Assembly: GCF_001244545.1 (NCBI RefSeq)
Contig: NZ_LN852696.1
Span: 372,001 to 436,000 of the forward strand
Reading direction: 5' to 3'
Length of the DNA stretch: 64,000 bases
From: Candidatus Stoquefichus sp. SB1
GTDB lineage: Bacteria; Bacillota_I; Bacilli_A; Erysipelotrichales; Coprobacillaceae
Shown: positions 1 to 64,000 of the stretch, in pieces
Numbering within the stretch: the stretch's first letter is position 1
Layout of the letters: each line of letters begins with the position of its first letter
The notes under the pieces: generated by a model
Seen by the model: the letters and a program-made list of their open reading frames with translations, nothing else
Database searches by the model: none
What the model was told of the DNA's origin: nothing
Position numbers and translations under genes: made by a program

Positions 1-2
1 AA

Positions 3-443
3 TTTATATTCACATGTGCAATGGCACTTGTCATGGTTTATGCAATGATTTGTTATAATATTGCTTTAAATATAGGGCATATGACAAATCAAATCTTTGT
101 ATTAGCTTTAGAGGAACTGGTTATCATGTGGCCCATTGCGATTGTCTTAGAATGGTTCTTTGTTGAAAAATTAGCTGTTTCCTTAGCAATGAAAAAAGTT
201 GATCATCAAAAAGACAGTCAGCAATATATTAAACTGACAATTTGTTCAATGATTGTTTGCATCATGTGTCCAATTATGAGTTTTATCGCTACTTTGCTTT
301 TTAAAGATGCTGGAATACAAATCATTGCTGTCTGGATAGAAACAACAGTTTTTAATTTTCCGATGGCTTTTGTTTGGCAAATCTTTTTTGGTGGGGCTTT
401 CGTCCGTAAAATGGAGAGTTATTTTATTAGACAAATCGCTTGA
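3..443 (+). CDS. DUF2798 family membrane protein, 5'-truncated by window edge
   Basis: The reading frame is open to the window edge, so the start lies outside. The first in-frame Met is at base 21, but the residues before it (FIFTCA) look like the front of the first membrane helix. The visible part has helices at about residues 1-20, 25-45, 75-95 and 105-125. The MVYAMICYN and FFGGAFVRKM stretches resemble DUF2798 proteins, small membrane proteins of unknown function. It ends in a terminator hairpin that overlaps its last codons, so it is a separate transcript from the ATPase operon. Family assignment is by sequence style only. Confidence 0.6.
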   Translation, partial: FIFTCAMALVMVYAMICYNIALNIGHMTNQIFVLALEELVIMWPIAIVLEWFFVEKLAVSLAMKKVDHQKDSQQYIKLTICSMIVCIMCPIMSFIATLLFKDAGIQIIAVWIETTVFNFPMAFVWQIFFGGAFVRKMESYFIRQIA

Positions 444-457
444 TTTGTCTAATTTTA
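429..457 (+). terminator. Rho-independent terminator of the DUF2798 gene
   Basis: AGACAAATC (429-437) pairs with GATTTGTCT (442-450) around a GCTT loop, followed by a short T-rich run. The left arm lies inside the coding region. Confidence 0.6.
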
Positions 458-610
458 GGATAGATATCATGAATTGTATATTGGCAAATATTTGATTTTA
501 TTCTATCGTTGCAATGGCCTATTGAATAGATGAAAATAACAATTAATGGAGAGTCATTAATAAGAGAGATAAGGACATATTTTATTCTTTTTCTCAAAGT
601 GTTATTTTTC

Positions 611-639
611 TTGAAATGTCAAAAAAATAGGAGTACACT
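611..639 (+). promoter_or_regulatory. Putative sigma-A promoter of the V-ATPase operon
   Basis: TTGAAA (611-616) and TACACT (634-639) are separated by 17 bases, about 37 bases before the TTG start of the first ATPase gene. It is the best -35/-10 pair in the 230-base gap. Confidence 0.5.
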
Positions 640-675
640 ATGAAAGAATAAAGGATAAAGTGAGGAGGGATTATT

Positions 676-987
676 TTGGACAAAATTATTCAGGATATTG
701 TTGCTGTAGATTTGGAGTATTCACAAAAGGTTGAAGAAGCGCGTAAGAAGAAACAAGATGTTCAAAGCAATATGAGCGCTAAGAAAAAAGAAATCTACGA
801 TTCTTTTGTAAAAGAGTATCAAGTAAAAATTGATGCCCATAAAAAAGAATTAGAAACAGAGATACAGGAAACAAAGGCCAAAAATGAACAAGAGTACAAA
901 GAATCACTAAATCAGCTCTCTAGTCTTTACGAAAAGAATAAAGATGAGTGGGTATCTACCATTGTTAATCGTTGTAAAGAAATTTAG
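676..987 (+). CDS. V-type ATP synthase subunit G/H (peripheral stalk, NtpF-like)
   Basis: A 103-residue, highly charged, almost entirely helical protein with Lys/Glu-rich heptads, as expected for the peripheral-stalk G/H subunit that forms a coiled coil with subunit E. It starts with TTG behind a strong GAGGAGGG site (662-669); no ATG lies nearby in frame. As first gene of the operon it sits 15 bases before subunit C, the usual position for this subunit in Firmicutes V-type ATPase clusters. The family is low-complexity, so identification rests on position and coiled-coil character more than on motifs. Confidence 0.8.
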   Translation: MDKIIQDIVAVDLEYSQKVEEARKKKQDVQSNMSAKKKEIYDSFVKEYQVKIDAHKKELETEIQETKAKNEQEYKESLNQLSSLYEKNKDEWVSTIVNRCKEI

Positions 988-1002
988 AGAAGAGGTGATC
1001 GT

Positions 1003-2040
1003 ATGAGTTCTTTTTCATCAAATGCGATTCTTGCGAAAGCACGATCTATGTATTCACGTAGATTAACTGAGCAGAATTATGAAGAACTATTAAAAAGAAG
1101 AAGCATTAATGATTTGGTTGCCTATCTAAAAAGTGAAACGGCATACAGTGATATTCTTTCTGAATTAAAAGAAGTGAATGTTCACCGTGGTCAGTTAGAA
1201 TCCTTATTAAATAAGGAAATATTCTTAAGATTAGATAGATTAATGAGATTTGCTTCTAAAAAAGAGTTGGAATTCTATCGATTAGGTGTTACAGAATTAG
1301 AGATACAATTAATTTTAACGAAAACCAGATTAATTGTTTCTGATTATTACACAGGGTATGAATTAGAAATTCCAGATTATTTAAGTAAATATGCAAGCTT
1401 TGATTTGTATGGTTTATTGGCTATTAATGATTATGATAGTTTATTAGTCGTTTTACGAGGAACAAAGTATTATAATGCATTATTAAAATATAAACCAGTT
1501 GATGATAAGCCACTGGATTCTAATATGTTAGAGTTAGAACTGAAACATATTTATTATGCAGAGTATGTTGATACAGTCAATAAATTATTTAAAGGAAAGA
1601 AACGTAAAGATTTATTAACAATGATCAATACCTCTATAGAGTTACAGAATATTACAAAAATATATCGTCTTAAAAAATATTTCAATGCAACACCTGAACA
1701 AATCAGAGAAACATTATATATGGAATATAGTCGTATTCCACGTAGTGTTATGTATGAATTGATTGAAACTAAGGATGCGAGTGAATTTTTAAAGAAATTA
1801 GCTGAGTCACCTTATAAATTATTTGTTGATGATAATGAATTTGTTTATATTGAGTATTATACTGAAAAAATTCAATATCATTTGGCTAAACGTTTTATGC
1901 GTTTTTCAACAGATAGTGCATTGGTATATATGACATATAGAATTGTATATCAGGTAGAAATTGATAATCTTAAACATATTATTGAAGGTTTAAGATATGG
2001 AGAAGCACCGAGTCAAATCGAATCGATGTTAATCTATTAG
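1003..2040 (+). CDS. ntpC: V-type ATP synthase subunit C (central stalk cap, d/C homologue)
   Basis: A 345-residue soluble, helix-rich protein of the AtpC/NtpC family, the funnel that couples the central rotor shaft to the membrane K ring. The N-terminus (SSNAILAKARSMYSRRL) matches the family opening, and the length is normal. It has a good AGAGGTGA ribosome site and lies between the stalk subunit and the I subunits, as in other bacterial V-type operons. There is no membrane helix. Confidence 0.9.
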   Translation: MSSFSSNAILAKARSMYSRRLTEQNYEELLKRRSINDLVAYLKSETAYSDILSELKEVNVHRGQLESLLNKEIFLRLDRLMRFASKKELEFYRLGVTELEIQLILTKTRLIVSDYYTGYELEIPDYLSKYASFDLYGLLAINDYDSLLVVLRGTKYYNALLKYKPVDDKPLDSNMLELELKHIYYAEYVDTVNKLFKGKKRKDLLTMINTSIELQNITKIYRLKKYFNATPEQIRETLYMEYSRIPRSVMYELIETKDASEFLKKLAESPYKLFVDDNEFVYIEYYTEKIQYHLAKRFMRFSTDSALVYMTYRIVYQVEIDNLKHIIEGLRYGEAPSQIESMLIY

Positions 2041-2051
2041 GGGGAAATGTT

Positions 2052-3581
2052 ATGGCTATAGAAGAAATGGTATTATTGAATATGACTTTTGATCGTCATG
2101 ATTTAGATCAAGTTTTATTTAAGTTAAAAGATTCAAAATACTTTTATCCTCAGTCTGCTTCAAAGATTGTCAATAACGTCAAAGGTGTACATGCTTTACA
2201 AGAAGATAATGTTTATACAATGATGTTAGATCGTTTGATTCAGATAGGATCTGATATGAAGTTAGATTTAAATCGTGATTTGGCTCCTGAATATACTTTA
2301 GATCATGGGAAAACAGATGAATATCTAAAGGGATTAGAAGAAGAAATCAAAAAGATAAAAGATATTCAAGATCAGTTAATAACTGAAAAACAGGAAAATG
2401 AAGTGACATTAGAAATGTTAAATCATTTATCTTTATCTGAAGTGAATTTAGATCAGTTAATGGAATGTCAGTATATGAAAGCAAGATTTGGTCGTTTTAA
2501 AAGACAAAATCTTGATAAGATTAAGTATTATGATGCTCGCCCATTTATATTTAATAAATTAGGTGAAGATCGTCATTATGTCTGGTGTTGTTATATTGTA
2601 ACAAATAACTTACAGTTAGAAGTTGATAACATCTTCCAGGCGTTAGGGTTTGAAGAAATTTCTATTCCACCATTTGTACATGGAAAATTAGATGATGCAA
2701 AGAAGGAATTAGAACAAGAGATTCATGCAATGGAAGAATATATTTTACGTATGGATCAAAAAATGACAATTTTAAGAGAAACACATAAAGTCGATTTGTT
2801 GAAAGTTTATTCAACAGCTTACTTCTTACAAAGAATTGAAGCTTACAAAGTCTTTGTTGTGGATTATCAGAGTAAATGTGCAATTTATGGATTTATTCCA
2901 ACACGTCAGCTTGAAGAATTTAAAAAGCATCTTTCAAGTATTACAAGTATGGAATATCAGAATTTGCCTGCTGATATCTTAGATCATCAGGAAGTTGTGG
3001 CACCAACAGTTGTGCATAATGCAAAAATTGTCAAACCATTTGAAGTCGTGAGTAAAGTAAAACAATCTGATGTTATTGATACAACGATAGCATTTGCATT
3101 TCTTTATTATGCAGTCTTCATTATCTTTTTGGGGGATTTAGGAGTTGGAGCAGTGCTCGTCTTGCTTGGACTTCTTACAAGAAAGAAGAAAATGGGATCA
3201 TTACTTCTTTCACTTGGTATAGCAACCGCAATTGGTGGATTGATTTATGGTGATGTTTTCTATACAATCAATCTTTATCCAGCAATAGCGTTACCACTAT
3301 CAGTTGTTTATAAACTACTTGATGGTTTTGTTCTTTTAATTGCAGGAACATATACGATAAATGCATTTAAGAAAATGTATTTACAGAATTCTACAGTTGA
3401 AAGAGTTCTCTCAATGAAGGGAATTTGTGGTTTGATTGTTGTTTATGCATTGCTTGTTTATTTGGGATGTGCATTTGAAGCACACTTAAACTTGCCGATC
3501 ATGCCATTCGCTATTGTGATCGTTGCTTGCCTTGTATTGGTTTTGGTTAAATCAATCATGAAAAAAAGATCAGCACATTAA
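2052..3581 (+). CDS. V-type ATP synthase subunit I paralogue, truncated before the proton-path helices
   Basis: A 509-residue subunit-I-like protein. Residues 1-330 form the cytoplasmic arm with coiled coils. Residues about 345-500 hold hydrophobic helices, including a GDLGVGAV segment that aligns with GDIGQGIV of the next gene. Both proteins open with the same pattern (…LxKLxxxKxFxPxxASK…) and are clear paralogues. This copy stops about where the neighbour reads KEPLTHKLEG, so it lacks the last helices including the SFLRVGG segment with the essential arginine. It cannot by itself move ions. It is intact, with a good ribosome site (GGGGAAATG context) and the same codon use as the operon, so it is probably functional rather than decayed. 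Its role is unknown: it could replace or accompany the full subunit. Confidence 0.85.
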   Translation: MAIEEMVLLNMTFDRHDLDQVLFKLKDSKYFYPQSASKIVNNVKGVHALQEDNVYTMMLDRLIQIGSDMKLDLNRDLAPEYTLDHGKTDEYLKGLEEEIKKIKDIQDQLITEKQENEVTLEMLNHLSLSEVNLDQLMECQYMKARFGRFKRQNLDKIKYYDARPFIFNKLGEDRHYVWCCYIVTNNLQLEVDNIFQALGFEEISIPPFVHGKLDDAKKELEQEIHAMEEYILRMDQKMTILRETHKVDLLKVYSTAYFLQRIEAYKVFVVDYQSKCAIYGFIPTRQLEEFKKHLSSITSMEYQNLPADILDHQEVVAPTVVHNAKIVKPFEVVSKVKQSDVIDTTIAFAFLYYAVFIIFLGDLGVGAVLVLLGLLTRKKKMGSLLLSLGIATAIGGLIYGDVFYTINLYPAIALPLSVVYKLLDGFVLLIAGTYTINAFKKMYLQNSTVERVLSMKGICGLIVVYALLVYLGCAFEAHLNLPIMPFAIVIVACLVLVLVKSIMKKRSAH

Positions 3582-3596
3582 GGAAGGGAGAAACAT

Positions 3597-5504
3597 ATGG
3601 CAATAGCAAAATTGAAGCTACTAGAAATTGAGTTTCCAGCAGAACAATATGATGCCGTATTGATGAAACTTATCAATACTAAGGATTTTCATCCAGAGTT
3701 AGCTTCGAAATTTGCAGATTCTGTACAAGGGTTATCAGTCTTAAATCGGGAAAATCCGTATGCTGATTTGATCGCACGTATGGAAGAAGCAAGAGACAAT
3801 TATCATTTAGAATTAAAAAATATAAATGTTGATAGTACAAGAATTAATATCATTCAGGCTGATACATTCTTTTGTAATGTATTAGAACAAGTATCTAAGA
3901 TTGAGAAGGTGAAAGAAGATCTTCAAAATATGATTGAAGAAAATGAAGCAACAATTTCTCAATTAGAGCATATGATTGATGCAAAACTTGATTTTGATAA
4001 ATTATTTAGTTGTAAATATCTACAAATTCGTTTTGGTAGAATTCCAACTGTTAATTTAGATAAATTACAATATTATGGAGCCCAAGAATTCTTATTTATG
4101 ACTCTTCATAAAGGGACAAAAGAAACATATTGTGGTTATATTACAACCCAAAGTAAAGCTCCTGAAATTGATAACATCTTCTCTTCATTGTATTTTGAAA
4201 GAATTCATATTCCAGAGTTTGTTCATGGAACACCTCAGGAAGCGTTACAGGTTTTAAAAGAAGAAGATGAAACAGCAAGAGAATATTTGAAAGTTCTTAA
4301 TGAAAGAATTCAAAAATTATTTGCTGATAACGTAGATGAAATGAATCATATTTATTCTGTTTCAAAGAAATTGAATGAAACATATGATGCTCAAAAATAC
4401 GTTGTTGTTTTTGGAAAAAATGCTGCTGTTTATGGCTTTGCTGAAGAAAAAACAGCGAAAGAGATAAAAGCAGATTTTGAAACATTGGAAGATGTTCATG
4501 TTGAATTAAAACCAGCAATGGGAGATTCACGTTTAACACCACCTACAAAATTAAAGAATAATTGGTTCTCAAGACCATTTAAGATGTTTGTGGAAATGTA
4601 TGGTGTTCCATCTTATACAGATTTTGATCCGACTAATTTAGTAGCCATTAGTTATACTTTCTTATTTGGTATGATGTTTGGAGATATTGGACAAGGAATT
4701 GTTTTATCATTAGTTGGTTATTTCTTCTATAAGTGGAAAGGTATGCAATTAGGTGCTGTTGGAATGCGTTTGGGTATTTCAAGTACTTTGTTTGGAATTG
4801 TTTTTGGATCATTCTTTGGAAGTGAAGAAATTTTCCATCCAATATTTGTGCCAATGGAATCTGAAAATACAATGCCATTATTAATGGTTGCGATTGCAAC
4901 AGGAGTTATTCTGATTATTATTTCGATTGTATTTAATATCGTTTTAAACTTTAAGAAGAAACGCTGGGGAGATTTATTATTCTCTCAAAATGGTGTGGCT
5001 GGACTTGTTTTCTATGTATCTGTTCTACTGATGGTGGCTAATATGTTAGTTGGTTTAGATTTACCATTAGGTGGACCAGTATATATTGTCTTACTGATTG
5101 CAATGCCAGTGGTGATGATATTCTTAAAAGAACCATTGACACATAAATTAGAAGGTGAAAAGATGTTCCCACATGGTTTTGGAGCATTCTTTACTGAAGC
5201 TTTCTTTGAATTGTTTGAAGTTATGTTGACATTTATTGCCAATACAATGTCATTCTTGCGTGTTGGAGGATTTGTTTTATCACATGCTGGGATGATGATG
5301 GTTGTTTATACATTAGCTAAGATGGTTAATGGTGGTGTAGAGTCATTAACACTTGCTTATTTGTTAGTTGTTATCATCGGTAATATCTTCGTTATGTGTT
5401 TGGAAGGTATGATTGTTGGTATCCAAGTTTTACGTCTTGAGTTCTACGAAATGTTCTCACGTTATTATGAAGGAAAAGGGAAACCTTTTGTATCTATTAA
5501 ATAA
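3597..5504 (+). CDS. ntpI: V-type ATP synthase subunit I (membrane stator, a-subunit homologue), full length
   Basis: A 635-residue protein with a cytoplasmic arm (about 1-345) and a membrane domain with seven to eight helices (about 350-625). The NTMSFLRVGGFVLSHAG segment carries Arg555, which corresponds to the essential arginine facing the rotor carboxylate. This subunit forms the ion half-channels beside the K ring and anchors the peripheral stalks. It follows the truncated paralogue by 15 bases with an AAGGAAGGGAG site, and precedes subunit K. Confidence 0.93.
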   Translation: MAIAKLKLLEIEFPAEQYDAVLMKLINTKDFHPELASKFADSVQGLSVLNRENPYADLIARMEEARDNYHLELKNINVDSTRINIIQADTFFCNVLEQVSKIEKVKEDLQNMIEENEATISQLEHMIDAKLDFDKLFSCKYLQIRFGRIPTVNLDKLQYYGAQEFLFMTLHKGTKETYCGYITTQSKAPEIDNIFSSLYFERIHIPEFVHGTPQEALQVLKEEDETAREYLKVLNERIQKLFADNVDEMNHIYSVSKKLNETYDAQKYVVVFGKNAAVYGFAEEKTAKEIKADFETLEDVHVELKPAMGDSRLTPPTKLKNNWFSRPFKMFVEMYGVPSYTDFDPTNLVAISYTFLFGMMFGDIGQGIVLSLVGYFFYKWKGMQLGAVGMRLGISSTLFGIVFGSFFGSEEIFHPIFVPMESENTMPLLMVAIATGVILIIISIVFNIVLNFKKKRWGDLLFSQNGVAGLVFYVSVLLMVANMLVGLDLPLGGPVYIVLLIAMPVVMIFLKEPLTHKLEGEKMFPHGFGAFFTEAFFELFEVMLTFIANTMSFLRVGGFVLSHAGMMMVVYTLAKMVNGGVESLTLAYLLVVIIGNIFVMCLEGMIVGIQVLRLEFYEMFSRYYEGKGKPFVSIK

Positions 5505-5537
5505 AAAAATAAAAATTATATTTGGAGGAATTATATT

Positions 5538-5960
5538 ATGAATTTATTAATGTTTATTTTACCTGCTATTGCTGTTGTTTTATTGTCATTACCTTTAGTG
5601 AAGATGTTCACTACTAAAGTGAGTAAAGAAAGTGCAAAATGGCGTTTATTAACTCATGTTGGTGGATTCTTTGGAGCTGTTGCTTTAACTTTCTGTTTAT
5701 CAATGAGTTCAGCATTTGCTGCTGATGCTGCAATCGCTGGAACATTAGCTCAAGGTTTAGGATTTATTGCTGCTGCTTTATCAACTGGATGTTCTGCATT
5801 AGGTGCTGGTATTGCCGTAGCTGCTGCTGCACCTGCTGCAATTGGAGCATTCTCTGAAAATGATAACAACTTTGGTAAAGCATTAATCTTCGTTGCCTTA
5901 GGTGAAGGGGTTGCCATTTACGGATTATTAATTTCTATCTTAATTATTAACGGTTTATAA
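5538..5960 (+). CDS. ntpK: V-type ATP synthase subunit K (rotor ring proteolipid)
   Basis: A 140-residue hydrophobic protein with one c-type hairpin (about residues 74-138), preceded by an extra N-terminal helix and a second helix ending in an Ala-rich, signal-like stretch (AFAADAA). The ion-carrying glutamate is Glu123 in ALGEGVAIYG. Positions that hold Gln and Ser/Thr in sodium-binding rings (as in Ilyobacter c or Enterococcus NtpK) are occupied by Ala/Val, Gly and Val here. I therefore infer proton rather than sodium coupling. It has a strong GGAGGA site and is the expected neighbour of subunit I. Confidence 0.9.
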   Translation: MNLLMFILPAIAVVLLSLPLVKMFTTKVSKESAKWRLLTHVGGFFGAVALTFCLSMSSAFAADAAIAGTLAQGLGFIAAALSTGCSALGAGIAVAAAAPAAIGAFSENDNNFGKALIFVALGEGVAIYGLLISILIINGL

Positions 5961-5983
5961 TACGAAAAGAAAGGTCTGATTAT

Positions 5984-6292
5984 ATGAAATTTTTCTTAAT
6001 CAGCGATAATATTGATACATTGATGGGGCTAAGATTGGTTGGTATTGAAGGGGTTGTTGTTCATACCAGAAGAGATTTTCTGGAAGTTCTTCAAACAAAA
6101 ATGAAAGATTCTTCAATAGCGATTATCTTAGTCACGACAAAGTTAGTCGATATGTGTCCAGATATTATATCTGAAATTAAATTAAAACAACAAAAACCTT
6201 TGATTACGGAAATACCTGACCGTCATGGAAATTCTAAGATTGGTGAAACAATTGATGGTTATGTATCAGAAGCAATCGGAGTGAAACTATAG
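5984..6292 (+). CDS. ntpG: V-type ATP synthase subunit F (central shaft)
   Basis: A 102-residue small alpha/beta protein of the AtpF/NtpG family. It opens with MKFFLISDNIDTLMGLRLVGIEG and has a Rossmann-like pattern of hydrophobic strands (IAIILVTTKLVD). The family binds subunit D to form the rotating shaft. The gene lies between K and E with 23 bases upstream and an AAAGGTCTGAT site. Confidence 0.87.
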   Translation: MKFFLISDNIDTLMGLRLVGIEGVVVHTRRDFLEVLQTKMKDSSIAIILVTTKLVDMCPDIISEIKLKQQKPLITEIPDRHGNSKIGETIDGYVSEAIGVKL

Positions 6293-6304
6293 GAGAGAAA
6301 GATT

Positions 6305-6901
6305 ATGCAGAATATTGATCAAGTATTTCTCTATATGAAAGATGAAATTGAAAGACAAGCAAAGAATGAAGAGAAATCTATTCTTGATGAAGTCAAATCA
6401 CTAGAAGATGAAGCTTATGAATCTATGAGAGCTGAAGCGAAAAGAGATGCTGATTTGAAATTAAAACAAGAAGAAGAGGAAATGAGTTCTAATGCTTCTG
6501 CTGAAATTTCTGAAAGTCATATTGAAAGAACTAAGAAATTAATTGAAAAAAGAGATGAGTATGTCAAAACAATTTTTGATGAAGCAAAAAAGAAATTATT
6601 AGCTTTTGCAGATAGTCAAGACTATGCATCTTTTATGGAAGCAAAAATAAAGAAAGTTGCACCTAACTTTGAAGGGACGCATGCAGTTATGTATGTCGCT
6701 AAAAAAGATTTATCTATGGAAAAAGCTTTAACAAAAGCTTTTGGACATGAGATTAAAGTTGAAGCAAGTGATGAAATTGTCATTGGTGGATTTATGATTG
6801 AAGATAAAGAATCTTCATTAGTCGTTGATGAAACTTTGGATTTTGCTTTAAATAATCAAAAAGAATGGTTCAATAAAAATTCTGGATTAATTATAAAATA
6901 A
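6305..6901 (+). CDS. ntpE: V-type ATP synthase subunit E (peripheral stalk)
   Basis: A 198-residue protein with a long charged N-terminal helix (about 1-105) and a globular C-terminal half ending VIGGFMIEDKESSLVVDETLDF, a hallmark of the E family where the chain docks on subunit B. It pairs with the G/H subunit encoded by the first gene of the operon. AGGAGAG precedes the ATG. Confidence 0.88.
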   Translation: MQNIDQVFLYMKDEIERQAKNEEKSILDEVKSLEDEAYESMRAEAKRDADLKLKQEEEEMSSNASAEISESHIERTKKLIEKRDEYVKTIFDEAKKKLLAFADSQDYASFMEAKIKKVAPNFEGTHAVMYVAKKDLSMEKALTKAFGHEIKVEASDEIVIGGFMIEDKESSLVVDETLDFALNNQKEWFNKNSGLIIK

Positions 6902-6920
6902 AAACATGGGGGATTTGAAA

Positions 6921-8672
6921 ATGAATGAAAATGTAATCTATTCAATCAATGGTCCCGTTGTTACAGTGAAAGATACTGATGCCTTTTCGATGTTAGAAAT
7001 GGTTTATGTTGGAAATGCTAGATTGATAGGGGAAGTTATCTCTATCAAAAAAGAATTTACAACAATCCAAGTCTATGAAACGACAACAGGATTAAAACCA
7101 GGAGAACCTGTTTATGCAACAGGACAACCTATTTCTGTAACTCTTGGACCTGGTATTTTAAGAAATATTTTTGATGGGATTGAAAGACCCCTAGAAGAAA
7201 TAGCAAAGGAATCTGGATCATTTATTCCAACAGGTAGTCATGTTGACCCTCTTGATAAGAATAAATTATGGGATGTCACAATGGTTGCTAAAGTCGGTGA
7301 TCAAGTGAAAGGTGGAGATATTTATGCCACTATTCCTGAAACTGATTTAATTACTCATAAATGTATGGTTTCACCATATACAAAAGGGAAAGTTATTGAA
7401 GTTGCACCAAATGGTCAATATAAGATTGATGATGTTGTGATGAAGATTGAGGATGAAGAAGGAAAGATTATTGAATGTACTTTAACTCAAAAATGGCCAA
7501 TTAAACAATCTCGTCCAGTTACAAAACGTTTACCTATTTCAATGCCACTTGTGACTGGGCAACGTGTTATTGATACATTGTTCCCAATTGCAAAAGGTGG
7601 AACAGCAGCTATTCCTGGTGGATTTGGAACTGGGAAAACAATGACTCAGCACCAGTTAGCAAAATGGTGTGATGCTGATATTATCGTTTATGTTGGTTGT
7701 GGAGAACGTGGAAATGAAATGACACAAGTTCTTGAAGAGTTTAGAGAATTGATTGACCCTAAGTCAAACAAACCTTTAACAGATAGAACTGTCTTAATTG
7801 CCAACACTTCTAACATGCCAGTTGCAGCTCGTGAAGCTTCTATTTATACAGGTGTTACACTTGCTGAATATTATCGTGATATGGGATATCATGTTGCGAT
7901 TATGGCTGACTCAACTTCTCGTTGGGCAGAAGCATTACGTGAAATCTCTGGACGTTTGGAAGAAATGCCTGCCGAAGAAGGTTTCCCTGCATATCTCCCT
8001 TCACGTTTATCTCAATTCTATGAACGTGCTGGATATATGGATAATTTAAATGGTACAAAAGGTTCTGTAACAATTATCGGAGCTGTTTCTCCTCAAGGGG
8101 CAGACTTCTCTGAACCAGTTACTCAAAATACAAAACGTTTCGTTCGTACATTCTGGGCATTAGATAAAGCATTAGCTTATGCACGTCACTATTTTGCGAT
8201 TAACTGGAATCAAAGTTACAGTGAATATATTCCTGATCTAGAAAGATGGTTCAATAAAAATGTTGATCCTAAGTTCTTAAGAGATCGTCAGGAATTAGCA
8301 AGTATTCTTGCTGAAGAAACAAAATTAATGGAAATCGTTAAGTTAATGGGGTCTGATGTTTTACCTGATGATCAAAAATTAATTATCGAGGTAGCTAAAC
8401 TTGTTCGTGTTGGTTATTTACAACAAAATGCTTTCCATCCTGATGATACTTATGTTCCACTTGAAAAACAGTTAAAAATGATGGAAGTTATTTTATATAT
8501 GTATAAACGTGGAAAAGAAGTTGTTAATGCTGGAAAACCAATTCGTTTGATTTTGGAAACAGGTATTTTTGATAAGGTTGTTAAAATGAAATATGATGTT
8601 CCAAATAATAATTTAGCTTTGTTTGATGATTATTATAAGGAAATTGATGAAGCAGTTGCATCTATAGACTAA
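6921..8672 (+). CDS. ntpA: V-type ATP synthase catalytic subunit A
   Basis: Catalytic subunit of the V1 hexamer, 583 residues from the start chosen here. The P-loop GGFGTGKT is at residues 233-240, followed by GERGNE and the [26 protein letters not shown] block that marks V-type A subunits. The long non-homologous insert (about 110-200) that distinguishes A from B is present. An ATG 15 bases upstream overlaps the GGGGGA ribosome site (6908-6913) and would give a run-in of MGDLK; ATG 6921 has correct spacing and begins [14 protein letters not shown], so I prefer it. Confidence 0.96.
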
Positions 8673-8686
8673 AGGAGGAAAAAGTT

Positions 8687-10135
8687 ATGAGTCTTCAATA
8701 TGTAGGTTTGAATGAAATTAACGGTCCATTAGTCGTATTAGATCATGTCAAAGATGCTTCATACGACGAAATGGTTGAATTACAATGTAAAGATGGTTCT
8801 ACTCGTTTAGGACGTATTGTTCAAATTGAAGGAGAAAGAGTTGTTGTTCAGGTATTTGAAGGAACAAACTCACTATCTTTAGCAAATACAAAAACAAGAT
8901 TATTAGGTCATCCAATGGAGTTACCAGTTTCTAGAGAAATCTTAGGTCGTGTTTTCTCTGGGGCTGGAAAGCCAATTGATGGACTTGGTGAAATTTATGC
9001 TGAAAAATCAATGGATATTAATGGTTTGCCATTGAATCCAGTAGCACGTGTTTATCCACGTAACTATATCAATACAGGAATTTCGTCTATTGACTGTTTG
9101 ACAACATTGATTCGTGGTCAAAAATTACCTATCTTCTCAGGTTCAGGTTTACCACATAATCAATTAGCTGTTCAAATTGTTAAGCAGGCAAAAGTTGCTG
9201 ATGATGAAGGTAAAGGATTCGGGGTTGTTTTTGCCGCTATGGGTGTTACAAACGATGTTGCTGAATACTTTAGACGTTCATTTGAAGAAGCAGGGGTTAT
9301 GCAAAGAGTTGTTATGTTCCTTAACTTATCAAATGACCCTATTATTGAACGTATCTTAACACCAAGATGTGCTTTAACAGCTGCTGAATATTTAGCATTT
9401 GAACATGATATGCATATCTTAGTTATTTATACTGACGTCACTTCTTATTGTGAAGCATTGCGTGAATTCTCTTCAAGTAAAGGAGAAATTCCTGGACGTA
9501 AAGGATATCCTGGATATCTTTATTCAGATTTAGCTTCTTTATATGAAAGAGCTGGAATTGCCAAATCAGCAAATGGTTCTGTTACACAAATTCCTATTTT
9601 GACAATGCCTAACAATGATATTACGCATCCAGTTCCTGACTTAACTGGATATATTACGGAAGGACAAATTACACTTGATTCTGAATTGAATGCAATGGGT
9701 ATTTATCCACCAGTAAGTGTTTTACCATCATTATCACGTTTAATGAAAGACGGTATTGGTGAAGGATTTACAAGAGCTGATCATTCATCTGTTTCTAACC
9801 AATTATTTGCTGCTTATGCACATGTGCAAGATGTTAAATCATTAACATCAGTTATTGGTGAAGACGAATTATCTGCAGTTGATAAGAAGTATATGGAATT
9901 TGGTCGTTTGTTTGAAAAATTCTTTATTAATCAAGGATTTAATACAAATAGATCTATTGAAGAAACACTTGATTTAGGATGGACATTATTATCTGTACTT
10001 CCTAAAGGTGAATTAGACCGTATTGATAATGCTGTATTAGAACAATTCTATGATCATGAAAAAGCCGTAGCTCAATTTGGTCTTCTAGAAGATGGTCAAA
10101 TCAAAGAGTTACAACAGGCAGTAGACAATGGCTAA
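8687..10135 (+). CDS. ntpB: V-type ATP synthase regulatory subunit B
   Basis: A 482-residue non-catalytic partner of A in the V1 hexamer. The P-loop position reads FSGSGLPHN instead of a GKT, normal for B subunits, and the family segments [21 protein letters not shown] and [26 protein letters not shown] (split over two strands) are intact. AAAGGAGG lies at the expected distance. The stop overlaps the start of subunit D by 8 bases, so translation is probably coupled. Confidence 0.96.
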
Positions 10136-10769
10136 TCAAGTCTTTCCGACAAAGGGAAATCTGATTGCTACCAAAAAGTCATTGGAACTAGCATATCTAG
10201 GATATGACTTGATGGATAAAAAAAGAAATGTTCTAATCAAAGAAATGATGGGTTTATTAGATGATGTCAAGATGATTAGAGATGATATCACTGATTCTTA
10301 TGAAAAAGCATATTATGCACTTCAAGAAGCAAATATGTCTTTAGGAATTATCAGTGATATTGTAGAAGCTGTTCCTATTGATGAAGGAATTAGTGTGACT
10401 TATCGAAGTGTTATGGGAGTAGAAATTCCTAAAGTCACTTATGAAAAGACACCTCTTCGTTTAGGTTATGGTTTTGAAAGAGCAAACTCGAAAGTAGATT
10501 ATGCTTATCGTTGCTTCTACCATGTTAAAGAGCTTACTGTTAAACTTGCTGAAATAGAAAATGCTGTTTATCGTTTAGCAAATGCCATTCGTAAAACACA
10601 AAAAAGAGCCAATGCGCTAAAAAATATTTCTATTCCTGATTTTGAAGCGACAGTAAAATTTATTAGTGAAGCTTTAGATGAAAAAGACAGAGAAGAGTTC
10701 TCACGTCAAAAAGTCATTAAAACTCAAAAAGATAAACAAGAAAGTTTAAAGAAACAAGGTTCTGCTTAG
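10128..10769 (+). CDS. ntpD: V-type ATP synthase subunit D (central rotor shaft)
   Basis: A 213-residue helical protein of the NtpD/AtpD family, the long coiled-coil axle inside the A3B3 hexamer. The family opening ([28 protein letters not shown]) and the C-terminal [17 protein letters not shown] segment are clear. It overlaps subunit B by 8 bases and is the last gene; a terminator overlaps its end. Length is normal. Confidence 0.94.
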
Positions 10770-10784
10770 AATCTTGTTTTTTTG
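10751..10784 (+). terminator. Terminator of the V-ATPase operon
   Basis: GAAACAAG (10751-10758) pairs with CTTGTTTT (10773-10780), followed by more T residues. The left arm is inside the subunit D gene. Confidence 0.65.
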
Positions 10785-10879
10785 TTTTATCACAAAAAAG
10801 TTATAACAAGATATATACAAAGTATCCTTGTTGCATTGTTTGTTTTAGTAATTATTTCATATAAGTTTAAATTATTTAG
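10785..10879. repeat. Dispersed repeat, copy 1
   Basis: Bases 10785-10833 are identical over 49 positions to 17421-17469. Similarity continues after a short variable stretch (shared TAATTATTTCATATAA block) to about 10879. It contains an inverted repeat AACAAG (10805-10810) / CTTGTT (10827-10832) with an inner ATAC-AAA-GTAT. It has no coding capacity. It begins directly behind the ATPase operon terminator. Confidence 0.9.
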
Positions 10880-10977
10880 ATTAATAATTTTATGATAACA
10901 TCCTAAATTTAATGGATGAAATAAAACAAACAGTTAATTTTAAAACGGTGAAAACATGTTGAAAAACAAGGTAGTGA

Positions 10978-11088
10978 GTAAAAGTAAAATATGGAAGAGG
11001 ATTAATTAAAGAGTTATTGATGATAGAAAATAATGAAGCCAAACAATTTTATAATCATGGATGTATTAAATCTAATTGGAATATATAG
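10978..11088 (+). pseudogene. Possible remnant of a GNAT acetyltransferase
   Basis: One short open stretch translates to a GRGLIKELL motif followed by ENNEAKQFYNHGCIKSN and a stop. These resemble the acetyl-CoA loop and the C-terminal N-x-x-A-x-x-FY-x-x-G motif of GNAT enzymes, but the roughly 25 residues that normally lie between are missing and there is no plausible start. The rest of the 10880-11280 gap shows no reading frame or motif that I can name. It may be chance resemblance in an AT-rich gap. Confidence 0.3.
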
Positions 11089-11283
11089 TTTTGTCTTCCG
11101 ACAAAAAAGAATAATAATTGAAGATAATGATTTCTGTACAGATTTTTTATAATTATGTTTTGTAATTATAGATTTGAAAATAGGAAAAATTACACATCAG
11201 TATTTAGGATAAATGCAGATGTATTCATCATCAATTGAACTATTGGTAAAAGAACTCAATAAAAAATATTAGGAATTACTGAC

Positions 11284-11315
11284 AAAAAGATAAGATAATT
11301 TTTCTTATCTTTTTT
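11284..11315. terminator. Bidirectional terminator-like hairpin upstream of the sugar module
   Basis: AAAAAGATAAG (11284-11294) pairs with CTTATCTTTTT (11304-11314), with A and T tracts on either side. No intact gene feeds into it now. It fits the idea that a decayed gene once ended here, or it may insulate the sugar operon. Confidence 0.6.
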
Positions 11316-11383
11316 AGAAATTACTTTCAAAAATGAATAAAAATCAAGTAGTGACAAAGAAAAAGTGAAAGTAATTTCTAAAA
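11312..11383. promoter_or_regulatory. Pair of inverted 18-base operator-like arms before nanE (candidate RpiR sites)
   Basis: TTTTAGAAATTACTTTCA (11312-11329) and its exact reverse complement (11366-11383) are separated by 36 bases. Each arm holds a near-palindrome TGAAA-N4-TTTCT, the shape reported for MurR/RpiR-family operators. The two dyad centres are 50 bases apart, close to five helical turns, which would suit a looped dimer of dimers. A weak TTGTCA/TAAATT promoter lies just downstream at 11396-11424. An RpiR gene closes the same cluster. Confidence 0.55.
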
Positions 11384-11445
11384 CCTCCTAAATACTTGTC
11401 AATCATTAAAATTGCCAGTAAATTGATATCAGAGGAGGAAAAAAG

Positions 11446-12129
11446 ATGAAAGAATTTCAAAATAATCTTATTGTATCATGTCAAGCATTAGAGGATGAGC
11501 CATTGCATTCATCATTTATTATGTCCAAGATGGCACTAGCGGCTCAAATGGGTGGAGCTAAAGGAATACGTGCTAACACTGTAGCAGATATTCATGCAAT
11601 TAAACAAGAAGTTAATCTCCCTATTATAGGTATCATTAAACAAGATTATAAAGGAACAGATATCTATATCACACCAACTATGAAGGAAGTCGACGCCTTG
11701 GTAGCGGAAGGAGTTAGTATTATTGCAATGGATGCAACGAAGCAGTTTCGTTTAAATCATCAAAGTCTAGATGAGTTTTTTAAAGAGGTTAAAGATAAAT
11801 ATCCTCATCAATTATTTATGGCTGATTGTTCTACAGTTGATGAAGCTATACATGCAGATGAACTAGGTTTTGATTTTATAGGAACTACGCTTGTGGGGTA
11901 TACACCACAAAGTTATGGTCATAAAATCGAAGCTGATGATTTTAAGATTATCAAAGATATCATTTCTTCGGTTCAACACCCTGTTATTGGGGAGGGGAAT
12001 ATTGATACTCCTTTAAAAGTAAAAAGAGCTTTGGAATTAGGTTGTTATAGTGTGGTTGTTGGTTCAATGATTACAAGACCGCAAGTCATTACAAAAAGAT
12101 TTGTAGATGAAATAAAGAAGGAGAGGTAA
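11446..12129 (+). CDS. nanE: N-acetylmannosamine-6-phosphate 2-epimerase
   Basis: A 227-residue NanE-family TIM barrel that interconverts ManNAc-6-phosphate and GlcNAc-6-phosphate in the cytoplasm. Lys65 (IIGIIKQDY) and Glu183 (VIGEGNI) fall where the catalytic Lys and Glu of characterised NanE lie. The phosphate-binding C-terminal GSMITRP is present. It has an excellent GAGGAGG site. It opens an operon with a PTS IIC gene 5 bases on, but no NanA, NanK, NagA or NagB is in this window, so the sugar handled may not be sialic acid. Confidence 0.9.
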
Positions 12130-12134
12130 AAAAT

Positions 12135-13409
12135 ATGATGGATAAAATTTCAAATTTATTATTGCCAATTGCTGAAAAATTATCAAAAAATAGATATTTA
12201 GCAGCAATTAGAGATGGCTTCATTTCAATTATGCCATTAGTGATTACAGCATCGTTGTTTACACTTATTAATAGTGTATTTGTAGGAGAAGGGCATTATT
12301 TAGATAAATGGTTTGGGTTGCCATGTAGTGGCTTTGCTCAATTAGGAAGTGTCATTGGTTCAGCATCAATGTCAGTTATGGCTATATTATTGACATTTAC
12401 AACTGCCAAAGCACTGGCAAAAAACTATAAAATGGATACATCTATTGCCGGAACAATGTCAGTTGTTTGTTTCTTATGTCTAACACCATTTGTTGCTGAT
12501 GCAACAATAGGTGAATATGTGACAACTTATTATTTAGGAGCAGCAGGAATGTTTACAGCATTCTTATCAGCTTTATTATCAGTTGAAGTTCTTCGTTTCT
12601 TGATGGGATTTAAAACTTTGATTATCAAAATGCCCGAAAGTGTTCCAACAGGTATTGCCAGATCATTTAATTCAATTATTCCAGTTGCCTTGACAGTTAT
12701 TATTTTTGCGATTGTAAGAATAGCGACTGATGCAATGGGAGCACCATTGAACGATTTGATTTTTACTTGGATACAAACACCATTTACAGCTATTGTTTCA
12801 TCACCGATAGGATTGATTATTATCTATGTATTATATATGCTGTTATGGGGCTTTGGAATTCATTCAGCGTATATCTTCAATCCAATCTTAGAACCTATCT
12901 ATTTAGCAAGCTTATCACTCAATATAAATGCAATTAATGCAAATGAAGCTGCTACACAGATGATTACAAAACCATTCTTAGATTCAGTTGCGTTTATGGG
13001 TGGAGCAGGTAATATGTTAGCACTTGTGATCGCGATATTCCTTGTTTCTAAAAGAGATGATTATAAAGTGATAGGAAAACTTGGACTTGTTCCAGCATTA
13101 TTTAATATTTCTGAACCTTTAATGTTTGGATTACCTGTTGTTATGAATCCAATTCTTATTATTCCTATGATTGGAGCAACATTGGCAGGTCTTGGTATTG
13201 GTGCACTAGCGACTCAAATTGGTATTATGGCGCATACTTATGTTCTTATTCCATGGACAACCCCACCAGTTATTAGTGCCTTTCTAGCAACTGGCGGAGA
13301 TATTATGTCAGGAGTTGTAGGGTTGGTTATTTTAATTGTTTCTGTGTTTATATACATCCCATTTGTCAAAGTTATGAATAAAGAAAGTGTTGAAAAGATT
13401 GAAGAATAA
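12135..13409 (+). CDS. PTS transporter subunit IIC, lactose/cellobiose (CelB) family
   Basis: A 424-residue integral membrane permease with about ten helices. The substrate-site segments WGFGIHSAYIFNPILEP and NISEPLMFGLPVVMNP match the conserved GIH and NxxEP motifs of CelB-type EIIC. It moves and phosphorylates a sugar with EIIA and EIIB partners, but neither is encoded in this operon. An orphan IIB-like gene lies about 39 kb away at 51588-51962. Coupling to NanE suggests a hexosamine or a glycoside of one. Its end overlaps the next gene by 23 bases. Confidence 0.88.
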   Translation: MMDKISNLLLPIAEKLSKNRYLAAIRDGFISIMPLVITASLFTLINSVFVGEGHYLDKWFGLPCSGFAQLGSVIGSASMSVMAILLTFTTAKALAKNYKMDTSIAGTMSVVCFLCLTPFVADATIGEYVTTYYLGAAGMFTAFLSALLSVEVLRFLMGFKTLIIKMPESVPTGIARSFNSIIPVALTVIIFAIVRIATDAMGAPLNDLIFTWIQTPFTAIVSSPIGLIIIYVLYMLLWGFGIHSAYIFNPILEPIYLASLSLNINAINANEAATQMITKPFLDSVAFMGGAGNMLALVIAIFLVSKRDDYKVIGKLGLVPALFNISEPLMFGLPVVMNPILIIPMIGATLAGLGIGALATQIGIMAHTYVLIPWTTPPVISAFLATGGDIMSGVVGLVILIVSVFIYIPFVKVMNKESVEKIEE

Positions 13410-14157
13410 AGTTGTTGTTTTTGATCTAGATGGGACACTGTTAGATAGTCAAAATCAAATTATTGGAGGTATTGAGACATTAAATTGTCTTGATACACTT
13501 CAGCGAGCGGGATGTACACTTGCTATCTGTACAGGCAGATTAGATCATGACATTATTATGATTGATCAGAAATATCATTTAAATATTGAGGAAAGAATAT
13601 CGCAAAATGGTGCAGTCATCAATACAAGGAATCATTGTGAAGCGACTCTTTTGGATAAGCAAGAAGCACTTCATATATATGATCATATTAAAAATTTAGA
13701 GATCCGCATTGAGTTAAATACGATCTCTAATCGTTACTGGAAAACCAAAAGAGATCCACTCTTTCCAAAGGAACTCTATGATTCACATATTCTTTATAGT
13801 GATTTTAAGAATATTATTTTATACCAGCCAGCTATTTTGTTTTTAATAGTTGGTGAAAAGGAAATCTTAAGTGATATTGCTGAATATATCAATTCTCATT
13901 ATAAAATGACAAAAGCTGTTATGACATCTGAAACATCACTTGAAATTATGCATATTTCTGCTTCTAAAGGACATGCAGTTGAATGTCTTTATGCAGATCA
14001 ATATGTATATGCTATTGGAGATTCTCCAAATGATTTTGATATGTTTTTAATTGCTGATAAAGGATATCTTGTATCAGATAAAGAATGTTCATATTCATGT
14101 ATACGAAAAGCAAATATCTTAGAATCATTAAAAGAAATTATATCTCAAATAGAATAA
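13387..14157 (+). CDS. HAD superfamily (Cof-type) phosphatase
   Basis: A cytoplasmic HAD hydrolase with motif I FDLDGTLLDS (Asp13/Asp15 from the GTG start), motif II ICTGR, a cap domain, and motif IV GDSPNDFDMF. This family usually dephosphorylates sugar phosphates. The GTG at 13387 gives MLKRLKNKVVVFDLDGT; TTG at 13399 is an alternative and neither has a strong ribosome site, so translation is probably coupled to the overlapping EIIC gene. Substrate cannot be read from sequence; a sugar phosphate made by the PTS is likely from context. Confidence 0.85.
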   Translation: MLKRLKNKVVVFDLDGTLLDSQNQIIGGIETLNCLDTLQRAGCTLAICTGRLDHDIIMIDQKYHLNIEERISQNGAVINTRNHCEATLLDKQEALHIYDHIKNLEIRIELNTISNRYWKTKRDPLFPKELYDSHILYSDFKNIILYQPAILFLIVGEKEILSDIAEYINSHYKMTKAVMTSETSLEIMHISASKGHAVECLYADQYVYAIGDSPNDFDMFLIADKGYLVSDKECSYSCIRKANILESLKEIISQIE

Positions 14158-14170
14158 TGGGGGAAGATGT

Positions 14171-15673
14171 ATGAAAACATTACTAATACCTTTAGATGAA
14201 AGACCATGCAATTATAATTTCCCACAAATGATAGTTTCTTCAAAAGCGGAAATAGAATTATGTATTCCTTCTCAAACTCTTTTAGGTGATAAAAAGAAAC
14301 CAGCCAATACAAATATGATTTCTCGCTTTTTAAAAGAACATGCTAGTGGATGTGATAATGTAATTATTTCAATCGATATGCTTATTTATGGAGGATTGAT
14401 CCCATCACGTTTACATCATTGTACAAAAGAAGATGCTATGCAAAGATTAAAGGTGATTCAAGATATAAAGAAAACATATCCAAATATCAAAATATATGCT
14501 TTTCATTGTATTATGAGAGCACCTAGTTATAACTCTAGTGAAGAAGAACCTGACTATTATGAAAAATATGGTTATGACTTGTTTAGAAGAGCATATCTCA
14601 CCAATTATAAAGAAAGACATGGCTTAACAGATGAGCAACAAACAGAGTTAAATCAGATTTGTATTCCTCTAGATATTATAGAAGATTATGAAAAACGTAG
14701 AGATTTTAATACAATGATGAATTTAGAAGTTATTGAATACTTAGCAAAAGGGTATATAGATTTCTTAGTCATTCCTCAAGATGATTCATCACCATATGGA
14801 TATACGGCTATTTCTCAAAAACGTGTTGTTGAGGAAGTGAAAGCAAAACATCTAGAACAAAAAGTTATGATTTATCCAGGGGCTGATGAAGTCGCTATGT
14901 CACTTTTAGCACGTGCTTATCATGAATATATCAATATTGAACCAAAAGTGTATCCATTTTATGCATCAGTTTTAGGTCCTACTTTAATTCCAAAATATGA
15001 AGATCGACCAATGTTAGAGAGTCTTAAATCACATATTCGTGTGTGTAAAGCAAAAATTGTTCAGAATGTCCAAGATGCAGATATTATACTTGCTATTAAC
15101 GCGCCAGGAAAAGTGATGCAGGAAGCCTTTATTGATAAAAGTGAGCAAGATATAAGTTATACGAGCTATCGCCAATTGCTAGATTTTGCATATCAGATTC
15201 AAGATTATGTTCATTTGGGTTATCAAGTTGCTTTATGTGATAGTGCCTTTAGCAATGGTGGAGACTATGAGTTGATTCAATATCTAGATGATCTTGATGT
15301 TTTAGAAAAACTGATCAGCTATGCTGGGTGGAATACAAATTGTAATTCTCTAGGCACTTGTTTATCACAAGCGTTTCTTAGTCAAAAACAAAATTATTTT
15401 CATTTGTGTTATCGTCTTATTGAAGATGTATTCTATCAGTCTCTTGTTAGAAAAGAAGTTATAGATAAAGATTTGATAGAATTAGGATTATCTTATTATG
15501 ATTTTAAAAATAAACAAAATGATGTAGAGGATATTATTAAAGAAAAACTTCAAACTTATTATAACTCCCTTAAAATAAGTCAAAAATATCCAACAACAAT
15601 TGTAAAAATCAATATGCCTTGGCATAGAATGTTTGAAATAGGTATGGAAATAGTGGTGAATAAGAATGCGTGA
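14171..15673 (+). CDS. DUF4127 family protein
   Basis: A 500-residue soluble protein that I recognise as DUF4127 from its opening LLIPLDERPCNYNFP and the internal LIYGGLIPSRLHH and IPQDDSSPYGYTA segments. These carry conserved Asp, Arg, Cys, His and Glu (GADEVAMSLLAR) residues that could form a metal or sugar site. No characterised function is known to me. It has a GGGGGAAGA site and overlaps the following esterase gene by 8 bases. Its place between a HAD phosphatase and an SGNH esterase in a PTS/NanE operon points to amino-sugar or glycoside breakdown inside the cell. Confidence 0.85.
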   Translation: MKTLLIPLDERPCNYNFPQMIVSSKAEIELCIPSQTLLGDKKKPANTNMISRFLKEHASGCDNVIISIDMLIYGGLIPSRLHHCTKEDAMQRLKVIQDIKKTYPNIKIYAFHCIMRAPSYNSSEEEPDYYEKYGYDLFRRAYLTNYKERHGLTDEQQTELNQICIPLDIIEDYEKRRDFNTMMNLEVIEYLAKGYIDFLVIPQDDSSPYGYTAISQKRVVEEVKAKHLEQKVMIYPGADEVAMSLLARAYHEYINIEPKVYPFYASVLGPTLIPKYEDRPMLESLKSHIRVCKAKIVQNVQDADIILAINAPGKVMQEAFIDKSEQDISYTSYRQLLDFAYQIQDYVHLGYQVALCDSAFSNGGDYELIQYLDDLDVLEKLISYAGWNTNCNSLGTCLSQAFLSQKQNYFHLCYRLIEDVFYQSLVRKEVIDKDLIELGLSYYDFKNKQNDVEDIIKEKLQTYYNSLKISQKYPTTIVKINMPWHRMFEIGMEIVVNKNA

Positions 15674-16325
15674 GAAAATGTTATATAATCCTTGTTTTTA
15701 TCAATTAAGAGAAGGACAATTAAAAAGAATGTTAACAATTATCAAACAAACTCAAAATGCTTATCAAAATGGTGTTGTTTTCTTTGGGGATTCAATTACT
15801 GAGATGTATGATTTAGAAAAATATTATTCTGATATAGAATTGAAATATAATTGTGGAATTGGTGGTGCGATTTCTGAAGAATTATTGTGGATAGTAGATG
15901 AAGCTGTTATCAAATATAATCCTAAAGTTGTTGTGCTTATGATTGGGATTAATGATTTAGGAAATACAGTTATGTTATCGCCTAAACAAATTGCAGTTAA
16001 TGTGAAAAATATTATTGATGTTATTCGTGGAAATTGTCCTAATACACATATTGTATTATTATCTACATTACCTTGTCGAGAAGAATTGAGAAGTTATCAT
16101 CAGGTCCCAGGTATTCGTTGCAATGATCTTGTTGAAATGATATATTCTCAATATTTAGAATTGATTACAGATTCTCAAACAACATTAGTCAATATATTTG
16201 ATAATTTTGTAGATGAACGAAAGAATGCTATAATGCAATACTATAGTGATGGGTTACATTTGAATGATAAAGGGTATAAAAAGTTAACCGAACTTATTAA
16301 ACCTATTATAGATAAATTGATTTAA
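15666..16325 (+). CDS. SGNH/GDSL hydrolase, cytoplasmic
   Basis: A 219-residue SGNH esterase without signal peptide. Block I GDSITEMY (Ser43), the Gly block GIGG, block III GINDLG with its Asn, and block V SDGLHLN (Asp195, His198) are all present, so it should be active. Typical substrates are O- or N-acetylated or acylated sugars. Since the PTS delivers phosphorylated sugar to the cytosol, a role in stripping an acyl group from that sugar is plausible. It overlaps the DUF4127 gene by 8 bases and is the last gene before a terminator. Confidence 0.88.
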   Translation: MREKMLYNPCFYQLREGQLKRMLTIIKQTQNAYQNGVVFFGDSITEMYDLEKYYSDIELKYNCGIGGAISEELLWIVDEAVIKYNPKVVVLMIGINDLGNTVMLSPKQIAVNVKNIIDVIRGNCPNTHIVLLSTLPCREELRSYHQVPGIRCNDLVEMIYSQYLELITDSQTTLVNIFDNFVDERKNAIMQYYSDGLHLNDKGYKKLTELIKPIIDKLI

Positions 16326-16346
16326 GGAAACATCTGTTTCCTTTTT
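16324..16346 (+). terminator. Terminator of the sugar operon
   Basis: AAGGAAAC (16324-16331) pairs with GTTTCCTT (16336-16343), followed by T residues. It separates the five catabolic genes from the regulator gene. Confidence 0.75.
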
Positions 16347-16347
16347 G

Positions 16348-16356
16348 TGATATAAT
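16348..16356 (+). promoter_or_regulatory. Extended -10 promoter of the RpiR gene
   Basis: TGATATAAT at 16348-16356 (TGn plus TATAAT) lies 27 bases before ATG 16383. No good -35 is visible, as is usual for extended -10 promoters. Confidence 0.5.
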
Positions 16357-16382
16357 GACAAAAAAAGATGAGGAGAAAGAAA

Positions 16383-17204
16383 ATGTTATCATATAATAAA
16401 AGTGTCTTACCCATTATAGAATCAGCCTATGAAGAATTGACACATGTAGAAAAAAATATTGCTGATTATTTTATAGATTGTATACATGATGAAGATTTAT
16501 CCTCAAAGGCTGTATCGCAAAGATTATTTGTTTCAGAAGCTTCTTTATCACGATTTGCTAAAAAATTAGGATTTAGTGGATATAGACAATTTTTATTTGC
16601 TTATCAGGATTCACATCCATCAGATAAACATCTAGATATTTTAACAAAGCAAGTTTTAAATTCTTATCAAAAAGTTTTAGAAAAAACATATTCCCTTGTT
16701 AATAATGAACAAATGATTAGAATTTCTAAAATGCTTGATGAGTATGAGCGTGTATATATTTATGGAATTGGATCATCCGCTGTCGTTGCAAGAGAATTTA
16801 AACTGAGGTTCATGAGATTAGGATTAGATGTTGATTATTTAGCTGAGGCTCATTCTATTAGAATGAATATTACACGTGTTCATGAAAAATCTTTAGTAAT
16901 TGGAATCAGTGTCAGTGGGAAAACCGAAGAAGTTGTTGAAGGATTAAAAAATGCAAAAGAGAAAGGTGCTAAAACAATTATGTTATCGGCAGCGAAGGTT
17001 TATGAATATCGCTCTTATTACGATGAACTGGTACTCATTGGTGGATTAAAAAATTTAGCTATTTCAGATAAAATATCACCACAAATGCCAGCATTAATTA
17101 TGATTGATATTCTCTATACACATTACTTACATTACAATAAAGCAAATAAAGATGAAAAATTAAAAATGACATTAGAACATATTCATTATGAATTAGAAGA
17201 ATAA
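16383..17204 (+). CDS. MurR/RpiR family transcriptional regulator
   Basis: A 273-residue regulator with an N-terminal HTH_6 domain (about 1-75, with SEASLSRFAKKLGFSGYRQF) and a C-terminal SIS sugar-phosphate-binding domain (about 100-240, IYGIGSSAVVAREF and GISVSGKTEEVVEGL). An ATG 15 bases upstream overlaps the AGGAG ribosome site (16371-16375), so ATG 16383 is chosen. It has its own promoter after the operon terminator. It is the obvious candidate to control the NanE-EIIC operon through the paired dyads at 11312-11383, with a phosphorylated amino sugar as effector. Confidence 0.9.
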   Translation: MLSYNKSVLPIIESAYEELTHVEKNIADYFIDCIHDEDLSSKAVSQRLFVSEASLSRFAKKLGFSGYRQFLFAYQDSHPSDKHLDILTKQVLNSYQKVLEKTYSLVNNEQMIRISKMLDEYERVYIYGIGSSAVVAREFKLRFMRLGLDVDYLAEAHSIRMNITRVHEKSLVIGISVSGKTEEVVEGLKNAKEKGAKTIMLSAAKVYEYRSYYDELVLIGGLKNLAISDKISPQMPALIMIDILYTHYLHYNKANKDEKLKMTLEHIHYELEE

Positions 17205-17370
17205 TGATATTATCTTGCATAGAGTTGAAATCATTTGTGAATAAATATAATAGAAACAATTTTTATCATCTTAAATAAATATTCAGAATTTTTAAGCGTG
17301 TGTTACAAAAAAGTTCTATATAAAAAGAGTATATATTAAAATTCAGCGATTATGTCACCATGATTTTAAT

Positions 17371-17405
17371 CCTCCTTTATAATGATTATGAAGGAGGTTT
17401 TTTTA
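17371..17405 (+). terminator. Strong terminator in the gap after the RpiR gene
   Basis: CCTCCTT (17371-17377) pairs with AAGGAGG (17391-17397), followed by a run of seven T. It lies 167 bases beyond the RpiR stop, so the RpiR transcript has a long 3' end or a separate short transcript ends here. The rest of 17205-17370 shows no reading frame or recognisable element. Confidence 0.75.
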
Positions 17406-17420
17406 TTAGAAAAGAATAAA

Positions 17421-17514
17421 TTTTATCACAAAAAAGTTATAACAAGATATATACAAAGTATCCTTGTTGAATTTTTCATTTATTTTAATAATTATTTCAT
17501 ATAATTTTAAATTT
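17421..17514. repeat. Dispersed repeat, copy 2
   Basis: Direct-orientation partner of 10785-10879. The first 49 bases (17421-17469) are identical, and the copy then diverges and rejoins at the TAATTATTTCATATAA block. The dyad AACAAG (17441-17446) / CTTGTT (17463-17468) is conserved. TTGTTG (17464-17469) with AATAAT 17 bases on (17487-17492) could serve as a promoter in this copy. It ends about 130 bases before the PD-(D/E)XK gene. Confidence 0.9.
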
Positions 17515-17624
17515 CTTTGATTTAAAAAAAGAAAAATGAACTTTTTTTGTGTATATATAAGTATAGGGATCTTTTGAATACGTATTTACTTTAAGCAAAT
17601 ATTATGGTATATTATTATTAGATT

Positions 17625-17645
17625 CCTTATATCAATATAAGGAGG
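17625..17645 (+). promoter_or_regulatory. Hairpin covering the ribosome site of the PD-(D/E)XK gene
   Basis: CCTTATAT (17625-17632) is complementary to ATATAAGG (17635-17642). The right arm contains the first part of the AAGGAGG ribosome site (17639-17645), so folding would hide it. Sequestered sites of this kind are known to keep transposase translation low. Confidence 0.5.
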
Positions 17646-17652
17646 TTATGTA

Positions 17653-18477
17653 ATGAGTTTTTTGATTTGCGAAAACAGTACTGATTATCTTGATTCTATT
17701 GCCAGACTGAGACTGATGGATGATGACTTCATGAGGATTGTCTTTAAGGATGAGGATGTTGTCAGACAGTTTCTTGAAATTATCCTTGATAGGAAAGTTG
17801 ATATCATTGAATGTCATGCTCAGTATGATATCAATAATATACTGGGAAGAGCAATCAGTATTGATGTGCTGGTTAAGGATGGTGATGACTATATCAACAT
17901 TGAAGTGCAGAGAGATACGAAAGGAGCCCATCCCAAAAGAGCGAGGTTTCATGGAAGTCTGATAGATGCGAATACATCGTTTCCCAATGAACAATGGGAT
18001 AAGCTGCCTAATGTCATCATTATCTTTATAACTGAGACAGATGTATTGGGATATGGATTGCCAATCTATCATAGTCATTGTAGAATTGATGAAAACAATC
18101 AGATGTTTGAAGAAGGAAGAGAAATTATCTATGTGAATGCAAGCATTCAGGAGGATACAGCATTAGGGAGATTAATGCATGATATGTTCTGTACTGATTC
18201 AAGAGATATACACTATGAGTTTCTAAGAAAGAGAGTAAACTATTACAAAGAAAATGAAGGAGGGAAACAAGAGATGTGTGAGATATGGGAAGAGATCAAA
18301 AATAAAGGAAAACTTGAAGGTTTACGTGAAGGCGAAGCCATTGGCAGGCAACAAGGGATAATTGTATCAATAAAAAAATTAATGAATAAAAATGGTTATA
18401 CATTAGAAGAAGCATTAGATTTCTTAGATATTCCCAAAGAGGAACGTTCACTATACATAGGAATATTCAGTTCATAA
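17653..18477 (+). CDS. PD-(D/E)XK nuclease family transposase (Rpn/PDDEXK_2-like)
   Basis: A 274-residue protein with the nuclease core SIDVLVKDGDDYINIEVQRD: Asp71 and Glu84-Val-Gln86 form the D…ExQ signature. The C-terminal region (about 205-274) is charged with EGLREGEAIGRQQGI repeats typical of Rpn-type proteins, which promote RecA-independent recombination. Its codon use (more CTG, GAC, ATC, AAG) differs from neighbouring genes, a hint of transfer. It sits next to dispersed repeat copy 2. ATG 17653 follows AAGGAGG. I see no terminal inverted repeats around it. Confidence 0.85.
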   Translation: MSFLICENSTDYLDSIARLRLMDDDFMRIVFKDEDVVRQFLEIILDRKVDIIECHAQYDINNILGRAISIDVLVKDGDDYINIEVQRDTKGAHPKRARFHGSLIDANTSFPNEQWDKLPNVIIIFITETDVLGYGLPIYHSHCRIDENNQMFEEGREIIYVNASIQEDTALGRLMHDMFCTDSRDIHYEFLRKRVNYYKENEGGKQEMCEIWEEIKNKGKLEGLREGEAIGRQQGIIVSIKKLMNKNGYTLEEALDFLDIPKEERSLYIGIFSS

Positions 18478-18481
18478 TGAG

Positions 18482-18512
18482 AAAGGACAAATTGATTTTG
18501 TCCTTTTTTTGA
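18482..18512 (+). terminator. Terminator of the PD-(D/E)XK gene
   Basis: AAAGGACAAA (18482-18491) pairs with TTTGTCCTTT (18497-18506), followed by T residues. Confidence 0.8.
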
Positions 18513-18613
18513 TGAAGCTTATAATTTAAGGGAATAAAATTCTTATGATTGTTTTTGCGAGATATAAACATTTGATATTTGAATTGATATTATTGATTAA
18601 TTATTTCTATTCT

Positions 18614-18640
18614 TGTAACATTGATGGTACTAAAAGGTAC
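18614..18640 (+). promoter_or_regulatory. Candidate ECF-type promoter before the sigma factor gene
   Basis: TGTAAC (18614-18619) and GGTAC (18636-18640) are 16 bases apart, matching the TGAAAC-N16-CGTA layout of Bacillus ECF promoters. It lies 25 bases before the sigma gene start and suggests self-activation. Confidence 0.5.
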
Positions 18641-18664
18641 ATATTTATAGAAGGAGGTATTATG

Positions 18665-19132
18665 ATGATAGATGAATTATATCAACAATATCATAAAGAT
18701 GTTTATTGTTACATATATAGTCTTTGCCATAATCAGACATTAAGTGAAGATTTAACATCAGAAACATTCTATCAAGTGATGTTATCATTACCTTCTTTTA
18801 AAGGAAAATCACATATCAAAACTTGGATTTTCTCTATTGCAAGACATACAACATATAAAGAATTAAAGAAAAGAAAAATAGAAGTTTCAACAGATATTCT
18901 TCCTGATATTCCTTTTATTCAAGATTATTCTTATCACTTTGAAGATATTATGGAACTTATAAAAGATCAGCCAGAGAAATATCAACAAGTTTTTCGGTTA
19001 AGAATAGAAGGATATGCATTTGAAGAAATTGCAGAAATATTAGAACTCAATGCGAATTCAGTAAGAGTGATTTATCATCGAATGAAAAAACATTTAAAGG
19101 ACATATTGGAAAGAGGTGATTATTTTGAGTAA
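18665..19132 (+). CDS. ECF-type RNA polymerase sigma factor
   Basis: A 155-residue sigma-70 family protein of ECF size with region 2 (about 5-70, DLTSETFYQVMLSLPSF, then KTWIFSIARH) and region 4 (about 100-150, FEEIAEILELNANSVRVIYHRMKKHL). The open frame reaches back to 18545 but that stretch has no ribosome site. AAGGAGG at 18651-18657 fits ATG 18665 (or 18662). Its end overlaps the next gene, a membrane anti-sigma factor, by 8 bases. Confidence 0.92.
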   Translation: MIDELYQQYHKDVYCYIYSLCHNQTLSEDLTSETFYQVMLSLPSFKGKSHIKTWIFSIARHTTYKELKKRKIEVSTDILPDIPFIQDYSYHFEDIMELIKDQPEKYQQVFRLRIEGYAFEEIAEILELNANSVRVIYHRMKKHLKDILERGDYFE

Positions 19133-19622
19133 AGAATGTGGTATAGTGCAAGACTTAATTCCATTAGTGAATGATGGTGTAGCAAGTCAAGAGAGCCAAA
19201 TATTTGTCAAAAAACATTGTGAAAGTTGTGAGGAATGTCGGACTTTATTAGAAAATCCACCTCATTATGATTCACAGAATTTAGATAAGAAATGGCGTAA
19301 GAAACTAAGAATAACATGGATTGGTTTTTTAATATTGATGATTTTAATTGCAACCTCATTTAGTGCGACACAGTATCAGTTTCAAAATTTTATATTGATA
19401 CCGCTTATTGGTGGCATTGGTTATTGGCTATTGCGAAAAAAAGTCTATGTTTTATATATTCTTGTTTTTATATCTCAAATGGGAATTGCTTTGTTTCAGC
19501 AAGAATCTTTTAATGGAATGATGATGTATGTTGTCATTTACTGGTTTTTTATGACTATTGGAATAATTATAGGAGGATGCTACTGTTATGCATTTTCAAG
19601 GAGGAATTATAATGAAGATTAA
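19125..19622 (+). CDS. Membrane anti-sigma factor with zinc motif
   Basis: A 165-residue protein with an N-terminal ZAS motif His31-x3-Cys35-x2-Cys38 (KKHCESCEEC), followed by four predicted membrane helices from about residue 60 to 160. Proteins of this type hold the partner ECF sigma factor inactive at the membrane until a stress signal arrives. I choose TTG 19125 (MSKECGIVQDL) because AGAGGTGA lies 6-7 bases before it; the GTG at 19116 overlaps that site. It overlaps the sigma gene and the next gene (start 19612), so the three are translationally coupled. Confidence 0.88.
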   Translation: MSKECGIVQDLIPLVNDGVASQESQIFVKKHCESCEECRTLLENPPHYDSQNLDKKWRKKLRITWIGFLILMILIATSFSATQYQFQNFILIPLIGGIGYWLLRKKVYVLYILVFISQMGIALFQQESFNGMMMYVVIYWFFMTIGIIIGGCYCYAFSRRNYNED

Positions 19623-20448
19623 ACGATGGATAGCTTTTGGTATTGGGACACTACTCATAATCATGTTATTGTGGATATATGGCAGTTTTAATGGTCTGAT
19701 AACTTCTAAACTTTGGGTTAAACATTGTGCAAATGGGTATATTCAAGAACATTATAAAGAATATGATTTTCAACTCAATGAAGTGAATTATAATTTTAAA
19801 GATGGTCTTTATAATGCAAAAATAGTATCACCAACAAGTGAGGATTCAACTTTTTCACTTGCTTATGATTGGACGGGCAAACTCATTTGGAATTCTTATG
19901 AAGAGAATGTTATTGAAAAATGGAATACTATGCAACGAATAGATATGCAATATCGAAAATATACTGATCAGGTAATTGTTTCAAAAGATTTCCCATTTTC
20001 TGATTCAGAAATATGTTTTGGGAGCATTCAATGGAAAGATGAAATAGAAACAATGAGAGATGGGACGCTTCTTTATGAGCCATTTGGATTAGATAAAACT
20101 CAAATTAAATTAGATCAGCAGTTTGATTCTAATGAATTAGGACGAGAAGCAGGATATCTTGTTATTTATGTTCAAGATGATGAAGTCAGTATTAAAAAAG
20201 CGGCAAGTCTATTACTGGAATTAAAAACATATATGGATCAAAGAAAAGTTTTATTTCACGCTGTTGATTTTCATTTGCAAAAGACATCATCAGGGCATCA
20301 GGAATCTTCTGAAAGAATTGATCTTATTAAATTTATGTATAAAGATATAAAAGCAGAGGAGATTGATAAAAAAATAGAGAAATGCCTAACAATAACAAAG
20401 CAATATTATGAAGAAAAAGATCATGAAAAAGCAGAGGAGATGTATTAA
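19612..20448 (+). CDS. YfjL-like membrane-anchored protein of the ECF module
   Basis: A 278-residue protein with one N-terminal membrane helix (about 5-24), then an extracytoplasmic domain. The pattern FNG…YIQEHYKEYDFQLNEVNYNFKDGLYNAKIVS…F resembles the YfjL-like N-terminal domain of Bacillus proteins of unknown function. AAGGAGG (19599-19605) places the start at 19612 rather than at the upstream 19588. Coupled to the sigma and anti-sigma genes, it may sense or respond to the envelope signal. There are no catalytic motifs that I can name. Confidence 0.6.
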   Translation: MKIKRWIAFGIGTLLIIMLLWIYGSFNGLITSKLWVKHCANGYIQEHYKEYDFQLNEVNYNFKDGLYNAKIVSPTSEDSTFSLAYDWTGKLIWNSYEENVIEKWNTMQRIDMQYRKYTDQVIVSKDFPFSDSEICFGSIQWKDEIETMRDGTLLYEPFGLDKTQIKLDQQFDSNELGREAGYLVIYVQDDEVSIKKAASLLLELKTYMDQRKVLFHAVDFHLQKTSSGHQESSERIDLIKFMYKDIKAEEIDKKIEKCLTITKQYYEEKDHEKAEEMY

Positions 20449-20449
20449 G

Positions 20450-20468
20450 AAAATCTTAAGATTTTTTT
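20450..20468 (+). terminator. Weak terminator after the ECF module
   Basis: AAATC (20451-20455) and GATTT (20460-20464) form a short hairpin with a TTAA loop and a T tract directly after the stop codon. Confidence 0.45.
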
Positions 20469-20533
20469 AAGTGATTATTAGATATTATTTAGTATTCTTT
20501 CTAGTATACTATGCCTATAGGAGGCTTGGTTAT

Positions 20534-20941
20534 ATGAAGAGAAAAATATTTTTGACAGTCCTTTTTATGATGAGTTTGGTGACTATTTCTTTACCATGGT
20601 TTGGTGGAAATCACATAGAGACAGTTTACGGCTGGGTTTTACTAGATAATCCCATAGCTTTAACATGTATTGTTCTAGCCTTTTTTGGTATTTGGACAGA
20701 TTATGGGAAGAATAGTGAAATCATAGGCAGTATTGGGATGATTGGTATTATAGCAATGCAGATATATGAGTTTTTAACATGGCATATTATTAGTTTGAGT
20801 GGACATTTTGATTTGGGATTAAGTATAGATTTATGTTATCCAGAATTTTATTTTTCATTAGGTTGTGTTTTTGTGACTTATGTTGTTTTCAAATATATTT
20901 ATAAAAAAATAAACTTGACACAGTCAAACTATGTTGTTTAA
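20534..20941 (+). CDS. Small membrane protein of unknown function
   Basis: A 135-residue protein with four predicted membrane helices (about 3-22, 36-53, 62-82, 103-125) and a short basic tail. I do not recognise the family. AGGAGG (20519-20524) supports ATG 20534; the longer frame from 20471 has no ribosome site. TATACT at 20505-20510 could be its -10. It lies between the ECF module and the glycerophosphodiesterase gene, 29 bases before the latter, and may be co-transcribed with it. Confidence 0.7.
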   Translation: MKRKIFLTVLFMMSLVTISLPWFGGNHIETVYGWVLLDNPIALTCIVLAFFGIWTDYGKNSEIIGSIGMIGIIAMQIYEFLTWHIISLSGHFDLGLSIDLCYPEFYFSLGCVFVTYVVFKYIYKKINLTQSNYVV

Positions 20942-20970
20942 ATAGATATAAGTTATAAGAGGAGTCTATT

Positions 20971-22845
20971 ATGGAAAAGATAAAACAATTAAAGTATTAT
21001 CAATTATTAAAAAATATTTTAAAGTTTGAAATCTTTTATAAAATAATTGTACTCCTTTTTGTAAGCCCAATTTTAAGAACAATATTAAAAGAATATTTAG
21101 ATAGTGTGAGTTATGGTATTGCTTTTAATCAGGATATGATATTTCAGTTTTTATCAATCAAAGGAATTATTATTTTTCTTATTTTATTTATAAGTATTGT
21201 TTTGATTGTCTATTATGAACTTTATGTTGTTATTAATATTGTAACATTGGATTTAAAAGGTAGTCATTATTCTTTAAGACAAATTATGTTAAAAAGTTTT
21301 ATAAATTTAAAATCATTACGATATGGAACTTTTTTAATTTGTGGTGTTTATTTGGTTTTATTGTTACCTTTGGTACATATTGGATATTTAAATAGTTATA
21401 TTTTGAGATGGGATATTCCTCCTTTTGTTTTTGGAGAATTAAGATTAACAGTGATTGGGAATGTTTTAATTTGTCTTATTTATCTGATATATTATTCATT
21501 ATTTATTTTTACATTTTTTGCTCCAATCTATATTGTATTAAAAAATCAGAGTATTATTGAGGCAGTAAAAAGCAGTTTTCATCTTATTAAAAAGTTACAA
21601 GCTATGGATAAGTTAAAGATATTAACGCTGATTATCACATGGTTAATTATTGAATCTTTTGTTATGAATATTTTACCATATCCTATTTTACATAATCGTG
21701 ATTTTAATAGATATTTTCTTAAATATTTTATTAATTCAAGTGCTTTTCGTTATAGTGCAATGCAATATATTATCTTATCTTTAGGATTGGTTATTGTTAT
21801 GACTTTCTTTATCAGATATATAGTTCACATAGTTATGAAAAATGAAAAAGAACTCATAACAATTAATGAGGTTTCTATAAAAACTGATCATTTAAATCAA
21901 CGAATTATCCAATTTCAAAAGTTTTTATTAAGAATAATAGAAATGATGAAACAAAAAATAAATCAATTGTCTATATATCAAAATCATAAAAGATTTGTTA
22001 AAATTATTCTTATCATTATTCTAATGATTTTAGGTGATTTTTATTTGAGTGGTGATGCTTTTGTACATCGTCCATGGGTGATTGGACATAGAGGATCAGG
22101 GTATTATATAGAGAATACTTATGAAGCTATCAAGGATGCTAATGATAGTCAGGCTGATTATGCTGAAATAGATATTCAGTTATCAAAAGATGGAGTACCA
22201 ATGGTTTTTCATGATTATAATTTATCTAGATTATCATCTTCTTCAGCAAATCTTTCTGATTTAACTGCTGCTGAATTAGAAAAAATAGAACTAAAACAAA
22301 ATAATAAGACTGCACATATGATATCTTTAGAAAATCTTATTTTAAAAATGCGTGAAAATCAATTCCATATTGGATTGTTAATTGAGTTGAAACCAAGTCA
22401 GGGAAATGGTGAAGAAATGGCAAAAAAAATAGTTCAGATCATTGAAAAATATCAGTTTCATAAACAGGCTATTTTTATGTCATTAGATTATGATAGTGTT
22501 CAATACTTAACAAATTTGAAACCTGAATGGTGGGTTGGTTACTGTATTTATAGTAGTGTTGGAGATATTGATGATTCAATTTGGAATATGAATATAGATT
22601 TTTTAGCGATTGAAGAAAATCGGGCAAGTACATCATTTATCCAAAAGGCAGTCAAGCATATGTTGCCTATTTATATATGGACAGTTGATAATTCTAAAAA
22701 AATGAAACAATATTTAGATATGGGAGTGAGTGGATTGATTACAAACTATCCAGATTTAGGAAGAAATGTTGTAGATGAATATGAGAAAACGGATAATCAC
22801 TATTACTATTATGATGGGAAAAACTATCCAAAACGAGCATGGTAG
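20971..22845 (+). CDS. Glycerophosphodiester phosphodiesterase with N-terminal membrane domain
   Basis: A 624-residue two-part protein. Residues about 1-355 hold seven to eight membrane helices of the GPDPase membrane-domain type; residues about 365-615 are a GDPD TIM barrel. The catalytic pattern is complete: GHRGS, then ENTYEAI, AEIDIQLSKDG and VFHDYNLSRL, with Glu and Lys further on (LLIELKP). It would cleave glycerophosphodiesters or glycerol-phosphate polymers at the outer face of the membrane. Together with the ECF module upstream it suggests envelope maintenance. It ends just before the convergent asnB gene. Confidence 0.9.
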   Translation: MEKIKQLKYYQLLKNILKFEIFYKIIVLLFVSPILRTILKEYLDSVSYGIAFNQDMIFQFLSIKGIIIFLILFISIVLIVYYELYVVINIVTLDLKGSHYSLRQIMLKSFINLKSLRYGTFLICGVYLVLLLPLVHIGYLNSYILRWDIPPFVFGELRLTVIGNVLICLIYLIYYSLFIFTFFAPIYIVLKNQSIIEAVKSSFHLIKKLQAMDKLKILTLIITWLIIESFVMNILPYPILHNRDFNRYFLKYFINSSAFRYSAMQYIILSLGLVIVMTFFIRYIVHIVMKNEKELITINEVSIKTDHLNQRIIQFQKFLLRIIEMMKQKINQLSIYQNHKRFVKIILIIILMILGDFYLSGDAFVHRPWVIGHRGSGYYIENTYEAIKDANDSQADYAEIDIQLSKDGVPMVFHDYNLSRLSSSSANLSDLTAAELEKIELKQNNKTAHMISLENLILKMRENQFHIGLLIELKPSQGNGEEMAKKIVQIIEKYQFHKQAIFMSLDYDSVQYLTNLKPEWWVGYCIYSSVGDIDDSIWNMNIDFLAIEENRASTSFIQKAVKHMLPIYIWTVDNSKKMKQYLDMGVSGLITNYPDLGRNVVDEYEKTDNHYYYYDGKNYPKRAW

Positions 22846-22850
22846 AATGG

Positions 22851-22875
22851 AAAAAAGACAAGCATTACTTGTCTT
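22851..22875 (-). terminator. Terminator of asnB, shared with the convergent phosphodiesterase gene
   Basis: AAGACAAG (22855-22862) pairs with CTTGTCTT (22868-22875). The A run at 22851-22856 gives the U tract for the minus-strand transcript. Confidence 0.7.
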
Positions 22876-24673
22876 AAAATTCTAATTGGATGTGGTATAT
22901 TTTACCCCATAAATAGATTTGATAAAAATAAGCCATGAGTTGTGGTCCCATCATTAATTGACCAAACCAAGGTGCTGTAAAGCTTTCGCCATGTGTATTA
23001 ATAAATGTTTCAAGTTTTGATTTATCAAAAAAAGAATAGAGAATATTAGAAGGATCATTTAATGATTCTTTTAATTTTTCTTGAATTAATTGTTTATATA
23101 TTGGTGAATGCGTTTTAGGATAAGGATTCTTTTTACGATGAGCGATATCAGCTGGTAATAAATCTTCAAAGGCCTGGCGAAGAATACCTTTCTCTTCATT
23201 ATTCATAAACATATAAGCACGTGGCATATTGTATAAATACTGTAAAATTTTAACAGAAGCAAAGGGAACGCGAACTTCGATGGAAGAGTGCATTGTTTGA
23301 CTATCAGCACGTGTGAGAAGTGTTTGCATAAACCATTGGGTATTAAGATAAATCATTTGTTTCTTTTGATCTGTTGTGTTAATTTCATTTAATGTGTCCT
23401 GATATTTTTGCATTATATAATCTTTTAGATTTAATGCTTTTACTTTTTCATTAAATAAATCTAATTTTAAGTCTAAATCTCTCATCCATGGAAAATAAGG
23501 CTGATTGTAAAGTTCTTCTTTATAAAACCATGGATAACCACCAAAGATTTCATCTGCACATTCTCCAGATAAAGCAACTTTATGATTTTTAGAAATTTCT
23601 TTAGAGAAAAGTAAGAAACTTGAATCAACATCTGCCATACCTGGCATATCTCTTGCGATTAATGACTCTTCTAAATTGTTCAAAAGATCTTCTTGTTTTA
23701 AAGTGATTTTATAATGATGGGTTGGATAACGTGATAACATTTCTTGAATATAATCATCATCCATAGTTGTTTGATAGTCATAAGCTTTAAAATATTTTTC
23801 TTGATCTTCATAAGTAATACTATAAGTTGTTAATGGTTGAATATACTGACTTGTTAAAGCAGTAATAATACTTGAATCTAAACCACCTGATAACATTGTT
23901 GAAAGTGGAACATCACTAATTAATTGTTGTTGAACACTTTCAATCACAAGTTCTCTTACTTTTGCAATTGTTTCTTGAAGATTATCAGTATGTGGTTCAT
24001 CATGTAGCTTCCAATAACAGACAGGTTCACATGTTTTTTGAAAATACATATAATATCCTGGTCTTAATGAATAAATGTCTTTATAAATCGTATGTCCAGG
24101 TGTTAAGCTAGGACCTAGTCCAAGGAGTTCTTTAACCCCTTCACGATCAACAATGGCTGCACCTTTATAGTCAAGTATGCATTTGATTTCACTGGCAATG
24201 ACAATTGTGCCATTTGGATCAATAAAATAATATAATGGTTTAACACCTAATTGATCTCTTGCAATAAAAAGTTTTTCACCATCATCAATAACAAAAGCAA
24301 AAATACCTTCAAATAAATCTAAACAATTTTCTTGATATTCAATATAACTTGCCAAAATTACTTCAGTATCACTCATTGTTTCAAAAGTATAACCAAGGCT
24401 TAATAAATGATTTTTAATCTTAATCATGTTATAAATTTCACCATTGTAAGTGATTCTATAAATCTTATCATTCCATGTATATAACATAGGCTGATTGCCA
24501 TTCTTTAAATCAATAATAGATAATCTTCTATGAGCCATTAAACAATGAGGGGTCATGAAATAACCTTCATGATCAGGTCCTCTTTTTGTCATCAAACTCG
24601 CCATTCTCACTAATTTTTCTTCATATTCTAATAAATTTCTTGTGTAATTACAGATTGTAACGATACCACACAT
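22874..24673 (-). CDS. asnB: Asparagine synthase (glutamine-hydrolysing)
   Basis: A 599-residue AsnB that makes asparagine from aspartate, glutamine and ATP. The chain must start at Met-Cys (MCGIVTICN) so that Cys2 is the N-terminal glutaminase nucleophile; the 28 codons upstream in the open frame are not translated. GGGGTGA lies 5 bases before that ATG. The glutaminase domain covers about 1-200 and the synthetase domain about 220-560 with the ATP loop SGGLDSS. It is a single gene between convergent and divergent neighbours. Confidence 0.93.
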   Translation of the reverse strand: MCGIVTICNYTRNLLEYEEKLVRMASLMTKRGPDHEGYFMTPHCLMAHRRLSIIDLKNGNQPMLYTWNDKIYRITYNGEIYNMIKIKNHLLSLGYTFETMSDTEVILASYIEYQENCLDLFEGIFAFVIDDGEKLFIARDQLGVKPLYYFIDPNGTIVIASEIKCILDYKGAAIVDREGVKELLGLGPSLTPGHTIYKDIYSLRPGYYMYFQKTCEPVCYWKLHDEPHTDNLQETIAKVRELVIESVQQQLISDVPLSTMLSGGLDSSIITALTSQYIQPLTTYSITYEDQEKYFKAYDYQTTMDDDYIQEMLSRYPTHHYKITLKQEDLLNNLEESLIARDMPGMADVDSSFLLFSKEISKNHKVALSGECADEIFGGYPWFYKEELYNQPYFPWMRDLDLKLDLFNEKVKALNLKDYIMQKYQDTLNEINTTDQKKQMIYLNTQWFMQTLLTRADSQTMHSSIEVRVPFASVKILQYLYNMPRAYMFMNNEEKGILRQAFEDLLPADIAHRKKNPYPKTHSPIYKQLIQEKLKESLNDPSNILYSFFDKSKLETFINTHGESFTAPWFGQLMMGPQLMAYFYQIYLWGKIYHIQLEF

Positions 24674-24797
24674 ATATTTCACCCCATATATTGTATGAAT
24701 ACCTAAGAAAAATATGAGAACTTTTTGAAGCAAATTGATCACCAAGTTGAGACGCACACATTGATATTTCGTGATAAGATATTCGTGGGTGATGAAA

Positions 24798-25934
24798 ATG
24801 CAATGTCCAAGATGTTATAATCAGAATGTAAAACAGTTATATAAATTGAATGGTCAATATTATTGTCGGCGCTGTATACAATTTCAGCGTGTCTTTATTG
24901 ATGAATCAAGGCGAACAGTAATCAAAGATTTCCCACGTTTACAGGTGTCATACACCATTCCGTTCTTGCTTTCACAAACTCAAGAACAAATATCTAAACA
25001 GCTCGTAAAGAATTATCAAAATGGTTTGAATTCGTTAGTGTTGGCTGTTTGTGGTGCTGGTAAAACAGAAATTGTTTTTGAATTGATTCAATATGCATTA
25101 CAACAAGGACATCGTGTTTGCTTTTGTATTCCTCGTAAAGAACTTGTTAAAGAGTTGTATGAACGGATTAAAAGAGCATTCTTAGGGATAGAAATCGGTT
25201 TATTATATGGGGGACATATAGAAAATCTTGATGCACAGTTAATTATTTGTACAATGCATCAATTGTATAGATTTGAAAATAATGTTGGATTTCAATTAAT
25301 GATTGCTGATGAAGTCGATGCGTTTCCATTTTATCAAAATAAAGTTTTACAAGAAATTTTTGATCATTGTTGTTTAGGGTGCTATGTCAAATTAAGTGCA
25401 ACTGTCTCTCAAAAAGACATACATGATGAACAACTTTTGATTATGAATCGTCGTTATCATGGGTATGATTTACCTGTTCCTAAAATGATACTTTGTCCTG
25501 AGTCATTCCAAAAATTCGTAACTTATCTATTAATTAGATATTTAAAAAAACGAATTATCGTCTATGTCCCAAGTCTTGATGATGTGCAATCAATGGAGGC
25601 TTATTTACGTGCTTTTCATATCAGAGTATCCGGTGTTTCATCTCAGCATTCACAAAATCAGGAAGTTATTCAATCGTTTAAACATAATGAAACTGATGTT
25701 ATTGTTTCAACGACTCTTTTAGAAAGAGGGATAACTATTGAAAATGTTCAGGTCATTATATATCGAGGGCACCATGCTCTGTATGATGAAAGAACATTGA
25801 TTCAAATTGCAGGACGTGTCGGAAGGAAACCTAAATATCCAACAGGAAAAGTTTATATTATAACAAGTGAAAGAACGCGAGGAATCAGTCAATGTATTCA
25901 AAGCATCAACAATCTCAATACGATGAATGTTTAG
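24798..25934 (+). CDS. comFA: ComFA-like DNA helicase of the competence machinery
   Basis: A 378-residue superfamily 2 helicase. It opens with a four-cysteine zinc motif (Cys3, Cys6, Cys23, Cys26), then Walker A CGAGKTE, DEVD as the Walker B box, and helicase motif VI near QIAGRVGRKP. ComFA drives single-stranded DNA into competent Gram-positive cells. Several in-frame starts exist (24771 GTG, 24792 ATG, 24798 ATG); GTGGGTGA favours 24798. It is slightly short for the family. It overlaps the ComFC gene by 43 bases, the classical comF arrangement. Confidence 0.88.
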   Translation: MQCPRCYNQNVKQLYKLNGQYYCRRCIQFQRVFIDESRRTVIKDFPRLQVSYTIPFLLSQTQEQISKQLVKNYQNGLNSLVLAVCGAGKTEIVFELIQYALQQGHRVCFCIPRKELVKELYERIKRAFLGIEIGLLYGGHIENLDAQLIICTMHQLYRFENNVGFQLMIADEVDAFPFYQNKVLQEIFDHCCLGCYVKLSATVSQKDIHDEQLLIMNRRYHGYDLPVPKMILCPESFQKFVTYLLIRYLKKRIIVYVPSLDDVQSMEAYLRAFHIRVSGVSSQHSQNQEVIQSFKHNETDVIVSTTLLERGITIENVQVIIYRGHHALYDERTLIQIAGRVGRKPKYPTGKVYIITSERTRGISQCIQSINNLNTMNV

Positions 25935-26554
25935 TATGTCAAACTCCTTTAGTCAAAAAAATATCATTGGTTCAACTGATTCATCCATTACCAGTTTGTA
26001 TAGACTGTCTTGAACAATTTGAAATCATTGATTATCATATTGATTTTCATCATTACCCCTTACATATTCTTTATCGTTATAATGAATTCTTTAAAACGCT
26101 TCTGTTCCAATACAAAGGTTTATATGACCAAGCTTTGAAAGATGCTTTTTTATGTATATTTCAGTCAAAGATGATCCAAAAATATCGCGAACATATAGTC
26201 GTTGTAGCCCCTAGTACATCACTAGAGAATCAGATGAGAGGTTTTGCCCCTATGGAAATGATTGCTTCTACATTCTCATCTCACATTTTTACTGGTTTAT
26301 ATAAAAAAGAAAAGTATAAACAAAGTCAAATGACGTATGATAAAAGACAGCAGGCAGTGAATAAAATAGGAATTCATCATGGAGAAATGTTAAGAAATCA
26401 AAAAGTGCTGATTTTAGATGATGTTATCACTTCATCAGCGACTTTAAATGCTTGTTTATCGCTTGTCTTAGCTTATAATCCAAAATCAGTTGAATTATTG
26501 GTTTTATCAACTAAGAAATTAAAAGAAGAATTAAGGTTTGAAGAAGGAGGGTAA
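25892..26554 (+). CDS. comFC: ComFC-like phosphoribosyltransferase-fold protein
   Basis: A 220-residue ComF-family protein with an N-terminal zinc motif (Cys13, Cys16, Cys36, Cys39) and the PRPP-binding loop VLILDDVITSSATL near residue 175. ComFC is needed for DNA uptake and works with ComFA, whose gene it overlaps. The start ATG lies well inside comFA; the N-terminus up to Cys13 is little conserved, so the exact start is uncertain. A GC-rich hairpin at the stop codon closes the pair. Confidence 0.87.
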   Translation: MYSKHQQSQYDECLVCQTPLVKKISLVQLIHPLPVCIDCLEQFEIIDYHIDFHHYPLHILYRYNEFFKTLLFQYKGLYDQALKDAFLCIFQSKMIQKYREHIVVVAPSTSLENQMRGFAPMEMIASTFSSHIFTGLYKKEKYKQSQMTYDKRQQAVNKIGIHHGEMLRNQKVLILDDVITSSATLNACLSLVLAYNPKSVELLVLSTKKLKEELRFEEGG

Positions 26555-26567
26555 TGCCCTCCTTTGA
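26544..26567 (+). terminator. Hairpin at the end of comFC
   Basis: AAGGAGGG (26544-26551) pairs with CCCTCCTT (26557-26564) around the stop codon. The following T run is short (TTT), so it may be a weak terminator or an mRNA-stabilising hairpin. Confidence 0.55.
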
Positions 26568-26719
26568 CATATTTCCCAGGCAATAGATAAAAGATGACAT
26601 GATTTGAAAGGTGAATTGAATAAAAATAAAAAATGCTTAATGAGTCGACAGATTATGATGAATTATTTAGAACATGTTTCATATAATAGATGTGACCATG
26701 AAGTAAAGGAGTTGTGAGT

Positions 26720-26917
26720 ATGCAAGGAAAAGTAAAATGGTTTAATGCTGAAAAAGGATTTGGATTCATTGATAGAGGAGAAGGCAAAGATGTTTTTGTT
26801 CACTATAGTCAAATTATGCAAGATGGATATAAATCTTTAAATGAAGGGGAATTGGTAGAGTTTGAACTTTATCAAAGTGACCGTGGTTTACAAGCTAAAA
26901 ATGTTGTAAAGGTTTAA
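26720..26917 (+). CDS. cspA: Cold shock domain protein
   Basis: A 65-residue single cold-shock domain with the RNA-binding boxes KGFGFI and VFVHYS, normal length for CspA-type RNA chaperones. AAAGGAG (26705-26711) favours ATG 26720 over a GTG six bases upstream. TATAAT at 26682-26687 is a likely -10. It is monocistronic: a strong terminator follows directly. Confidence 0.95.
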
Positions 26918-26946
26918 AAAAGATATGTGAAAGCATATCTTTTTTT
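26916..26946 (+). terminator. Terminator of the cold shock gene
   Basis: AAAAAAGATATG (26916-26927) pairs with CATATCTTTTTT (26934-26945); 12-bp stem with built-in T tract. Confidence 0.85.
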
Positions 26947-27001
26947 CTGGACTATAGATAATGATTTTACATGATATTTACTTTGTTTTATGGAAATATT
27001 A

Positions 27002-27010
27002 TGCTATAAT
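27002..27010 (+). promoter_or_regulatory. Extended -10 promoter of secA
   Basis: TGCTATAAT (27002-27010) has the TGn element and a perfect TATAAT, 37 bases before the secA start. Confidence 0.6.
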
Positions 27011-27047
27011 TGAAAATGTTTCAGTATGCATGAAAGGAGATTTATTC

Positions 27048-29696
27048 ATGGCAAGTAAAAAACAAGAAATTAGAAAACAAATTAAGAAGAAAGAAGCAAA
27101 AGAAATTGAAGCAATGGGATTAAATCCTGATGTGGAGGTTGTTGATTTAAATGATGATCTTGGTGAAGAGATTGAAGTAGAAACATTTGATGATGTTGTT
27201 AAAAAAACAGCACAGCCTATTGAATTTAATACAACACCTCAAAAACAGAAAAAGGGTTTGTTTGGTTCTATTAAGAGTGCTTTTTCACAGGATAATAAAA
27301 TATTAAAGAAACTAGAAAAGCAAGCTCAGCAAGTTTTGGATTTAGAACCAACATATCAGGCAATGAGTGATGAAGAGTTGGCTCATCAGACAGATGTTTT
27401 TAAAGAGAAAATCGCAGCTGGTTCAAGTTTAGATGATCTTTTGGTTGAAACATTTGCTACAGTGAGAGAAGCAGCTTTTAGAAAATTAGGATTAAAAGCA
27501 TTTAAAGTTCAGATTATGGGTGCTATTTCATTGCATAATGGTGATATTGCGGAAATGAAAACAGGCGAAGGAAAAACATTGACTTCTATTTTTCCGGTTT
27601 ATTTAAATGCATTAGAAGGTAAAGGTGTTCATGTTGTTACAGTCAATGATTATTTAGCTGAACGTGATAAGACTGATAATGGAAAAGTTTTAGAATTTTT
27701 AGGAATTACAGTAGGATTGAATAAACGTGAATTATCTAAAGAAGAAAAACGTGCTCAACATGCTTGTGATGTCACATATACAACAAATGCTGAATTAGGT
27801 TTTGATTATCTAAGAGATAATATGGTGACAAGAATGGAAGATAAGGTTTTAAGACCTTTGAATTATGCTTTAGTAGATGAGGTCGATTCTATCTTAGTTG
27901 ATGAATCAAGAACACCTTTGATTATTTCTGGTGGTAAGAAAAATACTGCTGCTTTATATGTTCAAGCAGATAAGTTTGTTAAATCTTTAAGAGAAGAAAA
28001 AGATTATGAAGTGGATATTGAAAGTAAAACAGTGGCTTTGACTGCTGATGGAATTGCTAAAGCGGAGAAATCTTTTAAAATTAATAACTTATATGATCCT
28101 GAGCATACAGCTTTAGTTCATCATATTAATCAGGCTTTAAAAGCAAACTATACAATGCAACGTGATGTTGAATATATGATTGCTACAGAAGATGGTAGTC
28201 ATGATATTCGTAATGCAAGCATTATGATTATTGATCAGTTTACTGGTCGTGTTATGCCAGGGCGTGCTTATAGTGATGGGTTACATCAGGCGATTGAAGC
28301 TAAAGAAGGTGTACCAATTAAAGAAGAGACAGTGACATTAGCAACAATCACTTATCAAAATTTCTTCCGTCTCTTTAATAAATTAGCTGGTATGACAGGA
28401 ACAGCTAAGACAGAAGAAGAGGAATTTAGAACAATCTATAATATGCGTGTTATTGAAATTCCTACAAATAGACCTGTTATCCGTGATGATAAACCTGATT
28501 TGATTTTTGCGACACAGAAAGCAAAATTTAAGGCAATTTGTGATGAAGTGGAAAGAAGACATGCTTATGGACAGCCAATCTTATTAGGGACTGTTTCTGT
28601 GGAAACTTCTGAATTGTTAAGTCGTATGTTGAATAAACGTGGTATTCGTCATAATGTTTTAAATGCTAAGAACCATGCTAAGGAAGCTTTAATTATCGAA
28701 AAAGCTGGAGTTATGGGTGCTGTAACAATTGCCACAAATATGGCTGGTCGTGGAACTGACATTAAGTTAGGTGAAGGTGTACCAGAAATTGGTGGTTTGA
28801 TGGTTATTGGTAGTGAAAGACATGAATCTAGACGTATTGATAATCAGTTAAGAGGTCGTTCTGGACGTCAGGGAGATCCTGGTTGTTCATTATTCTTTGT
28901 TTCATTTGAAGATGAATTGATGCAACGATTTGCAAGTGAAAAAATTCAACAGTTTACAGGTAATTTCTTAGAAGATGAAGCCATTGAAAGTAAAATGGTG
29001 ACAAAATCTATTGAAGGTGCACAAAAACGTGTTGAAGGACAGAACTTTGATATTCGTAAACAATTATTACAATATGATGATGTTATGAGACAACAACGTG
29101 AAATTATGTATAAAGAACGTGATGATATTATGTCTCAGGAAGATTTAGGAGAGATTGTTAAAGGAATGTTTGAACAGGCTGTTGAACAAACTGTTCGTAG
29201 TTTTACAAAGAATGATGGTAAGAGTGAATTAATTGATGTTGATGGGGCATTGAATTATATTTCTAAAAATTATATGTTATTAGCAACTTTGAAAGCTCAT
29301 AACAAAGAAAATGTAGAAAATGATTCTGCTAAACTTGCTAAGAGTTTATCAGAAGTTATCTATATGCAATATCAAAATCGTTTCAATAAAGACTTGCCAG
29401 CTGAAGTGAAATTAGATTATGAAAGAAGAGTTTTATTAGGTGTTATTGATCATACATGGATTAATCACATTGATGCTATGCAAAAATTAAGAAATGGTAT
29501 TTATTTAAGAGCATATGCACAAAGAGATCCATTACAAGAATATACAGAAGAAGCCTTTTATATGTTTGAAGAAATGACAAAATCAATTTCTCAAGATATT
29601 ACTAGAAATATTGTTCATATGGGAATTGCTCCTGGTAGTGAACAAGAAAAACAAATTCCAGCAGTTCAAATTGAATTAGAATTTAAGGCGGATTAA
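27048..29696 (+). CDS. secA: Preprotein translocase ATPase SecA, with N-terminal extension
   Basis: An 882-residue SecA motor that pushes unfolded proteins through SecYEG. The Walker A segment MKTGEGKTL, the DEVDSILVDE box and GRSGRQGDPG are intact. AAAGGAGA fits ATG 27048. Two features are unusual. About 69 extra residues precede the normal start of the family (KGLFGSIKSAF…), first Lys-rich and then acidic. The C-terminus ends at about the helical scaffold without the usual cysteine-rich zinc tail. The stop overlaps the RF2 start codon by one base. Confidence 0.95.
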   Translation: MASKKQEIRKQIKKKEAKEIEAMGLNPDVEVVDLNDDLGEEIEVETFDDVVKKTAQPIEFNTTPQKQKKGLFGSIKSAFSQDNKILKKLEKQAQQVLDLEPTYQAMSDEELAHQTDVFKEKIAAGSSLDDLLVETFATVREAAFRKLGLKAFKVQIMGAISLHNGDIAEMKTGEGKTLTSIFPVYLNALEGKGVHVVTVNDYLAERDKTDNGKVLEFLGITVGLNKRELSKEEKRAQHACDVTYTTNAELGFDYLRDNMVTRMEDKVLRPLNYALVDEVDSILVDESRTPLIISGGKKNTAALYVQADKFVKSLREEKDYEVDIESKTVALTADGIAKAEKSFKINNLYDPEHTALVHHINQALKANYTMQRDVEYMIATEDGSHDIRNASIMIIDQFTGRVMPGRAYSDGLHQAIEAKEGVPIKEETVTLATITYQNFFRLFNKLAGMTGTAKTEEEEFRTIYNMRVIEIPTNRPVIRDDKPDLIFATQKAKFKAICDEVERRHAYGQPILLGTVSVETSELLSRMLNKRGIRHNVLNAKNHAKEALIIEKAGVMGAVTIATNMAGRGTDIKLGEGVPEIGGLMVIGSERHESRRIDNQLRGRSGRQGDPGCSLFFVSFEDELMQRFASEKIQQFTGNFLEDEAIESKMVTKSIEGAQKRVEGQNFDIRKQLLQYDDVMRQQREIMYKERDDIMSQEDLGEIVKGMFEQAVEQTVRSFTKNDGKSELIDVDGALNYISKNYMLLATLKAHNKENVENDSAKLAKSLSEVIYMQYQNRFNKDLPAEVKLDYERRVLLGVIDHTWINHIDAMQKLRNGIYLRAYAQRDPLQEYTEEAFYMFEEMTKSISQDITRNIVHMGIAPGSEQEKQIPAVQIELEFKAD

Positions 29697-30811
29697 TGGA
29701 GTTATATGAGATTAAGAATGGGCTTGAAAAAGCCCGTTCTTTACTAGCAGAGTTATTTGAATCTAGTGATATTATAGGATTGAAGAGAGAAATTGAAGGT
29801 TTAACTGTACAAACAATGGATGAACATTTTTGGGATGATCAAGATCATGCTAAAAAAATATATGATCAATTAAATGAAATGAAAAAGATCACAGATGCTT
29901 ATGATCAGTTGAATGCATCATTGCACGAATTAGATGAAACATATGCTTATGTTAAAGAAACAGAAGATGCAGATTTTCAATTGGTATTAGAAGAAGATTA
30001 TGAGAAGTTTTATAGTGATTTAGAAGCTTTTGAAAAAACTTTATTGTTTTCTGGTGAATATGATCATCATAATGCAATATTGGAAATACATCCTGGTGCA
30101 GGTGGAACTGAGTCACAGGACTGGGCAGCTATGCTGATGAGAATGTATCAAAGATATGGCGATAAAAAAGGCTTTAAAGTAGAAGTTTTAGATTATCTTG
30201 ATGGTGAAGAAGCTGGTTTAAAATCAGTAAGTTTGCGTTTTATTGGCTATAATGCATATGGTCATCTTAAGGCTGAAAAAGGTGTACATCGTTTAGTTCG
30301 TATATCACCATTTGATTCTTCAAAAAGACGCCATACTTCTTTTGCTTCAGTAGATATTATGCCTGAGTTTGATAATGATATTGAAATTGAAATTGATCAA
30401 AATGATTTAAGAATTGATACATATCGTGCTTCAGGAGCTGGTGGACAGCATATTAATAAAACTGATTCGGCAATTCGTATTACACATATTCCAACGAATA
30501 CAGTTGTGACATGTCAATCACAAAGATCACAAATTCAAAATAGAGAACAAGCAATGATTATGTTAAAATCAAAGTTATATCAGTTGATGTTAGAAGAACA
30601 GGCTTCTCAATTAAGTGAAATTAAAGGTGAACAAAAAGCAATTGAATGGGGAAGTCAAATTCGTTCTTATGTTTTACATCCTTATTCAATGGTTAAAGAT
30701 AATCGTAGTGGATATGAGTCTAATAATCCTAAAGCTATATTAGATGGTGATTTAGATGATTGTATTTATGCGTATTTGAGATCTATTGTGAAGGAGGAAG
30801 AGAATGCATAA
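29696..30811 (+). CDS. prfB: Peptide chain release factor 2
   Basis: A 371-residue RF2 that ends translation at UGA and UAA. The anticodon-like SPF tripeptide is in RISPFDSSKRRHTSF, and GGQ is at residues 249-251 within GAGGQHINKTDSA. The reading frame is continuous from the first ATG: the programmed +1 frameshift that regulates prfB in many bacteria is absent. It overlaps secA by one base and yitT by 8 bases, the common secA-prfB order of Firmicutes. Confidence 0.95.
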   Translation: MELYEIKNGLEKARSLLAELFESSDIIGLKREIEGLTVQTMDEHFWDDQDHAKKIYDQLNEMKKITDAYDQLNASLHELDETYAYVKETEDADFQLVLEEDYEKFYSDLEAFEKTLLFSGEYDHHNAILEIHPGAGGTESQDWAAMLMRMYQRYGDKKGFKVEVLDYLDGEEAGLKSVSLRFIGYNAYGHLKAEKGVHRLVRISPFDSSKRRHTSFASVDIMPEFDNDIEIEIDQNDLRIDTYRASGAGGQHINKTDSAIRITHIPTNTVVTCQSQRSQIQNREQAMIMLKSKLYQLMLEEQASQLSEIKGEQKAIEWGSQIRSYVLHPYSMVKDNRSGYESNNPKAILDGDLDDCIYAYLRSIVKEEENA

Positions 30812-31688
30812 TATGGCGAGATTGATAAGAGATACTTTACTGGTTGTCATTGGAAATGCCATTTTGGCATTTGGTGTTGCTGTTTTTGCTGTTCCTTCGC
30901 AATTGATTGTCGGAGGGGCAACTGGACTATCATTAATTATTGGTGAATTTATTCCGATGAATTATGCATCTATCGTTTTTGGAATTAATATGGTTATGTT
31001 AGTTCTAGGTTTCTTTGTATTAGGAAAGAAATTTGCTGCTGGAACAGTATTAAGTTCATTTATTTTTCCATTCTTTTTAAGTTTATTTGAATCTATTCCA
31101 CAATTTCAACATATTACCAGTGATATCTTATTATCAGCTATTTATGCTGGAATTTTTACAGGTGTTGGTTTAGGGATTGTTTTTAGATTAGGTTATAGTA
31201 CTGGGGGAATGGATGTTCCACCGATTATCTTAAATAAAAAGACAGGTATTTCAGTTGCTTTAGCAATTAATGTTTTAGATATTATGATTCTTATTGGACA
31301 GGTTTTCTTTTCTAGCTTTGAAGGTATTTTATATGGTATTATTACCGTCTTTGTTTCAACTTTTGTATTAGATCAGGTTATTGTGATGGGAGAAAAGAAC
31401 TTACAGGTTTTTGTGATTTCTGCTCATCATGAGGAGATAGCAGATGCTATATTTAAAGAGATAGATCGTGGTTGTACATTTGTCAATGTTACAACTGGAT
31501 ATTTCCATGATCAACAAAAAGCAGTATTATGTGTTGCTAATAATCGTGAGTATGCTAAAATCAATGATTTGGTTATGAATATTGATCCAACTGCATTTAT
31601 TATTGGTAGTGAAATACATAGTGTTAAGGGACGAGGATTTACTTTACCTAATGTCGATTTAGAAAAACAATTAAGAGATCATTTGTAA
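30804..31688 (+). CDS. YitT family membrane protein
   Basis: A 294-residue protein with five to six membrane helices (about 10-200, including GGATGLSLIIGEF and GYSTGGMDVPPIIL) followed by a cytoplasmic DUF2179 domain (about 210-290). YitT proteins are widespread in Firmicutes; transport function is suspected but not shown. AAGGAGG lies just before ATG 30804, inside prfB, so the gene belongs to the secA-prfB operon. A terminator follows at once. Confidence 0.88.
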   Translation: MHNMARLIRDTLLVVIGNAILAFGVAVFAVPSQLIVGGATGLSLIIGEFIPMNYASIVFGINMVMLVLGFFVLGKKFAAGTVLSSFIFPFFLSLFESIPQFQHITSDILLSAIYAGIFTGVGLGIVFRLGYSTGGMDVPPIILNKKTGISVALAINVLDIMILIGQVFFSSFEGILYGIITVFVSTFVLDQVIVMGEKNLQVFVISAHHEEIADAIFKEIDRGCTFVNVTTGYFHDQQKAVLCVANNREYAKINDLVMNIDPTAFIIGSEIHSVKGRGFTLPNVDLEKQLRDHL

Positions 31689-31713
31689 GATAGTGTTTTC
31701 ACTATCTTTTTTC
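31687..31713 (+). terminator. Terminator of the secA-prfB-yitT operon
   Basis: AAGATAGTG (31687-31695) pairs with CACTATCTT (31700-31708) with a TTTT loop and a T tract. Confidence 0.85.
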
Positions 31714-31752
31714 TTATATGTGAGATACAATAAAGAAAAAGGAGGAATAATC

Positions 31753-32871
31753 ATGGATTTTCATGAAACAAGACCATTTGTCCCTTGGGATTTAATGAAT
31801 GATTTTTTAATTGATGCTTTTCAAGGTTTTGGTGTTCCCAAAGAGGATGCAAAAATATGTGCTGATGTTTTATTAGAAAGTGACCGTAGAGGAATTGAAA
31901 GTCATGGATGTAATCGTTTTAAACCGATTTATTTAGATCGTATTGATGCAAAGATGCAAAAACCTATCACAGAGTTAGAAGTTTTAAAAGAAGGACCTAC
32001 GACAGCTGTCTTAGATGCACATGATGGAATGGGCATGGTTGCTTCTCATAAAGCAATGGAGATGGCAATTGAGAAGGCTAAAAAATATGGTATGGCAATG
32101 GTTACTGTAAGAAATTCTTCGCATTATGGAATTGCTGGATACTGGGCTACAATGGCTAGTGATGCAGGAATGATTGGTATAACGGGTACAAATGCAAGAC
32201 CATCTATTGCACCAACATTTGGTGTTGAAAATATGTTAGGAACAAATCCAATTACTTTTGCAATGCCAACAGATGAAGCTTTCCCTTTTGTTTTAGATTG
32301 TGCCACTTCTACTATCCAAAGAGGTAAAATAGAGTTTTATGCGCGTAATGGTGAAGATACACCAGCGGGTATGGTTATTGGACATGATGGAAAAACAATG
32401 ACGGATAGTGATCAGATTTTAAAAGACTTAACAACAGGTGATGCTGCTTTAGCACCATTAGGTGGTATTGGCGAAGATTTTGCTGGATATAAAGGTTATG
32501 GCTATGCAACAGTTGTTGAAATTTTATCTGCAGCTTTACAACAAGGTGCTTTTTTAAGAGCATTAAGTGGTTTTGATGAAGAACATCATAAAGTTCCTTG
32601 TCATTTAGGTCATTTCTTTATTGTCATTGATCCTGAAGCCTTTATGGGATTAGAATCTTTCAAGAAAACAACAGGAGATATCTTACGTGATTTAAGAGGT
32701 TCAATGAAAGCGCCAGGTGAAGAACGTATCTATACAGCAGGTGAAAAAGAACATCTGGTTTGGCAATATCGCAAAGATAAAGGTGTTCCAGTTGGTGAAG
32801 CAGTCCAAAAAGAAATGATTGAAATTAGAGATAGACTTCATTTGAACTATCATTTTCCATTTGAAGATTAA
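31753..32871 (+). CDS. Ldh2-type (malate/L-lactate/ureidoglycolate) NAD(P)-dependent dehydrogenase
   Basis: A 372-residue member of the Ldh2/YlbC/YiaK family, which reduces or oxidises 2-oxo or 2-hydroxy acids. Conserved segments include ESDRRGIESHGCNRF, NSSHYGIAGYWA with the catalytic His, GTNPITFAMP, and GYKGYGYATVVEILS. AAGGAGG (31739-31745) places the start at 31753; the 20 codons upstream lie in the terminator and promoter zone (TACAAT 31725-31730). Exact substrate cannot be read from sequence. It is a single-gene unit with a strong terminator. Confidence 0.88.
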   Translation: MDFHETRPFVPWDLMNDFLIDAFQGFGVPKEDAKICADVLLESDRRGIESHGCNRFKPIYLDRIDAKMQKPITELEVLKEGPTTAVLDAHDGMGMVASHKAMEMAIEKAKKYGMAMVTVRNSSHYGIAGYWATMASDAGMIGITGTNARPSIAPTFGVENMLGTNPITFAMPTDEAFPFVLDCATSTIQRGKIEFYARNGEDTPAGMVIGHDGKTMTDSDQILKDLTTGDAALAPLGGIGEDFAGYKGYGYATVVEILSAALQQGAFLRALSGFDEEHHKVPCHLGHFFIVIDPEAFMGLESFKKTTGDILRDLRGSMKAPGEERIYTAGEKEHLVWQYRKDKGVPVGEAVQKEMIEIRDRLHLNYHFPFED

Positions 32872-32875
32872 TAAG

Positions 32876-32910
32876 AACAACTCATAGATGCCATTCTATG
32901 AGTTGTTTTC
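32876..32910 (+). terminator. Terminator of the dehydrogenase gene
   Basis: AACAACTCATAGA (32876-32888) pairs with TCTATGAGTTGTT (32895-32907); 13-bp stem, short T run. Confidence 0.8.
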
Positions 32911-32981
32911 AAAATGACAAAATGAATTGATAAAAAAAGAACGAAGGATTACAATTAAATTGAAAGAGAAATATATATTAA

Positions 32982-32999
32982 GCGCAGACACGTGCGCAC
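32982..32999. promoter_or_regulatory. GC-rich dyad upstream of the ABC cassette
   Basis: GCGCA (32982-32986) and TGCGC (32993-32997) are inverted around six bases, and GTGCGCAC (32992-32999) is itself palindromic. The spot stands out in very AT-rich sequence, 18 bases before the first gene of the ABC cassette. Operator or leader hairpin is possible; no function is known. Confidence 0.35.
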
Positions 33000-33016
33000 A
33001 GAAGAGAGATGATATT

Positions 33017-35023
33017 ATGAAAGTTTCTTTATTATATTTCAAACAACAATTAAAATTATTTTTTAAAAATAAGATTTTGTGTGTAATGTATGGATTTATG
33101 TGTTTAAGTACATTGATTGGAATAGGGATTTTCTTTAGCTTTCCAGCATGGGTTTTTTATATTTTTTCACTCATGTCAAGATTTATATTTTATGAATCAC
33201 TTCTTTTTATATTAATGACATATATATTTTTATCAAAAGATCGTAAAAGTCATTTAGATGAAACAATTTCAGTGGCAGGAGATCACCAACAGTATTATTT
33301 TTTTCATTCTATTCTAGTCATGTTATTTTTGTTGGTTATCTATAATTTATTACTCTTATTCCTCTTGTTGATAAGTGCCATGAAATCAAATGAAATTTCA
33401 ATGTTAATAACGTTGTTAAGGAAAGAATATTTATTAAATATATTATTGCCTCAAATTGCAGCGTTTTCTATGACAATCATTATTTCACAAATTCAAAATC
33501 GTACACTTTCTTCAGCAATACTGACAGCTGTTATTATTCTATTAAGTCCATATATGGATTTGTTAGAATGGCGTAGACAGCCATCAATACCTATTGATCA
33601 AATTGTTAATATTATTCATTTACCATTTTCAATATTTCTACAACATTCTAATTGGTCAATTGATGAATTATATGGTTTTCAAAATGAAATCTATAAAATT
33701 TTTGCAATTGCTTTCTGGATAGGTTCAGCAGTAATAAGTTTTTCTCTTAACAAAATGAGAAAGAATAAAAAAATAATTATTGCTGGTAGTTTAGTACTAA
33801 CTTTAATATTTGCAGGAATTTATTTACCAGAAAGTCAATTGAGAGTAGATAATAAATGGGATGGTCATTTGAGCGATGAAAATTATTACCATATGATGGA
33901 TCAAAAAACAATTTATAATAATGAAATGGTTGATTACTGTATTCAAAAATATGATATGAATATCCATATCACAAGACAATTAAATGTAAGTGGAGATTTA
34001 TATTTAACTGCCAAACAGAAAAGTCAGGAATTTATATTAACGCTTTATCATCAATATAAAATAAAGAATTTATCAAGTGATAAAGATTTGACATATACTC
34101 GCGATGGTGACTGGGTTTATATTCATTTTAATGAACCAGTGGAAGTTGCCCGTCTACAAATAACATATTCTGGTTATCATAATATGCTTTATTCAAATTA
34201 TCAAGCAGTCAATCTACCAGGCTTTTTCCCATGGTATCCAATGGCTGGGAAGCGAGAAGTTTATTTTCAAAATAGTGATATTCGTCATAGTAATTATGGT
34301 TTGAATCCTTATAACAAAGTTGAAGAAGCTATGTTTCAGATTGATGTTGATACCATTTATCCAGTTGTTTGTAATTTAGAACAAAAAGACAATCAATTCA
34401 TAGGAAAAAGTGATAGTTTAACTCTCATTGGTGGCAATATAGATTTATATGGGGAAAATCAGTGTCATATTGTCAATTATTTTCCATATGTTATTTCACC
34501 ATATAGTACATTGCAAAGTGAACAAGAATGGTTAGAAAAAGAAATTCAATCTACAAAAGACTCGTTTCAAAAAATATTTGGTATAGAATTAGATGTATTC
34601 GATAATAAGAAAATAATTATTTTACCAAAAAGTATTAGCCAAACACAAGTAATGGGAGGTTATGTAGAATTTAATGATTATATACTTCTTTCAAGCAATC
34701 GTAGTATAAGTAATGAATTTATAAATTATCACTTATATAATCGTTTTGATATTGAACCTGATTTTTTGGATTTATTTATAAGTTCAAGTTATTTACGAGT
34801 GGATACAAAAGAAGAATATGTGCAAGGGATTCTCGATAGTATAGAAAGAAATATTCAAGATTTAAAAATGTATTCAAGTGAAAATAAAGAAGAAACAGAA
34901 TCTATGGTAAAAGCTATGGAAAAGTCAAAAGAACATTTAGAAAAGAAGATTAAAAAAATCGGTTTAGATGAAACGTTAAAAGAGATAGGACAAATGATAT
35001 TAGGTGATCAATATGAATATTGA
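33017..35023 (+). CDS. ABC-2-type permease fused to an extracytoplasmic M1-peptidase-like region (catalytic residues lost)
   Basis: A 668-residue protein. Residues 1-290 hold six to seven membrane helices of ABC-2 permease style. The remainder, outside the membrane, begins with beta-rich sequence like the front of M1 aminopeptidases (…VEVARLQITYSGYHN…GFFPWYPM). Where M1 enzymes have HExxH this protein reads N566-E-F-I-N570, with both His replaced by Asn, and the downstream Glu helix is also not conserved. It is therefore probably a binding or structural domain. ATG 33017 is chosen because the 30 codons upstream overlap the leader; the ribosome site GAGAGATGA is modest. The M1 resemblance is inference from pattern. 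Confidence 0.65.
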   Translation: MKVSLLYFKQQLKLFFKNKILCVMYGFMCLSTLIGIGIFFSFPAWVFYIFSLMSRFIFYESLLFILMTYIFLSKDRKSHLDETISVAGDHQQYYFFHSILVMLFLLVIYNLLLLFLLLISAMKSNEISMLITLLRKEYLLNILLPQIAAFSMTIIISQIQNRTLSSAILTAVIILLSPYMDLLEWRRQPSIPIDQIVNIIHLPFSIFLQHSNWSIDELYGFQNEIYKIFAIAFWIGSAVISFSLNKMRKNKKIIIAGSLVLTLIFAGIYLPESQLRVDNKWDGHLSDENYYHMMDQKTIYNNEMVDYCIQKYDMNIHITRQLNVSGDLYLTAKQKSQEFILTLYHQYKIKNLSSDKDLTYTRDGDWVYIHFNEPVEVARLQITYSGYHNMLYSNYQAVNLPGFFPWYPMAGKREVYFQNSDIRHSNYGLNPYNKVEEAMFQIDVDTIYPVVCNLEQKDNQFIGKSDSLTLIGGNIDLYGENQCHIVNYFPYVISPYSTLQSEQEWLEKEIQSTKDSFQKIFGIELDVFDNKKIIILPKSISQTQVMGGYVEFNDYILLSSNRSISNEFINYHLYNRFDIEPDFLDLFISSSYLRVDTKEEYVQGILDSIERNIQDLKMYSSENKEETESMVKAMEKSKEHLEKKIKKIGLDETLKEIGQMILGDQYEY

Positions 35024-35855
35024 AATAAAGGACTTGGAAAAATTTTACAGAAAGAAAAAAGCAATAAATGGAATAAATTGTTTATTAAAACCTCATATAT
35101 ATGGTTTGATTGGACCAAATGGTAGTGGGAAAACAACGCTTATTCGTTGTCTTTTACAATTAACTTATTATCAGAAAGGAAGTATTCATTTTACTAATGA
35201 AGAAACAGAAATTTCATTTAAAGAACTCCAAATTGGTTATTTACCACAAACATTTGATACATTTAAAGAATTATCTGTATATGAACAATTAGAATATTTT
35301 CTTGTTTTAAAAAATACTAAATTAGATCAAATTGAAGAAGAAATTGATCGTGTTTTACAAATTGTGAATTTACAAGATGTAAAAAAAGACAAAACAAAGA
35401 ATTTATCTGGTGGAATGATTAGAAGATTAGGAATTGCTCAAGCGTTATTAGGAGAACCTGATATCCTTATTTTTGATGAACCGACAGTAGGACTTGACCC
35501 TGATGAAAGATTTAGGTTTAAAGAGATAATGCGTAGTTTAAAGATGAATATACCTGTTATTTTATCCACACATATTATTGAAGATGTTTCTTCTATCTGT
35601 GATCATGTTATTTTTATGAAAGAGGGACAAATTAAATATCTTGGGAGTATTGAAGATTTATTAGATCAAATAGATGGTTATATCTATAGGTGCCCGATTG
35701 AGTTATTGGATGATGTAAAAGAGGAAGTTATTCATATGAGCGAAACGGCTAATGATATTCGTTTTATATCAATGAGTCCTCTGAATTATCCTTTCCTTAA
35801 AAGAGAAAATCCAACAATTGAAGACGCTTATCAATTTATAAATCATCAAAAATGA
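35013..35855 (+). CDS. ABC transporter ATP-binding protein
   Basis: A 280-residue ATPase with Walker A GPNGSGKTT, Q-loop LPQ, signature NLSGGMIRRLG, Walker B DILIFDEPTVGLD and the switch His in LSTHIIEDV, so it should be fully active. AGGTGA just before ATG 35013 is preferred over GTG 35004. It overlaps the permease genes on both sides (11 and 4 bases). Nearest in style to bacteriocin or antimicrobial-peptide export/immunity ATPases of the ABC-2 class, but the cargo is unknown. Confidence 0.92.
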   Translation: MNIEIKDLEKFYRKKKAINGINCLLKPHIYGLIGPNGSGKTTLIRCLLQLTYYQKGSIHFTNEETEISFKELQIGYLPQTFDTFKELSVYEQLEYFLVLKNTKLDQIEEEIDRVLQIVNLQDVKKDKTKNLSGGMIRRLGIAQALLGEPDILIFDEPTVGLDPDERFRFKEIMRSLKMNIPVILSTHIIEDVSSICDHVIFMKEGQIKYLGSIEDLLDQIDGYIYRCPIELLDDVKEEVIHMSETANDIRFISMSPLNYPFLKRENPTIEDAYQFINHQK

Positions 35856-36472
35856 AATCATTATATAAACTCAATTGGTTAAATATTAAAAACAATAGAT
35901 ATATTCTTTTGGCATTATTATTGATTATTTATGGATTTGTTTTGCCTATTATTTTATCTTATCAGTCTGCCCAAGAAGATATGGCATACATATGGTTTAT
36001 GTATTTGCAAAAAATGTTGTTTATTCCTTTAATTATTATGGTGGGGTATTTATATAAGCCATATGTTGAAATAGAATATGTAGAAGTTATTCAATCTATT
36101 CATAAAAGACATGTTTTAAGTTATATTTTTGATGATATGTGTTTGGTTCAATTGTTTATGTTACCATTTTATTGTATTCTTATTTTTAATGATTATCAGA
36201 TAATTAGGTATATATTTATTATTATTTTGCAATTTTGTGTCATAATGAGTGCATATCAAATGATTTCATCATTTACACACTCAACAACTGTTTCACTTGG
36301 TTTAATACTTTGTTATATATTACTTTTTTCACTGGCTTTAAATGATGCAACTATTGGCAATATATTTATAAATGGACCAATTGAATATCTTCAAAGAAGT
36401 TACTTTATAATTTGCTTAATGATTATAATAGTGAGTTTTGTAGTGAGTTATGTTATGCAAAAGTATCGTTAG
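35852..36472 (+). CDS. ABC transporter permease, small ABC-2-like membrane subunit
   Basis: A 206-residue hydrophobic protein with six predicted helices (about 17-37, 48-68, 88-112, 119-137, 145-165, 180-200). The start overlaps the ATPase stop (ATGA). I do not recognise a specific family; its position and topology suggest the second membrane half of the transporter. It is 15 bases ahead of a small secreted protein gene. Confidence 0.7.
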   Translation: MKSLYKLNWLNIKNNRYILLALLLIIYGFVLPIILSYQSAQEDMAYIWFMYLQKMLFIPLIIMVGYLYKPYVEIEYVEVIQSIHKRHVLSYIFDDMCLVQLFMLPFYCILIFNDYQIIRYIFIIILQFCVIMSAYQMISSFTHSTTVSLGLILCYILLFSLALNDATIGNIFINGPIEYLQRSYFIICLMIIIVSFVVSYVMQKYR

Positions 36473-36487
36473 TATGGAGCGAAAAAT

Positions 36488-36868
36488 ATGAAAGTTAAAT
36501 TATTACGAATTTTTGTTGTTTTGTCTGTTGTAAGTTTATTTATAGTTGGTGTTTATGCAGCTAACTCACCTAGTAGTTGTACATTGAATAAAGGTGAAAG
36601 TTCAAAAGAAACTAATGCTGTTGGTGTTTCTAAAAGTGCGGACTGGATGGCAAAGGGATATTCTGATTCTACATATGGAAGTTATGTAGATATTTATGCA
36701 GCATGGACAGGATGGCCTTATACTAAAGAGTATGCTGGTAGTGTTTTTGCAAATGGAATTTTAGAATATAGAGAAACCCAAAGTAAAGATTCTGTTTTCT
36801 ATTTAAAATTAAGACCAATGAATCCAAGTAAACAGTCACATAGTTATGGAACGATTAAAGCAATTTAA
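36488..36868 (+). CDS. Small secreted protein of the ABC cassette, unknown function
   Basis: A 126-residue precursor with a clear signal peptide (about 1-24, MKVKLLRIFVVLSVVSLF… cleavage near VYAA-N). The mature chain has about 100 residues, is rich in Ser, Tyr and Gly, and has one cysteine near its start (SSCTLNKGESS). I see no known domain. It is encoded directly behind two permeases and an ATPase and ahead of a strong terminator, the place where bacteriocins, their immunity proteins or peptide substrates are often found. That role is only a guess. Confidence 0.65.
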   Translation: MKVKLLRIFVVLSVVSLFIVGVYAANSPSSCTLNKGESSKETNAVGVSKSADWMAKGYSDSTYGSYVDIYAAWTGWPYTKEYAGSVFANGILEYRETQSKDSVFYLKLRPMNPSKQSHSYGTIKAI

Positions 36869-36912
36869 TATTTCATAATATTATATAACTAACGATACTT
36901 TTTATAGATACT

Positions 36913-36945
36913 AAAAGACTGAATCACTAAATTCAGTCTTTTCAA
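36913..36945 (+). terminator. Terminator of the ABC cassette
   Basis: AAAAGACTGAAT (36913-36924) pairs with ATTCAGTCTTTT (36931-36942); 12-bp stem with A and T flanks. Confidence 0.85.
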
Positions 36946-37626
36946 GGTATGTCGCATATAGCATATTGCTAGACGGAGAAAGTTCACTGTGGAGGTTTTG
37001 CACTACTAATCACTAGCCATGATGAAAATGATATTATGTTGTAAAAGTTTATTCTAGGTATTTTGCATAAGTCATAGTAATAATGATAATAGCTATAATG
37101 GCTATCAAATGAAAGACGGAGCATAGGGAATTGAGATAGAAAAGAAAAATACTCAAGATATAATTAGATACTGTCAACTATTACTAGGTTTACTCTATGA
37201 AAATAGTTATAGAATATGAAAATAATAAAGAGCCTTAAGAAAAAATATCAAAGAGAAATAGAGAAAAATCAAGTTAACAGTTAGTATATAAATTTCCAAA
37301 AACTAGGAATAAACAAATCCAAAGTATGAGAATCGACAATGAAAATAATATTAAAAAAAGGGATAAAAAGCAATCCCTCAAAATCTTTATAGATAAAATA
37401 AATGAATCCACAACTTATTATGAAGGGAATCTCTAACCCCAAACTATTTTATATACCCAATAAAACTATTTATTTAAGAGTAGAATTGAAGTTTCAGTGT
37501 TTTTATAAATTTTTGACAGTAAATGACTTAAAAAATTTTTTTACTCAATAATAGATGATGAAAAGGATAAGGTTTTAAAGCAAATAGGCTTTACTAATTA
37601 TTTAAGAAAATATTTTTCGTTAATAA
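36946..37626. other. Gene-free stretch of about 680 bases
   Basis: No reading frame of 60 codons exists on either strand and there is no tRNA-like or repeat structure that I can recognise. Many short frames are broken by stops, which is compatible with a decayed gene. It lies between two convergent units. The last part, before the DUF6120 stop codon, is very AT-rich. Confidence 0.5.
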
Positions 37627-38031
37627 TTATTCATCTATATGATCCCCAAAATCTTCAATAATAGTTTCTTCATATTGAATTTGACTATCTTTAAAATCAT
37701 GGAATGCACAATAAAAGGTATATATAACATAAGTTGATACAGCTAAGAAAACTGTAATAAAAATAATCATAGCACATTTGATAATTTTTCTAGATTTCAT
37801 ATGATTAATGATAAATTCACTTTCAAAATGCTCATAATATGCACAAACAATATCTAGTGGTTTTCCATAGTGTTCTATATAATCATGATATTGATATTCG
37901 GGATGTTGTTTTTCAAAATCATCTAAATCCTTTTTGAGGAGTTTGAAAAATCTTTTTTCTTGCTGAGAGTGAGTGGGGAAACTACGATAAATACTTTTAT
38001 AGTATTGTTTTGCTGCTTTATTTGATATCAT
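37627..38031 (-). CDS. DUF6120-like small membrane protein paired with PadR regulator
   Basis: A 134-residue protein with a helical N-terminal half (YYKSIYRSFPTHSQQEKRFFKLLKKDLDDFE, split over two helices) that resembles the HAAS/DUF1700 fold. One membrane helix (about 85-106) and an acidic tail follow. Such genes usually sit behind a PadR-family regulator, as here, where they overlap by 14 bases. The function is thought to be in membrane-linked signalling but is not defined. Confidence 0.7.
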   Translation of the reverse strand: MISNKAAKQYYKSIYRSFPTHSQQEKRFFKLLKKDLDDFEKQHPEYQYHDYIEHYGKPLDIVCAYYEHFESEFIINHMKSRKIIKCAMIIFITVFLAVSTYVIYTFYCAFHDFKDSQIQYEETIIEDFGDHIDE

Positions 38032-38323
38032 TTAATATATTCTCAATAGCATCTGACATATCATAATAGGATTTTTTTAATGTTTCTAAACGTGTTAATC
38101 CTGCATGTTCAATATGATAGATAACCTTTTCTTTCTTATTATATTGTGAAATTAGGTGAGATTCTAAAAAGAAGTATAGTGATGTCATCACTACTCCTTG
38201 TTTTAATTGAATAACCTTTGAAGTGTATAATAGTTTTGTTAATTCTTCACTTGAATAATCATGTTGTTGTAAAAGGGAAAGCAACAACATTTCAGTTTTG
38301 TAAAATCGATCATTATTTATCAT
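38018..38323 (-). CDS. PadR family transcriptional regulator
   Basis: A 101-residue winged-helix protein: FYKTEMLLLSLLQQHDYSSEELTKLL forms the first helices, and YFFLESHLISQYNKKEKVIYHIEHAGLTRLETLKKSY gives the wing (parts shown). The typical PadR ending YYDMSDAIENIL is present. AAGGAGT precedes its ATG. It forms a two-gene unit with the DUF6120-like gene and probably represses its own promoter. Confidence 0.82.
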   Translation of the reverse strand: MINNDRFYKTEMLLLSLLQQHDYSSEELTKLLYTSKVIQLKQGVVMTSLYFFLESHLISQYNKKEKVIYHIEHAGLTRLETLKKSYYDMSDAIENILNDIK

Positions 38324-38394
38324 AGCTTAACTCCTTGACTTTCATTATAACACTATTTAAGCAAAGAGTTCTATAAAAAATTATCATATAGCAT

Positions 38395-39249
38395 TTATGT
38401 GCTGTCTTTTTCGATGTTTTTTAGAAATGTTTCCATAAGTTGATGGGTTTTATGATCAAGAGGCTCATTTTTTCTAGTGATAAGAGCAACACTTGTATAA
38501 AGTTCTAAATTAAAGAGAGTCGCTTTTACAAGATGAGAATCAGTAACCATTTGTAGAGCACTTTGAGGAATAATGGCTATACCATAGCCATTTTGGGCAT
38601 AAATAATAGAAGAACGGCAATCATCACTCGTGATTTTAATAAATGGATTGAAATGATTTTTTAGACAGAAATCACTAATAAAAGTTAAATATCTTTTATG
38701 AATGATTAAAGGAAGATTTTTATAGTCAGTGATTTGATTCATATGAGCATGAAGGTATTGAGGAAAGCCAATGGCTATCATCGGTTCTTTAGGGAGATAG
38801 TAAGCATTGACATCACTTTGATCAAAAGGGGTTCTCACAATCCCAATATCAATTGTATGGGCATTGAGTAAATCAATAAGTTCATAAGTTGAACCTTCAT
38901 AGATACGATAAGTGGAAGAAAGGGTATCATTATAGAGATGTTTAAATAATGCTGAATTTGATGAAGTGATTCCAATGCGGAGAAGTTCATTTTGGGTATC
39001 TTTAACTTCCTGCTCAGTGATTTCAGTTAATGAGATAATTTGTAGACTTCTTTTATAGAACAAACGGCCCGCTTGAGTGAGTTCTATTTTACGATGACCA
39101 CGCTTTAATAAAATGACTCCCAGTTCTTCTTCTAACTGTTTGAGTTGAGTAGAGAGTGGAGGTTGAGCCATATGTAATAGTTCAGCGGCCTTAGAAATTG
39201 TACCTGCTTCAACAATTGTTTTGAAATAAATCATTTGTTTGATATCCAT
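38395..39249 (-). CDS. LysR family transcriptional regulator
   Basis: A 284-residue LysR-type regulator. The HTH is at the N-terminus (AGTISKAAELLHMAQPPLS, then LKQLEEELGVILLKR) and the effector-binding domain covers about 90-280. AGGAGA lies before its ATG. It is transcribed away from a two-gene ABC exporter with a 100-base gap between starts, the usual layout for a LysR regulator and its target. Effector unknown. Confidence 0.9.
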   Translation of the reverse strand: MDIKQMIYFKTIVEAGTISKAAELLHMAQPPLSTQLKQLEEELGVILLKRGHRKIELTQAGRLFYKRSLQIISLTEITEQEVKDTQNELLRIGITSSNSALFKHLYNDTLSSTYRIYEGSTYELIDLLNAHTIDIGIVRTPFDQSDVNAYYLPKEPMIAIGFPQYLHAHMNQITDYKNLPLIIHKRYLTFISDFCLKNHFNPFIKITSDDCRSSIIYAQNGYGIAIIPQSALQMVTDSHLVKATLFNLELYTSVALITRKNEPLDHKTHQLMETFLKNIEKDST

Positions 39250-39287
39250 AAATGTTCTCCTATATGATAAAGATATGATAAGTATAC

Positions 39288-39313
39288 GTTATATATATTA
39301 TACATATAATAAC
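39288..39313. promoter_or_regulatory. AT-rich imperfect dyad in the LysR/ABC divergent gap
   Basis: GTTAT (39288-39292) and ATAAC (39309-39313) bracket an imperfect dyad just upstream of TATAAT (39322-39327). The position between the divergent starts suits a LysR operator, but AT-rich sequence makes chance dyads common. Confidence 0.3.
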
Positions 39314-39349
39314 ATTTTCGCTATAATGAAACAAGAAAGGACTGATTGT

Positions 39350-41053
39350 ATGTGGATGAAATATATAAAACCATATCGTTTTCAAGCACTCTGTGGTTTT
39401 ATTTTTAAAATGATAGAAGCTTTTTTTGAGTTAATTGTACCAATGGTTGTTGCTGATATTATAGATAATGGAATTGCTAAGGGGGATTCCCATTATATTT
39501 TAAAGATGGGAGTCGTTTTGTTTTTGTTAGCTATTATTGGATATAGTTGTGCACTAGTTTGTCAGTATTTTGCTTCAAAAACATCACAGGGATTTGGAAC
39601 ATATTTAAGAAATGATATGTTTAAGGCAATGAATGCTTATGATTATGAAAATATTGATGAAATTGGAACACCATCATTAATTACTCGTATTACAAATGAT
39701 GTGAATCAATTACAGGTTGCAGTTGCAATGGCTATTCGCCTTGTCTCTCGTTCTCCCTTTTTAATTATTGGTTCATTAATTATGGCTTTTCGCATTCATA
39801 TGCAAATGGCTCTTATTTTCTTATTAAGTGCACCTTTATTAGCACTTGTGATTTATCTTGTGATGTCTTATTCGCTTCCTTTATATATACGTATTCAAAA
39901 GCAATTAGATCGTGTTTCTTTAATCTGCCGAGAGAATCTGTCAGGAATGAGAGTGATTCGTGCTTTTTCTAAACAAACACAAGAAAAAGAAAGATTTCGT
40001 GAAGCAACAGAAAAACAAAAGTCTATGCAAATTCGTGTTGGTAAAATCTCGGCATTTTTGAATCCATGTACAAGTGTTATTGTGAATTGTGCCATTCTAT
40101 GTATTTTATATGTTGGTGGCTTAAAAGTCAATGTTGGTGATTTATCACAGGGTGAAGTGATTGCTTTAATTAATTATATGAATCAAATTTTATTATCAAT
40201 GTTTGTTTTTGCTAATGTTATTGTTATCTTTAATAAGGCAAGTGCAAGTTATAAAAGAGTTCAGGAGGTTTTATCTATTTATCCACAAATTCAAGATGGA
40301 TCAATTGATATCCAACAATCAGATGATCAGAATTTGATCACTTTTGAACATGTTTCTTTTTCTTATCAAAAGAGCGTTGCTTTAAAGGATATTTCTTTTG
40401 AAATAAAAAAAGGCGAAACAGTAGGAATTATTGGTGGAACTGGTTCAGGTAAAACAACCTTGATTAATCTTTTGCCACGTTTTTATGATGCAACGCAAGG
40501 TCAAATCTATATTCAGGAAATACCTATTCAAAAATACACTTTAAAATCATTGCGTAATATGATGGGGATTGTTCCTCAACATGCTGTTTTATTTACTGGA
40601 ACATTGAGAGAAAATATGTGCTGGGGTAAAAAGGATGCAACGGACATAGAAATTAGCGATGCTTTAAAGGTGGCTCAGGCTACATTTGTACAAGAATGGT
40701 CTGAAGGATTACAAACACATATTTCACAAGGTGGTCAAAATTTATCAGGTGGTCAAAAACAACGATTAACAATTGCAAGAGCATTAGTTAAAAAACCTGA
40801 ATTGCTGATTCTTGATGATAGTGCAAGTGCTTTAGATTTTGCGACTGATGCGGCTTTAAGAAAGGCTTTAAAAACATTATCTCAAACAACAATTATTGTC
40901 TCTCAAAGGGTGAGTAGTCTTATGCATGCTGATAAGATACTGGTTTTAAGTCATGGGGAATTAGTTGGGATTGGAAAACATGAAGAACTCCTTGAGAATT
41001 GCTCAGTTTATCATGAAATTGTTAAATCTCAATTATCTCAGGAGGTTGAATAA
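39350..41053 (+). CDS. Heterodimeric ABC exporter subunit with degenerate nucleotide site
   Basis: A 567-residue half-transporter: six membrane helices (about 15-320), then a nucleotide-binding domain. Walker A GGTGSGKTT and signature LSGGQKQR are canonical, but the catalytic Glu after Walker B is Asp (LILDDSASALD) and the switch His is Gln (IIVSQRVSS). This is the pattern of the degenerate half of exporters like BmrCD or TM287/288. ATG 39350 follows AAAGG; the 37 codons upstream overlap the divergent LysR gene. It overlaps the partner gene by one base. Confidence 0.92.
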   Translation: MWMKYIKPYRFQALCGFIFKMIEAFFELIVPMVVADIIDNGIAKGDSHYILKMGVVLFLLAIIGYSCALVCQYFASKTSQGFGTYLRNDMFKAMNAYDYENIDEIGTPSLITRITNDVNQLQVAVAMAIRLVSRSPFLIIGSLIMAFRIHMQMALIFLLSAPLLALVIYLVMSYSLPLYIRIQKQLDRVSLICRENLSGMRVIRAFSKQTQEKERFREATEKQKSMQIRVGKISAFLNPCTSVIVNCAILCILYVGGLKVNVGDLSQGEVIALINYMNQILLSMFVFANVIVIFNKASASYKRVQEVLSIYPQIQDGSIDIQQSDDQNLITFEHVSFSYQKSVALKDISFEIKKGETVGIIGGTGSGKTTLINLLPRFYDATQGQIYIQEIPIQKYTLKSLRNMMGIVPQHAVLFTGTLRENMCWGKKDATDIEISDALKVAQATFVQEWSEGLQTHISQGGQNLSGGQKQRLTIARALVKKPELLILDDSASALDFATDAALRKALKTLSQTTIIVSQRVSSLMHADKILVLSHGELVGIGKHEELLENCSVYHEIVKSQLSQEVE

Positions 41054-42786
41054 TGGATACGAAAATAATAAAAAGATTATTGTTGTTTTGTAAGCCTTAT
41101 TTAAAGTATTTGTGGTTGGCTTTGTTTTGTTCAGCATTTCAAATTATTTTTACTTTATTGACACCAGTTTTAATTGGACAAGCCATTGATTATTTGATTG
41201 GTGTTGGACTTGTTGATTTTCAGGGATTATTTCAAAAAATGATTATGATTATAGGAAGTGTACTGATTGCAGAAATATTTGATTGGCTAGTTGTGAGATT
41301 ATCTAATCAGATGACTTATTCTATTACAAAAGATTTGCGTGAAAAATTGTTTGCTAAGTATGTGACTTTGCCACTTAAATATATTGATGGACATGCACAT
41401 GGCGATTTATTAAGTCGTATGGTGAATGATATTGATTTAATCGGGGATGGCTTATTGCAAGGCTTTACACATTTGTTTAGTGGATTTGCTTCGATTGTTG
41501 GAACAATTGCTTTTATGCTTTATATTAATGTTCCTATTGCCATGATTGTTATTGTTTTAACGCCATTATCACTTGTTGTTGCGACAATAATAGCAAATAA
41601 GACATATAAGTACTTTCAGGAACAATTGGCGTTACGTGGAGAATTAAGTGGCTATGTTGAGGAAATGATTGGACATCAAAAGATTGTCAAAGCTTTTGGT
41701 TATGAATTAGAAAATCAACAGCGTTTTGAAGAAATCAATCAACGTGTTTATGTGAGTGGAGTAAAATCACAATTTTTAGGAGCATTGGCTAATCCAAGTA
41801 CTCGTGTTGTGAATAATATTGTCTATGCTAGTGTTTGTATTGCTGGATCATTGTCAGTTATTTCTGGTTATTTAAGTGTTGGTGCTTTATCAAGCTTTTT
41901 AAGTTATGCAAATCAGTATACCAAACCATTTAATGAAATATCAAATGTATTTACGGAATTACAAACAGCCTTTGCAAGTGCAGGAAGAGTTTTTGAACTT
42001 TTAGATACACCTGGTGAAAAACAAAATAATCGACCACAGACAATAGCATCTGTTGAAGGTCATATCAAAATAGAACATCTTTCTTTCTCTTATGATGAAA
42101 ATCAAAAATTAATTGAAGATTTAAATGTTGAAGCATTACCTGGACAGACAATCGCAATTGTTGGTCCTACGGGCTGTGGAAAAACAACACTTATTAATTT
42201 ATTAATGCGTTTTTATGATCAAAAGGCAGGACATATTTATATTGATGGTGTTGATACACTTACGATGGAGCGTGAGTATGTAAGAAGCCTTTATGGCATG
42301 GTATTGCAGGATTCCTGGCTATTTGCTGGAACAATCAAAGAGAATATTGCTTATGGTCGAGAGGCAAGTGATGAAGACATTCAATTGGCTGCTCAAAATG
42401 CCCATGCTCATAAATTTATTATGCAATTAAAGGATGGTTATGATACTTTGGTTGATGAAGATGGTGGCAATCTTTCACAGGGTCAAAAACAGTTATTATG
42501 CATTGCTCGTATTATGTTAATGAAACCTCCAATGTTAATATTAGATGAAGCAACTTCCTCTATAGATACTCGTACTGAAAAACAAATTCAGGATGCATTT
42601 GATCAAATGATGCAAGGAAGAACAACGTTTATTGTTGCTCATCGTTTATCAACGATTCAAAAAGCTGATCAGATTCTTGTGATGAATCATGGTCAAATTA
42701 TTGAACAAGGAAAACATGAAGAACTATTAAAAGCAAATGGTTTTTATCATCATTTGTATTATAGTCAATTTGATTTGGAACAATAA
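41053..42786 (+). CDS. Heterodimeric ABC exporter subunit with consensus ATPase site
   Basis: A 577-residue half-transporter with six helices (about 15-310) and a nucleotide-binding domain. Walker A GPTGCGKTT, Walker B LILDEATSSID with the catalytic Glu, and the switch His in VAHRLST are intact, while the signature is altered to LSQGQKQ. It complements its partner: together they make one active and one degenerate ATP site. Drugs, lipids or peptides are typical cargo. A shared terminator separates it from the convergent next gene. Confidence 0.93.
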   Translation: MDTKIIKRLLLFCKPYLKYLWLALFCSAFQIIFTLLTPVLIGQAIDYLIGVGLVDFQGLFQKMIMIIGSVLIAEIFDWLVVRLSNQMTYSITKDLREKLFAKYVTLPLKYIDGHAHGDLLSRMVNDIDLIGDGLLQGFTHLFSGFASIVGTIAFMLYINVPIAMIVIVLTPLSLVVATIIANKTYKYFQEQLALRGELSGYVEEMIGHQKIVKAFGYELENQQRFEEINQRVYVSGVKSQFLGALANPSTRVVNNIVYASVCIAGSLSVISGYLSVGALSSFLSYANQYTKPFNEISNVFTELQTAFASAGRVFELLDTPGEKQNNRPQTIASVEGHIKIEHLSFSYDENQKLIEDLNVEALPGQTIAIVGPTGCGKTTLINLLMRFYDQKAGHIYIDGVDTLTMEREYVRSLYGMVLQDSWLFAGTIKENIAYGREASDEDIQLAAQNAHAHKFIMQLKDGYDTLVDEDGGNLSQGQKQLLCIARIMLMKPPMLILDEATSSIDTRTEKQIQDAFDQMMQGRTTFIVAHRLSTIQKADQILVMNHGQIIEQGKHEELLKANGFYHHLYYSQFDLEQ

Positions 42787-42788
42787 AA

Positions 42789-42838
42789 AAACCTTGAATG
42801 ATATGATTTTTAATAATTCATATCATACAAGGTTTATT
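42789..42838. terminator. Bidirectional terminator between ABC exporter and membrane protein gene
   Basis: AAACCTTG (42789-42796) pairs with CAAGGTTT (42828-42835), and an inner ATGATATGA / TCATATCAT stem extends it; A and T tracts lie on both sides. Confidence 0.8.
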
Positions 42839-43325
42839 ATTTTGAAATAATTTTTCGAAGTTCTGTTTTATCAACAAAACGAGTAGAAAAACTATAATCT
42901 TTTTGGGCATAAACAAATGACATTTTATTGTTATAAGTAAAATTCACTTTTTTAAGTTTACGATAATCAATCATCATTCTTCCTACCATCATATTTTTTC
43001 TTCCAATCATAACAAGAGTAGAAGCAAAATAAGCAAATACAACACAAACAAAAGCAGCAATATTTAAACCATTACGATATATTGTCATACTATCATTCAT
43101 CAAACCATATACCATAGCTATAATACCACCAATAAAGCCAGCAACATAAATAACAGTTAAGATACTAAAGAAAACCTTACCTGTTGTATTAAAACAAAAT
43201 GATAATGAATGATCTTGTTTTTTACATCGATAAATCGTTACAAAAATGTTTGCGATTGTATAAGTAAACCAGATAATAATGATGAGTAAAAGAAATGAAA
43301 AAACTGATAAAATAATATCCTGCAT
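42837..43325 (-). CDS. Membrane protein of unknown function
   Basis: A 162-residue protein with four predicted helices (about 5-30, 52-74, 86-104, 108-125 approximated) and a C-terminal soluble part of about 45 residues (KKVNFTYNNKMSFVYAQKDYSF). I do not recognise it. AAAGGAAG precedes its ATG. It is a single gene, divergent from the thioesterase. Confidence 0.65.
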   Translation of the reverse strand: MQDIILSVFSFLLLIIIIWFTYTIANIFVTIYRCKKQDHSLSFCFNTTGKVFFSILTVIYVAGFIGGIIAMVYGLMNDSMTIYRNGLNIAAFVCVVFAYFASTLVMIGRKNMMVGRMMIDYRKLKKVNFTYNNKMSFVYAQKDYSFSTRFVDKTELRKIISK

Positions 43326-43449
43326 ACATCAAACTTCCTTTCATATGTTATTATTATACATGGATTTTTCTCTAACGCAAAGAAAAAAAGGAAAATGTGT
43401 GAAATCTTCGTCGATTTGGTATATAATACACCACAAGGAAGTGAAATAT

Positions 43450-44178
43450 ATGGAAGATTTTTTAACTAGTGAAGAAAGACAAATAGAAATATGTGAAGTT
43501 GATTATATGGGACAATATCAATTATGTCATCTCTTAAATCGTTTTTCTGAAATTGCGACTATTAGTGCTAAGAATATTGGTATGTGGAGTGAAGAAATGA
43601 TGAAACAATATGGATGGGTTGTGGCGAAACAAAGTCTCCATTTAGATCAGCCTATTTATTATAAAGATATCATTACATTATCAACTACAATTGATAATGG
43701 TTCATTTGTGGCTTTTCCAAGATACTATTTTATTCATAAAGGAAATCAACAGATTGGAACTTGTTCTTCTATTTGGACATTAATAGATATTCACAAAAGA
43801 AGAATTGTTTCTCCTAAAAAAATAGGTATTGACATTCCAAAAGTAGAACATGGAATTCATTTAGATGAACCACAAACAATCTGTTTAGATATTCCTTTAA
43901 ATTTTATCACAACAAGACAAGTTCTTTATAGTGATGTTGATACCAATCAGCATATGAATAATACAAGATATATTCAATGGGCATTAGATGTGATGGATTA
44001 TACAGTTCACAAAGAGTATTTTATAAGTGATTTACATATTCAATATAAAAAAGAAATTCGTCCTTTAAAGTTTGTACAATTATATTTAGGAAATCAGGAT
44101 AATAGATATATTGTTGAAGGACGAGATGAAGATGAAAGTGTTTATTTTACAATAGAAATTTATTTTAATAAGAGATAA
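43450..44178 (+). CDS. Acyl-ACP thioesterase
   Basis: A 242-residue double-hotdog protein of the FatA/FatB-like acyl-[ACP] thioesterase family, which releases fatty acids from acyl carrier protein. The second hotdog holds SDVDTNQHMNNTRYIQW with the Asp-Asn-His-Asn catalytic pattern; the first begins ICEVDYMGQYQLCHLLN. AAGGAAGTGA fits ATG 43450, and the 57 codons upstream in frame hold the promoter (TATAAT 43423-43428). A weak hairpin (44179-44195) follows the stop. Confidence 0.9.
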   Translation: MEDFLTSEERQIEICEVDYMGQYQLCHLLNRFSEIATISAKNIGMWSEEMMKQYGWVVAKQSLHLDQPIYYKDIITLSTTIDNGSFVAFPRYYFIHKGNQQIGTCSSIWTLIDIHKRRIVSPKKIGIDIPKVEHGIHLDEPQTICLDIPLNFITTRQVLYSDVDTNQHMNNTRYIQWALDVMDYTVHKEYFISDLHIQYKKEIRPLKFVQLYLGNQDNRYIVEGRDEDESVYFTIEIYFNKR

Positions 44179-44212
44179 TTTTCATAATATGAAAACTTTT
44201 ATAAAAAAATTG

Positions 44213-44308
44213 TGATATTATGTACTCGTCCCAAATATCTATAATAGTATTCGTTTTCCCGTATAGAATACAAGATATGGAAATTGCTACCGAATAGGTA
44301 GTTTTTTT
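44213..44308 (+). ncRNA. Candidate small structured RNA
   Basis: An extended -10 (TGATATTAT, 44213-44221) is followed by a potential RNA of about 80 bases. ATATCT (44235-44240) pairs with AGATAT (44273-44278), GTATTC (44247-44252) pairs with GAATAC (44266-44271), and a terminator CTACC/GGTAG (44287-44301) with seven T closes it. The next gene has its own promoter after the terminator (TTGTGA 44310-44315, 16 bases, TATAAT 44332-44337), so this looks like an independent transcript rather than a leader. I could not match it to a known riboswitch. It could also be a 3' region of the thioesterase mRNA. Confidence 0.45.
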
Positions 44309-44360
44309 CTTGTGAATTTGATAAATAAGACTATAATAGATAAAATAAGGAGAGCAGCAT

Positions 44361-44948
44361 ATGAAAGAATTACAAATGCCAATTATATATGAAAATAATC
44401 AGCGTATTGGATATGGTGGTAATCAAGATTGGTTTGTTAATGAATGGGCACAAAAGGCAGGGTGTGCAAGCGTTCTAGCAAGTAATCTGTATAGCTACTA
44501 TATGCATCAGGAGCATTATACAAAAGAACAGTTTTTAGCAGTGATGGATGATATGTTTCAACTGATGACACCAGGAACTATGGGATATCCTTTTTTATAT
44601 AAATTTGCCCGTACATTTGTTAAGCGAATGAATCAGGAACAATGTTATCTAAGACCCGTTTATCAAAAGAAATCACAGAACTATCAGCATGCTCTTTCAT
44701 TTGTTTTGAAAAGTATTGATGAAGGACATCCGGTAGGAATGCTTATTCTTCACCATCGTGCTGTTGAATTAGAAGAAGATAATTGGCATTGGATTTGTTT
44801 GAGTGGATATAGAGAAAGTGAAGAACATTATCGTATTATTTTTTCTGATTGTGGTCAACGCAGAGAAATCGATTCTCGAATTTTGTTTGATACACATCAT
44901 CAGAATGTTTTTAAAATGGTAAGAATGAAAAATGATCCTATAAAATAG
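44361..44948 (+). CDS. Papain-like (C39-type) cysteine protease fold protein, cytoplasmic
   Basis: A 195-residue protein without signal peptide. Cys35 in KAGCASVLASNLYSYY, His143 in NWHWICLSGY and Asp163 in IFSDCGQ have the order and spacing of the papain-like triad seen in C39-like peptidases. No known partner gene is adjacent. AAGGAGAG precedes the ATG and a full promoter is visible (44310-44337). Its 3' end overlaps the convergent RluA-family gene by 11 bases. Confidence 0.65.
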   Translation: MKELQMPIIYENNQRIGYGGNQDWFVNEWAQKAGCASVLASNLYSYYMHQEHYTKEQFLAVMDDMFQLMTPGTMGYPFLYKFARTFVKRMNQEQCYLRPVYQKKSQNYQHALSFVLKSIDEGHPVGMLILHHRAVELEEDNWHWICLSGYRESEEHYRIIFSDCGQRREIDSRILFDTHHQNVFKMVRMKNDPIK

Positions 44949-44953
44949 GATCA
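44933..44953. terminator. Hairpin in the overlap of two convergent genes
   Basis: TGATCCTAT (44933-44941) pairs with ATAGGATCA (44945-44953). It lies across the stop codons of both convergent genes. No T tract follows, so it may protect or end both mRNAs less efficiently. Confidence 0.45.
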
Positions 44954-45843
44954 ATCATATGAATAATATTTTGCATATCAGCAGGTGGATGACAAACAAG
45001 TGTCATCTTTTCTTTTGTAATAGGATGCACAAATACCAGCTGATAAGCATGTAAAGCCTGATGAGAAATAAGTGGTGAAGGCACATTATAAAGCTTATCA
45101 CCTAATATGGGTCGTTTTATATGAGCTAAGTGGACACGAATCTGATGTTTACGACCGGTTGTTAAGGTACAGGAAAGTATCGAAAACTGATCATTATGGC
45201 TTAGACATTGATAATAAGTACATGCTTCTTTGCCACGATGAGTCACAATCATTTTTTGATTATGATGACGATCATGTCCAATTGGTAGATGAATACGATG
45301 GGTTTTATAATCATCCACAATGCCTTCAACAATGGCTAAATAGTGACGATGGATTTCTTTTATAGAAAGCTGATAATCAAGTAATGGCTGAACAAAAGCG
45401 CATTTACAGAAAATCACTAAGCCACTTGTTTCATAATCTAAGCGGTGCAAAAAACGAACAGGTAAATCATAACCTTGCTGATGATAATAGCCACTGACCA
45501 GATTGGATAATGAATCTGTTTGTGATGGATCACTTGGAAAGACCTGTAAAAAGGGTGGTTTATTAACAACTAATAAAAACTCATCTTCATAAATAATATC
45601 TAAATCTTGATAAACGGGTGGATACATACCATCATCTGACTGAAAAGCTTTGAAACTGATTTGATCACCTTTAATCAGAATTGTTGTTGGTGAGACAAAA
45701 CGTTTATTGACTGTATAAGCTTTATTTTGTTTTAAGAGATGAATTGTTTTTTTAGATAAATGAAATTCTTTAAATAGATCTTCAATTGAAATAGGTGAAT
45801 CAATCATTAATGTTAAATAAGGGTAATGAACTTGATATCTCAT
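44938..45843 (-). CDS. RluA family pseudouridine synthase
   Basis: A 301-residue protein with an N-terminal S4-like RNA-binding part (about 15-70) and the RluA catalytic domain. The catalytic Asp is in RFLHRLDYETSGLVIFCK, and VNKPPFLQV and GRKHQIRVHLA are further family marks. It modifies uridines in rRNA or tRNA; the exact site cannot be assigned. Its start overlaps the stop of the upstream methyltransferase gene by 4 bases, so the two RNA-modification genes form an operon. Confidence 0.9.
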   Translation of the reverse strand: MRYQVHYPYLTLMIDSPISIEDLFKEFHLSKKTIHLLKQNKAYTVNKRFVSPTTILIKGDQISFKAFQSDDGMYPPVYQDLDIIYEDEFLLVVNKPPFLQVFPSDPSQTDSLSNLVSGYYHQQGYDLPVRFLHRLDYETSGLVIFCKCAFVQPLLDYQLSIKEIHRHYLAIVEGIVDDYKTHRIHLPIGHDRHHNQKMIVTHRGKEACTYYQCLSHNDQFSILSCTLTTGRKHQIRVHLAHIKRPILGDKLYNVPSPLISHQALHAYQLVFVHPITKEKMTLVCHPPADMQNIIHMIDPIL

Positions 45844-46649
45844 GACATTTGATAAATTGTAATACGAATATCGATTGTTACATCAAATTCACCTAATGTA
45901 TCTAAAACATGTCTACGTTCTTTTTTTATGTGATAATAATGAGGTGTCATTTTCAAAAGATTTAAAGTATCTTCACGATTTTTAAGATGTATTTTCTTTT
46001 GAAAATCATAGCTTTTAAGCGTATGAAAAGGTAAACGAATATGTTCATCAGATTTGACTTTGACTTCATCATAAATCAACTCTTTAAATTCAATAAGATG
46101 TTTATTATTAGCAGTAACATGAACCATATATCCATCTTCTTTTAAACATCTTTCAATTTCCTGAGCATTCACAACTGTAAATAAAGCAGTAATAACGTCT
46201 AATGAATGATCAAGTAAAGGAATATTTTTAGAATTACCAACAATCCAATAAATATCCTTTGTATACTTAGAAGCCATCATGACACCATCTTTTGAAATAT
46301 CAAGCCCATATAAAGTTGTATCAGCAGGTAATTCCTGTTTTAAGCGATAAGTATAATAACCCTCACCACATCCTAAGTCAAGAATTTGCATAGAAGGATG
46401 AGAGTGTTCTAAAATACAAGAGACAACTTCATTTAAAATAACGTCATAATATTTTTGATTTAAGAAATTTTTACGACATTGTAAACTTTCTTTATTATCA
46501 CCTGGACGATTGGTAGATTTATCTGGATTTAATAAAAGATTAATATATTGACTTTTTGCAATATCAAAACAATGGTTGTTTTCACAAATATAAGATTTGC
46601 CTTCTTTCCTTAAGGGGAGATGGCATTTTGGACAAGCTAATTTATGCAT
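45840..46649 (-). CDS. RlmA-like 23S rRNA guanine-N1 methyltransferase
   Basis: A 269-residue protein with an N-terminal four-residue zinc knuckle (Cys-Pro-x-Cys … Cys-x5-Cys, CPKCHLPL and CENNHCFD) and an S-adenosylmethionine fold (ILDLGCGEGYYTYRL). This architecture and NRPGDNKE resemble RlmA(I)/RrmA, which methylates G745/G748 of 23S rRNA. AAAGGAG 8 bases upstream supports the Met at 46649 rather than the longer frame to 46670. First gene of the operon with the pseudouridine synthase. Confidence 0.87.
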   Translation of the reverse strand: MHKLACPKCHLPLRKEGKSYICENNHCFDIAKSQYINLLLNPDKSTNRPGDNKESLQCRKNFLNQKYYDVILNEVVSCILEHSHPSMQILDLGCGEGYYTYRLKQELPADTTLYGLDISKDGVMMASKYTKDIYWIVGNSKNIPLLDHSLDVITALFTVVNAQEIERCLKEDGYMVHVTANNKHLIEFKELIYDEVKVKSDEHIRLPFHTLKSYDFQKKIHLKNREDTLNLLKMTPHYYHIKKERRHVLDTLGEFDVTIDIRITIYQMS

Positions 46650-46735
46650 AGTTTCACTCCTTTGTTGCATTATATCATGTTTACTTTTACTTGGGAATAT
46701 TGGTATAATAGAAAAAGCAAAGGAGGATTGCTTTT

Positions 46736-47008
46736 ATGGGACTATTTTCTAAGAAAAAAGTACCAGTTGATTATGATGCTGTTTTTAAAGAACAATATAA
46801 ATCGATTAATCAATTGTTACAACAGGCGAATAATGAATTGGATTATGTGATTAAAGAATCATTGTATGAACTGATTGTTGAAAAATATAAGGAATTGATT
46901 GCTTTCATTGATCAGGGAGCTTCTTTTGATAAAGCACATTTTGTAGCATTGTATCAGGATGCTCAAAAGGAATTAGAAATGCTTCATCAGATGAATCAGG
47001 ATGTTTAA
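46736..47008 (+). CDS. Small conserved-looking protein of unknown function (90 aa)
   Basis: A 90-residue, mostly helical, acidic protein with a basic N-terminus (MGLFSKKKVPVDYD). I do not recognise a family. AAAGGAGG gives a strong ribosome site, and the stop overlaps the next start by one base, so it is a real gene and the first of a four-gene operon (this, Sel1-repeat protein, SpoU methyltransferase, C-S lyase). Confidence 0.7.
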   Translation: MGLFSKKKVPVDYDAVFKEQYKSINQLLQQANNELDYVIKESLYELIVEKYKELIAFIDQGASFDKAHFVALYQDAQKELEMLHQMNQDV

Positions 47009-48132
47009 TGGATATACGTATTATTAAAGTGATTATTGATGTCTTTAATCATTATGGAGATACGATTCGGTTTGATTATGAGCGTTTTGAAGAGGCTTTA
47101 AATGATGAAGCGAATGACTTGTTGGATGAATGTTATTTAATTGTTTTAGGAATGAAAATGGGTCTTTTTGATGCTATGATATTTGATGAGGATATTGATT
47201 TGAGAGGATATGTCAGTTATCTTGTTGATCAGGCTGATTTAAGTGAAGATGAAGCTTTATTTATGGTGGCTGTTTTTAATACTTTGATTCAAGAAGTTGG
47301 ATATTATTTTGAAATTCCGGATATTGATGTATTATTGCAGGATGCATATCAAAGAAATGATTTTGAACATTTATCAATTATAGCGAGAACCTATTTTTTA
47401 GGATTCGGTGTTGCTCAGGATTATGAAAAAGCTTTTGAAATCTATTCTTATTTATATGGTCATGGTGATGATCGAGGTGCCTATTATCTAGGTTATATGT
47501 ATGAACATGGTTATGGTGTGGAAACAGATATTGAAAAAGCACTTTTATATTATGAGAGTCGTCAGGATGATTTAACGTCTTTTAGACTTGGTATATTCTA
47601 TATGTTTGGTCAATATGTTCCACAAGATTATGAAAAAGCTTATGATTATTTGTCTTTAAGTCATTATGAAGAAGCTTATCTTTATAAGGGAATTCTCTTA
47701 GAAATGCAAAGAGAACATGCTCAGGCGTTTTTGGCCTATCATGAAGGAGCAAAGCTTTTTCAGGTAGAATGTTTGTATAAAGCAGGTTTATGCTTAAAAC
47801 TTGGGTTAGGTGTAGAGATTAATTTAAAGCAGGCAAGCTGTTATTTTCAATATGCATATTACTTATTGCATGGCGAAAGTGCTTATGAATTGGCTATGAT
47901 GTATTTTGATGGTTTGGCTGTTTTAAAAGATGAAAAGAAGGCTTTAAAATATCTTCATCAATCAGCAAGTTTATATTGTCAGGATGCCTGTTTAGCGTTA
48001 GGACAATTTTATCAATTAGGACGATATGTAAAAAGAAATGATCGAAAGGCGAAATATTATTATCAAGAAGCTGAAAGTATTCGTCAGTATACACTTCAAT
48101 TACATCATCAAAAGCAGGAGGATGAATCATGA
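47008..48132 (+). CDS. Sel1-repeat (TPR-like) protein
   Basis: A 374-residue soluble protein. The first 120 residues are helical and acidic without known domain. From about residue 125 there are six or more Sel1-like repeats with patterns such as A-xx-YL-G-xMYEHG-YGV-xxDxEKAL-xYY. Sel1 repeats make protein-binding superhelices. No signal peptide is present, so it probably works in the cytosol with the 90-residue partner encoded just upstream (1-base overlap). It overlaps the methyltransferase gene by 4 bases. Confidence 0.8.
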   Translation: MDIRIIKVIIDVFNHYGDTIRFDYERFEEALNDEANDLLDECYLIVLGMKMGLFDAMIFDEDIDLRGYVSYLVDQADLSEDEALFMVAVFNTLIQEVGYYFEIPDIDVLLQDAYQRNDFEHLSIIARTYFLGFGVAQDYEKAFEIYSYLYGHGDDRGAYYLGYMYEHGYGVETDIEKALLYYESRQDDLTSFRLGIFYMFGQYVPQDYEKAYDYLSLSHYEEAYLYKGILLEMQREHAQAFLAYHEGAKLFQVECLYKAGLCLKLGLGVEINLKQASCYFQYAYYLLHGESAYELAMMYFDGLAVLKDEKKALKYLHQSASLYCQDACLALGQFYQLGRYVKRNDRKAKYYYQEAESIRQYTLQLHHQKQEDES

Positions 48133-48869
48133 AATTATATAAAAAAGGTGATGATACAACCTACACTTTAGGAGTTTTTCCAACCATTGAATTATTAAAA
48201 ACAAAACCTCAGCAAGTTGTTCGTGTTGTTGTTCACTCTTCAATAGAAAAAAATAAAGGTTATCCACTCATTCAAAAATTGTGTCAGCAAAATCATATTC
48301 CCATTGATATTCATGATAAAACCATTGAAAAACTAAGTCCAAAAAGTAATTGTTTTGCAATTGGTGTTTTTAAAATATATTCTGATGAATTAACAGAAGG
48401 CAATCATGTTGTTCTTGTTAATCCCATGGATATGGGGAATATAGGGACTATCATGCGAACGATGTTAGGGTTTGGTTATTTAAATTTAGTTATTATTAGA
48501 CCTGCTGCTGATATTTTTGATCCTAAAGTGATACGAGCTTCTATGGGTTCTTTATTTCATTTAAATATTGTTTATTATGATGATTTTCAGACCTATTATC
48601 AGCAATATTATCATCATGAATTTTATCCGTTTATGTTAAAGGGTGCTCAAAATATTCATTCTGTTTCAACTTCTCATTTACATTCTTTAATTTTTGGTAA
48701 TGAGAGTAGTGGCTTAGATGATTGTTATTTAGAGTATGGCCAAAGTGTTTTTATACCCCATAGTCAACAAATTGATTCATTAAATTTATCTATGGCATTG
48801 GGGTTAGCATTATTTCATTTTTCTAAAGAAGAATTTAAAAGGAAAGAGGTATTAAGAGAAGATGTATAA
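48129..48869 (+). CDS. TrmH/SpoU family RNA 2'-O-methyltransferase
   Basis: A 246-residue SPOUT methyltransferase with all three family motifs: NPMDMGNIGTIMRT, LIFGNESSGLD and IPHSQQIDSLNLSMALGLALF. The N-terminal 90 residues form a substrate-recognition region. It methylates ribose in rRNA or tRNA; the target cannot be assigned. It overlaps genes on both sides by 4 and 8 bases. Confidence 0.9.
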   Translation: MKLYKKGDDTTYTLGVFPTIELLKTKPQQVVRVVVHSSIEKNKGYPLIQKLCQQNHIPIDIHDKTIEKLSPKSNCFAIGVFKIYSDELTEGNHVVLVNPMDMGNIGTIMRTMLGFGYLNLVIIRPAADIFDPKVIRASMGSLFHLNIVYYDDFQTYYQQYYHHEFYPFMLKGAQNIHSVSTSHLHSLIFGNESSGLDDCYLEYGQSVFIPHSQQIDSLNLSMALGLALFHFSKEEFKRKEVLREDV

Positions 48870-50031
48870 TTTTGATAAAGTCATTAATAGAAGAGGAACA
48901 AATAGTATTAAGTATGATCGTGAAAAAGCCCAAAATCCTAAAATTGTTCCTATGTGGGTAGCAGATATGGATTTTGAAACACTTCCTGAAGTTAAGGATG
49001 CACTTATGAAACGTGCCCAATATGGCATTTTTGGTTATGCTGCACCAACTGATAGTTATTATCATTCTATTATGAAATGGATGAAGGAAAGACATGATTT
49101 TATAATAGAAAAAGAATGGATTGTACCAACTCCTGGAGTGGTTGCAGCCTTGAAACTGGCAGTCCGTACTTATACACAATTAGAAGATAAAGTGATGATT
49201 ATGAAACCAGTTTATTATCCTTTTGATGCCTCTATTCAATTAAATGGGAGAACAGTTGTAGAATGTCCATTGGTTTTAAAAGATGATCATTATGTATGTG
49301 ATTTTGATTTGTTTGAAAAACAAATTGTTGATAATCAGGTGAAATTATTTATTTTATGTAATCCTCATAATCCAATTGGTAAGGTTTGGACAAAGGATGA
49401 ATTATATCAAATAGGAACAATTTGTAAAAAACATCATGTTTATGTGATTAGTGATGAAATTCATATGGATTTTATTTACAAAGGAGCTAAACATATTTCT
49501 TTTTATCAGGTTGATGAATCCTTTAAGGATTTTACAATCATTTGTACAGCACCATCAAAAACATTTAATTTAGCTGCTTTACAGACTTCTAATATTGTGA
49601 TTGCTGATGAACAAATGCGTGAAGCATTTGTGAAAGAAAAATTACTTTCAGGTATGAGTGATCCTAATATTTTTGGAATGGATGCATGTGAGGCTGCTTA
49701 TACATATGGAGCTAAGTGGGTTGATGAATTACTAGATTATTTACAGGGAAATATTGATTTTATGAAAAACTTTTTTGCTAAGCGTCTTCCTGAGATTAAG
49801 GTTATTGATCCACAAGGTTTATATCTTGTTTGGGTAGATATGAGAAGTCTCGGAATGAATCATGATGAGTTAGAAGATTTTATGTTGAACAAGGCTTATT
49901 TATGGTTGGATGAAGGGTATATTTTTGGAACAGGTGGAGATGGTTTTGAGAGATTTAATGTCGCTTGTCCAAGAAGTATTTTACAACAGGCATTAGAACA
50001 ATTAGAAACAGCAATTCATGAAAGAGCATAA
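48862..50031 (+). CDS. PatB/MalY family pyridoxal-phosphate C-S lyase
   Basis: A 389-residue class I/II aminotransferase-fold enzyme. The opening VPMWVADMDFETLPEVKDAL is diagnostic for PatB/MalY cystathionine beta-lyases, and the cofactor lysine is in CTAPSKTFNLAAL. It cleaves cystathionine or related cysteine conjugates to pyruvate, ammonia and a thiol. It is the last gene of the Sel1 operon, an arrangement without obvious metabolic link, but a cysteine/methionine regulon lies 3 kb downstream. Confidence 0.9.
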   Translation: MYNFDKVINRRGTNSIKYDREKAQNPKIVPMWVADMDFETLPEVKDALMKRAQYGIFGYAAPTDSYYHSIMKWMKERHDFIIEKEWIVPTPGVVAALKLAVRTYTQLEDKVMIMKPVYYPFDASIQLNGRTVVECPLVLKDDHYVCDFDLFEKQIVDNQVKLFILCNPHNPIGKVWTKDELYQIGTICKKHHVYVISDEIHMDFIYKGAKHISFYQVDESFKDFTIICTAPSKTFNLAALQTSNIVIADEQMREAFVKEKLLSGMSDPNIFGMDACEAAYTYGAKWVDELLDYLQGNIDFMKNFFAKRLPEIKVIDPQGLYLVWVDMRSLGMNHDELEDFMLNKAYLWLDEGYIFGTGGDGFERFNVACPRSILQQALEQLETAIHERA

Positions 50032-50174
50032 TATCTTGATGAAAAGATATGGTATGAAGTGTTTTATGTAGAAAATGAAAGGGTTTTAATGAAAGAAAAT
50101 ATGAATATTTATGGAAATTTCATTCAAATCAGTGTATGATAGAAGTGTAAAAAATTGAAAAGGAGAATATACAT

Positions 50175-51041
50175 ATGGGATTAGTTTCAGCTAAAGAAAT
50201 GCTTGATAAAGCAAAAGCAGGTCACTATGCTGTTGGTCAATTTAACATCAACAACTTAGAATGGACAAAATCAATTTTATTAACTGCAGAAGAATTAAAA
50301 GCACCAGTTATTTTAGGAGTTTCTGAAGGAGCAGCTAAATACATGACTGGATTTAAAACTGTTTCTGCAATGGTAAGTGCAATGGTAGATTCATTAGGAA
50401 TCACTGTACCAGTTGCTTTACACTTAGATCATGGTAGTTATGAAGGGGCTAAAGCTGCTTTAGAAGCAGGATTCTCTTCAATTATGTTTGATGGTTCTCA
50501 TTATGGAATCGAAGAAAACATTGAAAAAACAAAAGAAATCGTTGCTTTATGCCATGCAAAAGGTGTATCAGTTGAAGCCGAAGTTGGTTCAATTGGTGGA
50601 GAAGAAGATGGTGTTGTTGGAAAAGGTGAAGTTGCCGATCCTAAAGAATGTAAAATGATTGCTGATTTAGGAATTGATTTCTTAGCAGCAGGTATTGGTA
50701 ACATTCATGGTAAATATCCAGCTAACTGGGAAGGTTTAGATTTTGAAGCATTAGATGCTATTCAAAAAGAAACAGGAACAATGCCTTTAGTATTACATGG
50801 TGGTACTGGTATTCCAGCAGATATGATTAAAAAAGCAATTACTTTAGGAGTATCTAAAATCAATGTTAATACTGAATGTCAATTATATTTCCAAGAAGCT
50901 ACACGTAAATATATTGAAGCAGGTAAAGATTTAGAAGGTAAAGGATTTGACCCTCGTAAATTATTAGCACCAGGTGCTGCTGCAATTCAAGAATGTGTAA
51001 AAGAAAAAATGGAATTATTTGGTTGCATTAATAAAGCTTAA
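50175..51041 (+). CDS. fba: Class II fructose-bisphosphate aldolase
   Basis: A 288-residue zinc-dependent aldolase of glycolysis. Metal and substrate residues are visible in LHLDHGSYEGAK, EAEVGSIGGEED, NIHGKYP and VLHGGTGIP, and NVNTECQ gives the catalytic/phosphate site. AAAAGGAG fits the ATG. Codons are strongly biased to the preferred set (TTA, GAA, GGT), as expected for a highly expressed gene. Single gene with its own terminator. Confidence 0.95.
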   Translation: MGLVSAKEMLDKAKAGHYAVGQFNINNLEWTKSILLTAEELKAPVILGVSEGAAKYMTGFKTVSAMVSAMVDSLGITVPVALHLDHGSYEGAKAALEAGFSSIMFDGSHYGIEENIEKTKEIVALCHAKGVSVEAEVGSIGGEEDGVVGKGEVADPKECKMIADLGIDFLAAGIGNIHGKYPANWEGLDFEALDAIQKETGTMPLVLHGGTGIPADMIKKAITLGVSKINVNTECQLYFQEATRKYIEAGKDLEGKGFDPRKLLAPGAAAIQECVKEKMELFGCINKA

Positions 51042-51050
51042 TGAAATGAA

Positions 51051-51079
51051 AAAAATGGCGCGTAAGCGTCATTTTTATT
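51051..51079. terminator. Bidirectional terminator behind fba
   Basis: AAAAATGGCGC (51051-51061) pairs with GCGTCATTTTT (51066-51076) with one G-U pair and a GTAA loop. The A run on the left also serves the minus-strand HTH gene. Confidence 0.8.
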
Positions 51080-51527
51080 TGTTTAAAAGATCAACTGAGA
51101 TAGATTGGAAATAGCGACTGAGAGTTTTTTGAAAATCTGCTAAATCATCTGATGTCTTTAAAACTCTTAAAATTGTTTGAGGGGGTTGATGGGAAGCAAT
51201 GATTGTCACAGTTTTTTTATTTTGAATTGTTTGTTCCATCATTTTTAATATTTTTTCAAGTTTTTGATTTGCTTTTTCTTGATGATAGTAGGTTTCAGAA
51301 ATATGTTTTGATAGTTCTTCTATAGAAATAATAGCTTCTTGTTCTCGGGGTTGTCCAAAAACTCTTTGCATTGCTTCATATGTTGTTAACCAAACATCTC
51401 CACTTTTACGAATTTCATCATCATGAAACCTTTTTCTTTCAACTGCTTTTCGTAAAGTATTACCATTGGCTAATCCCCATTTTTCTGCTGCTTCACTAAA
51501 TGTTAAAACCTGATTTAAGTCTATCAC
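51075..51527 (-). CDS. Helix-turn-helix protein (HTH_59-like)
   Basis: A 150-residue protein. The N-terminal 60 residues (TFSEAAEKWGLANGNTLRKA, then DDEIRKSGDVWLTTYEAMQRVFG) match the HTH_59 type, which reads like a small DNA-binding domain found in Firmicutes. The remainder is a helical region (about 70-105) and a basic tail. GTG 51527 has GGAGG at 9 bases; TTG codons upstream are too close to that site. Function unknown. Confidence 0.7.
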   Translation of the reverse strand: MIDLNQVLTFSEAAEKWGLANGNTLRKAVERKRFHDDEIRKSGDVWLTTYEAMQRVFGQPREQEAIISIEELSKHISETYYHQEKANQKLEKILKMMEQTIQNKKTVTIIASHQPPQTILRVLKTSDDLADFQKTLSRYFQSISVDLLNK

Positions 51528-51587
51528 TCTCAACAACCTCCATTTTTATTCATTATAAATGAAATGTGAGAAGTTGTATAGTGGAAA

Positions 51588-51962
51588 TCATAAACTTGCT
51601 TCGATATCCTCAAGTGCCTTTTTCCCATTCATTGTTCCAAAAGCACGCATATCAACAAGATGTACAGGAATATCGTAAGGGTCTAAAGCCTTGTATATAC
51701 CTTCTTTGAGATAACGACTTTGTGGACAAATCCAAACACTTTTGATGATTTGATCCAAGTGATATTTTTGAACAGAACGTTCATTTAATAGTTCTGCTGG
51801 ACCATAAGCTAAAATCATATCATAAGTATTTAAAAGATTTTCTAAATCTTTTAAAATAATGAAAATATGGTCAACCAGAACATTCTTTTCTGATGCTTTT
51901 CCAATAGATTGACAAAAGAGACTTGATGTTGCTCCACCTGAACAACAAATATAAACTAACAT
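51588..51962 (-). CDS. Orphan PTS lactose/cellobiose IIB-like protein
   Basis: A 124-residue protein whose opening MLVYICCSGGATSSLFCQSI matches the phosphocysteine loop of lactose/cellobiose IIB (Cys-x-x-Gly-x-Ser/Thr-Ser). Such proteins pass phosphate from IIA to the sugar on IIC. It is somewhat longer than usual and has no IIA or IIC beside it. Instead it follows an alpha/beta hydrolase gene with 7 bases of overlap. It might serve the EIIC at 12135-13409 or have a regulatory role. Confidence 0.7.
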   Translation of the reverse strand: MLVYICCSGGATSSLFCQSIGKASEKNVLVDHIFIILKDLENLLNTYDMILAYGPAELLNERSVQKYHLDQIIKSVWICPQSRYLKEGIYKALDPYDIPVHLVDMRAFGTMNGKKALEDIEASL

Positions 51963-52789
51963 GATAATATCCTCCTTATAAATGTTTCAATATAATTTAT
52001 AAATGCTTTAGGGTGATCATTAAAAATTTCATGATCACAATTTTCAAATAAATGATATTCTATATGATGCATATGATATTGTTTTAATTCATTATCAATA
52101 TTATAAAATGAACATATAGGATCATTTTTACCTTGCATAATTAATATAGGTAAAGAACTATTATGAAATAATCCTTCAAAATGATAACGATAAAACCAAT
52201 CGGACATTGCACAAATATGCTTTAATGAGTTCGAGGGGTTGGATTCACTCAATATAAATTGACGAACTTCTGGTAAAGAGAAATATGTTTCTGGCAATTC
52301 CTCACTTTGAGTGAGTGCATTACCAAGTCGAGAAGTATACTGTTTTTTCATACGATTGTAAAAATCAAGGGACTGCTGGCGTGAAAATGTAATGGCAGGG
52401 CTGCTTAAAATAACACCATCAAATTCTAAAGCAAATTTTTGTATACATAGACATGCAAGAAGACCTCCAAAAGAACCACCCCATAAAAACAAATGCTCTA
52501 TATGAAATCTTTTTTTGGCATCTTTGACAACCTGTAAAACATCAGATGTGATTTGTTCAACTGTTAAGCCTTTTGATAAATCATAGAGAGAAAGCCCACT
52601 CCCTCTTTGATCAAAGAATAAGCAATGATAGTTCTTATTAAATTGCTCAAATACAGGTAAGTCCATGATTGCTTTTGCGCCACTGCCAGGACCACCATGC
52701 AGAAACAAAATAGCATTTTGACTATTTGTTGGATTGACTGAATAAACTTGTAATTGACAAGAATCTGATTGGACTTGATAAAGTTCCAT
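51956..52789 (-). CDS. Proline iminopeptidase-like alpha/beta hydrolase
   Basis: A 277-residue alpha/beta hydrolase of the proline iminopeptidase group. LFLHGGPGSG is the oxyanion segment, GGSFGG holds the nucleophile Ser, and the acid and base are in GKNDPICSFY and NCDHEIFND. No signal peptide. AAAGGAGA 6 bases ahead favours Met at 52789; the 23 codons upstream are not needed. It overlaps the IIB gene, so the two form an operon of unclear logic. Confidence 0.85.
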   Translation of the reverse strand: MELYQVQSDSCQLQVYSVNPTNSQNAILFLHGGPGSGAKAIMDLPVFEQFNKNYHCLFFDQRGSGLSLYDLSKGLTVEQITSDVLQVVKDAKKRFHIEHLFLWGGSFGGLLACLCIQKFALEFDGVILSSPAITFSRQQSLDFYNRMKKQYTSRLGNALTQSEELPETYFSLPEVRQFILSESNPSNSLKHICAMSDWFYRYHFEGLFHNSSLPILIMQGKNDPICSFYNIDNELKQYHMHHIEYHLFENCDHEIFNDHPKAFINYIETFIRRILSC

Positions 52790-52920
52790 AATTTCTCCTT
52801 TCCATACATGATTTGTATATATGTCACTATATCGTGACAAAAACATTATATCACGCATTGTTTATATTCACAATCTTTTTTTTGCTTAATAATACATAAG
52901 TATGTTTCCAATCTTTTTTA

Positions 52921-52954
52921 TTGCTTTTGCATTAAACCCTAAAGTATAATAGGT
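52921..52954 (+). promoter_or_regulatory. Rrf2 gene promoter with operator-like dyad
   Basis: TTGCTT (52921-52926) and TATAAT (52945-52950) with 18 bases between form the promoter. ACCCTA (52936-52941) - 7 bases - ATAGGT (52949-52954) overlaps the -10 and has the same 6-7-6 layout as the dyad before the downstream metY gene, which suggests autoregulation. Confidence 0.5.
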
Positions 52955-52971
52955 TTGAGGTGGTTAAGATG

Positions 52972-53394
52972 ATGATTTCAACAAAAGGTAGATATGCTTT
53001 ACGTGTTATGATAGATTTAGCAGAACATGATCCCGATACATATACACCCTTAAAAGATATCGCAAAACGACAAAATATTTCTGAAAAGTATCTGGAAATT
53101 ATTATTAAAGTCTTATCACAAGCGAGATTTGTTTATGGATTAAGAGGGAAAGGTGGCGGATATCGACTTGCTCGTCACCCTCGTACATATACAGTAGGAA
53201 GTATATTGAAGTTAACTGAGAGGAGTTTGGCTCCGGTGGCTTGTTTGGAATGTTCGCCTAATACTTGTGAACGTGCACAAACATGTAAAACTTTACCAAT
53301 GTGGCAAAAGCTTGATCAAATGATTGATGAGTATTTTGAAGGTATAACATTGGCTGATTTAGCTGGTTTAACTGGAGATGATTATATTATTTAA
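52972..53394 (+). CDS. Rrf2 family regulator (CymR/IscR-like) with four-cysteine motif
   Basis: A 140-residue winged-helix regulator. The HTH is at the N-terminus (STKGRYALRVMIDLA, then IAKRQNISEKYLE) and the wing has RGKGGGYRLAR. Cys91, Cys94, Cys99 and Cys105 form a cluster where IscR-type proteins bind iron-sulphur, so metal or redox sensing is likely. ATG 52972 (or 52969) follows GAGGTGG. It precedes MetY and CysK, pointing to control of sulphur-amino-acid synthesis, as for CymR. Confidence 0.88.
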   Translation: MISTKGRYALRVMIDLAEHDPDTYTPLKDIAKRQNISEKYLEIIIKVLSQARFVYGLRGKGGGYRLARHPRTYTVGSILKLTERSLAPVACLECSPNTCERAQTCKTLPMWQKLDQMIDEYFEGITLADLAGLTGDDYII

Positions 53395-53417
53395 AAGATT
53401 CTTAGGAATCTTTTTCT
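53393..53417 (+). terminator. Terminator of the Rrf2 gene
   Basis: AAAGATTC (53394-53401) pairs with GAATCTTT (53406-53413) with a TTAG loop and T tract. Confidence 0.7.
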
Positions 53418-53429
53418 TTTTTTATAATA

Positions 53430-53489
53430 CCTATTGAAACAATAGGCATATAGTGCTATAATCCCTATAAACCTATCTGATAAATAGGT
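53430..53489 (+). promoter_or_regulatory. metY-cysK promoter with two operator-like dyads
   Basis: An extended -10 TGCTATAAT (53454-53462) is flanked by CCTATTG-AAA-CAATAGG (53430-53446), which covers the -35 position, and by ACCTAT-N7-ATAGGT (53471-53489) just downstream of the expected start. The second matches the dyad at the Rrf2 promoter. A repressor bound here would block transcription. Confidence 0.6.
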
Positions 53490-53512
53490 AATAAAAAGAG
53501 AGGGATATATTT

Positions 53513-54814
53513 ATGACAAAACAATTAAGATTTGAGACGTTACAGTTACACGTTGGACAGGAAGAAGCAGATATAGCAACTGGGGCAAGAGCAGTGCCTA
53601 TTTATGCAACAACGTCGTATGTATTTGAAAGTAGTCAGCAGGCAGCTAATCGATTTGCATTAACGGAAGGTGGAAACATTTATACACGTTTGATGAATCC
53701 AACTCATGATGTTTTTGAACAAAGAATTGCAGCCTTAGAAGGTGGTGTAGCTGCACTTGCAACTGCTTCTGGCTCAGCCGCTATTGATTATGCAGTCAGA
53801 AATATTGCAACTGTTGGGGATCATATTGTTGCATCACAATCATTATATGGGGGAACATATAATTTATTTGCAAATACATTAAAAGAAGCCGGATTGACGA
53901 CAACCTTTGTGGATAGTCAATCTGTAGAAGAATTTGAACAAGCTATTCAAGAGAATACAAAACTGATTTATTTAGAATCATTAGGAAATCCTAATTGTGA
54001 TATTGTTGATTTAGAGAAAATCGCTGATATTGCTCATCGCCATGGTATTCCTGTGATTGTTGATAACACATTTGCAACACCATATTTATTCAGACCATTA
54101 GAACATGGAGCTGATATTGTTGTTCATTCAGCGACAAAATTCATTGGTGGACATGGAACAGTTATGGGTGGTGTTGTTATTGATGGGGGTCATTTTGATT
54201 GGAATCAGAATGATAAATTTCCAGGGATAACACAACCTAATCCATCATATCATGGTATTGTTTTTAGTAAAGCTTGTGGAAATATTGCATATATTATGAA
54301 AATGCGTACAACCTTAATGAGAGATCAGGGGGCTTGTCTTTCTCCTTTTCATTCATTTTTATTATTGCAAGGATTGGAAACATTATCATTAAGAGTAGAA
54401 AGACATGTTGAAAATGCATTGAAGGTTGTTGATTATCTTAAAAATCATCCATTGGTTAAAAAAGTTAATCATCCATCATTATCAACTGGACAACAACATG
54501 AATTGTATAATCGCTATTATCCAAAAGGTGGTGGATCAATCTTTACATTTGAATTAAATGGAACTCAACAACAAGCAAAACAATTGACTGAATCACTTCA
54601 TTTGTTTTCATTACTTGCGAATGTTGCAGATTCAAAGTCATTGATTATCCATCCAGCTTCTACAACACATTCTCAATTAAGCCAAAAAGAATTATTATCA
54701 GTTGGGATTACTCCAACAACCATTCGTTTATCCATTGGAACAGAACACATTGATGATATTATAGAAGATTTAAGTCAAGGATTTGAAAAAATAGAAAAAG
54801 GAGAAAAATTATGA
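53513..54814 (+). CDS. O-acetylhomoserine sulfhydrylase (MetY-like)
   Basis: A 433-residue PLP enzyme of the Cys/Met metabolism family. The start RFETLQLHVGQEEADIATGARAVPIY (part) and the lysine segment VVHSATKFIGGHGTVMGG are typical of O-acetylhomoserine aminocarboxypropyltransferase, which makes homocysteine from sulfide. Length is correct. The stop overlaps the cysK start by 4 bases (ATGA). Likely controlled by the adjacent Rrf2 protein. Confidence 0.92.
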   Translation: MTKQLRFETLQLHVGQEEADIATGARAVPIYATTSYVFESSQQAANRFALTEGGNIYTRLMNPTHDVFEQRIAALEGGVAALATASGSAAIDYAVRNIATVGDHIVASQSLYGGTYNLFANTLKEAGLTTTFVDSQSVEEFEQAIQENTKLIYLESLGNPNCDIVDLEKIADIAHRHGIPVIVDNTFATPYLFRPLEHGADIVVHSATKFIGGHGTVMGGVVIDGGHFDWNQNDKFPGITQPNPSYHGIVFSKACGNIAYIMKMRTTLMRDQGACLSPFHSFLLLQGLETLSLRVERHVENALKVVDYLKNHPLVKKVNHPSLSTGQQHELYNRYYPKGGGSIFTFELNGTQQQAKQLTESLHLFSLLANVADSKSLIIHPASTTHSQLSQKELLSVGITPTTIRLSIGTEHIDDIIEDLSQGFEKIEKGEKL

Positions 54815-55749
54815 ACATATATCAATCAGCCGATCAATTGATTGGAAAAACACCATTATTAGAATTATCACATTTAGAAAAGAAATATCAGTTAGAAGCA
54901 CATATTTTCGCTAAGTTAGAATATTTTAATCCAACCGGAAGTGTTAAAGATCGTATTGCAAAAGCAATGATCGATGATGCTGAAGAAAGAGGACATCTTA
55001 CACCAGGAGGTGTAATTATTGAACCGACATCTGGTAATACTGGGATTGGTTTAGCATCAGTAGGGAGTGCAAGAGGATATCGTGTTATCATTGTGATGCC
55101 AGAAACAATGAGTATTGAAAGACGTCAATTAATAAAAGCCTATGGTGCCGAAGTTGTTTTAACAGAAGGTGTTAAGGGAATGAAGGGGGCTATTTTAAAA
55201 GCACAAGAATTAGCTAAAGAAATTCCGCATAGTTATATACCTAGTCAATTTGAAAATGCAGCGAATCCAAAAATTCATGCCTTAACAACAGGACCAGAAA
55301 TTTGGCAAGATACTGAAGGTCAGATAGATATATTGGTGGCTGGTATTGGAACTGGTGGAACCATTACAGGTGTTGGTGAATATTTGAAAGTCCAAAATGA
55401 AAAGATTCAAGTGATTGCTGTTGAACCTAAAGATTCAGCAATTTTATCTACTGGAAAAGCAGGTAGTCATAAAATTCAGGGAATAGGTGCTGGTTTTGTG
55501 CCAGAGGTTTTGAATACTCATATCTACGATGAGGTTTTGACTGTTACAAATGATGATGCTTTTCAAATAGGTCGTGAAATTGGAAAGTATGAAGGTGTTC
55601 TTGTAGGAATTTCATCAGGAGCTGCTGTTTATGCAGCTATTCAAATTGCACAAAGAGCAGAAAATAAAGGTAAGAATATTGTAGTCATATTACCAGATAC
55701 TGGAGATCGTTATTTATCAACACCTTTATTTCAAGAAGAAACTCGATAA
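54811..55749 (+). CDS. cysK: Cysteine synthase (O-acetylserine sulfhydrylase)
   Basis: A 312-residue CysK that forms cysteine from O-acetylserine and sulfide. The PLP lysine is in NPTGSVKDRIA, the substrate loop is EPTSGNTGIGLA, and the phosphate clamp is GIGTGGTITG. Second gene of the metY operon; terminator at the end. Together with metY it assimilates sulfide. Confidence 0.95.
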   Translation: MNIYQSADQLIGKTPLLELSHLEKKYQLEAHIFAKLEYFNPTGSVKDRIAKAMIDDAEERGHLTPGGVIIEPTSGNTGIGLASVGSARGYRVIIVMPETMSIERRQLIKAYGAEVVLTEGVKGMKGAILKAQELAKEIPHSYIPSQFENAANPKIHALTTGPEIWQDTEGQIDILVAGIGTGGTITGVGEYLKVQNEKIQVIAVEPKDSAILSTGKAGSHKIQGIGAGFVPEVLNTHIYDEVLTVTNDDAFQIGREIGKYEGVLVGISSGAAVYAAIQIAQRAENKGKNIVVILPDTGDRYLSTPLFQEETR

Positions 55750-55759
55750 GAGTTTTTTT
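55739..55759 (+). terminator. Terminator of the metY-cysK operon
   Basis: AAACTC (55739-55744) pairs with GAGTTT (55750-55755) around the stop codon, followed by T residues. Confidence 0.6.
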
Positions 55760-55762
55760 CTT

Positions 55763-55828
55763 TTCAAGTAAAAAAACATTTTTTTCAAGTAAAGTATCCT
55801 TGTTATTCAAGTAAATGAATGTCATACT
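55763..55828. promoter_or_regulatory. Three phased direct repeats and promoter before the GH1 gene
   Basis: TTCAAGTAAA occurs exactly three times, at 55763-55772, 55784-55793 and 55806-55815, spaced by 21 and 22 bases (two helical turns). The third lies between a -35 TTGTTA (55800-55805) and a -10 CATACT (55823-55828), 17 bases apart. AAAGTATCCTTGTT (55791-55804 region) is shared with the dispersed repeats. It looks like a regulator-binding array. Confidence 0.6.
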
Positions 55829-55881
55829 AAAGATAGATCTCATGAATAAAAAAATAGGATGATAGAATAAGGAGAAGTCAA

Positions 55882-57225
55882 ATGCTAAGAAAAGATTTTT
55901 TATGGGGTGGAGCAGTTACTGCTCACCAAAGTGAAGGTGGATATAAAGAAGGTGGAAAAGTTCCAGCTGTTTGTGATTTAACACCAACTGGGGAATTTTC
56001 AGATTTTAAGGATGGTATAGATACTTACCATAGATATCAGGAAGATTTTGATCTGTATAAAGAAATGGGATTCAATGCTTATCGTTTTTCTATTGATTGG
56101 TCAAGAATGATGAGTGATGAAGGCACTTATAATGAAGCTGGTTTTGCATTTTATGATCAGTTTATTGATGCTTTAATTGAAAGAGGTATGGAGCCCATTC
56201 CAACTCTTTATCATTTTGAGATGCCAGTCTATTTATATGAAAAATATAATGGATTTGCAAGTCGTCAGGTGGTAGATATCTTTGTTGAGTTATGTAAGAA
56301 AATTGTTGATCGATATGCTTCTAAAGTTCAAAAATGGATTATTTTTAATGAACAAAATGGCATCTTACAAAAAGGACCTAAAATGTTTTTTGGAGCCGTT
56401 TGCCCTAAAGATGTCAATCCTCAAACCTTTGATAACCAAATTATGCATAATACTTTGATTGCTCATAGTTTAATTAATGAATATATACATCAAAAAGGAT
56501 GTCAAGTGTTAGGAATGGCGACTGTTGTACAAAGTTATCCTGAAACTTGTCATCCATTAGATACATTAGAAAGTATGAAAGCACAAAGTGAAGCTTATGT
56601 TTTTTTAGATGTCTTTGCTAGAGGACATTATAATTCTTATTACTATGCAAATATGCAAAATGAGGGAACAATGCCTGAGATTCTTGAAGGTGATCTTGAT
56701 ATTCTTAAAAAAGGCGTGACGGATTATTTATCAATTAGTTATTATATGTCAACAATTTCTCACTATGGTGAAGAGAGTCTTACAAATATTAATGATGTTG
56801 TTATTAAAAAGAATCCTTATTTGGAAATGTCTGAATTTGGTTGGACAATTGATCCAATTGGTTTAAGAATTACATTACGTCAATTATATGATCGTTATGA
56901 AATGCCTATTTATATTGTTGAAAATGGTTTTGGATATGATGATCAGTTAAATGAAAATAATGAAATTATTGATGATTATCGTATTGATTATATGAGAAAA
57001 CATATTGGAGAAATGAAAAAAGCTGTTGAGGAAGGTGTCGATTGTCGTGGTTATTTATCTTGGGGACCTGTAGATATTTTAAGTAGTCGTGCACAAATGA
57101 AAAAACGTTATGGTTTTATCTATGTCAATCGTGATAATAAAGATTTAAAGGATATGAGAAGAATCAAAAAGAAATCATTTGATTGGTTTAAACATGTTAT
57201 CGCAAGTAATGGTGAAGAATTATAA
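55882..57225 (+). CDS. Glycoside hydrolase family 1, probably 6-phospho-beta-glucosidase
   Basis: A 447-residue GH1 TIM barrel. The acid/base is Glu157 in FNEQN, and the nucleophile is Glu347 in IVENGFGYDD. The phosphate-recognition segment seen in 6-phospho-beta-glucosidases and 6-phospho-beta-galactosidases, Ser…Lys-Lys-Arg-Tyr, is present as SSRAQMKKRYGFIY, so the substrate is likely a PTS-imported phospho-glucoside. No PTS genes are adjacent. No signal peptide, as expected. The LacI gene follows after a terminator. Confidence 0.9.
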   Translation: MLRKDFLWGGAVTAHQSEGGYKEGGKVPAVCDLTPTGEFSDFKDGIDTYHRYQEDFDLYKEMGFNAYRFSIDWSRMMSDEGTYNEAGFAFYDQFIDALIERGMEPIPTLYHFEMPVYLYEKYNGFASRQVVDIFVELCKKIVDRYASKVQKWIIFNEQNGILQKGPKMFFGAVCPKDVNPQTFDNQIMHNTLIAHSLINEYIHQKGCQVLGMATVVQSYPETCHPLDTLESMKAQSEAYVFLDVFARGHYNSYYYANMQNEGTMPEILEGDLDILKKGVTDYLSISYYMSTISHYGEESLTNINDVVIKKNPYLEMSEFGWTIDPIGLRITLRQLYDRYEMPIYIVENGFGYDDQLNENNEIIDDYRIDYMRKHIGEMKKAVEEGVDCRGYLSWGPVDILSSRAQMKKRYGFIYVNRDNKDLKDMRRIKKKSFDWFKHVIASNGEEL

Positions 57226-57230
57226 TCAAC

Positions 57231-57263
57231 AAAGATCATACATAGTGAATTGTATGGTCTTTT
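57231..57263 (+). terminator. Terminator of the GH1 gene
   Basis: AAAGATCATACA (57231-57242) pairs with TGTATGGTCTTT (57251-57262) with one G-U pair, then T. Confidence 0.7.
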
Positions 57264-57300
57264 GATATATAATTTTCATAAATAGGAGAGGATGAAAACA

Positions 57301-58320
57301 ATGAAAGTGACAATGAAAGATATTGCTAAACGTTTAAATATTTCTATTAATGCAGTTTCTATTGCTTTAAATGATAAAGTGGGTGTAAGTGAAGAAATGC
57401 GTTTAGAAATATTAAGAACAGCTGATGAAATGGGATATATTAATCAAAAAAGACAATATCTTTCTGTCTTTTCAAAATCTAATTTATGTATCTTAATGCA
57501 AAGTTATTATGCTGATACAGGACATTTTTATTCTATTGTTTTGCATTCTATTGTGGAACAGGCAAAAACTTTTGGATACTTTACAATATTGAATTATTTT
57601 GAAGATGACCATTTTGTGATTCCTGAATGTATAGTGAATAGAAAAGTCGCAGGTATTTTGATTGTTGGAAAAATATCTGATGTTCATTTAATGACATTAA
57701 AAAAGAATGGTATTCCTATTGTATTGGTTGATTATACATCATTATGTACACCTTGTGATTGTGTTTTAACGCATAATAAACAAGGCGGTTATATGATGAC
57801 AAGTCATATTATTGAAAAAGGTTATCAAAAGATAGGCTTTTTTGGTGATTTAGATTATTCTTTTAGTTTTCATGATCGTTTTATGGGATATCGTCAGTCT
57901 TTAATTAAGAATAGAATTGTCAATCAAGAGGATATTGATGACTATATTCATCGATATTCATATGTTAAAGGAATAGAAAAGCATATTCTTTCTAATAATA
58001 TTATAGAAATTATGAAAATATTATCTACAAAAGAACTTCCTGAAGTTCTTGTATGTGCTAATGATTCAAATGCCTTTGCTGTGATGAGTGCTTTAACCCA
58101 AATGGGAATGAAAGTGCCTGATGATGTGAGTGTGGTAGGATTTGATGATACTCCTTTATGTGAAAAAGCAATACCAAAAATCACAACCATTCAAGTTCAA
58201 AAAAAATTAATGGGTGAAGTGGCTGTTTCAAAATTAGTAGATCGTATACATCGAAAAGAGACAGTTACAATGACACAATTATTAAGTGTAAAGATTGTTG
58301 AAAGAGATTCTTTGAAATAA
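57301..58320 (+). CDS. LacI family transcriptional regulator
   Basis: A 339-residue LacI-type regulator: HTH and hinge (VTMKDIAKRLNISINAVSIALNDKVGVS in two helices), then a periplasmic-binding-protein-like effector domain (about 60-335, GFDDTPLCEKAIPKITTIQV). AGGAGAGG ends directly before ATG 57292, so the next ATG at 57301 with 9-base spacing is preferred. It lies between a GH1 gene and a lyase gene with a LacI-type operator in front of the latter, so it probably controls one or both. The stop is part of a long terminator hairpin. Confidence 0.9.
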   Translation: MKVTMKDIAKRLNISINAVSIALNDKVGVSEEMRLEILRTADEMGYINQKRQYLSVFSKSNLCILMQSYYADTGHFYSIVLHSIVEQAKTFGYFTILNYFEDDHFVIPECIVNRKVAGILIVGKISDVHLMTLKKNGIPIVLVDYTSLCTPCDCVLTHNKQGGYMMTSHIIEKGYQKIGFFGDLDYSFSFHDRFMGYRQSLIKNRIVNQEDIDDYIHRYSYVKGIEKHILSNNIIEIMKILSTKELPEVLVCANDSNAFAVMSALTQMGMKVPDDVSVVGFDDTPLCEKAIPKITTIQVQKKLMGEVAVSKLVDRIHRKETVTMTQLLSVKIVERDSLK

Positions 58321-58344
58321 AATTTTCAAGAATCTCTTTTTTTC
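58301..58344 (+). terminator. Terminator of the LacI gene
   Basis: AAAGAGATTC (58301-58310) pairs with GAATCTCTTT (58330-58339), and an inner TTGAAA/TTTCAA stem (58312-58317 / 58324-58329) extends it; T tract follows. The left arm is inside the gene. Confidence 0.85.
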
Positions 58345-58410
58345 AAGTGATTCTTTATTGTAATTCAAGTAAAAGTCAATAAAAATAAGAGTATAAAGTA
58401 AGCGCTTTAC
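58342..58410 (+). promoter_or_regulatory. Lyase gene control region: two direct repeats, -10 and LacI/cre-like operator
   Basis: TTCAAGTGA (58342-58350) and TTCAAGTAAA (58364-58373) are 22 bases apart and match the array before the GH1 gene. TATAAA (58392-58397) is a likely -10. Directly behind it lies GTAAGCGCTTTAC (58398-58410) with the AAGCGCTT core of LacI-family and CcpA sites. The match to the cre consensus is incomplete at the outer positions. Confidence 0.55.
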
Positions 58411-58427
58411 AAAGGGAGGGAAAGGAA

Positions 58428-61400
58428 ATGTTAAAAAGATTGAGTAAAATTATTTTAGTTATTGCAATGCTTTTGAGTCTTGTTTTTGGACAAGGAAGTA
58501 CTGTAGTAGCAGCAAGTCAAGATGATATTGTAACAATCAAGACAAGACTAAAAAACTATTTTTTAGAACTTGATACAATTGATGATGGAGCAAAAGTAGA
58601 GACATGTTATGTCAGTAAAGCAGAAGATTATTTAAAACGAATGGAGGCGGATGGTAGTTTTGGTGATGTTGATTATCAAGCTCACAACAATGCAGCTAAT
58701 GGAGCTGCTTGGTCACCATATTTAGCATTAGATCGATTACAGGCTATAGCAATTGCTTATCATAAAGAAGGAAATTCTTTATATCATAGTGATGCTGCTA
58801 AAAATGGTCTTGATAAGGCATTGAAAAATTGGGTAACACATGGAAAACGAGATGATAAACCTGATGGACCATATTCTTCAAACTGGTGGGAAAATGAAGT
58901 TGGTGTTCAACTCCGTTTTGCAAGAATTGGTTTGTTTATGGAAGGGATTATTAGTCAAGAGTCATTTCAAATTATTATTGATAAATTAGTTGAAAAAGAA
59001 CCAGTAAAAAAGGGAACTGGTCAAAATAATTTATGGTTTGATCAAAATCATGTTTATCAGGCTTTATTAACAAATAATGCCAAAAGATTGAAAGAAATGG
59101 TAAATGATTATTTAAATTACTGTTTATCAACACAGTTAGATGATCAAACTGCTGAAGCAGTTCAAGTTGATAACAGTTTCTATATGCATGGAAAACAGTT
59201 TTATTCTAATGGATATGGAATGTCAATGTTTAGAGATATGAGCTTTTGGATTTATATATTGCGTGAAACACAATTCTCAATTGGACAGGAAGTTGTTACA
59301 AGAATGGGCAATTATATGCTTAATGGAACAAGCTGGACAATTAGAGGCGATATTATGGAACTTTATTTAGGGTATCGTCCTTATAAATTTGATGTTGGTT
59401 ATCAAAATTATGCTGAAGAATATATTGAACCTTTAAAAAGAATGATTGCTGCTGATCCAAGTAGAGCGGATGAATATCAGAAAGTTTTAAATAACATTCA
59501 AGATCCAACTCAATCTAATGGTAAAAATGGGAATTATTATATGTGGCGTTCTGGATATGAATCACACATGAGAGATGGCTATGGAGTCAATGTTAAAATG
59601 GATTCTAAGAGTGTCATTGGGGGAGAATGGCGTGGTAGCTGGTCAGGACAAAATGATGGTGGAAATCTGATTTATTGGAGTTCTTCAGCATCATCAACAG
59701 TGACAGTAGATGGAGATGAATATACATCAGTTTATCCAACTTTTGATTGGGCACATACTCCAGGGACAACAACACCTAATAGAATACCACCTGATTATAC
59801 CAATTCAGGAAGATTAACAAATGGAACAACTCACATGATTGGTGCTTCTAATGGTCAATATGGAAGTACATCTTATGTGATGAATAAAAAAGACACTCAG
59901 GCAACAAAAAGTTATTTCTTCTTTGATGATGAGTTTGTAGCTTTGGGAGCTGGAATTAATTCTAAAGAATCAACAGCGATTCATACAACGTTAAACCAAA
60001 GTAAAGCAGATCAAGTCACAGTCGATGGACAAACAGTTCCGACTGGGACAAAAGCGGGAAGTTATACAGGAAAATGGATTCATAATGATAAGATTGGATA
60101 TATTTTCCCTAAAGAAACAACATTTAAAGTAAGCAATGGACTTCAAAAAGACAATCCATCTTTATGGAAGGATGCAGAAAAGGAAGCCACTCCAGAAACA
60201 TTTACAGCATGGGTAGACCATGGTGTGAAACCAGTTGATGAAAGTTATGAGTATATTGTTTTACCTAATAAAACAACTGGAGAAGTTGATACTTATTCAA
60301 AGAATATCCCTATTGAGATTTTAGCAAATACGAAGGATATTCAAGCAGTTCGTCATAAAGATCTTAATATTACACAAATTAACTTCTATAAGGCTGGATC
60401 TTTAGAGTATAAAGATGGTTATACAGTGAGTGTAGATAAAGCTTGTAATATTATTATTGACGAATCTAATGGAACAAGAGAAATAACAGTTGCAGTTAAT
60501 GATACTGAAGATAGTAAAATGGTTAATATTGATCTTTCATATGAAAGTCAAGAAACAACAACGAAGTTTGTTTCAAAAGGTTTACCATATGCAGGACAAC
60601 CAATAACATTAACTGAAGGTCAAGATGATCGTTATTTAGCGAGCAGTTCAACAACTGGACATCCAGTTAAAAATGTCGTAGATGGTAATGAATCAACATA
60701 TTGGGAAAGTCAAGGAAGTAGTGATGAATGGATCTCTATATTCGCTGGATCAGGTAAATATATCAATAGTATAGATGTTTTATGGGGCGATAATTATGCA
60801 ACTCAGTATGATGTTTATGGTTCAAGTGATGGTATAAATTATGAAAAAATAAAATCAATAACAGATGGTAAGGGAAGTGCAGAAAACATAACTATTGGTG
60901 GTCTTTATAAATATATAAAGGTTGCTATGAAGAATAGTAATGGAAGCCATTATCAAGTCAAGGAAGTGAAGTTCCACGATTCTCAATTACTTTCACTTAA
61001 TAAAACTGTTGAGGTAAGTTCTACTTCTACCAATGATCCAGGAAATATAAAGGAAAATGCAGTAGATGGAAATACTAATACAAGATGGTCTTCACTGAGA
61101 AAGGAATCTGGATTTGATAAGCAAGAAGAATGGATTAGTGTAGATTTAGGTAGACAAGCTCGCATTGATGCGATTGAAATATTATGGGAAGCTGCATGTT
61201 CTCAAAATTATTCAATTGAAGTTTCTAATGACAATAAAACATGGAAAAATATTAAACAAAACTTAAAAACGGATTCATCATTAAAAGATCAAATTGTTTT
61301 AAGTGAATCTGCAGAAGCTAGATATGTACGCATTCATTCATATTCTTCTGCAACAAAATACGGAATTAGTATTTTTGAATTCAGTATTTATGGTCAAAAT

Positions 61401-63914
61401 TTGAGTAGAAATATTGCTTTAAATAAAGCAGTTAATAGTAGTTCAGTTTACGGAACTGAAGCAGTTACAAAAGCAGTAGATGGCAATACACAATCAAAAT
61501 GGTCATCAGCAAGAAAGAATCCGGGATTTAATGCTCAAGAAGAATGGATAAGTGTTGACTTAGGACAAATTTCATATATTGATAGTATAGAAATAGATTG
61601 GGAAAGTGGATGTTCAAACGATTATAGTATTGAAGTTTCTGATGATAATGAAAATTGGACAACTGTTAAAGAACATTTGAAATCAAATACTACAGCATCA
61701 AGTGATAAACATTATATTGATAATGTTATGTTTGATGAGACTTTAGAAGCGAGATATATTAAAATTCATTCATATTCTTCTAGAACGAAATATGGGATTA
61801 ATATTTGGGAATTAAGTGTTTTAGGCGAAGTGAAGGATATACCAGAACCAGATGTTGAAGAAGAAATCAATATTGCATTGAATAAAAATTCAAAGGCAAG
61901 TTCAGAATATTTGGATACTAAAGATGGTAATAAAGTTTATTATTCATCATTAGCATTTGATGGAAAGTATGATAAAGTTAATTCTAAACAATCAAGGTGG
62001 GCATCCAATAGAAAAACAAATGATGAATGGATTTATGTTGATCTAGTAGATACATATGATATTTCAAAGATTATCTTAGATTGGGAAGAAGCTTGTGGAA
62101 AGGATTATGATTTGCAAGTTTCATTGGATGGTGAAATATGGACTACAATTACTGAAGTAAGAAATAATAGTGCTCCTAAGGATTCAAAACATAATGTGAG
62201 AGAATATCTTTATGATCAAAATGTTTATGCGAGATATGTCAAAATGCAAGGGGTTAAACCAGCAGGAGATTATGGATATTCATTGTGGGAATTTGAAGTT
62301 TATGGTGAATTGGTAAAACTTGAAGATGTAAATATTGCATTAAATAAGCCATCATTGGCGAGTAGTGAACGTACTAATCCAGTCACAGGATTTGTATTAG
62401 AGTCAAAATATGCATTTGATGGAAGTACTGAAAATAAAGGAGATGTTTTTCAATCAAGATGGGTTTCAGCAACGAGAAAAGATAATCCAGATATCAATGT
62501 GGATTCACAATATGTACAGGTTGATTTAGAGGATATATATAATATTTCTAAAGTTGTGTTGAATTGGGAAGCTGCTTGTGGTAAAGAATATAAACTTCAG
62601 GTTTCTGATGATGGTCAAACGTGGGCTGATATCAGTCATGTTACTGATGGGAAAGCTGGTATTAAAGAATTCACATATGATAAGCCAGTTACTGGACGTT
62701 ATGTAAGAATGTTAGGTATTGAACCAGTTGGTCAGTATGGATATTCACTATGGGAATTTGAGGTTTATGGTCTTACTCTTAAATCAGAATTAAAAGAATA
62801 TTATGATCAAAATAAGAATATTGATGTTTCTAACTATACACCAAAAAGTGTAACTCTATATCATGATGCATTAGATCATGTTGTTGAAGTCTATAAGAAT
62901 AAAGATGCAACATCTTCACAGATTCTTGATGCTAAACAACAACTGAAAGATGCTATTGATGGATTAACATTAAAGGCAGATAAAAAAGCTCTTGAAAATA
63001 TCATTAGTAAAGCTAATGATATGTCTACTGATGTCTATACAGAAAAGACAGTGAAAGTCTTTAATGAAGCATTAAAAGAAGCAAAGAATGTTAATGCTGA
63101 TGAAAATGCATTACAAAAGCAAGTCACAACAGTAGTTTCAAAGTTACAAAAAGCTATTGATGGATTGGTGAAGAAAGCCAATAAAGATGAATTAAACAAT
63201 GAAATCAAAAAAGCAGAATCTATAGATAAGAATCAGTATAAAGAAGCAACAGTCAAAGACCTTGAAGCTGCATTAAAGAAGGCTAATGACATCAATGAAA
63301 ATGTCAATGTTTCACAAAGTGAAGTCGATAAAGCTGTGAAATCATTACAGGTGGCAATCAAGGGATTAGAGAAAAAAGATGATCCAGTGATTATAGTGCC
63401 AGATGAAGATAAGGTTATTATAGTACAAAATAACAATAATGATGTCACAATAAAAGGTCAGTTACCAAAAGATATTGAATTGAGAACTGAGGTGTTAGGT
63501 GACAAACAAGTTAAAGAATTGATTAAAAAAATTGATAAACAAAATTCAGAATTCTTAGAAGCTGCAAAAATAGAAAGAATCTATGACATGAAATTGCTGT
63601 TAAATGAGGAAATCTATAGAATTGGAAAAGAAGTAGAGGTATCATTGGTTATTGATGAAAGTATGAAGGATAAAAAACTAGGAATCATCTATATAGATGA
63701 ACTAGGAAACATAACAAATATACCGTCAAGAACAGAAGGAAATAGAATAATCTTTGCAGCTGAACATTTCTCAGCATATGCAATTGTATCATATATAGAA
63801 GAAAAACATCCTGCAACAGGAGATACAACATCTGCTGGAATTTATGTAGCAATGATGTTAGGAATGTTAGGGTTAGGATATATTTTATTGAAAAAGAAAA
63901 AAGAAAATTCTTAA
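58428..63914 (+). CDS. Surface-anchored polysaccharide lyase family 8 protein with F5/8C and FIVAR domains
   Basis: An 1828-residue exported protein. Signal peptide about 1-29. Polysaccharide lyase family 8 region about 35-700: NWWENEVG, His254 and Tyr263 (SFYMHGKQFYSNGYG), a candidate Asn200 and Arg306 give the hyaluronate/xanthan-lyase-type active site. Then five F5/8-type C (discoidin) carbohydrate-binding domains at about 725-850, 853-992, 993-1134, 1146-1294 and 1301-1450. Three FIVAR-like modules follow (about 1455-1648), then a beta domain to about 1790. HPATGD (1794-1799), a hydrophobic helix and KKKKENS form a sortase-type tail. It would cleave uronic-acid glycans such as hyaluronan or chondroitin at the cell surface by beta-elimination. 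Confidence 0.9.
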   Translation: MLKRLSKIILVIAMLLSLVFGQGSTVVAASQDDIVTIKTRLKNYFLELDTIDDGAKVETCYVSKAEDYLKRMEADGSFGDVDYQAHNNAANGAAWSPYLALDRLQAIAIAYHKEGNSLYHSDAAKNGLDKALKNWVTHGKRDDKPDGPYSSNWWENEVGVQLRFARIGLFMEGIISQESFQIIIDKLVEKEPVKKGTGQNNLWFDQNHVYQALLTNNAKRLKEMVNDYLNYCLSTQLDDQTAEAVQVDNSFYMHGKQFYSNGYGMSMFRDMSFWIYILRETQFSIGQEVVTRMGNYMLNGTSWTIRGDIMELYLGYRPYKFDVGYQNYAEEYIEPLKRMIAADPSRADEYQKVLNNIQDPTQSNGKNGNYYMWRSGYESHMRDGYGVNVKMDSKSVIGGEWRGSWSGQNDGGNLIYWSSSASSTVTVDGDEYTSVYPTFDWAHTPGTTTPNRIPPDYTNSGRLTNGTTHMIGASNGQYGSTSYVMNKKDTQATKSYFFFDDEFVALGAGINSKESTAIHTTLNQSKADQVTVDGQTVPTGTKAGSYTGKWIHNDKIGYIFPKETTFKVSNGLQKDNPSLWKDAEKEATPETFTAWVDHGVKPVDESYEYIVLPNKTTGEVDTYSKNIPIEILANTKDIQAVRHKDLNITQINFYKAGSLEYKDGYTVSVDKACNIIIDESNGTREITVAVNDTEDSKMVNIDLSYESQETTTKFVSKGLPYAGQPITLTEGQDDRYLASSSTTGHPVKNVVDGNESTYWESQGSSDEWISIFAGSGKYINSIDVLWGDNYATQYDVYGSSDGINYEKIKSITDGKGSAENITIGGLYKYIKVAMKNSNGSHYQVKEVKFHDSQLLSLNKTVEVSSTSTNDPGNIKENAVDGNTNTRWSSLRKESGFDKQEEWISVDLGRQARIDAIEILWEAACSQNYSIEVSNDNKTWKNIKQNLKTDSSLKDQIVLSESAEARYVRIHSYSSATKYGISIFEFSIYGQNLSRNIALNKAVNSSSVYGTEAVTKAVDGNTQSKWSSARKNPGFNAQEEWISVDLGQISYIDSIEIDWESGCSNDYSIEVSDDNENWTTVKEHLKSNTTASSDKHYIDNVMFDETLEARYIKIHSYSSRTKYGINIWELSVLGEVKDIPEPDVEEEINIALNKNSKASSEYLDTKDGNKVYYSSLAFDGKYDKVNSKQSRWASNRKTNDEWIYVDLVDTYDISKIILDWEEACGKDYDLQVSLDGEIWTTITEVRNNSAPKDSKHNVREYLYDQNVYARYVKMQGVKPAGDYGYSLWEFEVYGELVKLEDVNIALNKPSLASSERTNPVTGFVLESKYAFDGSTENKGDVFQSRWVSATRKDNPDINVDSQYVQVDLEDIYNISKVVLNWEAACGKEYKLQVSDDGQTWADISHVTDGKAGIKEFTYDKPVTGRYVRMLGIEPVGQYGYSLWEFEVYGLTLKSELKEYYDQNKNIDVSNYTPKSVTLYHDALDHVVEVYKNKDATSSQILDAKQQLKDAIDGLTLKADKKALENIISKANDMSTDVYTEKTVKVFNEALKEAKNVNADENALQKQVTTVVSKLQKAIDGLVKKANKDELNNEIKKAESIDKNQYKEATVKDLEAALKKANDINENVNVSQSEVDKAVKSLQVAIKGLEKKDDPVIIVPDEDKVIIVQNNNNDVTIKGQLPKDIELRTEVLGDKQVKELIKKIDKQNSEFLEAAKIERIYDMKLLLNEEIYRIGKEVEVSLVIDESMKDKKLGIIYIDELGNITNIPSRTEGNRIIFAAEHFSAYAIVSYIEEKHPATGDTTSAGIYVAMMLGMLGLGYILLKKKKENS

Positions 63915-63956
63915 TATATGATCTATGATTGAGTTTTGACAAACTAAATTAGAAAG

Positions 63957-63997
63957 AAGATTTATTATTATGAGATAATTAATAATAAATCTTTTTT
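63957..63997 (+). terminator. Terminator of the surface lyase gene
   Basis: AAGATTTATTATTA (63957-63970) pairs with TAATAATAAATCTT (63980-63993), 14-bp stem, followed by T. Confidence 0.85.
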
Positions 63998-64000
63998 AAT

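What the first reader, a model, noticed from the sequence alone, without database searches (positions are those of the whole stretch)
33017..36868. ABC cassette with a pseudo-peptidase permease and a small secreted protein
Seen: large permease with an external domain in which the HExxH position reads NEFIN, active ATPase, second permease, then a 126-residue precursor with signal peptide, all overlapping or spaced by 15 bases and ended by one terminator. Inference: the dead peptidase domain may capture a peptide or the secreted protein; the whole could be an export, immunity or signalling system.
Basis: partly seen in the sequence, partly recalled or inferred. Interest (0 to 1): 0.7.

Follow-up and report, generated by a model that had tools for sequence, protein, structure and literature searches.

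The report
Secreted β-protein with dead-peptidase ABC transporter
A gut bacterium carries a mobile-looking four-gene set that pairs a small secreted all-β protein with an ABC transporter wearing a dead aminopeptidase on the cell surface; the pattern recurs in other Firmicutes and looks like an undescribed toxin-and-self-protection system, though no activity has been tested.

Summary
At 33017-36868 four genes run head to tail: permease A (668 aa), an intact ABC ATPase, permease B (206 aa) and a 126-aa protein with a clear Sec signal peptide, followed by a hairpin terminator. No HExxH occurs in any of 18 relatives, so the domain is ancestrally dead. The small protein models confidently as a β-sandwich. 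No Pfam or NCBIfam family covers permease A, permease B or the small protein. Relatives in Erysipelotrichales, Lachnospiraceae, Bacillaceae and Paenibacillaceae keep the transporter; at least 14 loci also carry a secreted protein of 121-154 aa next to or inside it. In one locus the small gene has decayed while the transporter is intact. A sister genome has a clean empty site. Several relatives lie beside Agr/LytTR or phospholipase-A2-like genes. Best reading: a β-sandwich bacteriocin-like protein with dedicated ABC immunity, analogous to lactococcin 972 but not a member of it. Function is inferred, not shown.

The parts
33017..35023 (+). Permease A, 668 aa: NosY-like ABC-2 membrane domain (7 TM) plus extracytoplasmic M1-like pseudo-peptidase
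   Evidence: no Pfam/NCBIfam match
33020..33820 (+). Membrane domain, residues 2-268 (matches NosY over 2-246, Z 15.2)
33902..35020 (+). M1-aminopeptidase-like external domain, residues 296-668
34712..34726 (+). NEFIN (566-570) where an HExxH zinc motif would be expected; HExxH absent in all 18 relatives aligned
35013..35855 (+). ABC ATPase, 280 aa, Walker A/signature/Walker B/H-loop intact
35852..36472 (+). Permease B, 206 aa, no family match, second membrane subunit
   Evidence: conserved in order in relatives
36488..36868 (+). Small secreted protein, 126 aa (about 24-aa signal peptide; 102-aa mature beta-sandwich, 11.2 kDa, pI 8.7)
36913..36942 (+). Terminator-like hairpin ending the cassette
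   Evidence: z -4.7
32872..37623 (.). Stretch absent from the sister genome G001 (about 4.75 kb; 36 bp there instead), GC 25-28% against about 30-36% in most of the flanks

Best explanation
A bacteriocin-like toxin/immunity cassette. The small gene makes a Sec-secreted beta-sandwich protein that acts on neighbouring cells at or near the cell surface. Permease A, the ATPase and permease B form a type V (NosY/ABC-2-like) transporter whose external dead M1 domain binds the mature protein, or its complex with its membrane target, and uses ATP to clear it, giving self-immunity. Shown: gene order, intact ATPase motifs, M1 fold without the zinc motif (predicted structure), beta-sandwich fold with signal peptide (predicted structure), recurrent linkage, an empty site in a sister genome, and a decayed small gene beside an intact transporter. 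Inferred: toxicity, the target, recognition of the small protein by the dead peptidase, and immunity.
For: 1) Linkage: small secreted genes sit at or inside this transporter in the window, L030 (two copies), L038, L042, L034, L047 (cut by contig end), L049, L051, L004, L005, L073, L084, L086 and L087. In 29 loci, 11 such ORFs lie at the cassette edges against 4 elsewhere (binomial p about 1e-6 on flank length, crude ORF test). 2) One-way association: in 316 genomes of the order, the clear small-protein hits (E<1e-30) all lie at a cassette, while several cassettes lack the gene. In L035 the small gene is a deletion remnant and the transporter is intact. 3) Variable presence: clean empty site in a same-genus genome, low GC; many relatives are on plasmids. 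4) Company of antagonism-type genes: AgrB and a LytTR regulator beside L030/L021, LytTR near L027; weakly matching phospholipase-A2-like proteins beside four plasmid copies. 5) The same genome holds a genuine lactococcin-972 locus with its own immunity-type ABC genes, so the design of secreted beta-sandwich plus ABC exists in this organism. Lactococcin-972-like proteins are Sec-secreted beta-sandwiches with adjacent predicted immunity/transport genes (PMC11796350). 6) The nearest ATPase model is the lantibiotic-protection subfamily, below cut-off.
Against: No activity data exist. Only the window, L030 and L038 small proteins are demonstrably homologous; the others share size, signal peptide and layout but mostly not significant sequence. 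Many transporters have no small gene, so the transporter may have a broader role. The nearest folds of the small protein (XepA N-terminal domain Z 9.4, PirA 9.0, GOLD domains about 8) are generic beta-sandwiches. ATPase subfamily scores are all far below cut-off.
Confidence: 0.5

Rival explanations
1. The small protein is an extracellular partner or sensor subunit of the transporter (as NosD works with NosFY), and the complex exports or clears some other compound such as a lipid, a peptide or an outside antimicrobial.
For: Membrane domain matches NosY; the transporter often occurs without the small gene, so it has a use of its own; fusion of a binding-type domain suggests a ligand.
Against: A subunit needed for transport should not be missing in so many intact cassettes, nor be doubled and move between upstream, downstream and internal positions.
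Confidence: 0.22
2. The transporter exports or helps release the small protein, which acts as a signal or surface protein.
For: Tight operon in the window and in L042, small gene 15 bp and about 10 bp after permease B.
Against: A full Sec signal peptide makes a dedicated exporter unnecessary; ABC-2 transporters of this type are not known to export 11-kDa Sec substrates (own knowledge).
Confidence: 0.12
3. The transporter is an ordinary antimicrobial-resistance or stress ABC system, and small secreted genes gather beside it because both ride on mobile islands.
For: Island-like empty site; plasmid locations; small proteins of different loci often not recognisably homologous.
Against: Edge enrichment, same size class and design, and presence across both halves of the permease tree.
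Confidence: 0.14

Closest known systems
Lactococcin 972 / streptococcin loci (PF09683, TIGR01653 with TIGR01654/DUF1430 and an ABC ATPase)
   Same: Sec-secreted small beta-sandwich protein beside dedicated membrane and ATPase genes; a true copy exists in this same genome
   Different: Window protein has no PF09683/TIGR01653 match, is larger (102 aa mature), and its transporter is ABC-2/NosY-type with an M1-like domain, not the FtsX/DUF1430 type
NosDFY (type V ABC transporter)
   Same: Membrane domain of permease A matches NosY at Z 15.2 over 231 residues
   Different: Extra TM helix and fused pseudo-M1 domain; second, different permease; no NosD gene
M1 aminopeptidases (DrM1 6a8z, LTA4H, ERAP1, PepN)
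   Same: Residues 296-668 share the fold (Foldseek E about 1e-8, Z about 15)
   Different: No HExxH in any of 18 relatives; membrane-tethered on an ABC permease; no detectable sequence match
XepA / YomS prophage lytic-cassette proteins
   Same: Best beta-sandwich match for the small protein, Z 9.4 over 96 residues; full-length XepA is cytotoxic (PMC6834076)
   Different: 10% identity, only one domain, Sec signal present; the match is only slightly above generic beta-sandwiches
Lantibiotic-protection ABC transporters (TIGR03740 type)
   Same: Best-scoring curated ATPase model (154.8 bits)
   Different: Far under the cut-off of 309.75; permeases unmatched by family search

Membership tests
Lactococcin 972 family bacteriocin | Match to PF09683 / TIGR01653 | tested here: not met
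   No match at E up to 1 for the window protein; the family model finds a different locus in this genome
Lactococcin 972 family bacteriocin | Sec-secreted beta-sandwich | tested here: met
   Signal peptide in sequence; beta-sandwich model, mature pLDDT mostly above 90
Lactococcin 972 family bacteriocin | Adjacent DUF1430/TIGR01654 FtsX-type membrane protein | tested here: not met
   Permease A has no such match and folds as NosY plus M1
Lactococcin 972 family bacteriocin | Antibacterial activity, lipid II binding | not testable with these tools
   needs purified protein
M1 aminopeptidase | M1 fold | tested here: met
   predicted structure
M1 aminopeptidase | HExxH-X18-E zinc site | tested here: not met
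   NEFIN, then S at the +18 position; no HExxH in 18 relatives
ABC transporter (ABC-2 / type V) | NosY-like membrane domain with intact ATPase motifs | tested here: met
Bacteriocin/immunity pair | Toxicity of the small protein and protection by the transporter | not testable with these tools
   genetic and killing assays needed
Anti-phage defence system (PADLOC) | Match of specific components | tested here: not met
   Only generic ATPase matches; permeases and small protein none

The most novel reading that the evidence does not exclude
A previously undescribed, Firmicutes-wide class of interbacterial toxin-immunity systems: fast-diverging Sec-secreted beta-sandwich toxins, each guarded by an ABC transporter that has turned a dead M1 aminopeptidase into a surface receptor for toxin capture and removal.
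Probability: 0.38. Interest if true: 0.8.

Novelty: new variant of a known kind. Interest (0 to 1): 0.62.

Why it matters
If true, it adds a second, unrelated design of β-sandwich bacteriocin with ABC immunity beside lactococcin 972, gives a clear role for a pseudo-peptidase as a receptor in an ABC transporter, and marks a family of secreted proteins in gut and soil Firmicutes that current family libraries do not see. The two-copy, empty-site and decayed-gene cases make it directly testable.

Tried and rejected
Lactococcin-972 membership: no profile match, different transporter. Phage origin: no permease relatives in viral contigs or phage records; PHROGs only chance-level. Anti-phage defence: only generic ATPase matches. 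Solved relatives by sequence: none for the small protein, PmtD only at E 0.24 for the membrane domain. Direct profile alignment of the external domain to a Firmicute M1 enzyme gave nothing, so the M1 link rests on structure prediction. Homology of all small proteins: core group clear (Z 16-51), others mostly within noise, L005-L073 Z 11.3; global profile comparison core vs Bacillales P 0.013 for one comparison, suggestive only. RNA families and tRNAs near the cassette: none. First pattern scan with the small protein alone found nothing. Lactococcin 972's structure is not among the small protein's fold matches; that is inconclusive. The ATPase identities for the window are invalid (wrong start frame in my script) and are not used. 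Literature searches for an ABC permease with an M1 pseudo-peptidase found no paper in the library.

Full report
The cassette. Searches confirm four genes on the plus strand: permease A 33017-35023, ATPase 35013-35855, permease B 35852-36472 and a small gene 36488-36868. The first three overlap by 11 and 4 bases and the last follows after 15. A hairpin at 36913-36942 follows. The ATPase has all its motifs. Pfam and NCBIfam know the ATPase but not the two permeases or the small protein.

Permease A. With 18 relatives aligned, the model has mean pLDDT 80.8 and pTM 0.81. Foldseek ranks M1 enzymes first (E about 1e-9 to 1e-8). VIA-align gives Z about 15 for residues 296-668 against many M1 enzymes, and Z 15.2 for residues 2-246 against NosY. 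Seven membrane helices put the M1-like domain outside (inference from the model). NEFIN is at 566-570; none of 18 relatives has HExxH anywhere, so loss of the zinc motif is old and not a quirk of this gene. The exact pairing NEFIN/HExxH is inferred from fold order.

The small protein. After a Sec signal of about 24 residues, the mature 102 residues model as a β-sandwich, pLDDT mostly above 90. Nearest solved folds are the XepA N-terminal domain (Z 9.4), PirA (9.0) and GOLD domains (about 8). These are common β-sandwich shapes and say little of function. XepA is described as C2-like and cytotoxic only at full length (PMC6834076).

Relatives. A whole-genome comparison found the small protein in one other genome of the family, twice, on both sides of the same transporter (L021/L030). 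Permease A relatives were found in 8 of 316 genomes of the order, in 22 contigs of GTDB species including Lachnospiraceae, Bacillales and Paenibacillaceae, and on plasmids of Priestia, Geobacillus, Halobacillus, Parageobacillus and Planococcus. Reading the neighbourhoods gives secreted proteins of 121-154 aa next to or inside the cassette: downstream in the window and L042; upstream in L038, L034, L049, L051, L004, L005, L084, L086 and, cut by the contig end, L047; both sides in L030; between permease A and ATPase in L073; two divergently oriented copies upstream in L087. Several cassettes have none (for example L031, L033, L041, L044, L045, L048, L050, L074, L085). A crude ORF test puts 11 such genes at cassette edges and 4 elsewhere. 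On the permease tree both states are scattered over both halves (L047 counted there as lacking the gene), so linkage is either old with repeated loss or repeatedly gained.

Sequence kinship of the small proteins. The window, L030a, L030b and L038 proteins are clearly one family (Z 16.6-51; W[TS]GWPY shared). Beyond these, pairwise scores are mostly noise except L005-L073 (11.3) and weak links (L049-L051 5.4, L034-window 4.4); L047 matches L049 over 22 residues at E 0.002. Whether all belong to one fold family is open. Between the window and L038 the small protein is more alike (40%) than the external domain (32%) or permease B (24%).

Mobility and decay. The sister genome G001 has both flanks (87% and 74% identity) joined by about 36 bp; the window has about 4.75 kb there with lower GC. 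In L035 only two ends of a small gene like that of L034 remain, beside an intact permease.

Company. L021 holds AgrB and a LytTR regulator near the cassette, L027 a LytTR regulator. Four plasmid copies sit near proteins with a phospholipase-A2-like CCxxHDxCY stretch, weakly matched in Pfam, all below cut-off. Elsewhere in the window's own genome is a true lactococcin-972 locus with LytTR, histidine kinase, TIGR01654-like protein and ATPase. In lactococcin-972-like loci the bacteriocin is thought to be Sec-secreted and forms a β-sandwich, with adjacent genes predicted, not proven, to give immunity and transport (PMC11796350).

Mechanism. Most likely the small protein is a bacteriocin-like toxin and the transporter its immunity, with the dead peptidase as receptor. 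One-way association, gene doubling, positional freedom, decay beside an intact transporter, empty site and neighbours all fit; none proves it. Rivals are a transporter subunit or ligand role, export, or chance companionship on islands.

Verdict. Observation confirmed, structural guess supported by prediction, function partly supported. New variant of a known kind, at 0.5 confidence for the toxin/immunity reading.

Noticed in passing
G000 contig C5 about 704327-709270 (L070 2328-7271): A separate, genuine lactococcin-972-type locus in the same genome: LytTR regulator, GHKL kinase, PF09683 peptide of 85 aa, TIGR01654-like membrane protein and ATPase.
   Followed up: partly
L004 4343-5098, L073 7428-8186, L084 7214-7954, L086 6745-7524: Phospholipase-A2-like proteins with a CCxxHDxCY stretch beside plasmid copies of the cassette; sigma factor, YvrJ and S8 peptidase genes near three of them. 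Recalls megacin loci (memory, not tested).
   Followed up: partly
L033/L023 87-4296: Two permease A paralogues in tandem with one ATPase and one permease B.
   Followed up: no
L024 2775-6210: A copy of the permease region broken by stop codons in genome G028.
   Followed up: no
window 36950-37620: About 670 bases without a convincing gene between the cassette and the next gene, single copy in the genome and inside the stretch missing from G001.
   Followed up: partly
window 37627-38323: DUF6120 membrane protein and a small PadR-like gene downstream, conserved in the sister genome and so not part of the island.
   Followed up: no
L035 5665-5958: Remnant of a small secreted gene (internal deletion) upstream of an intact transporter.
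   Followed up: yes
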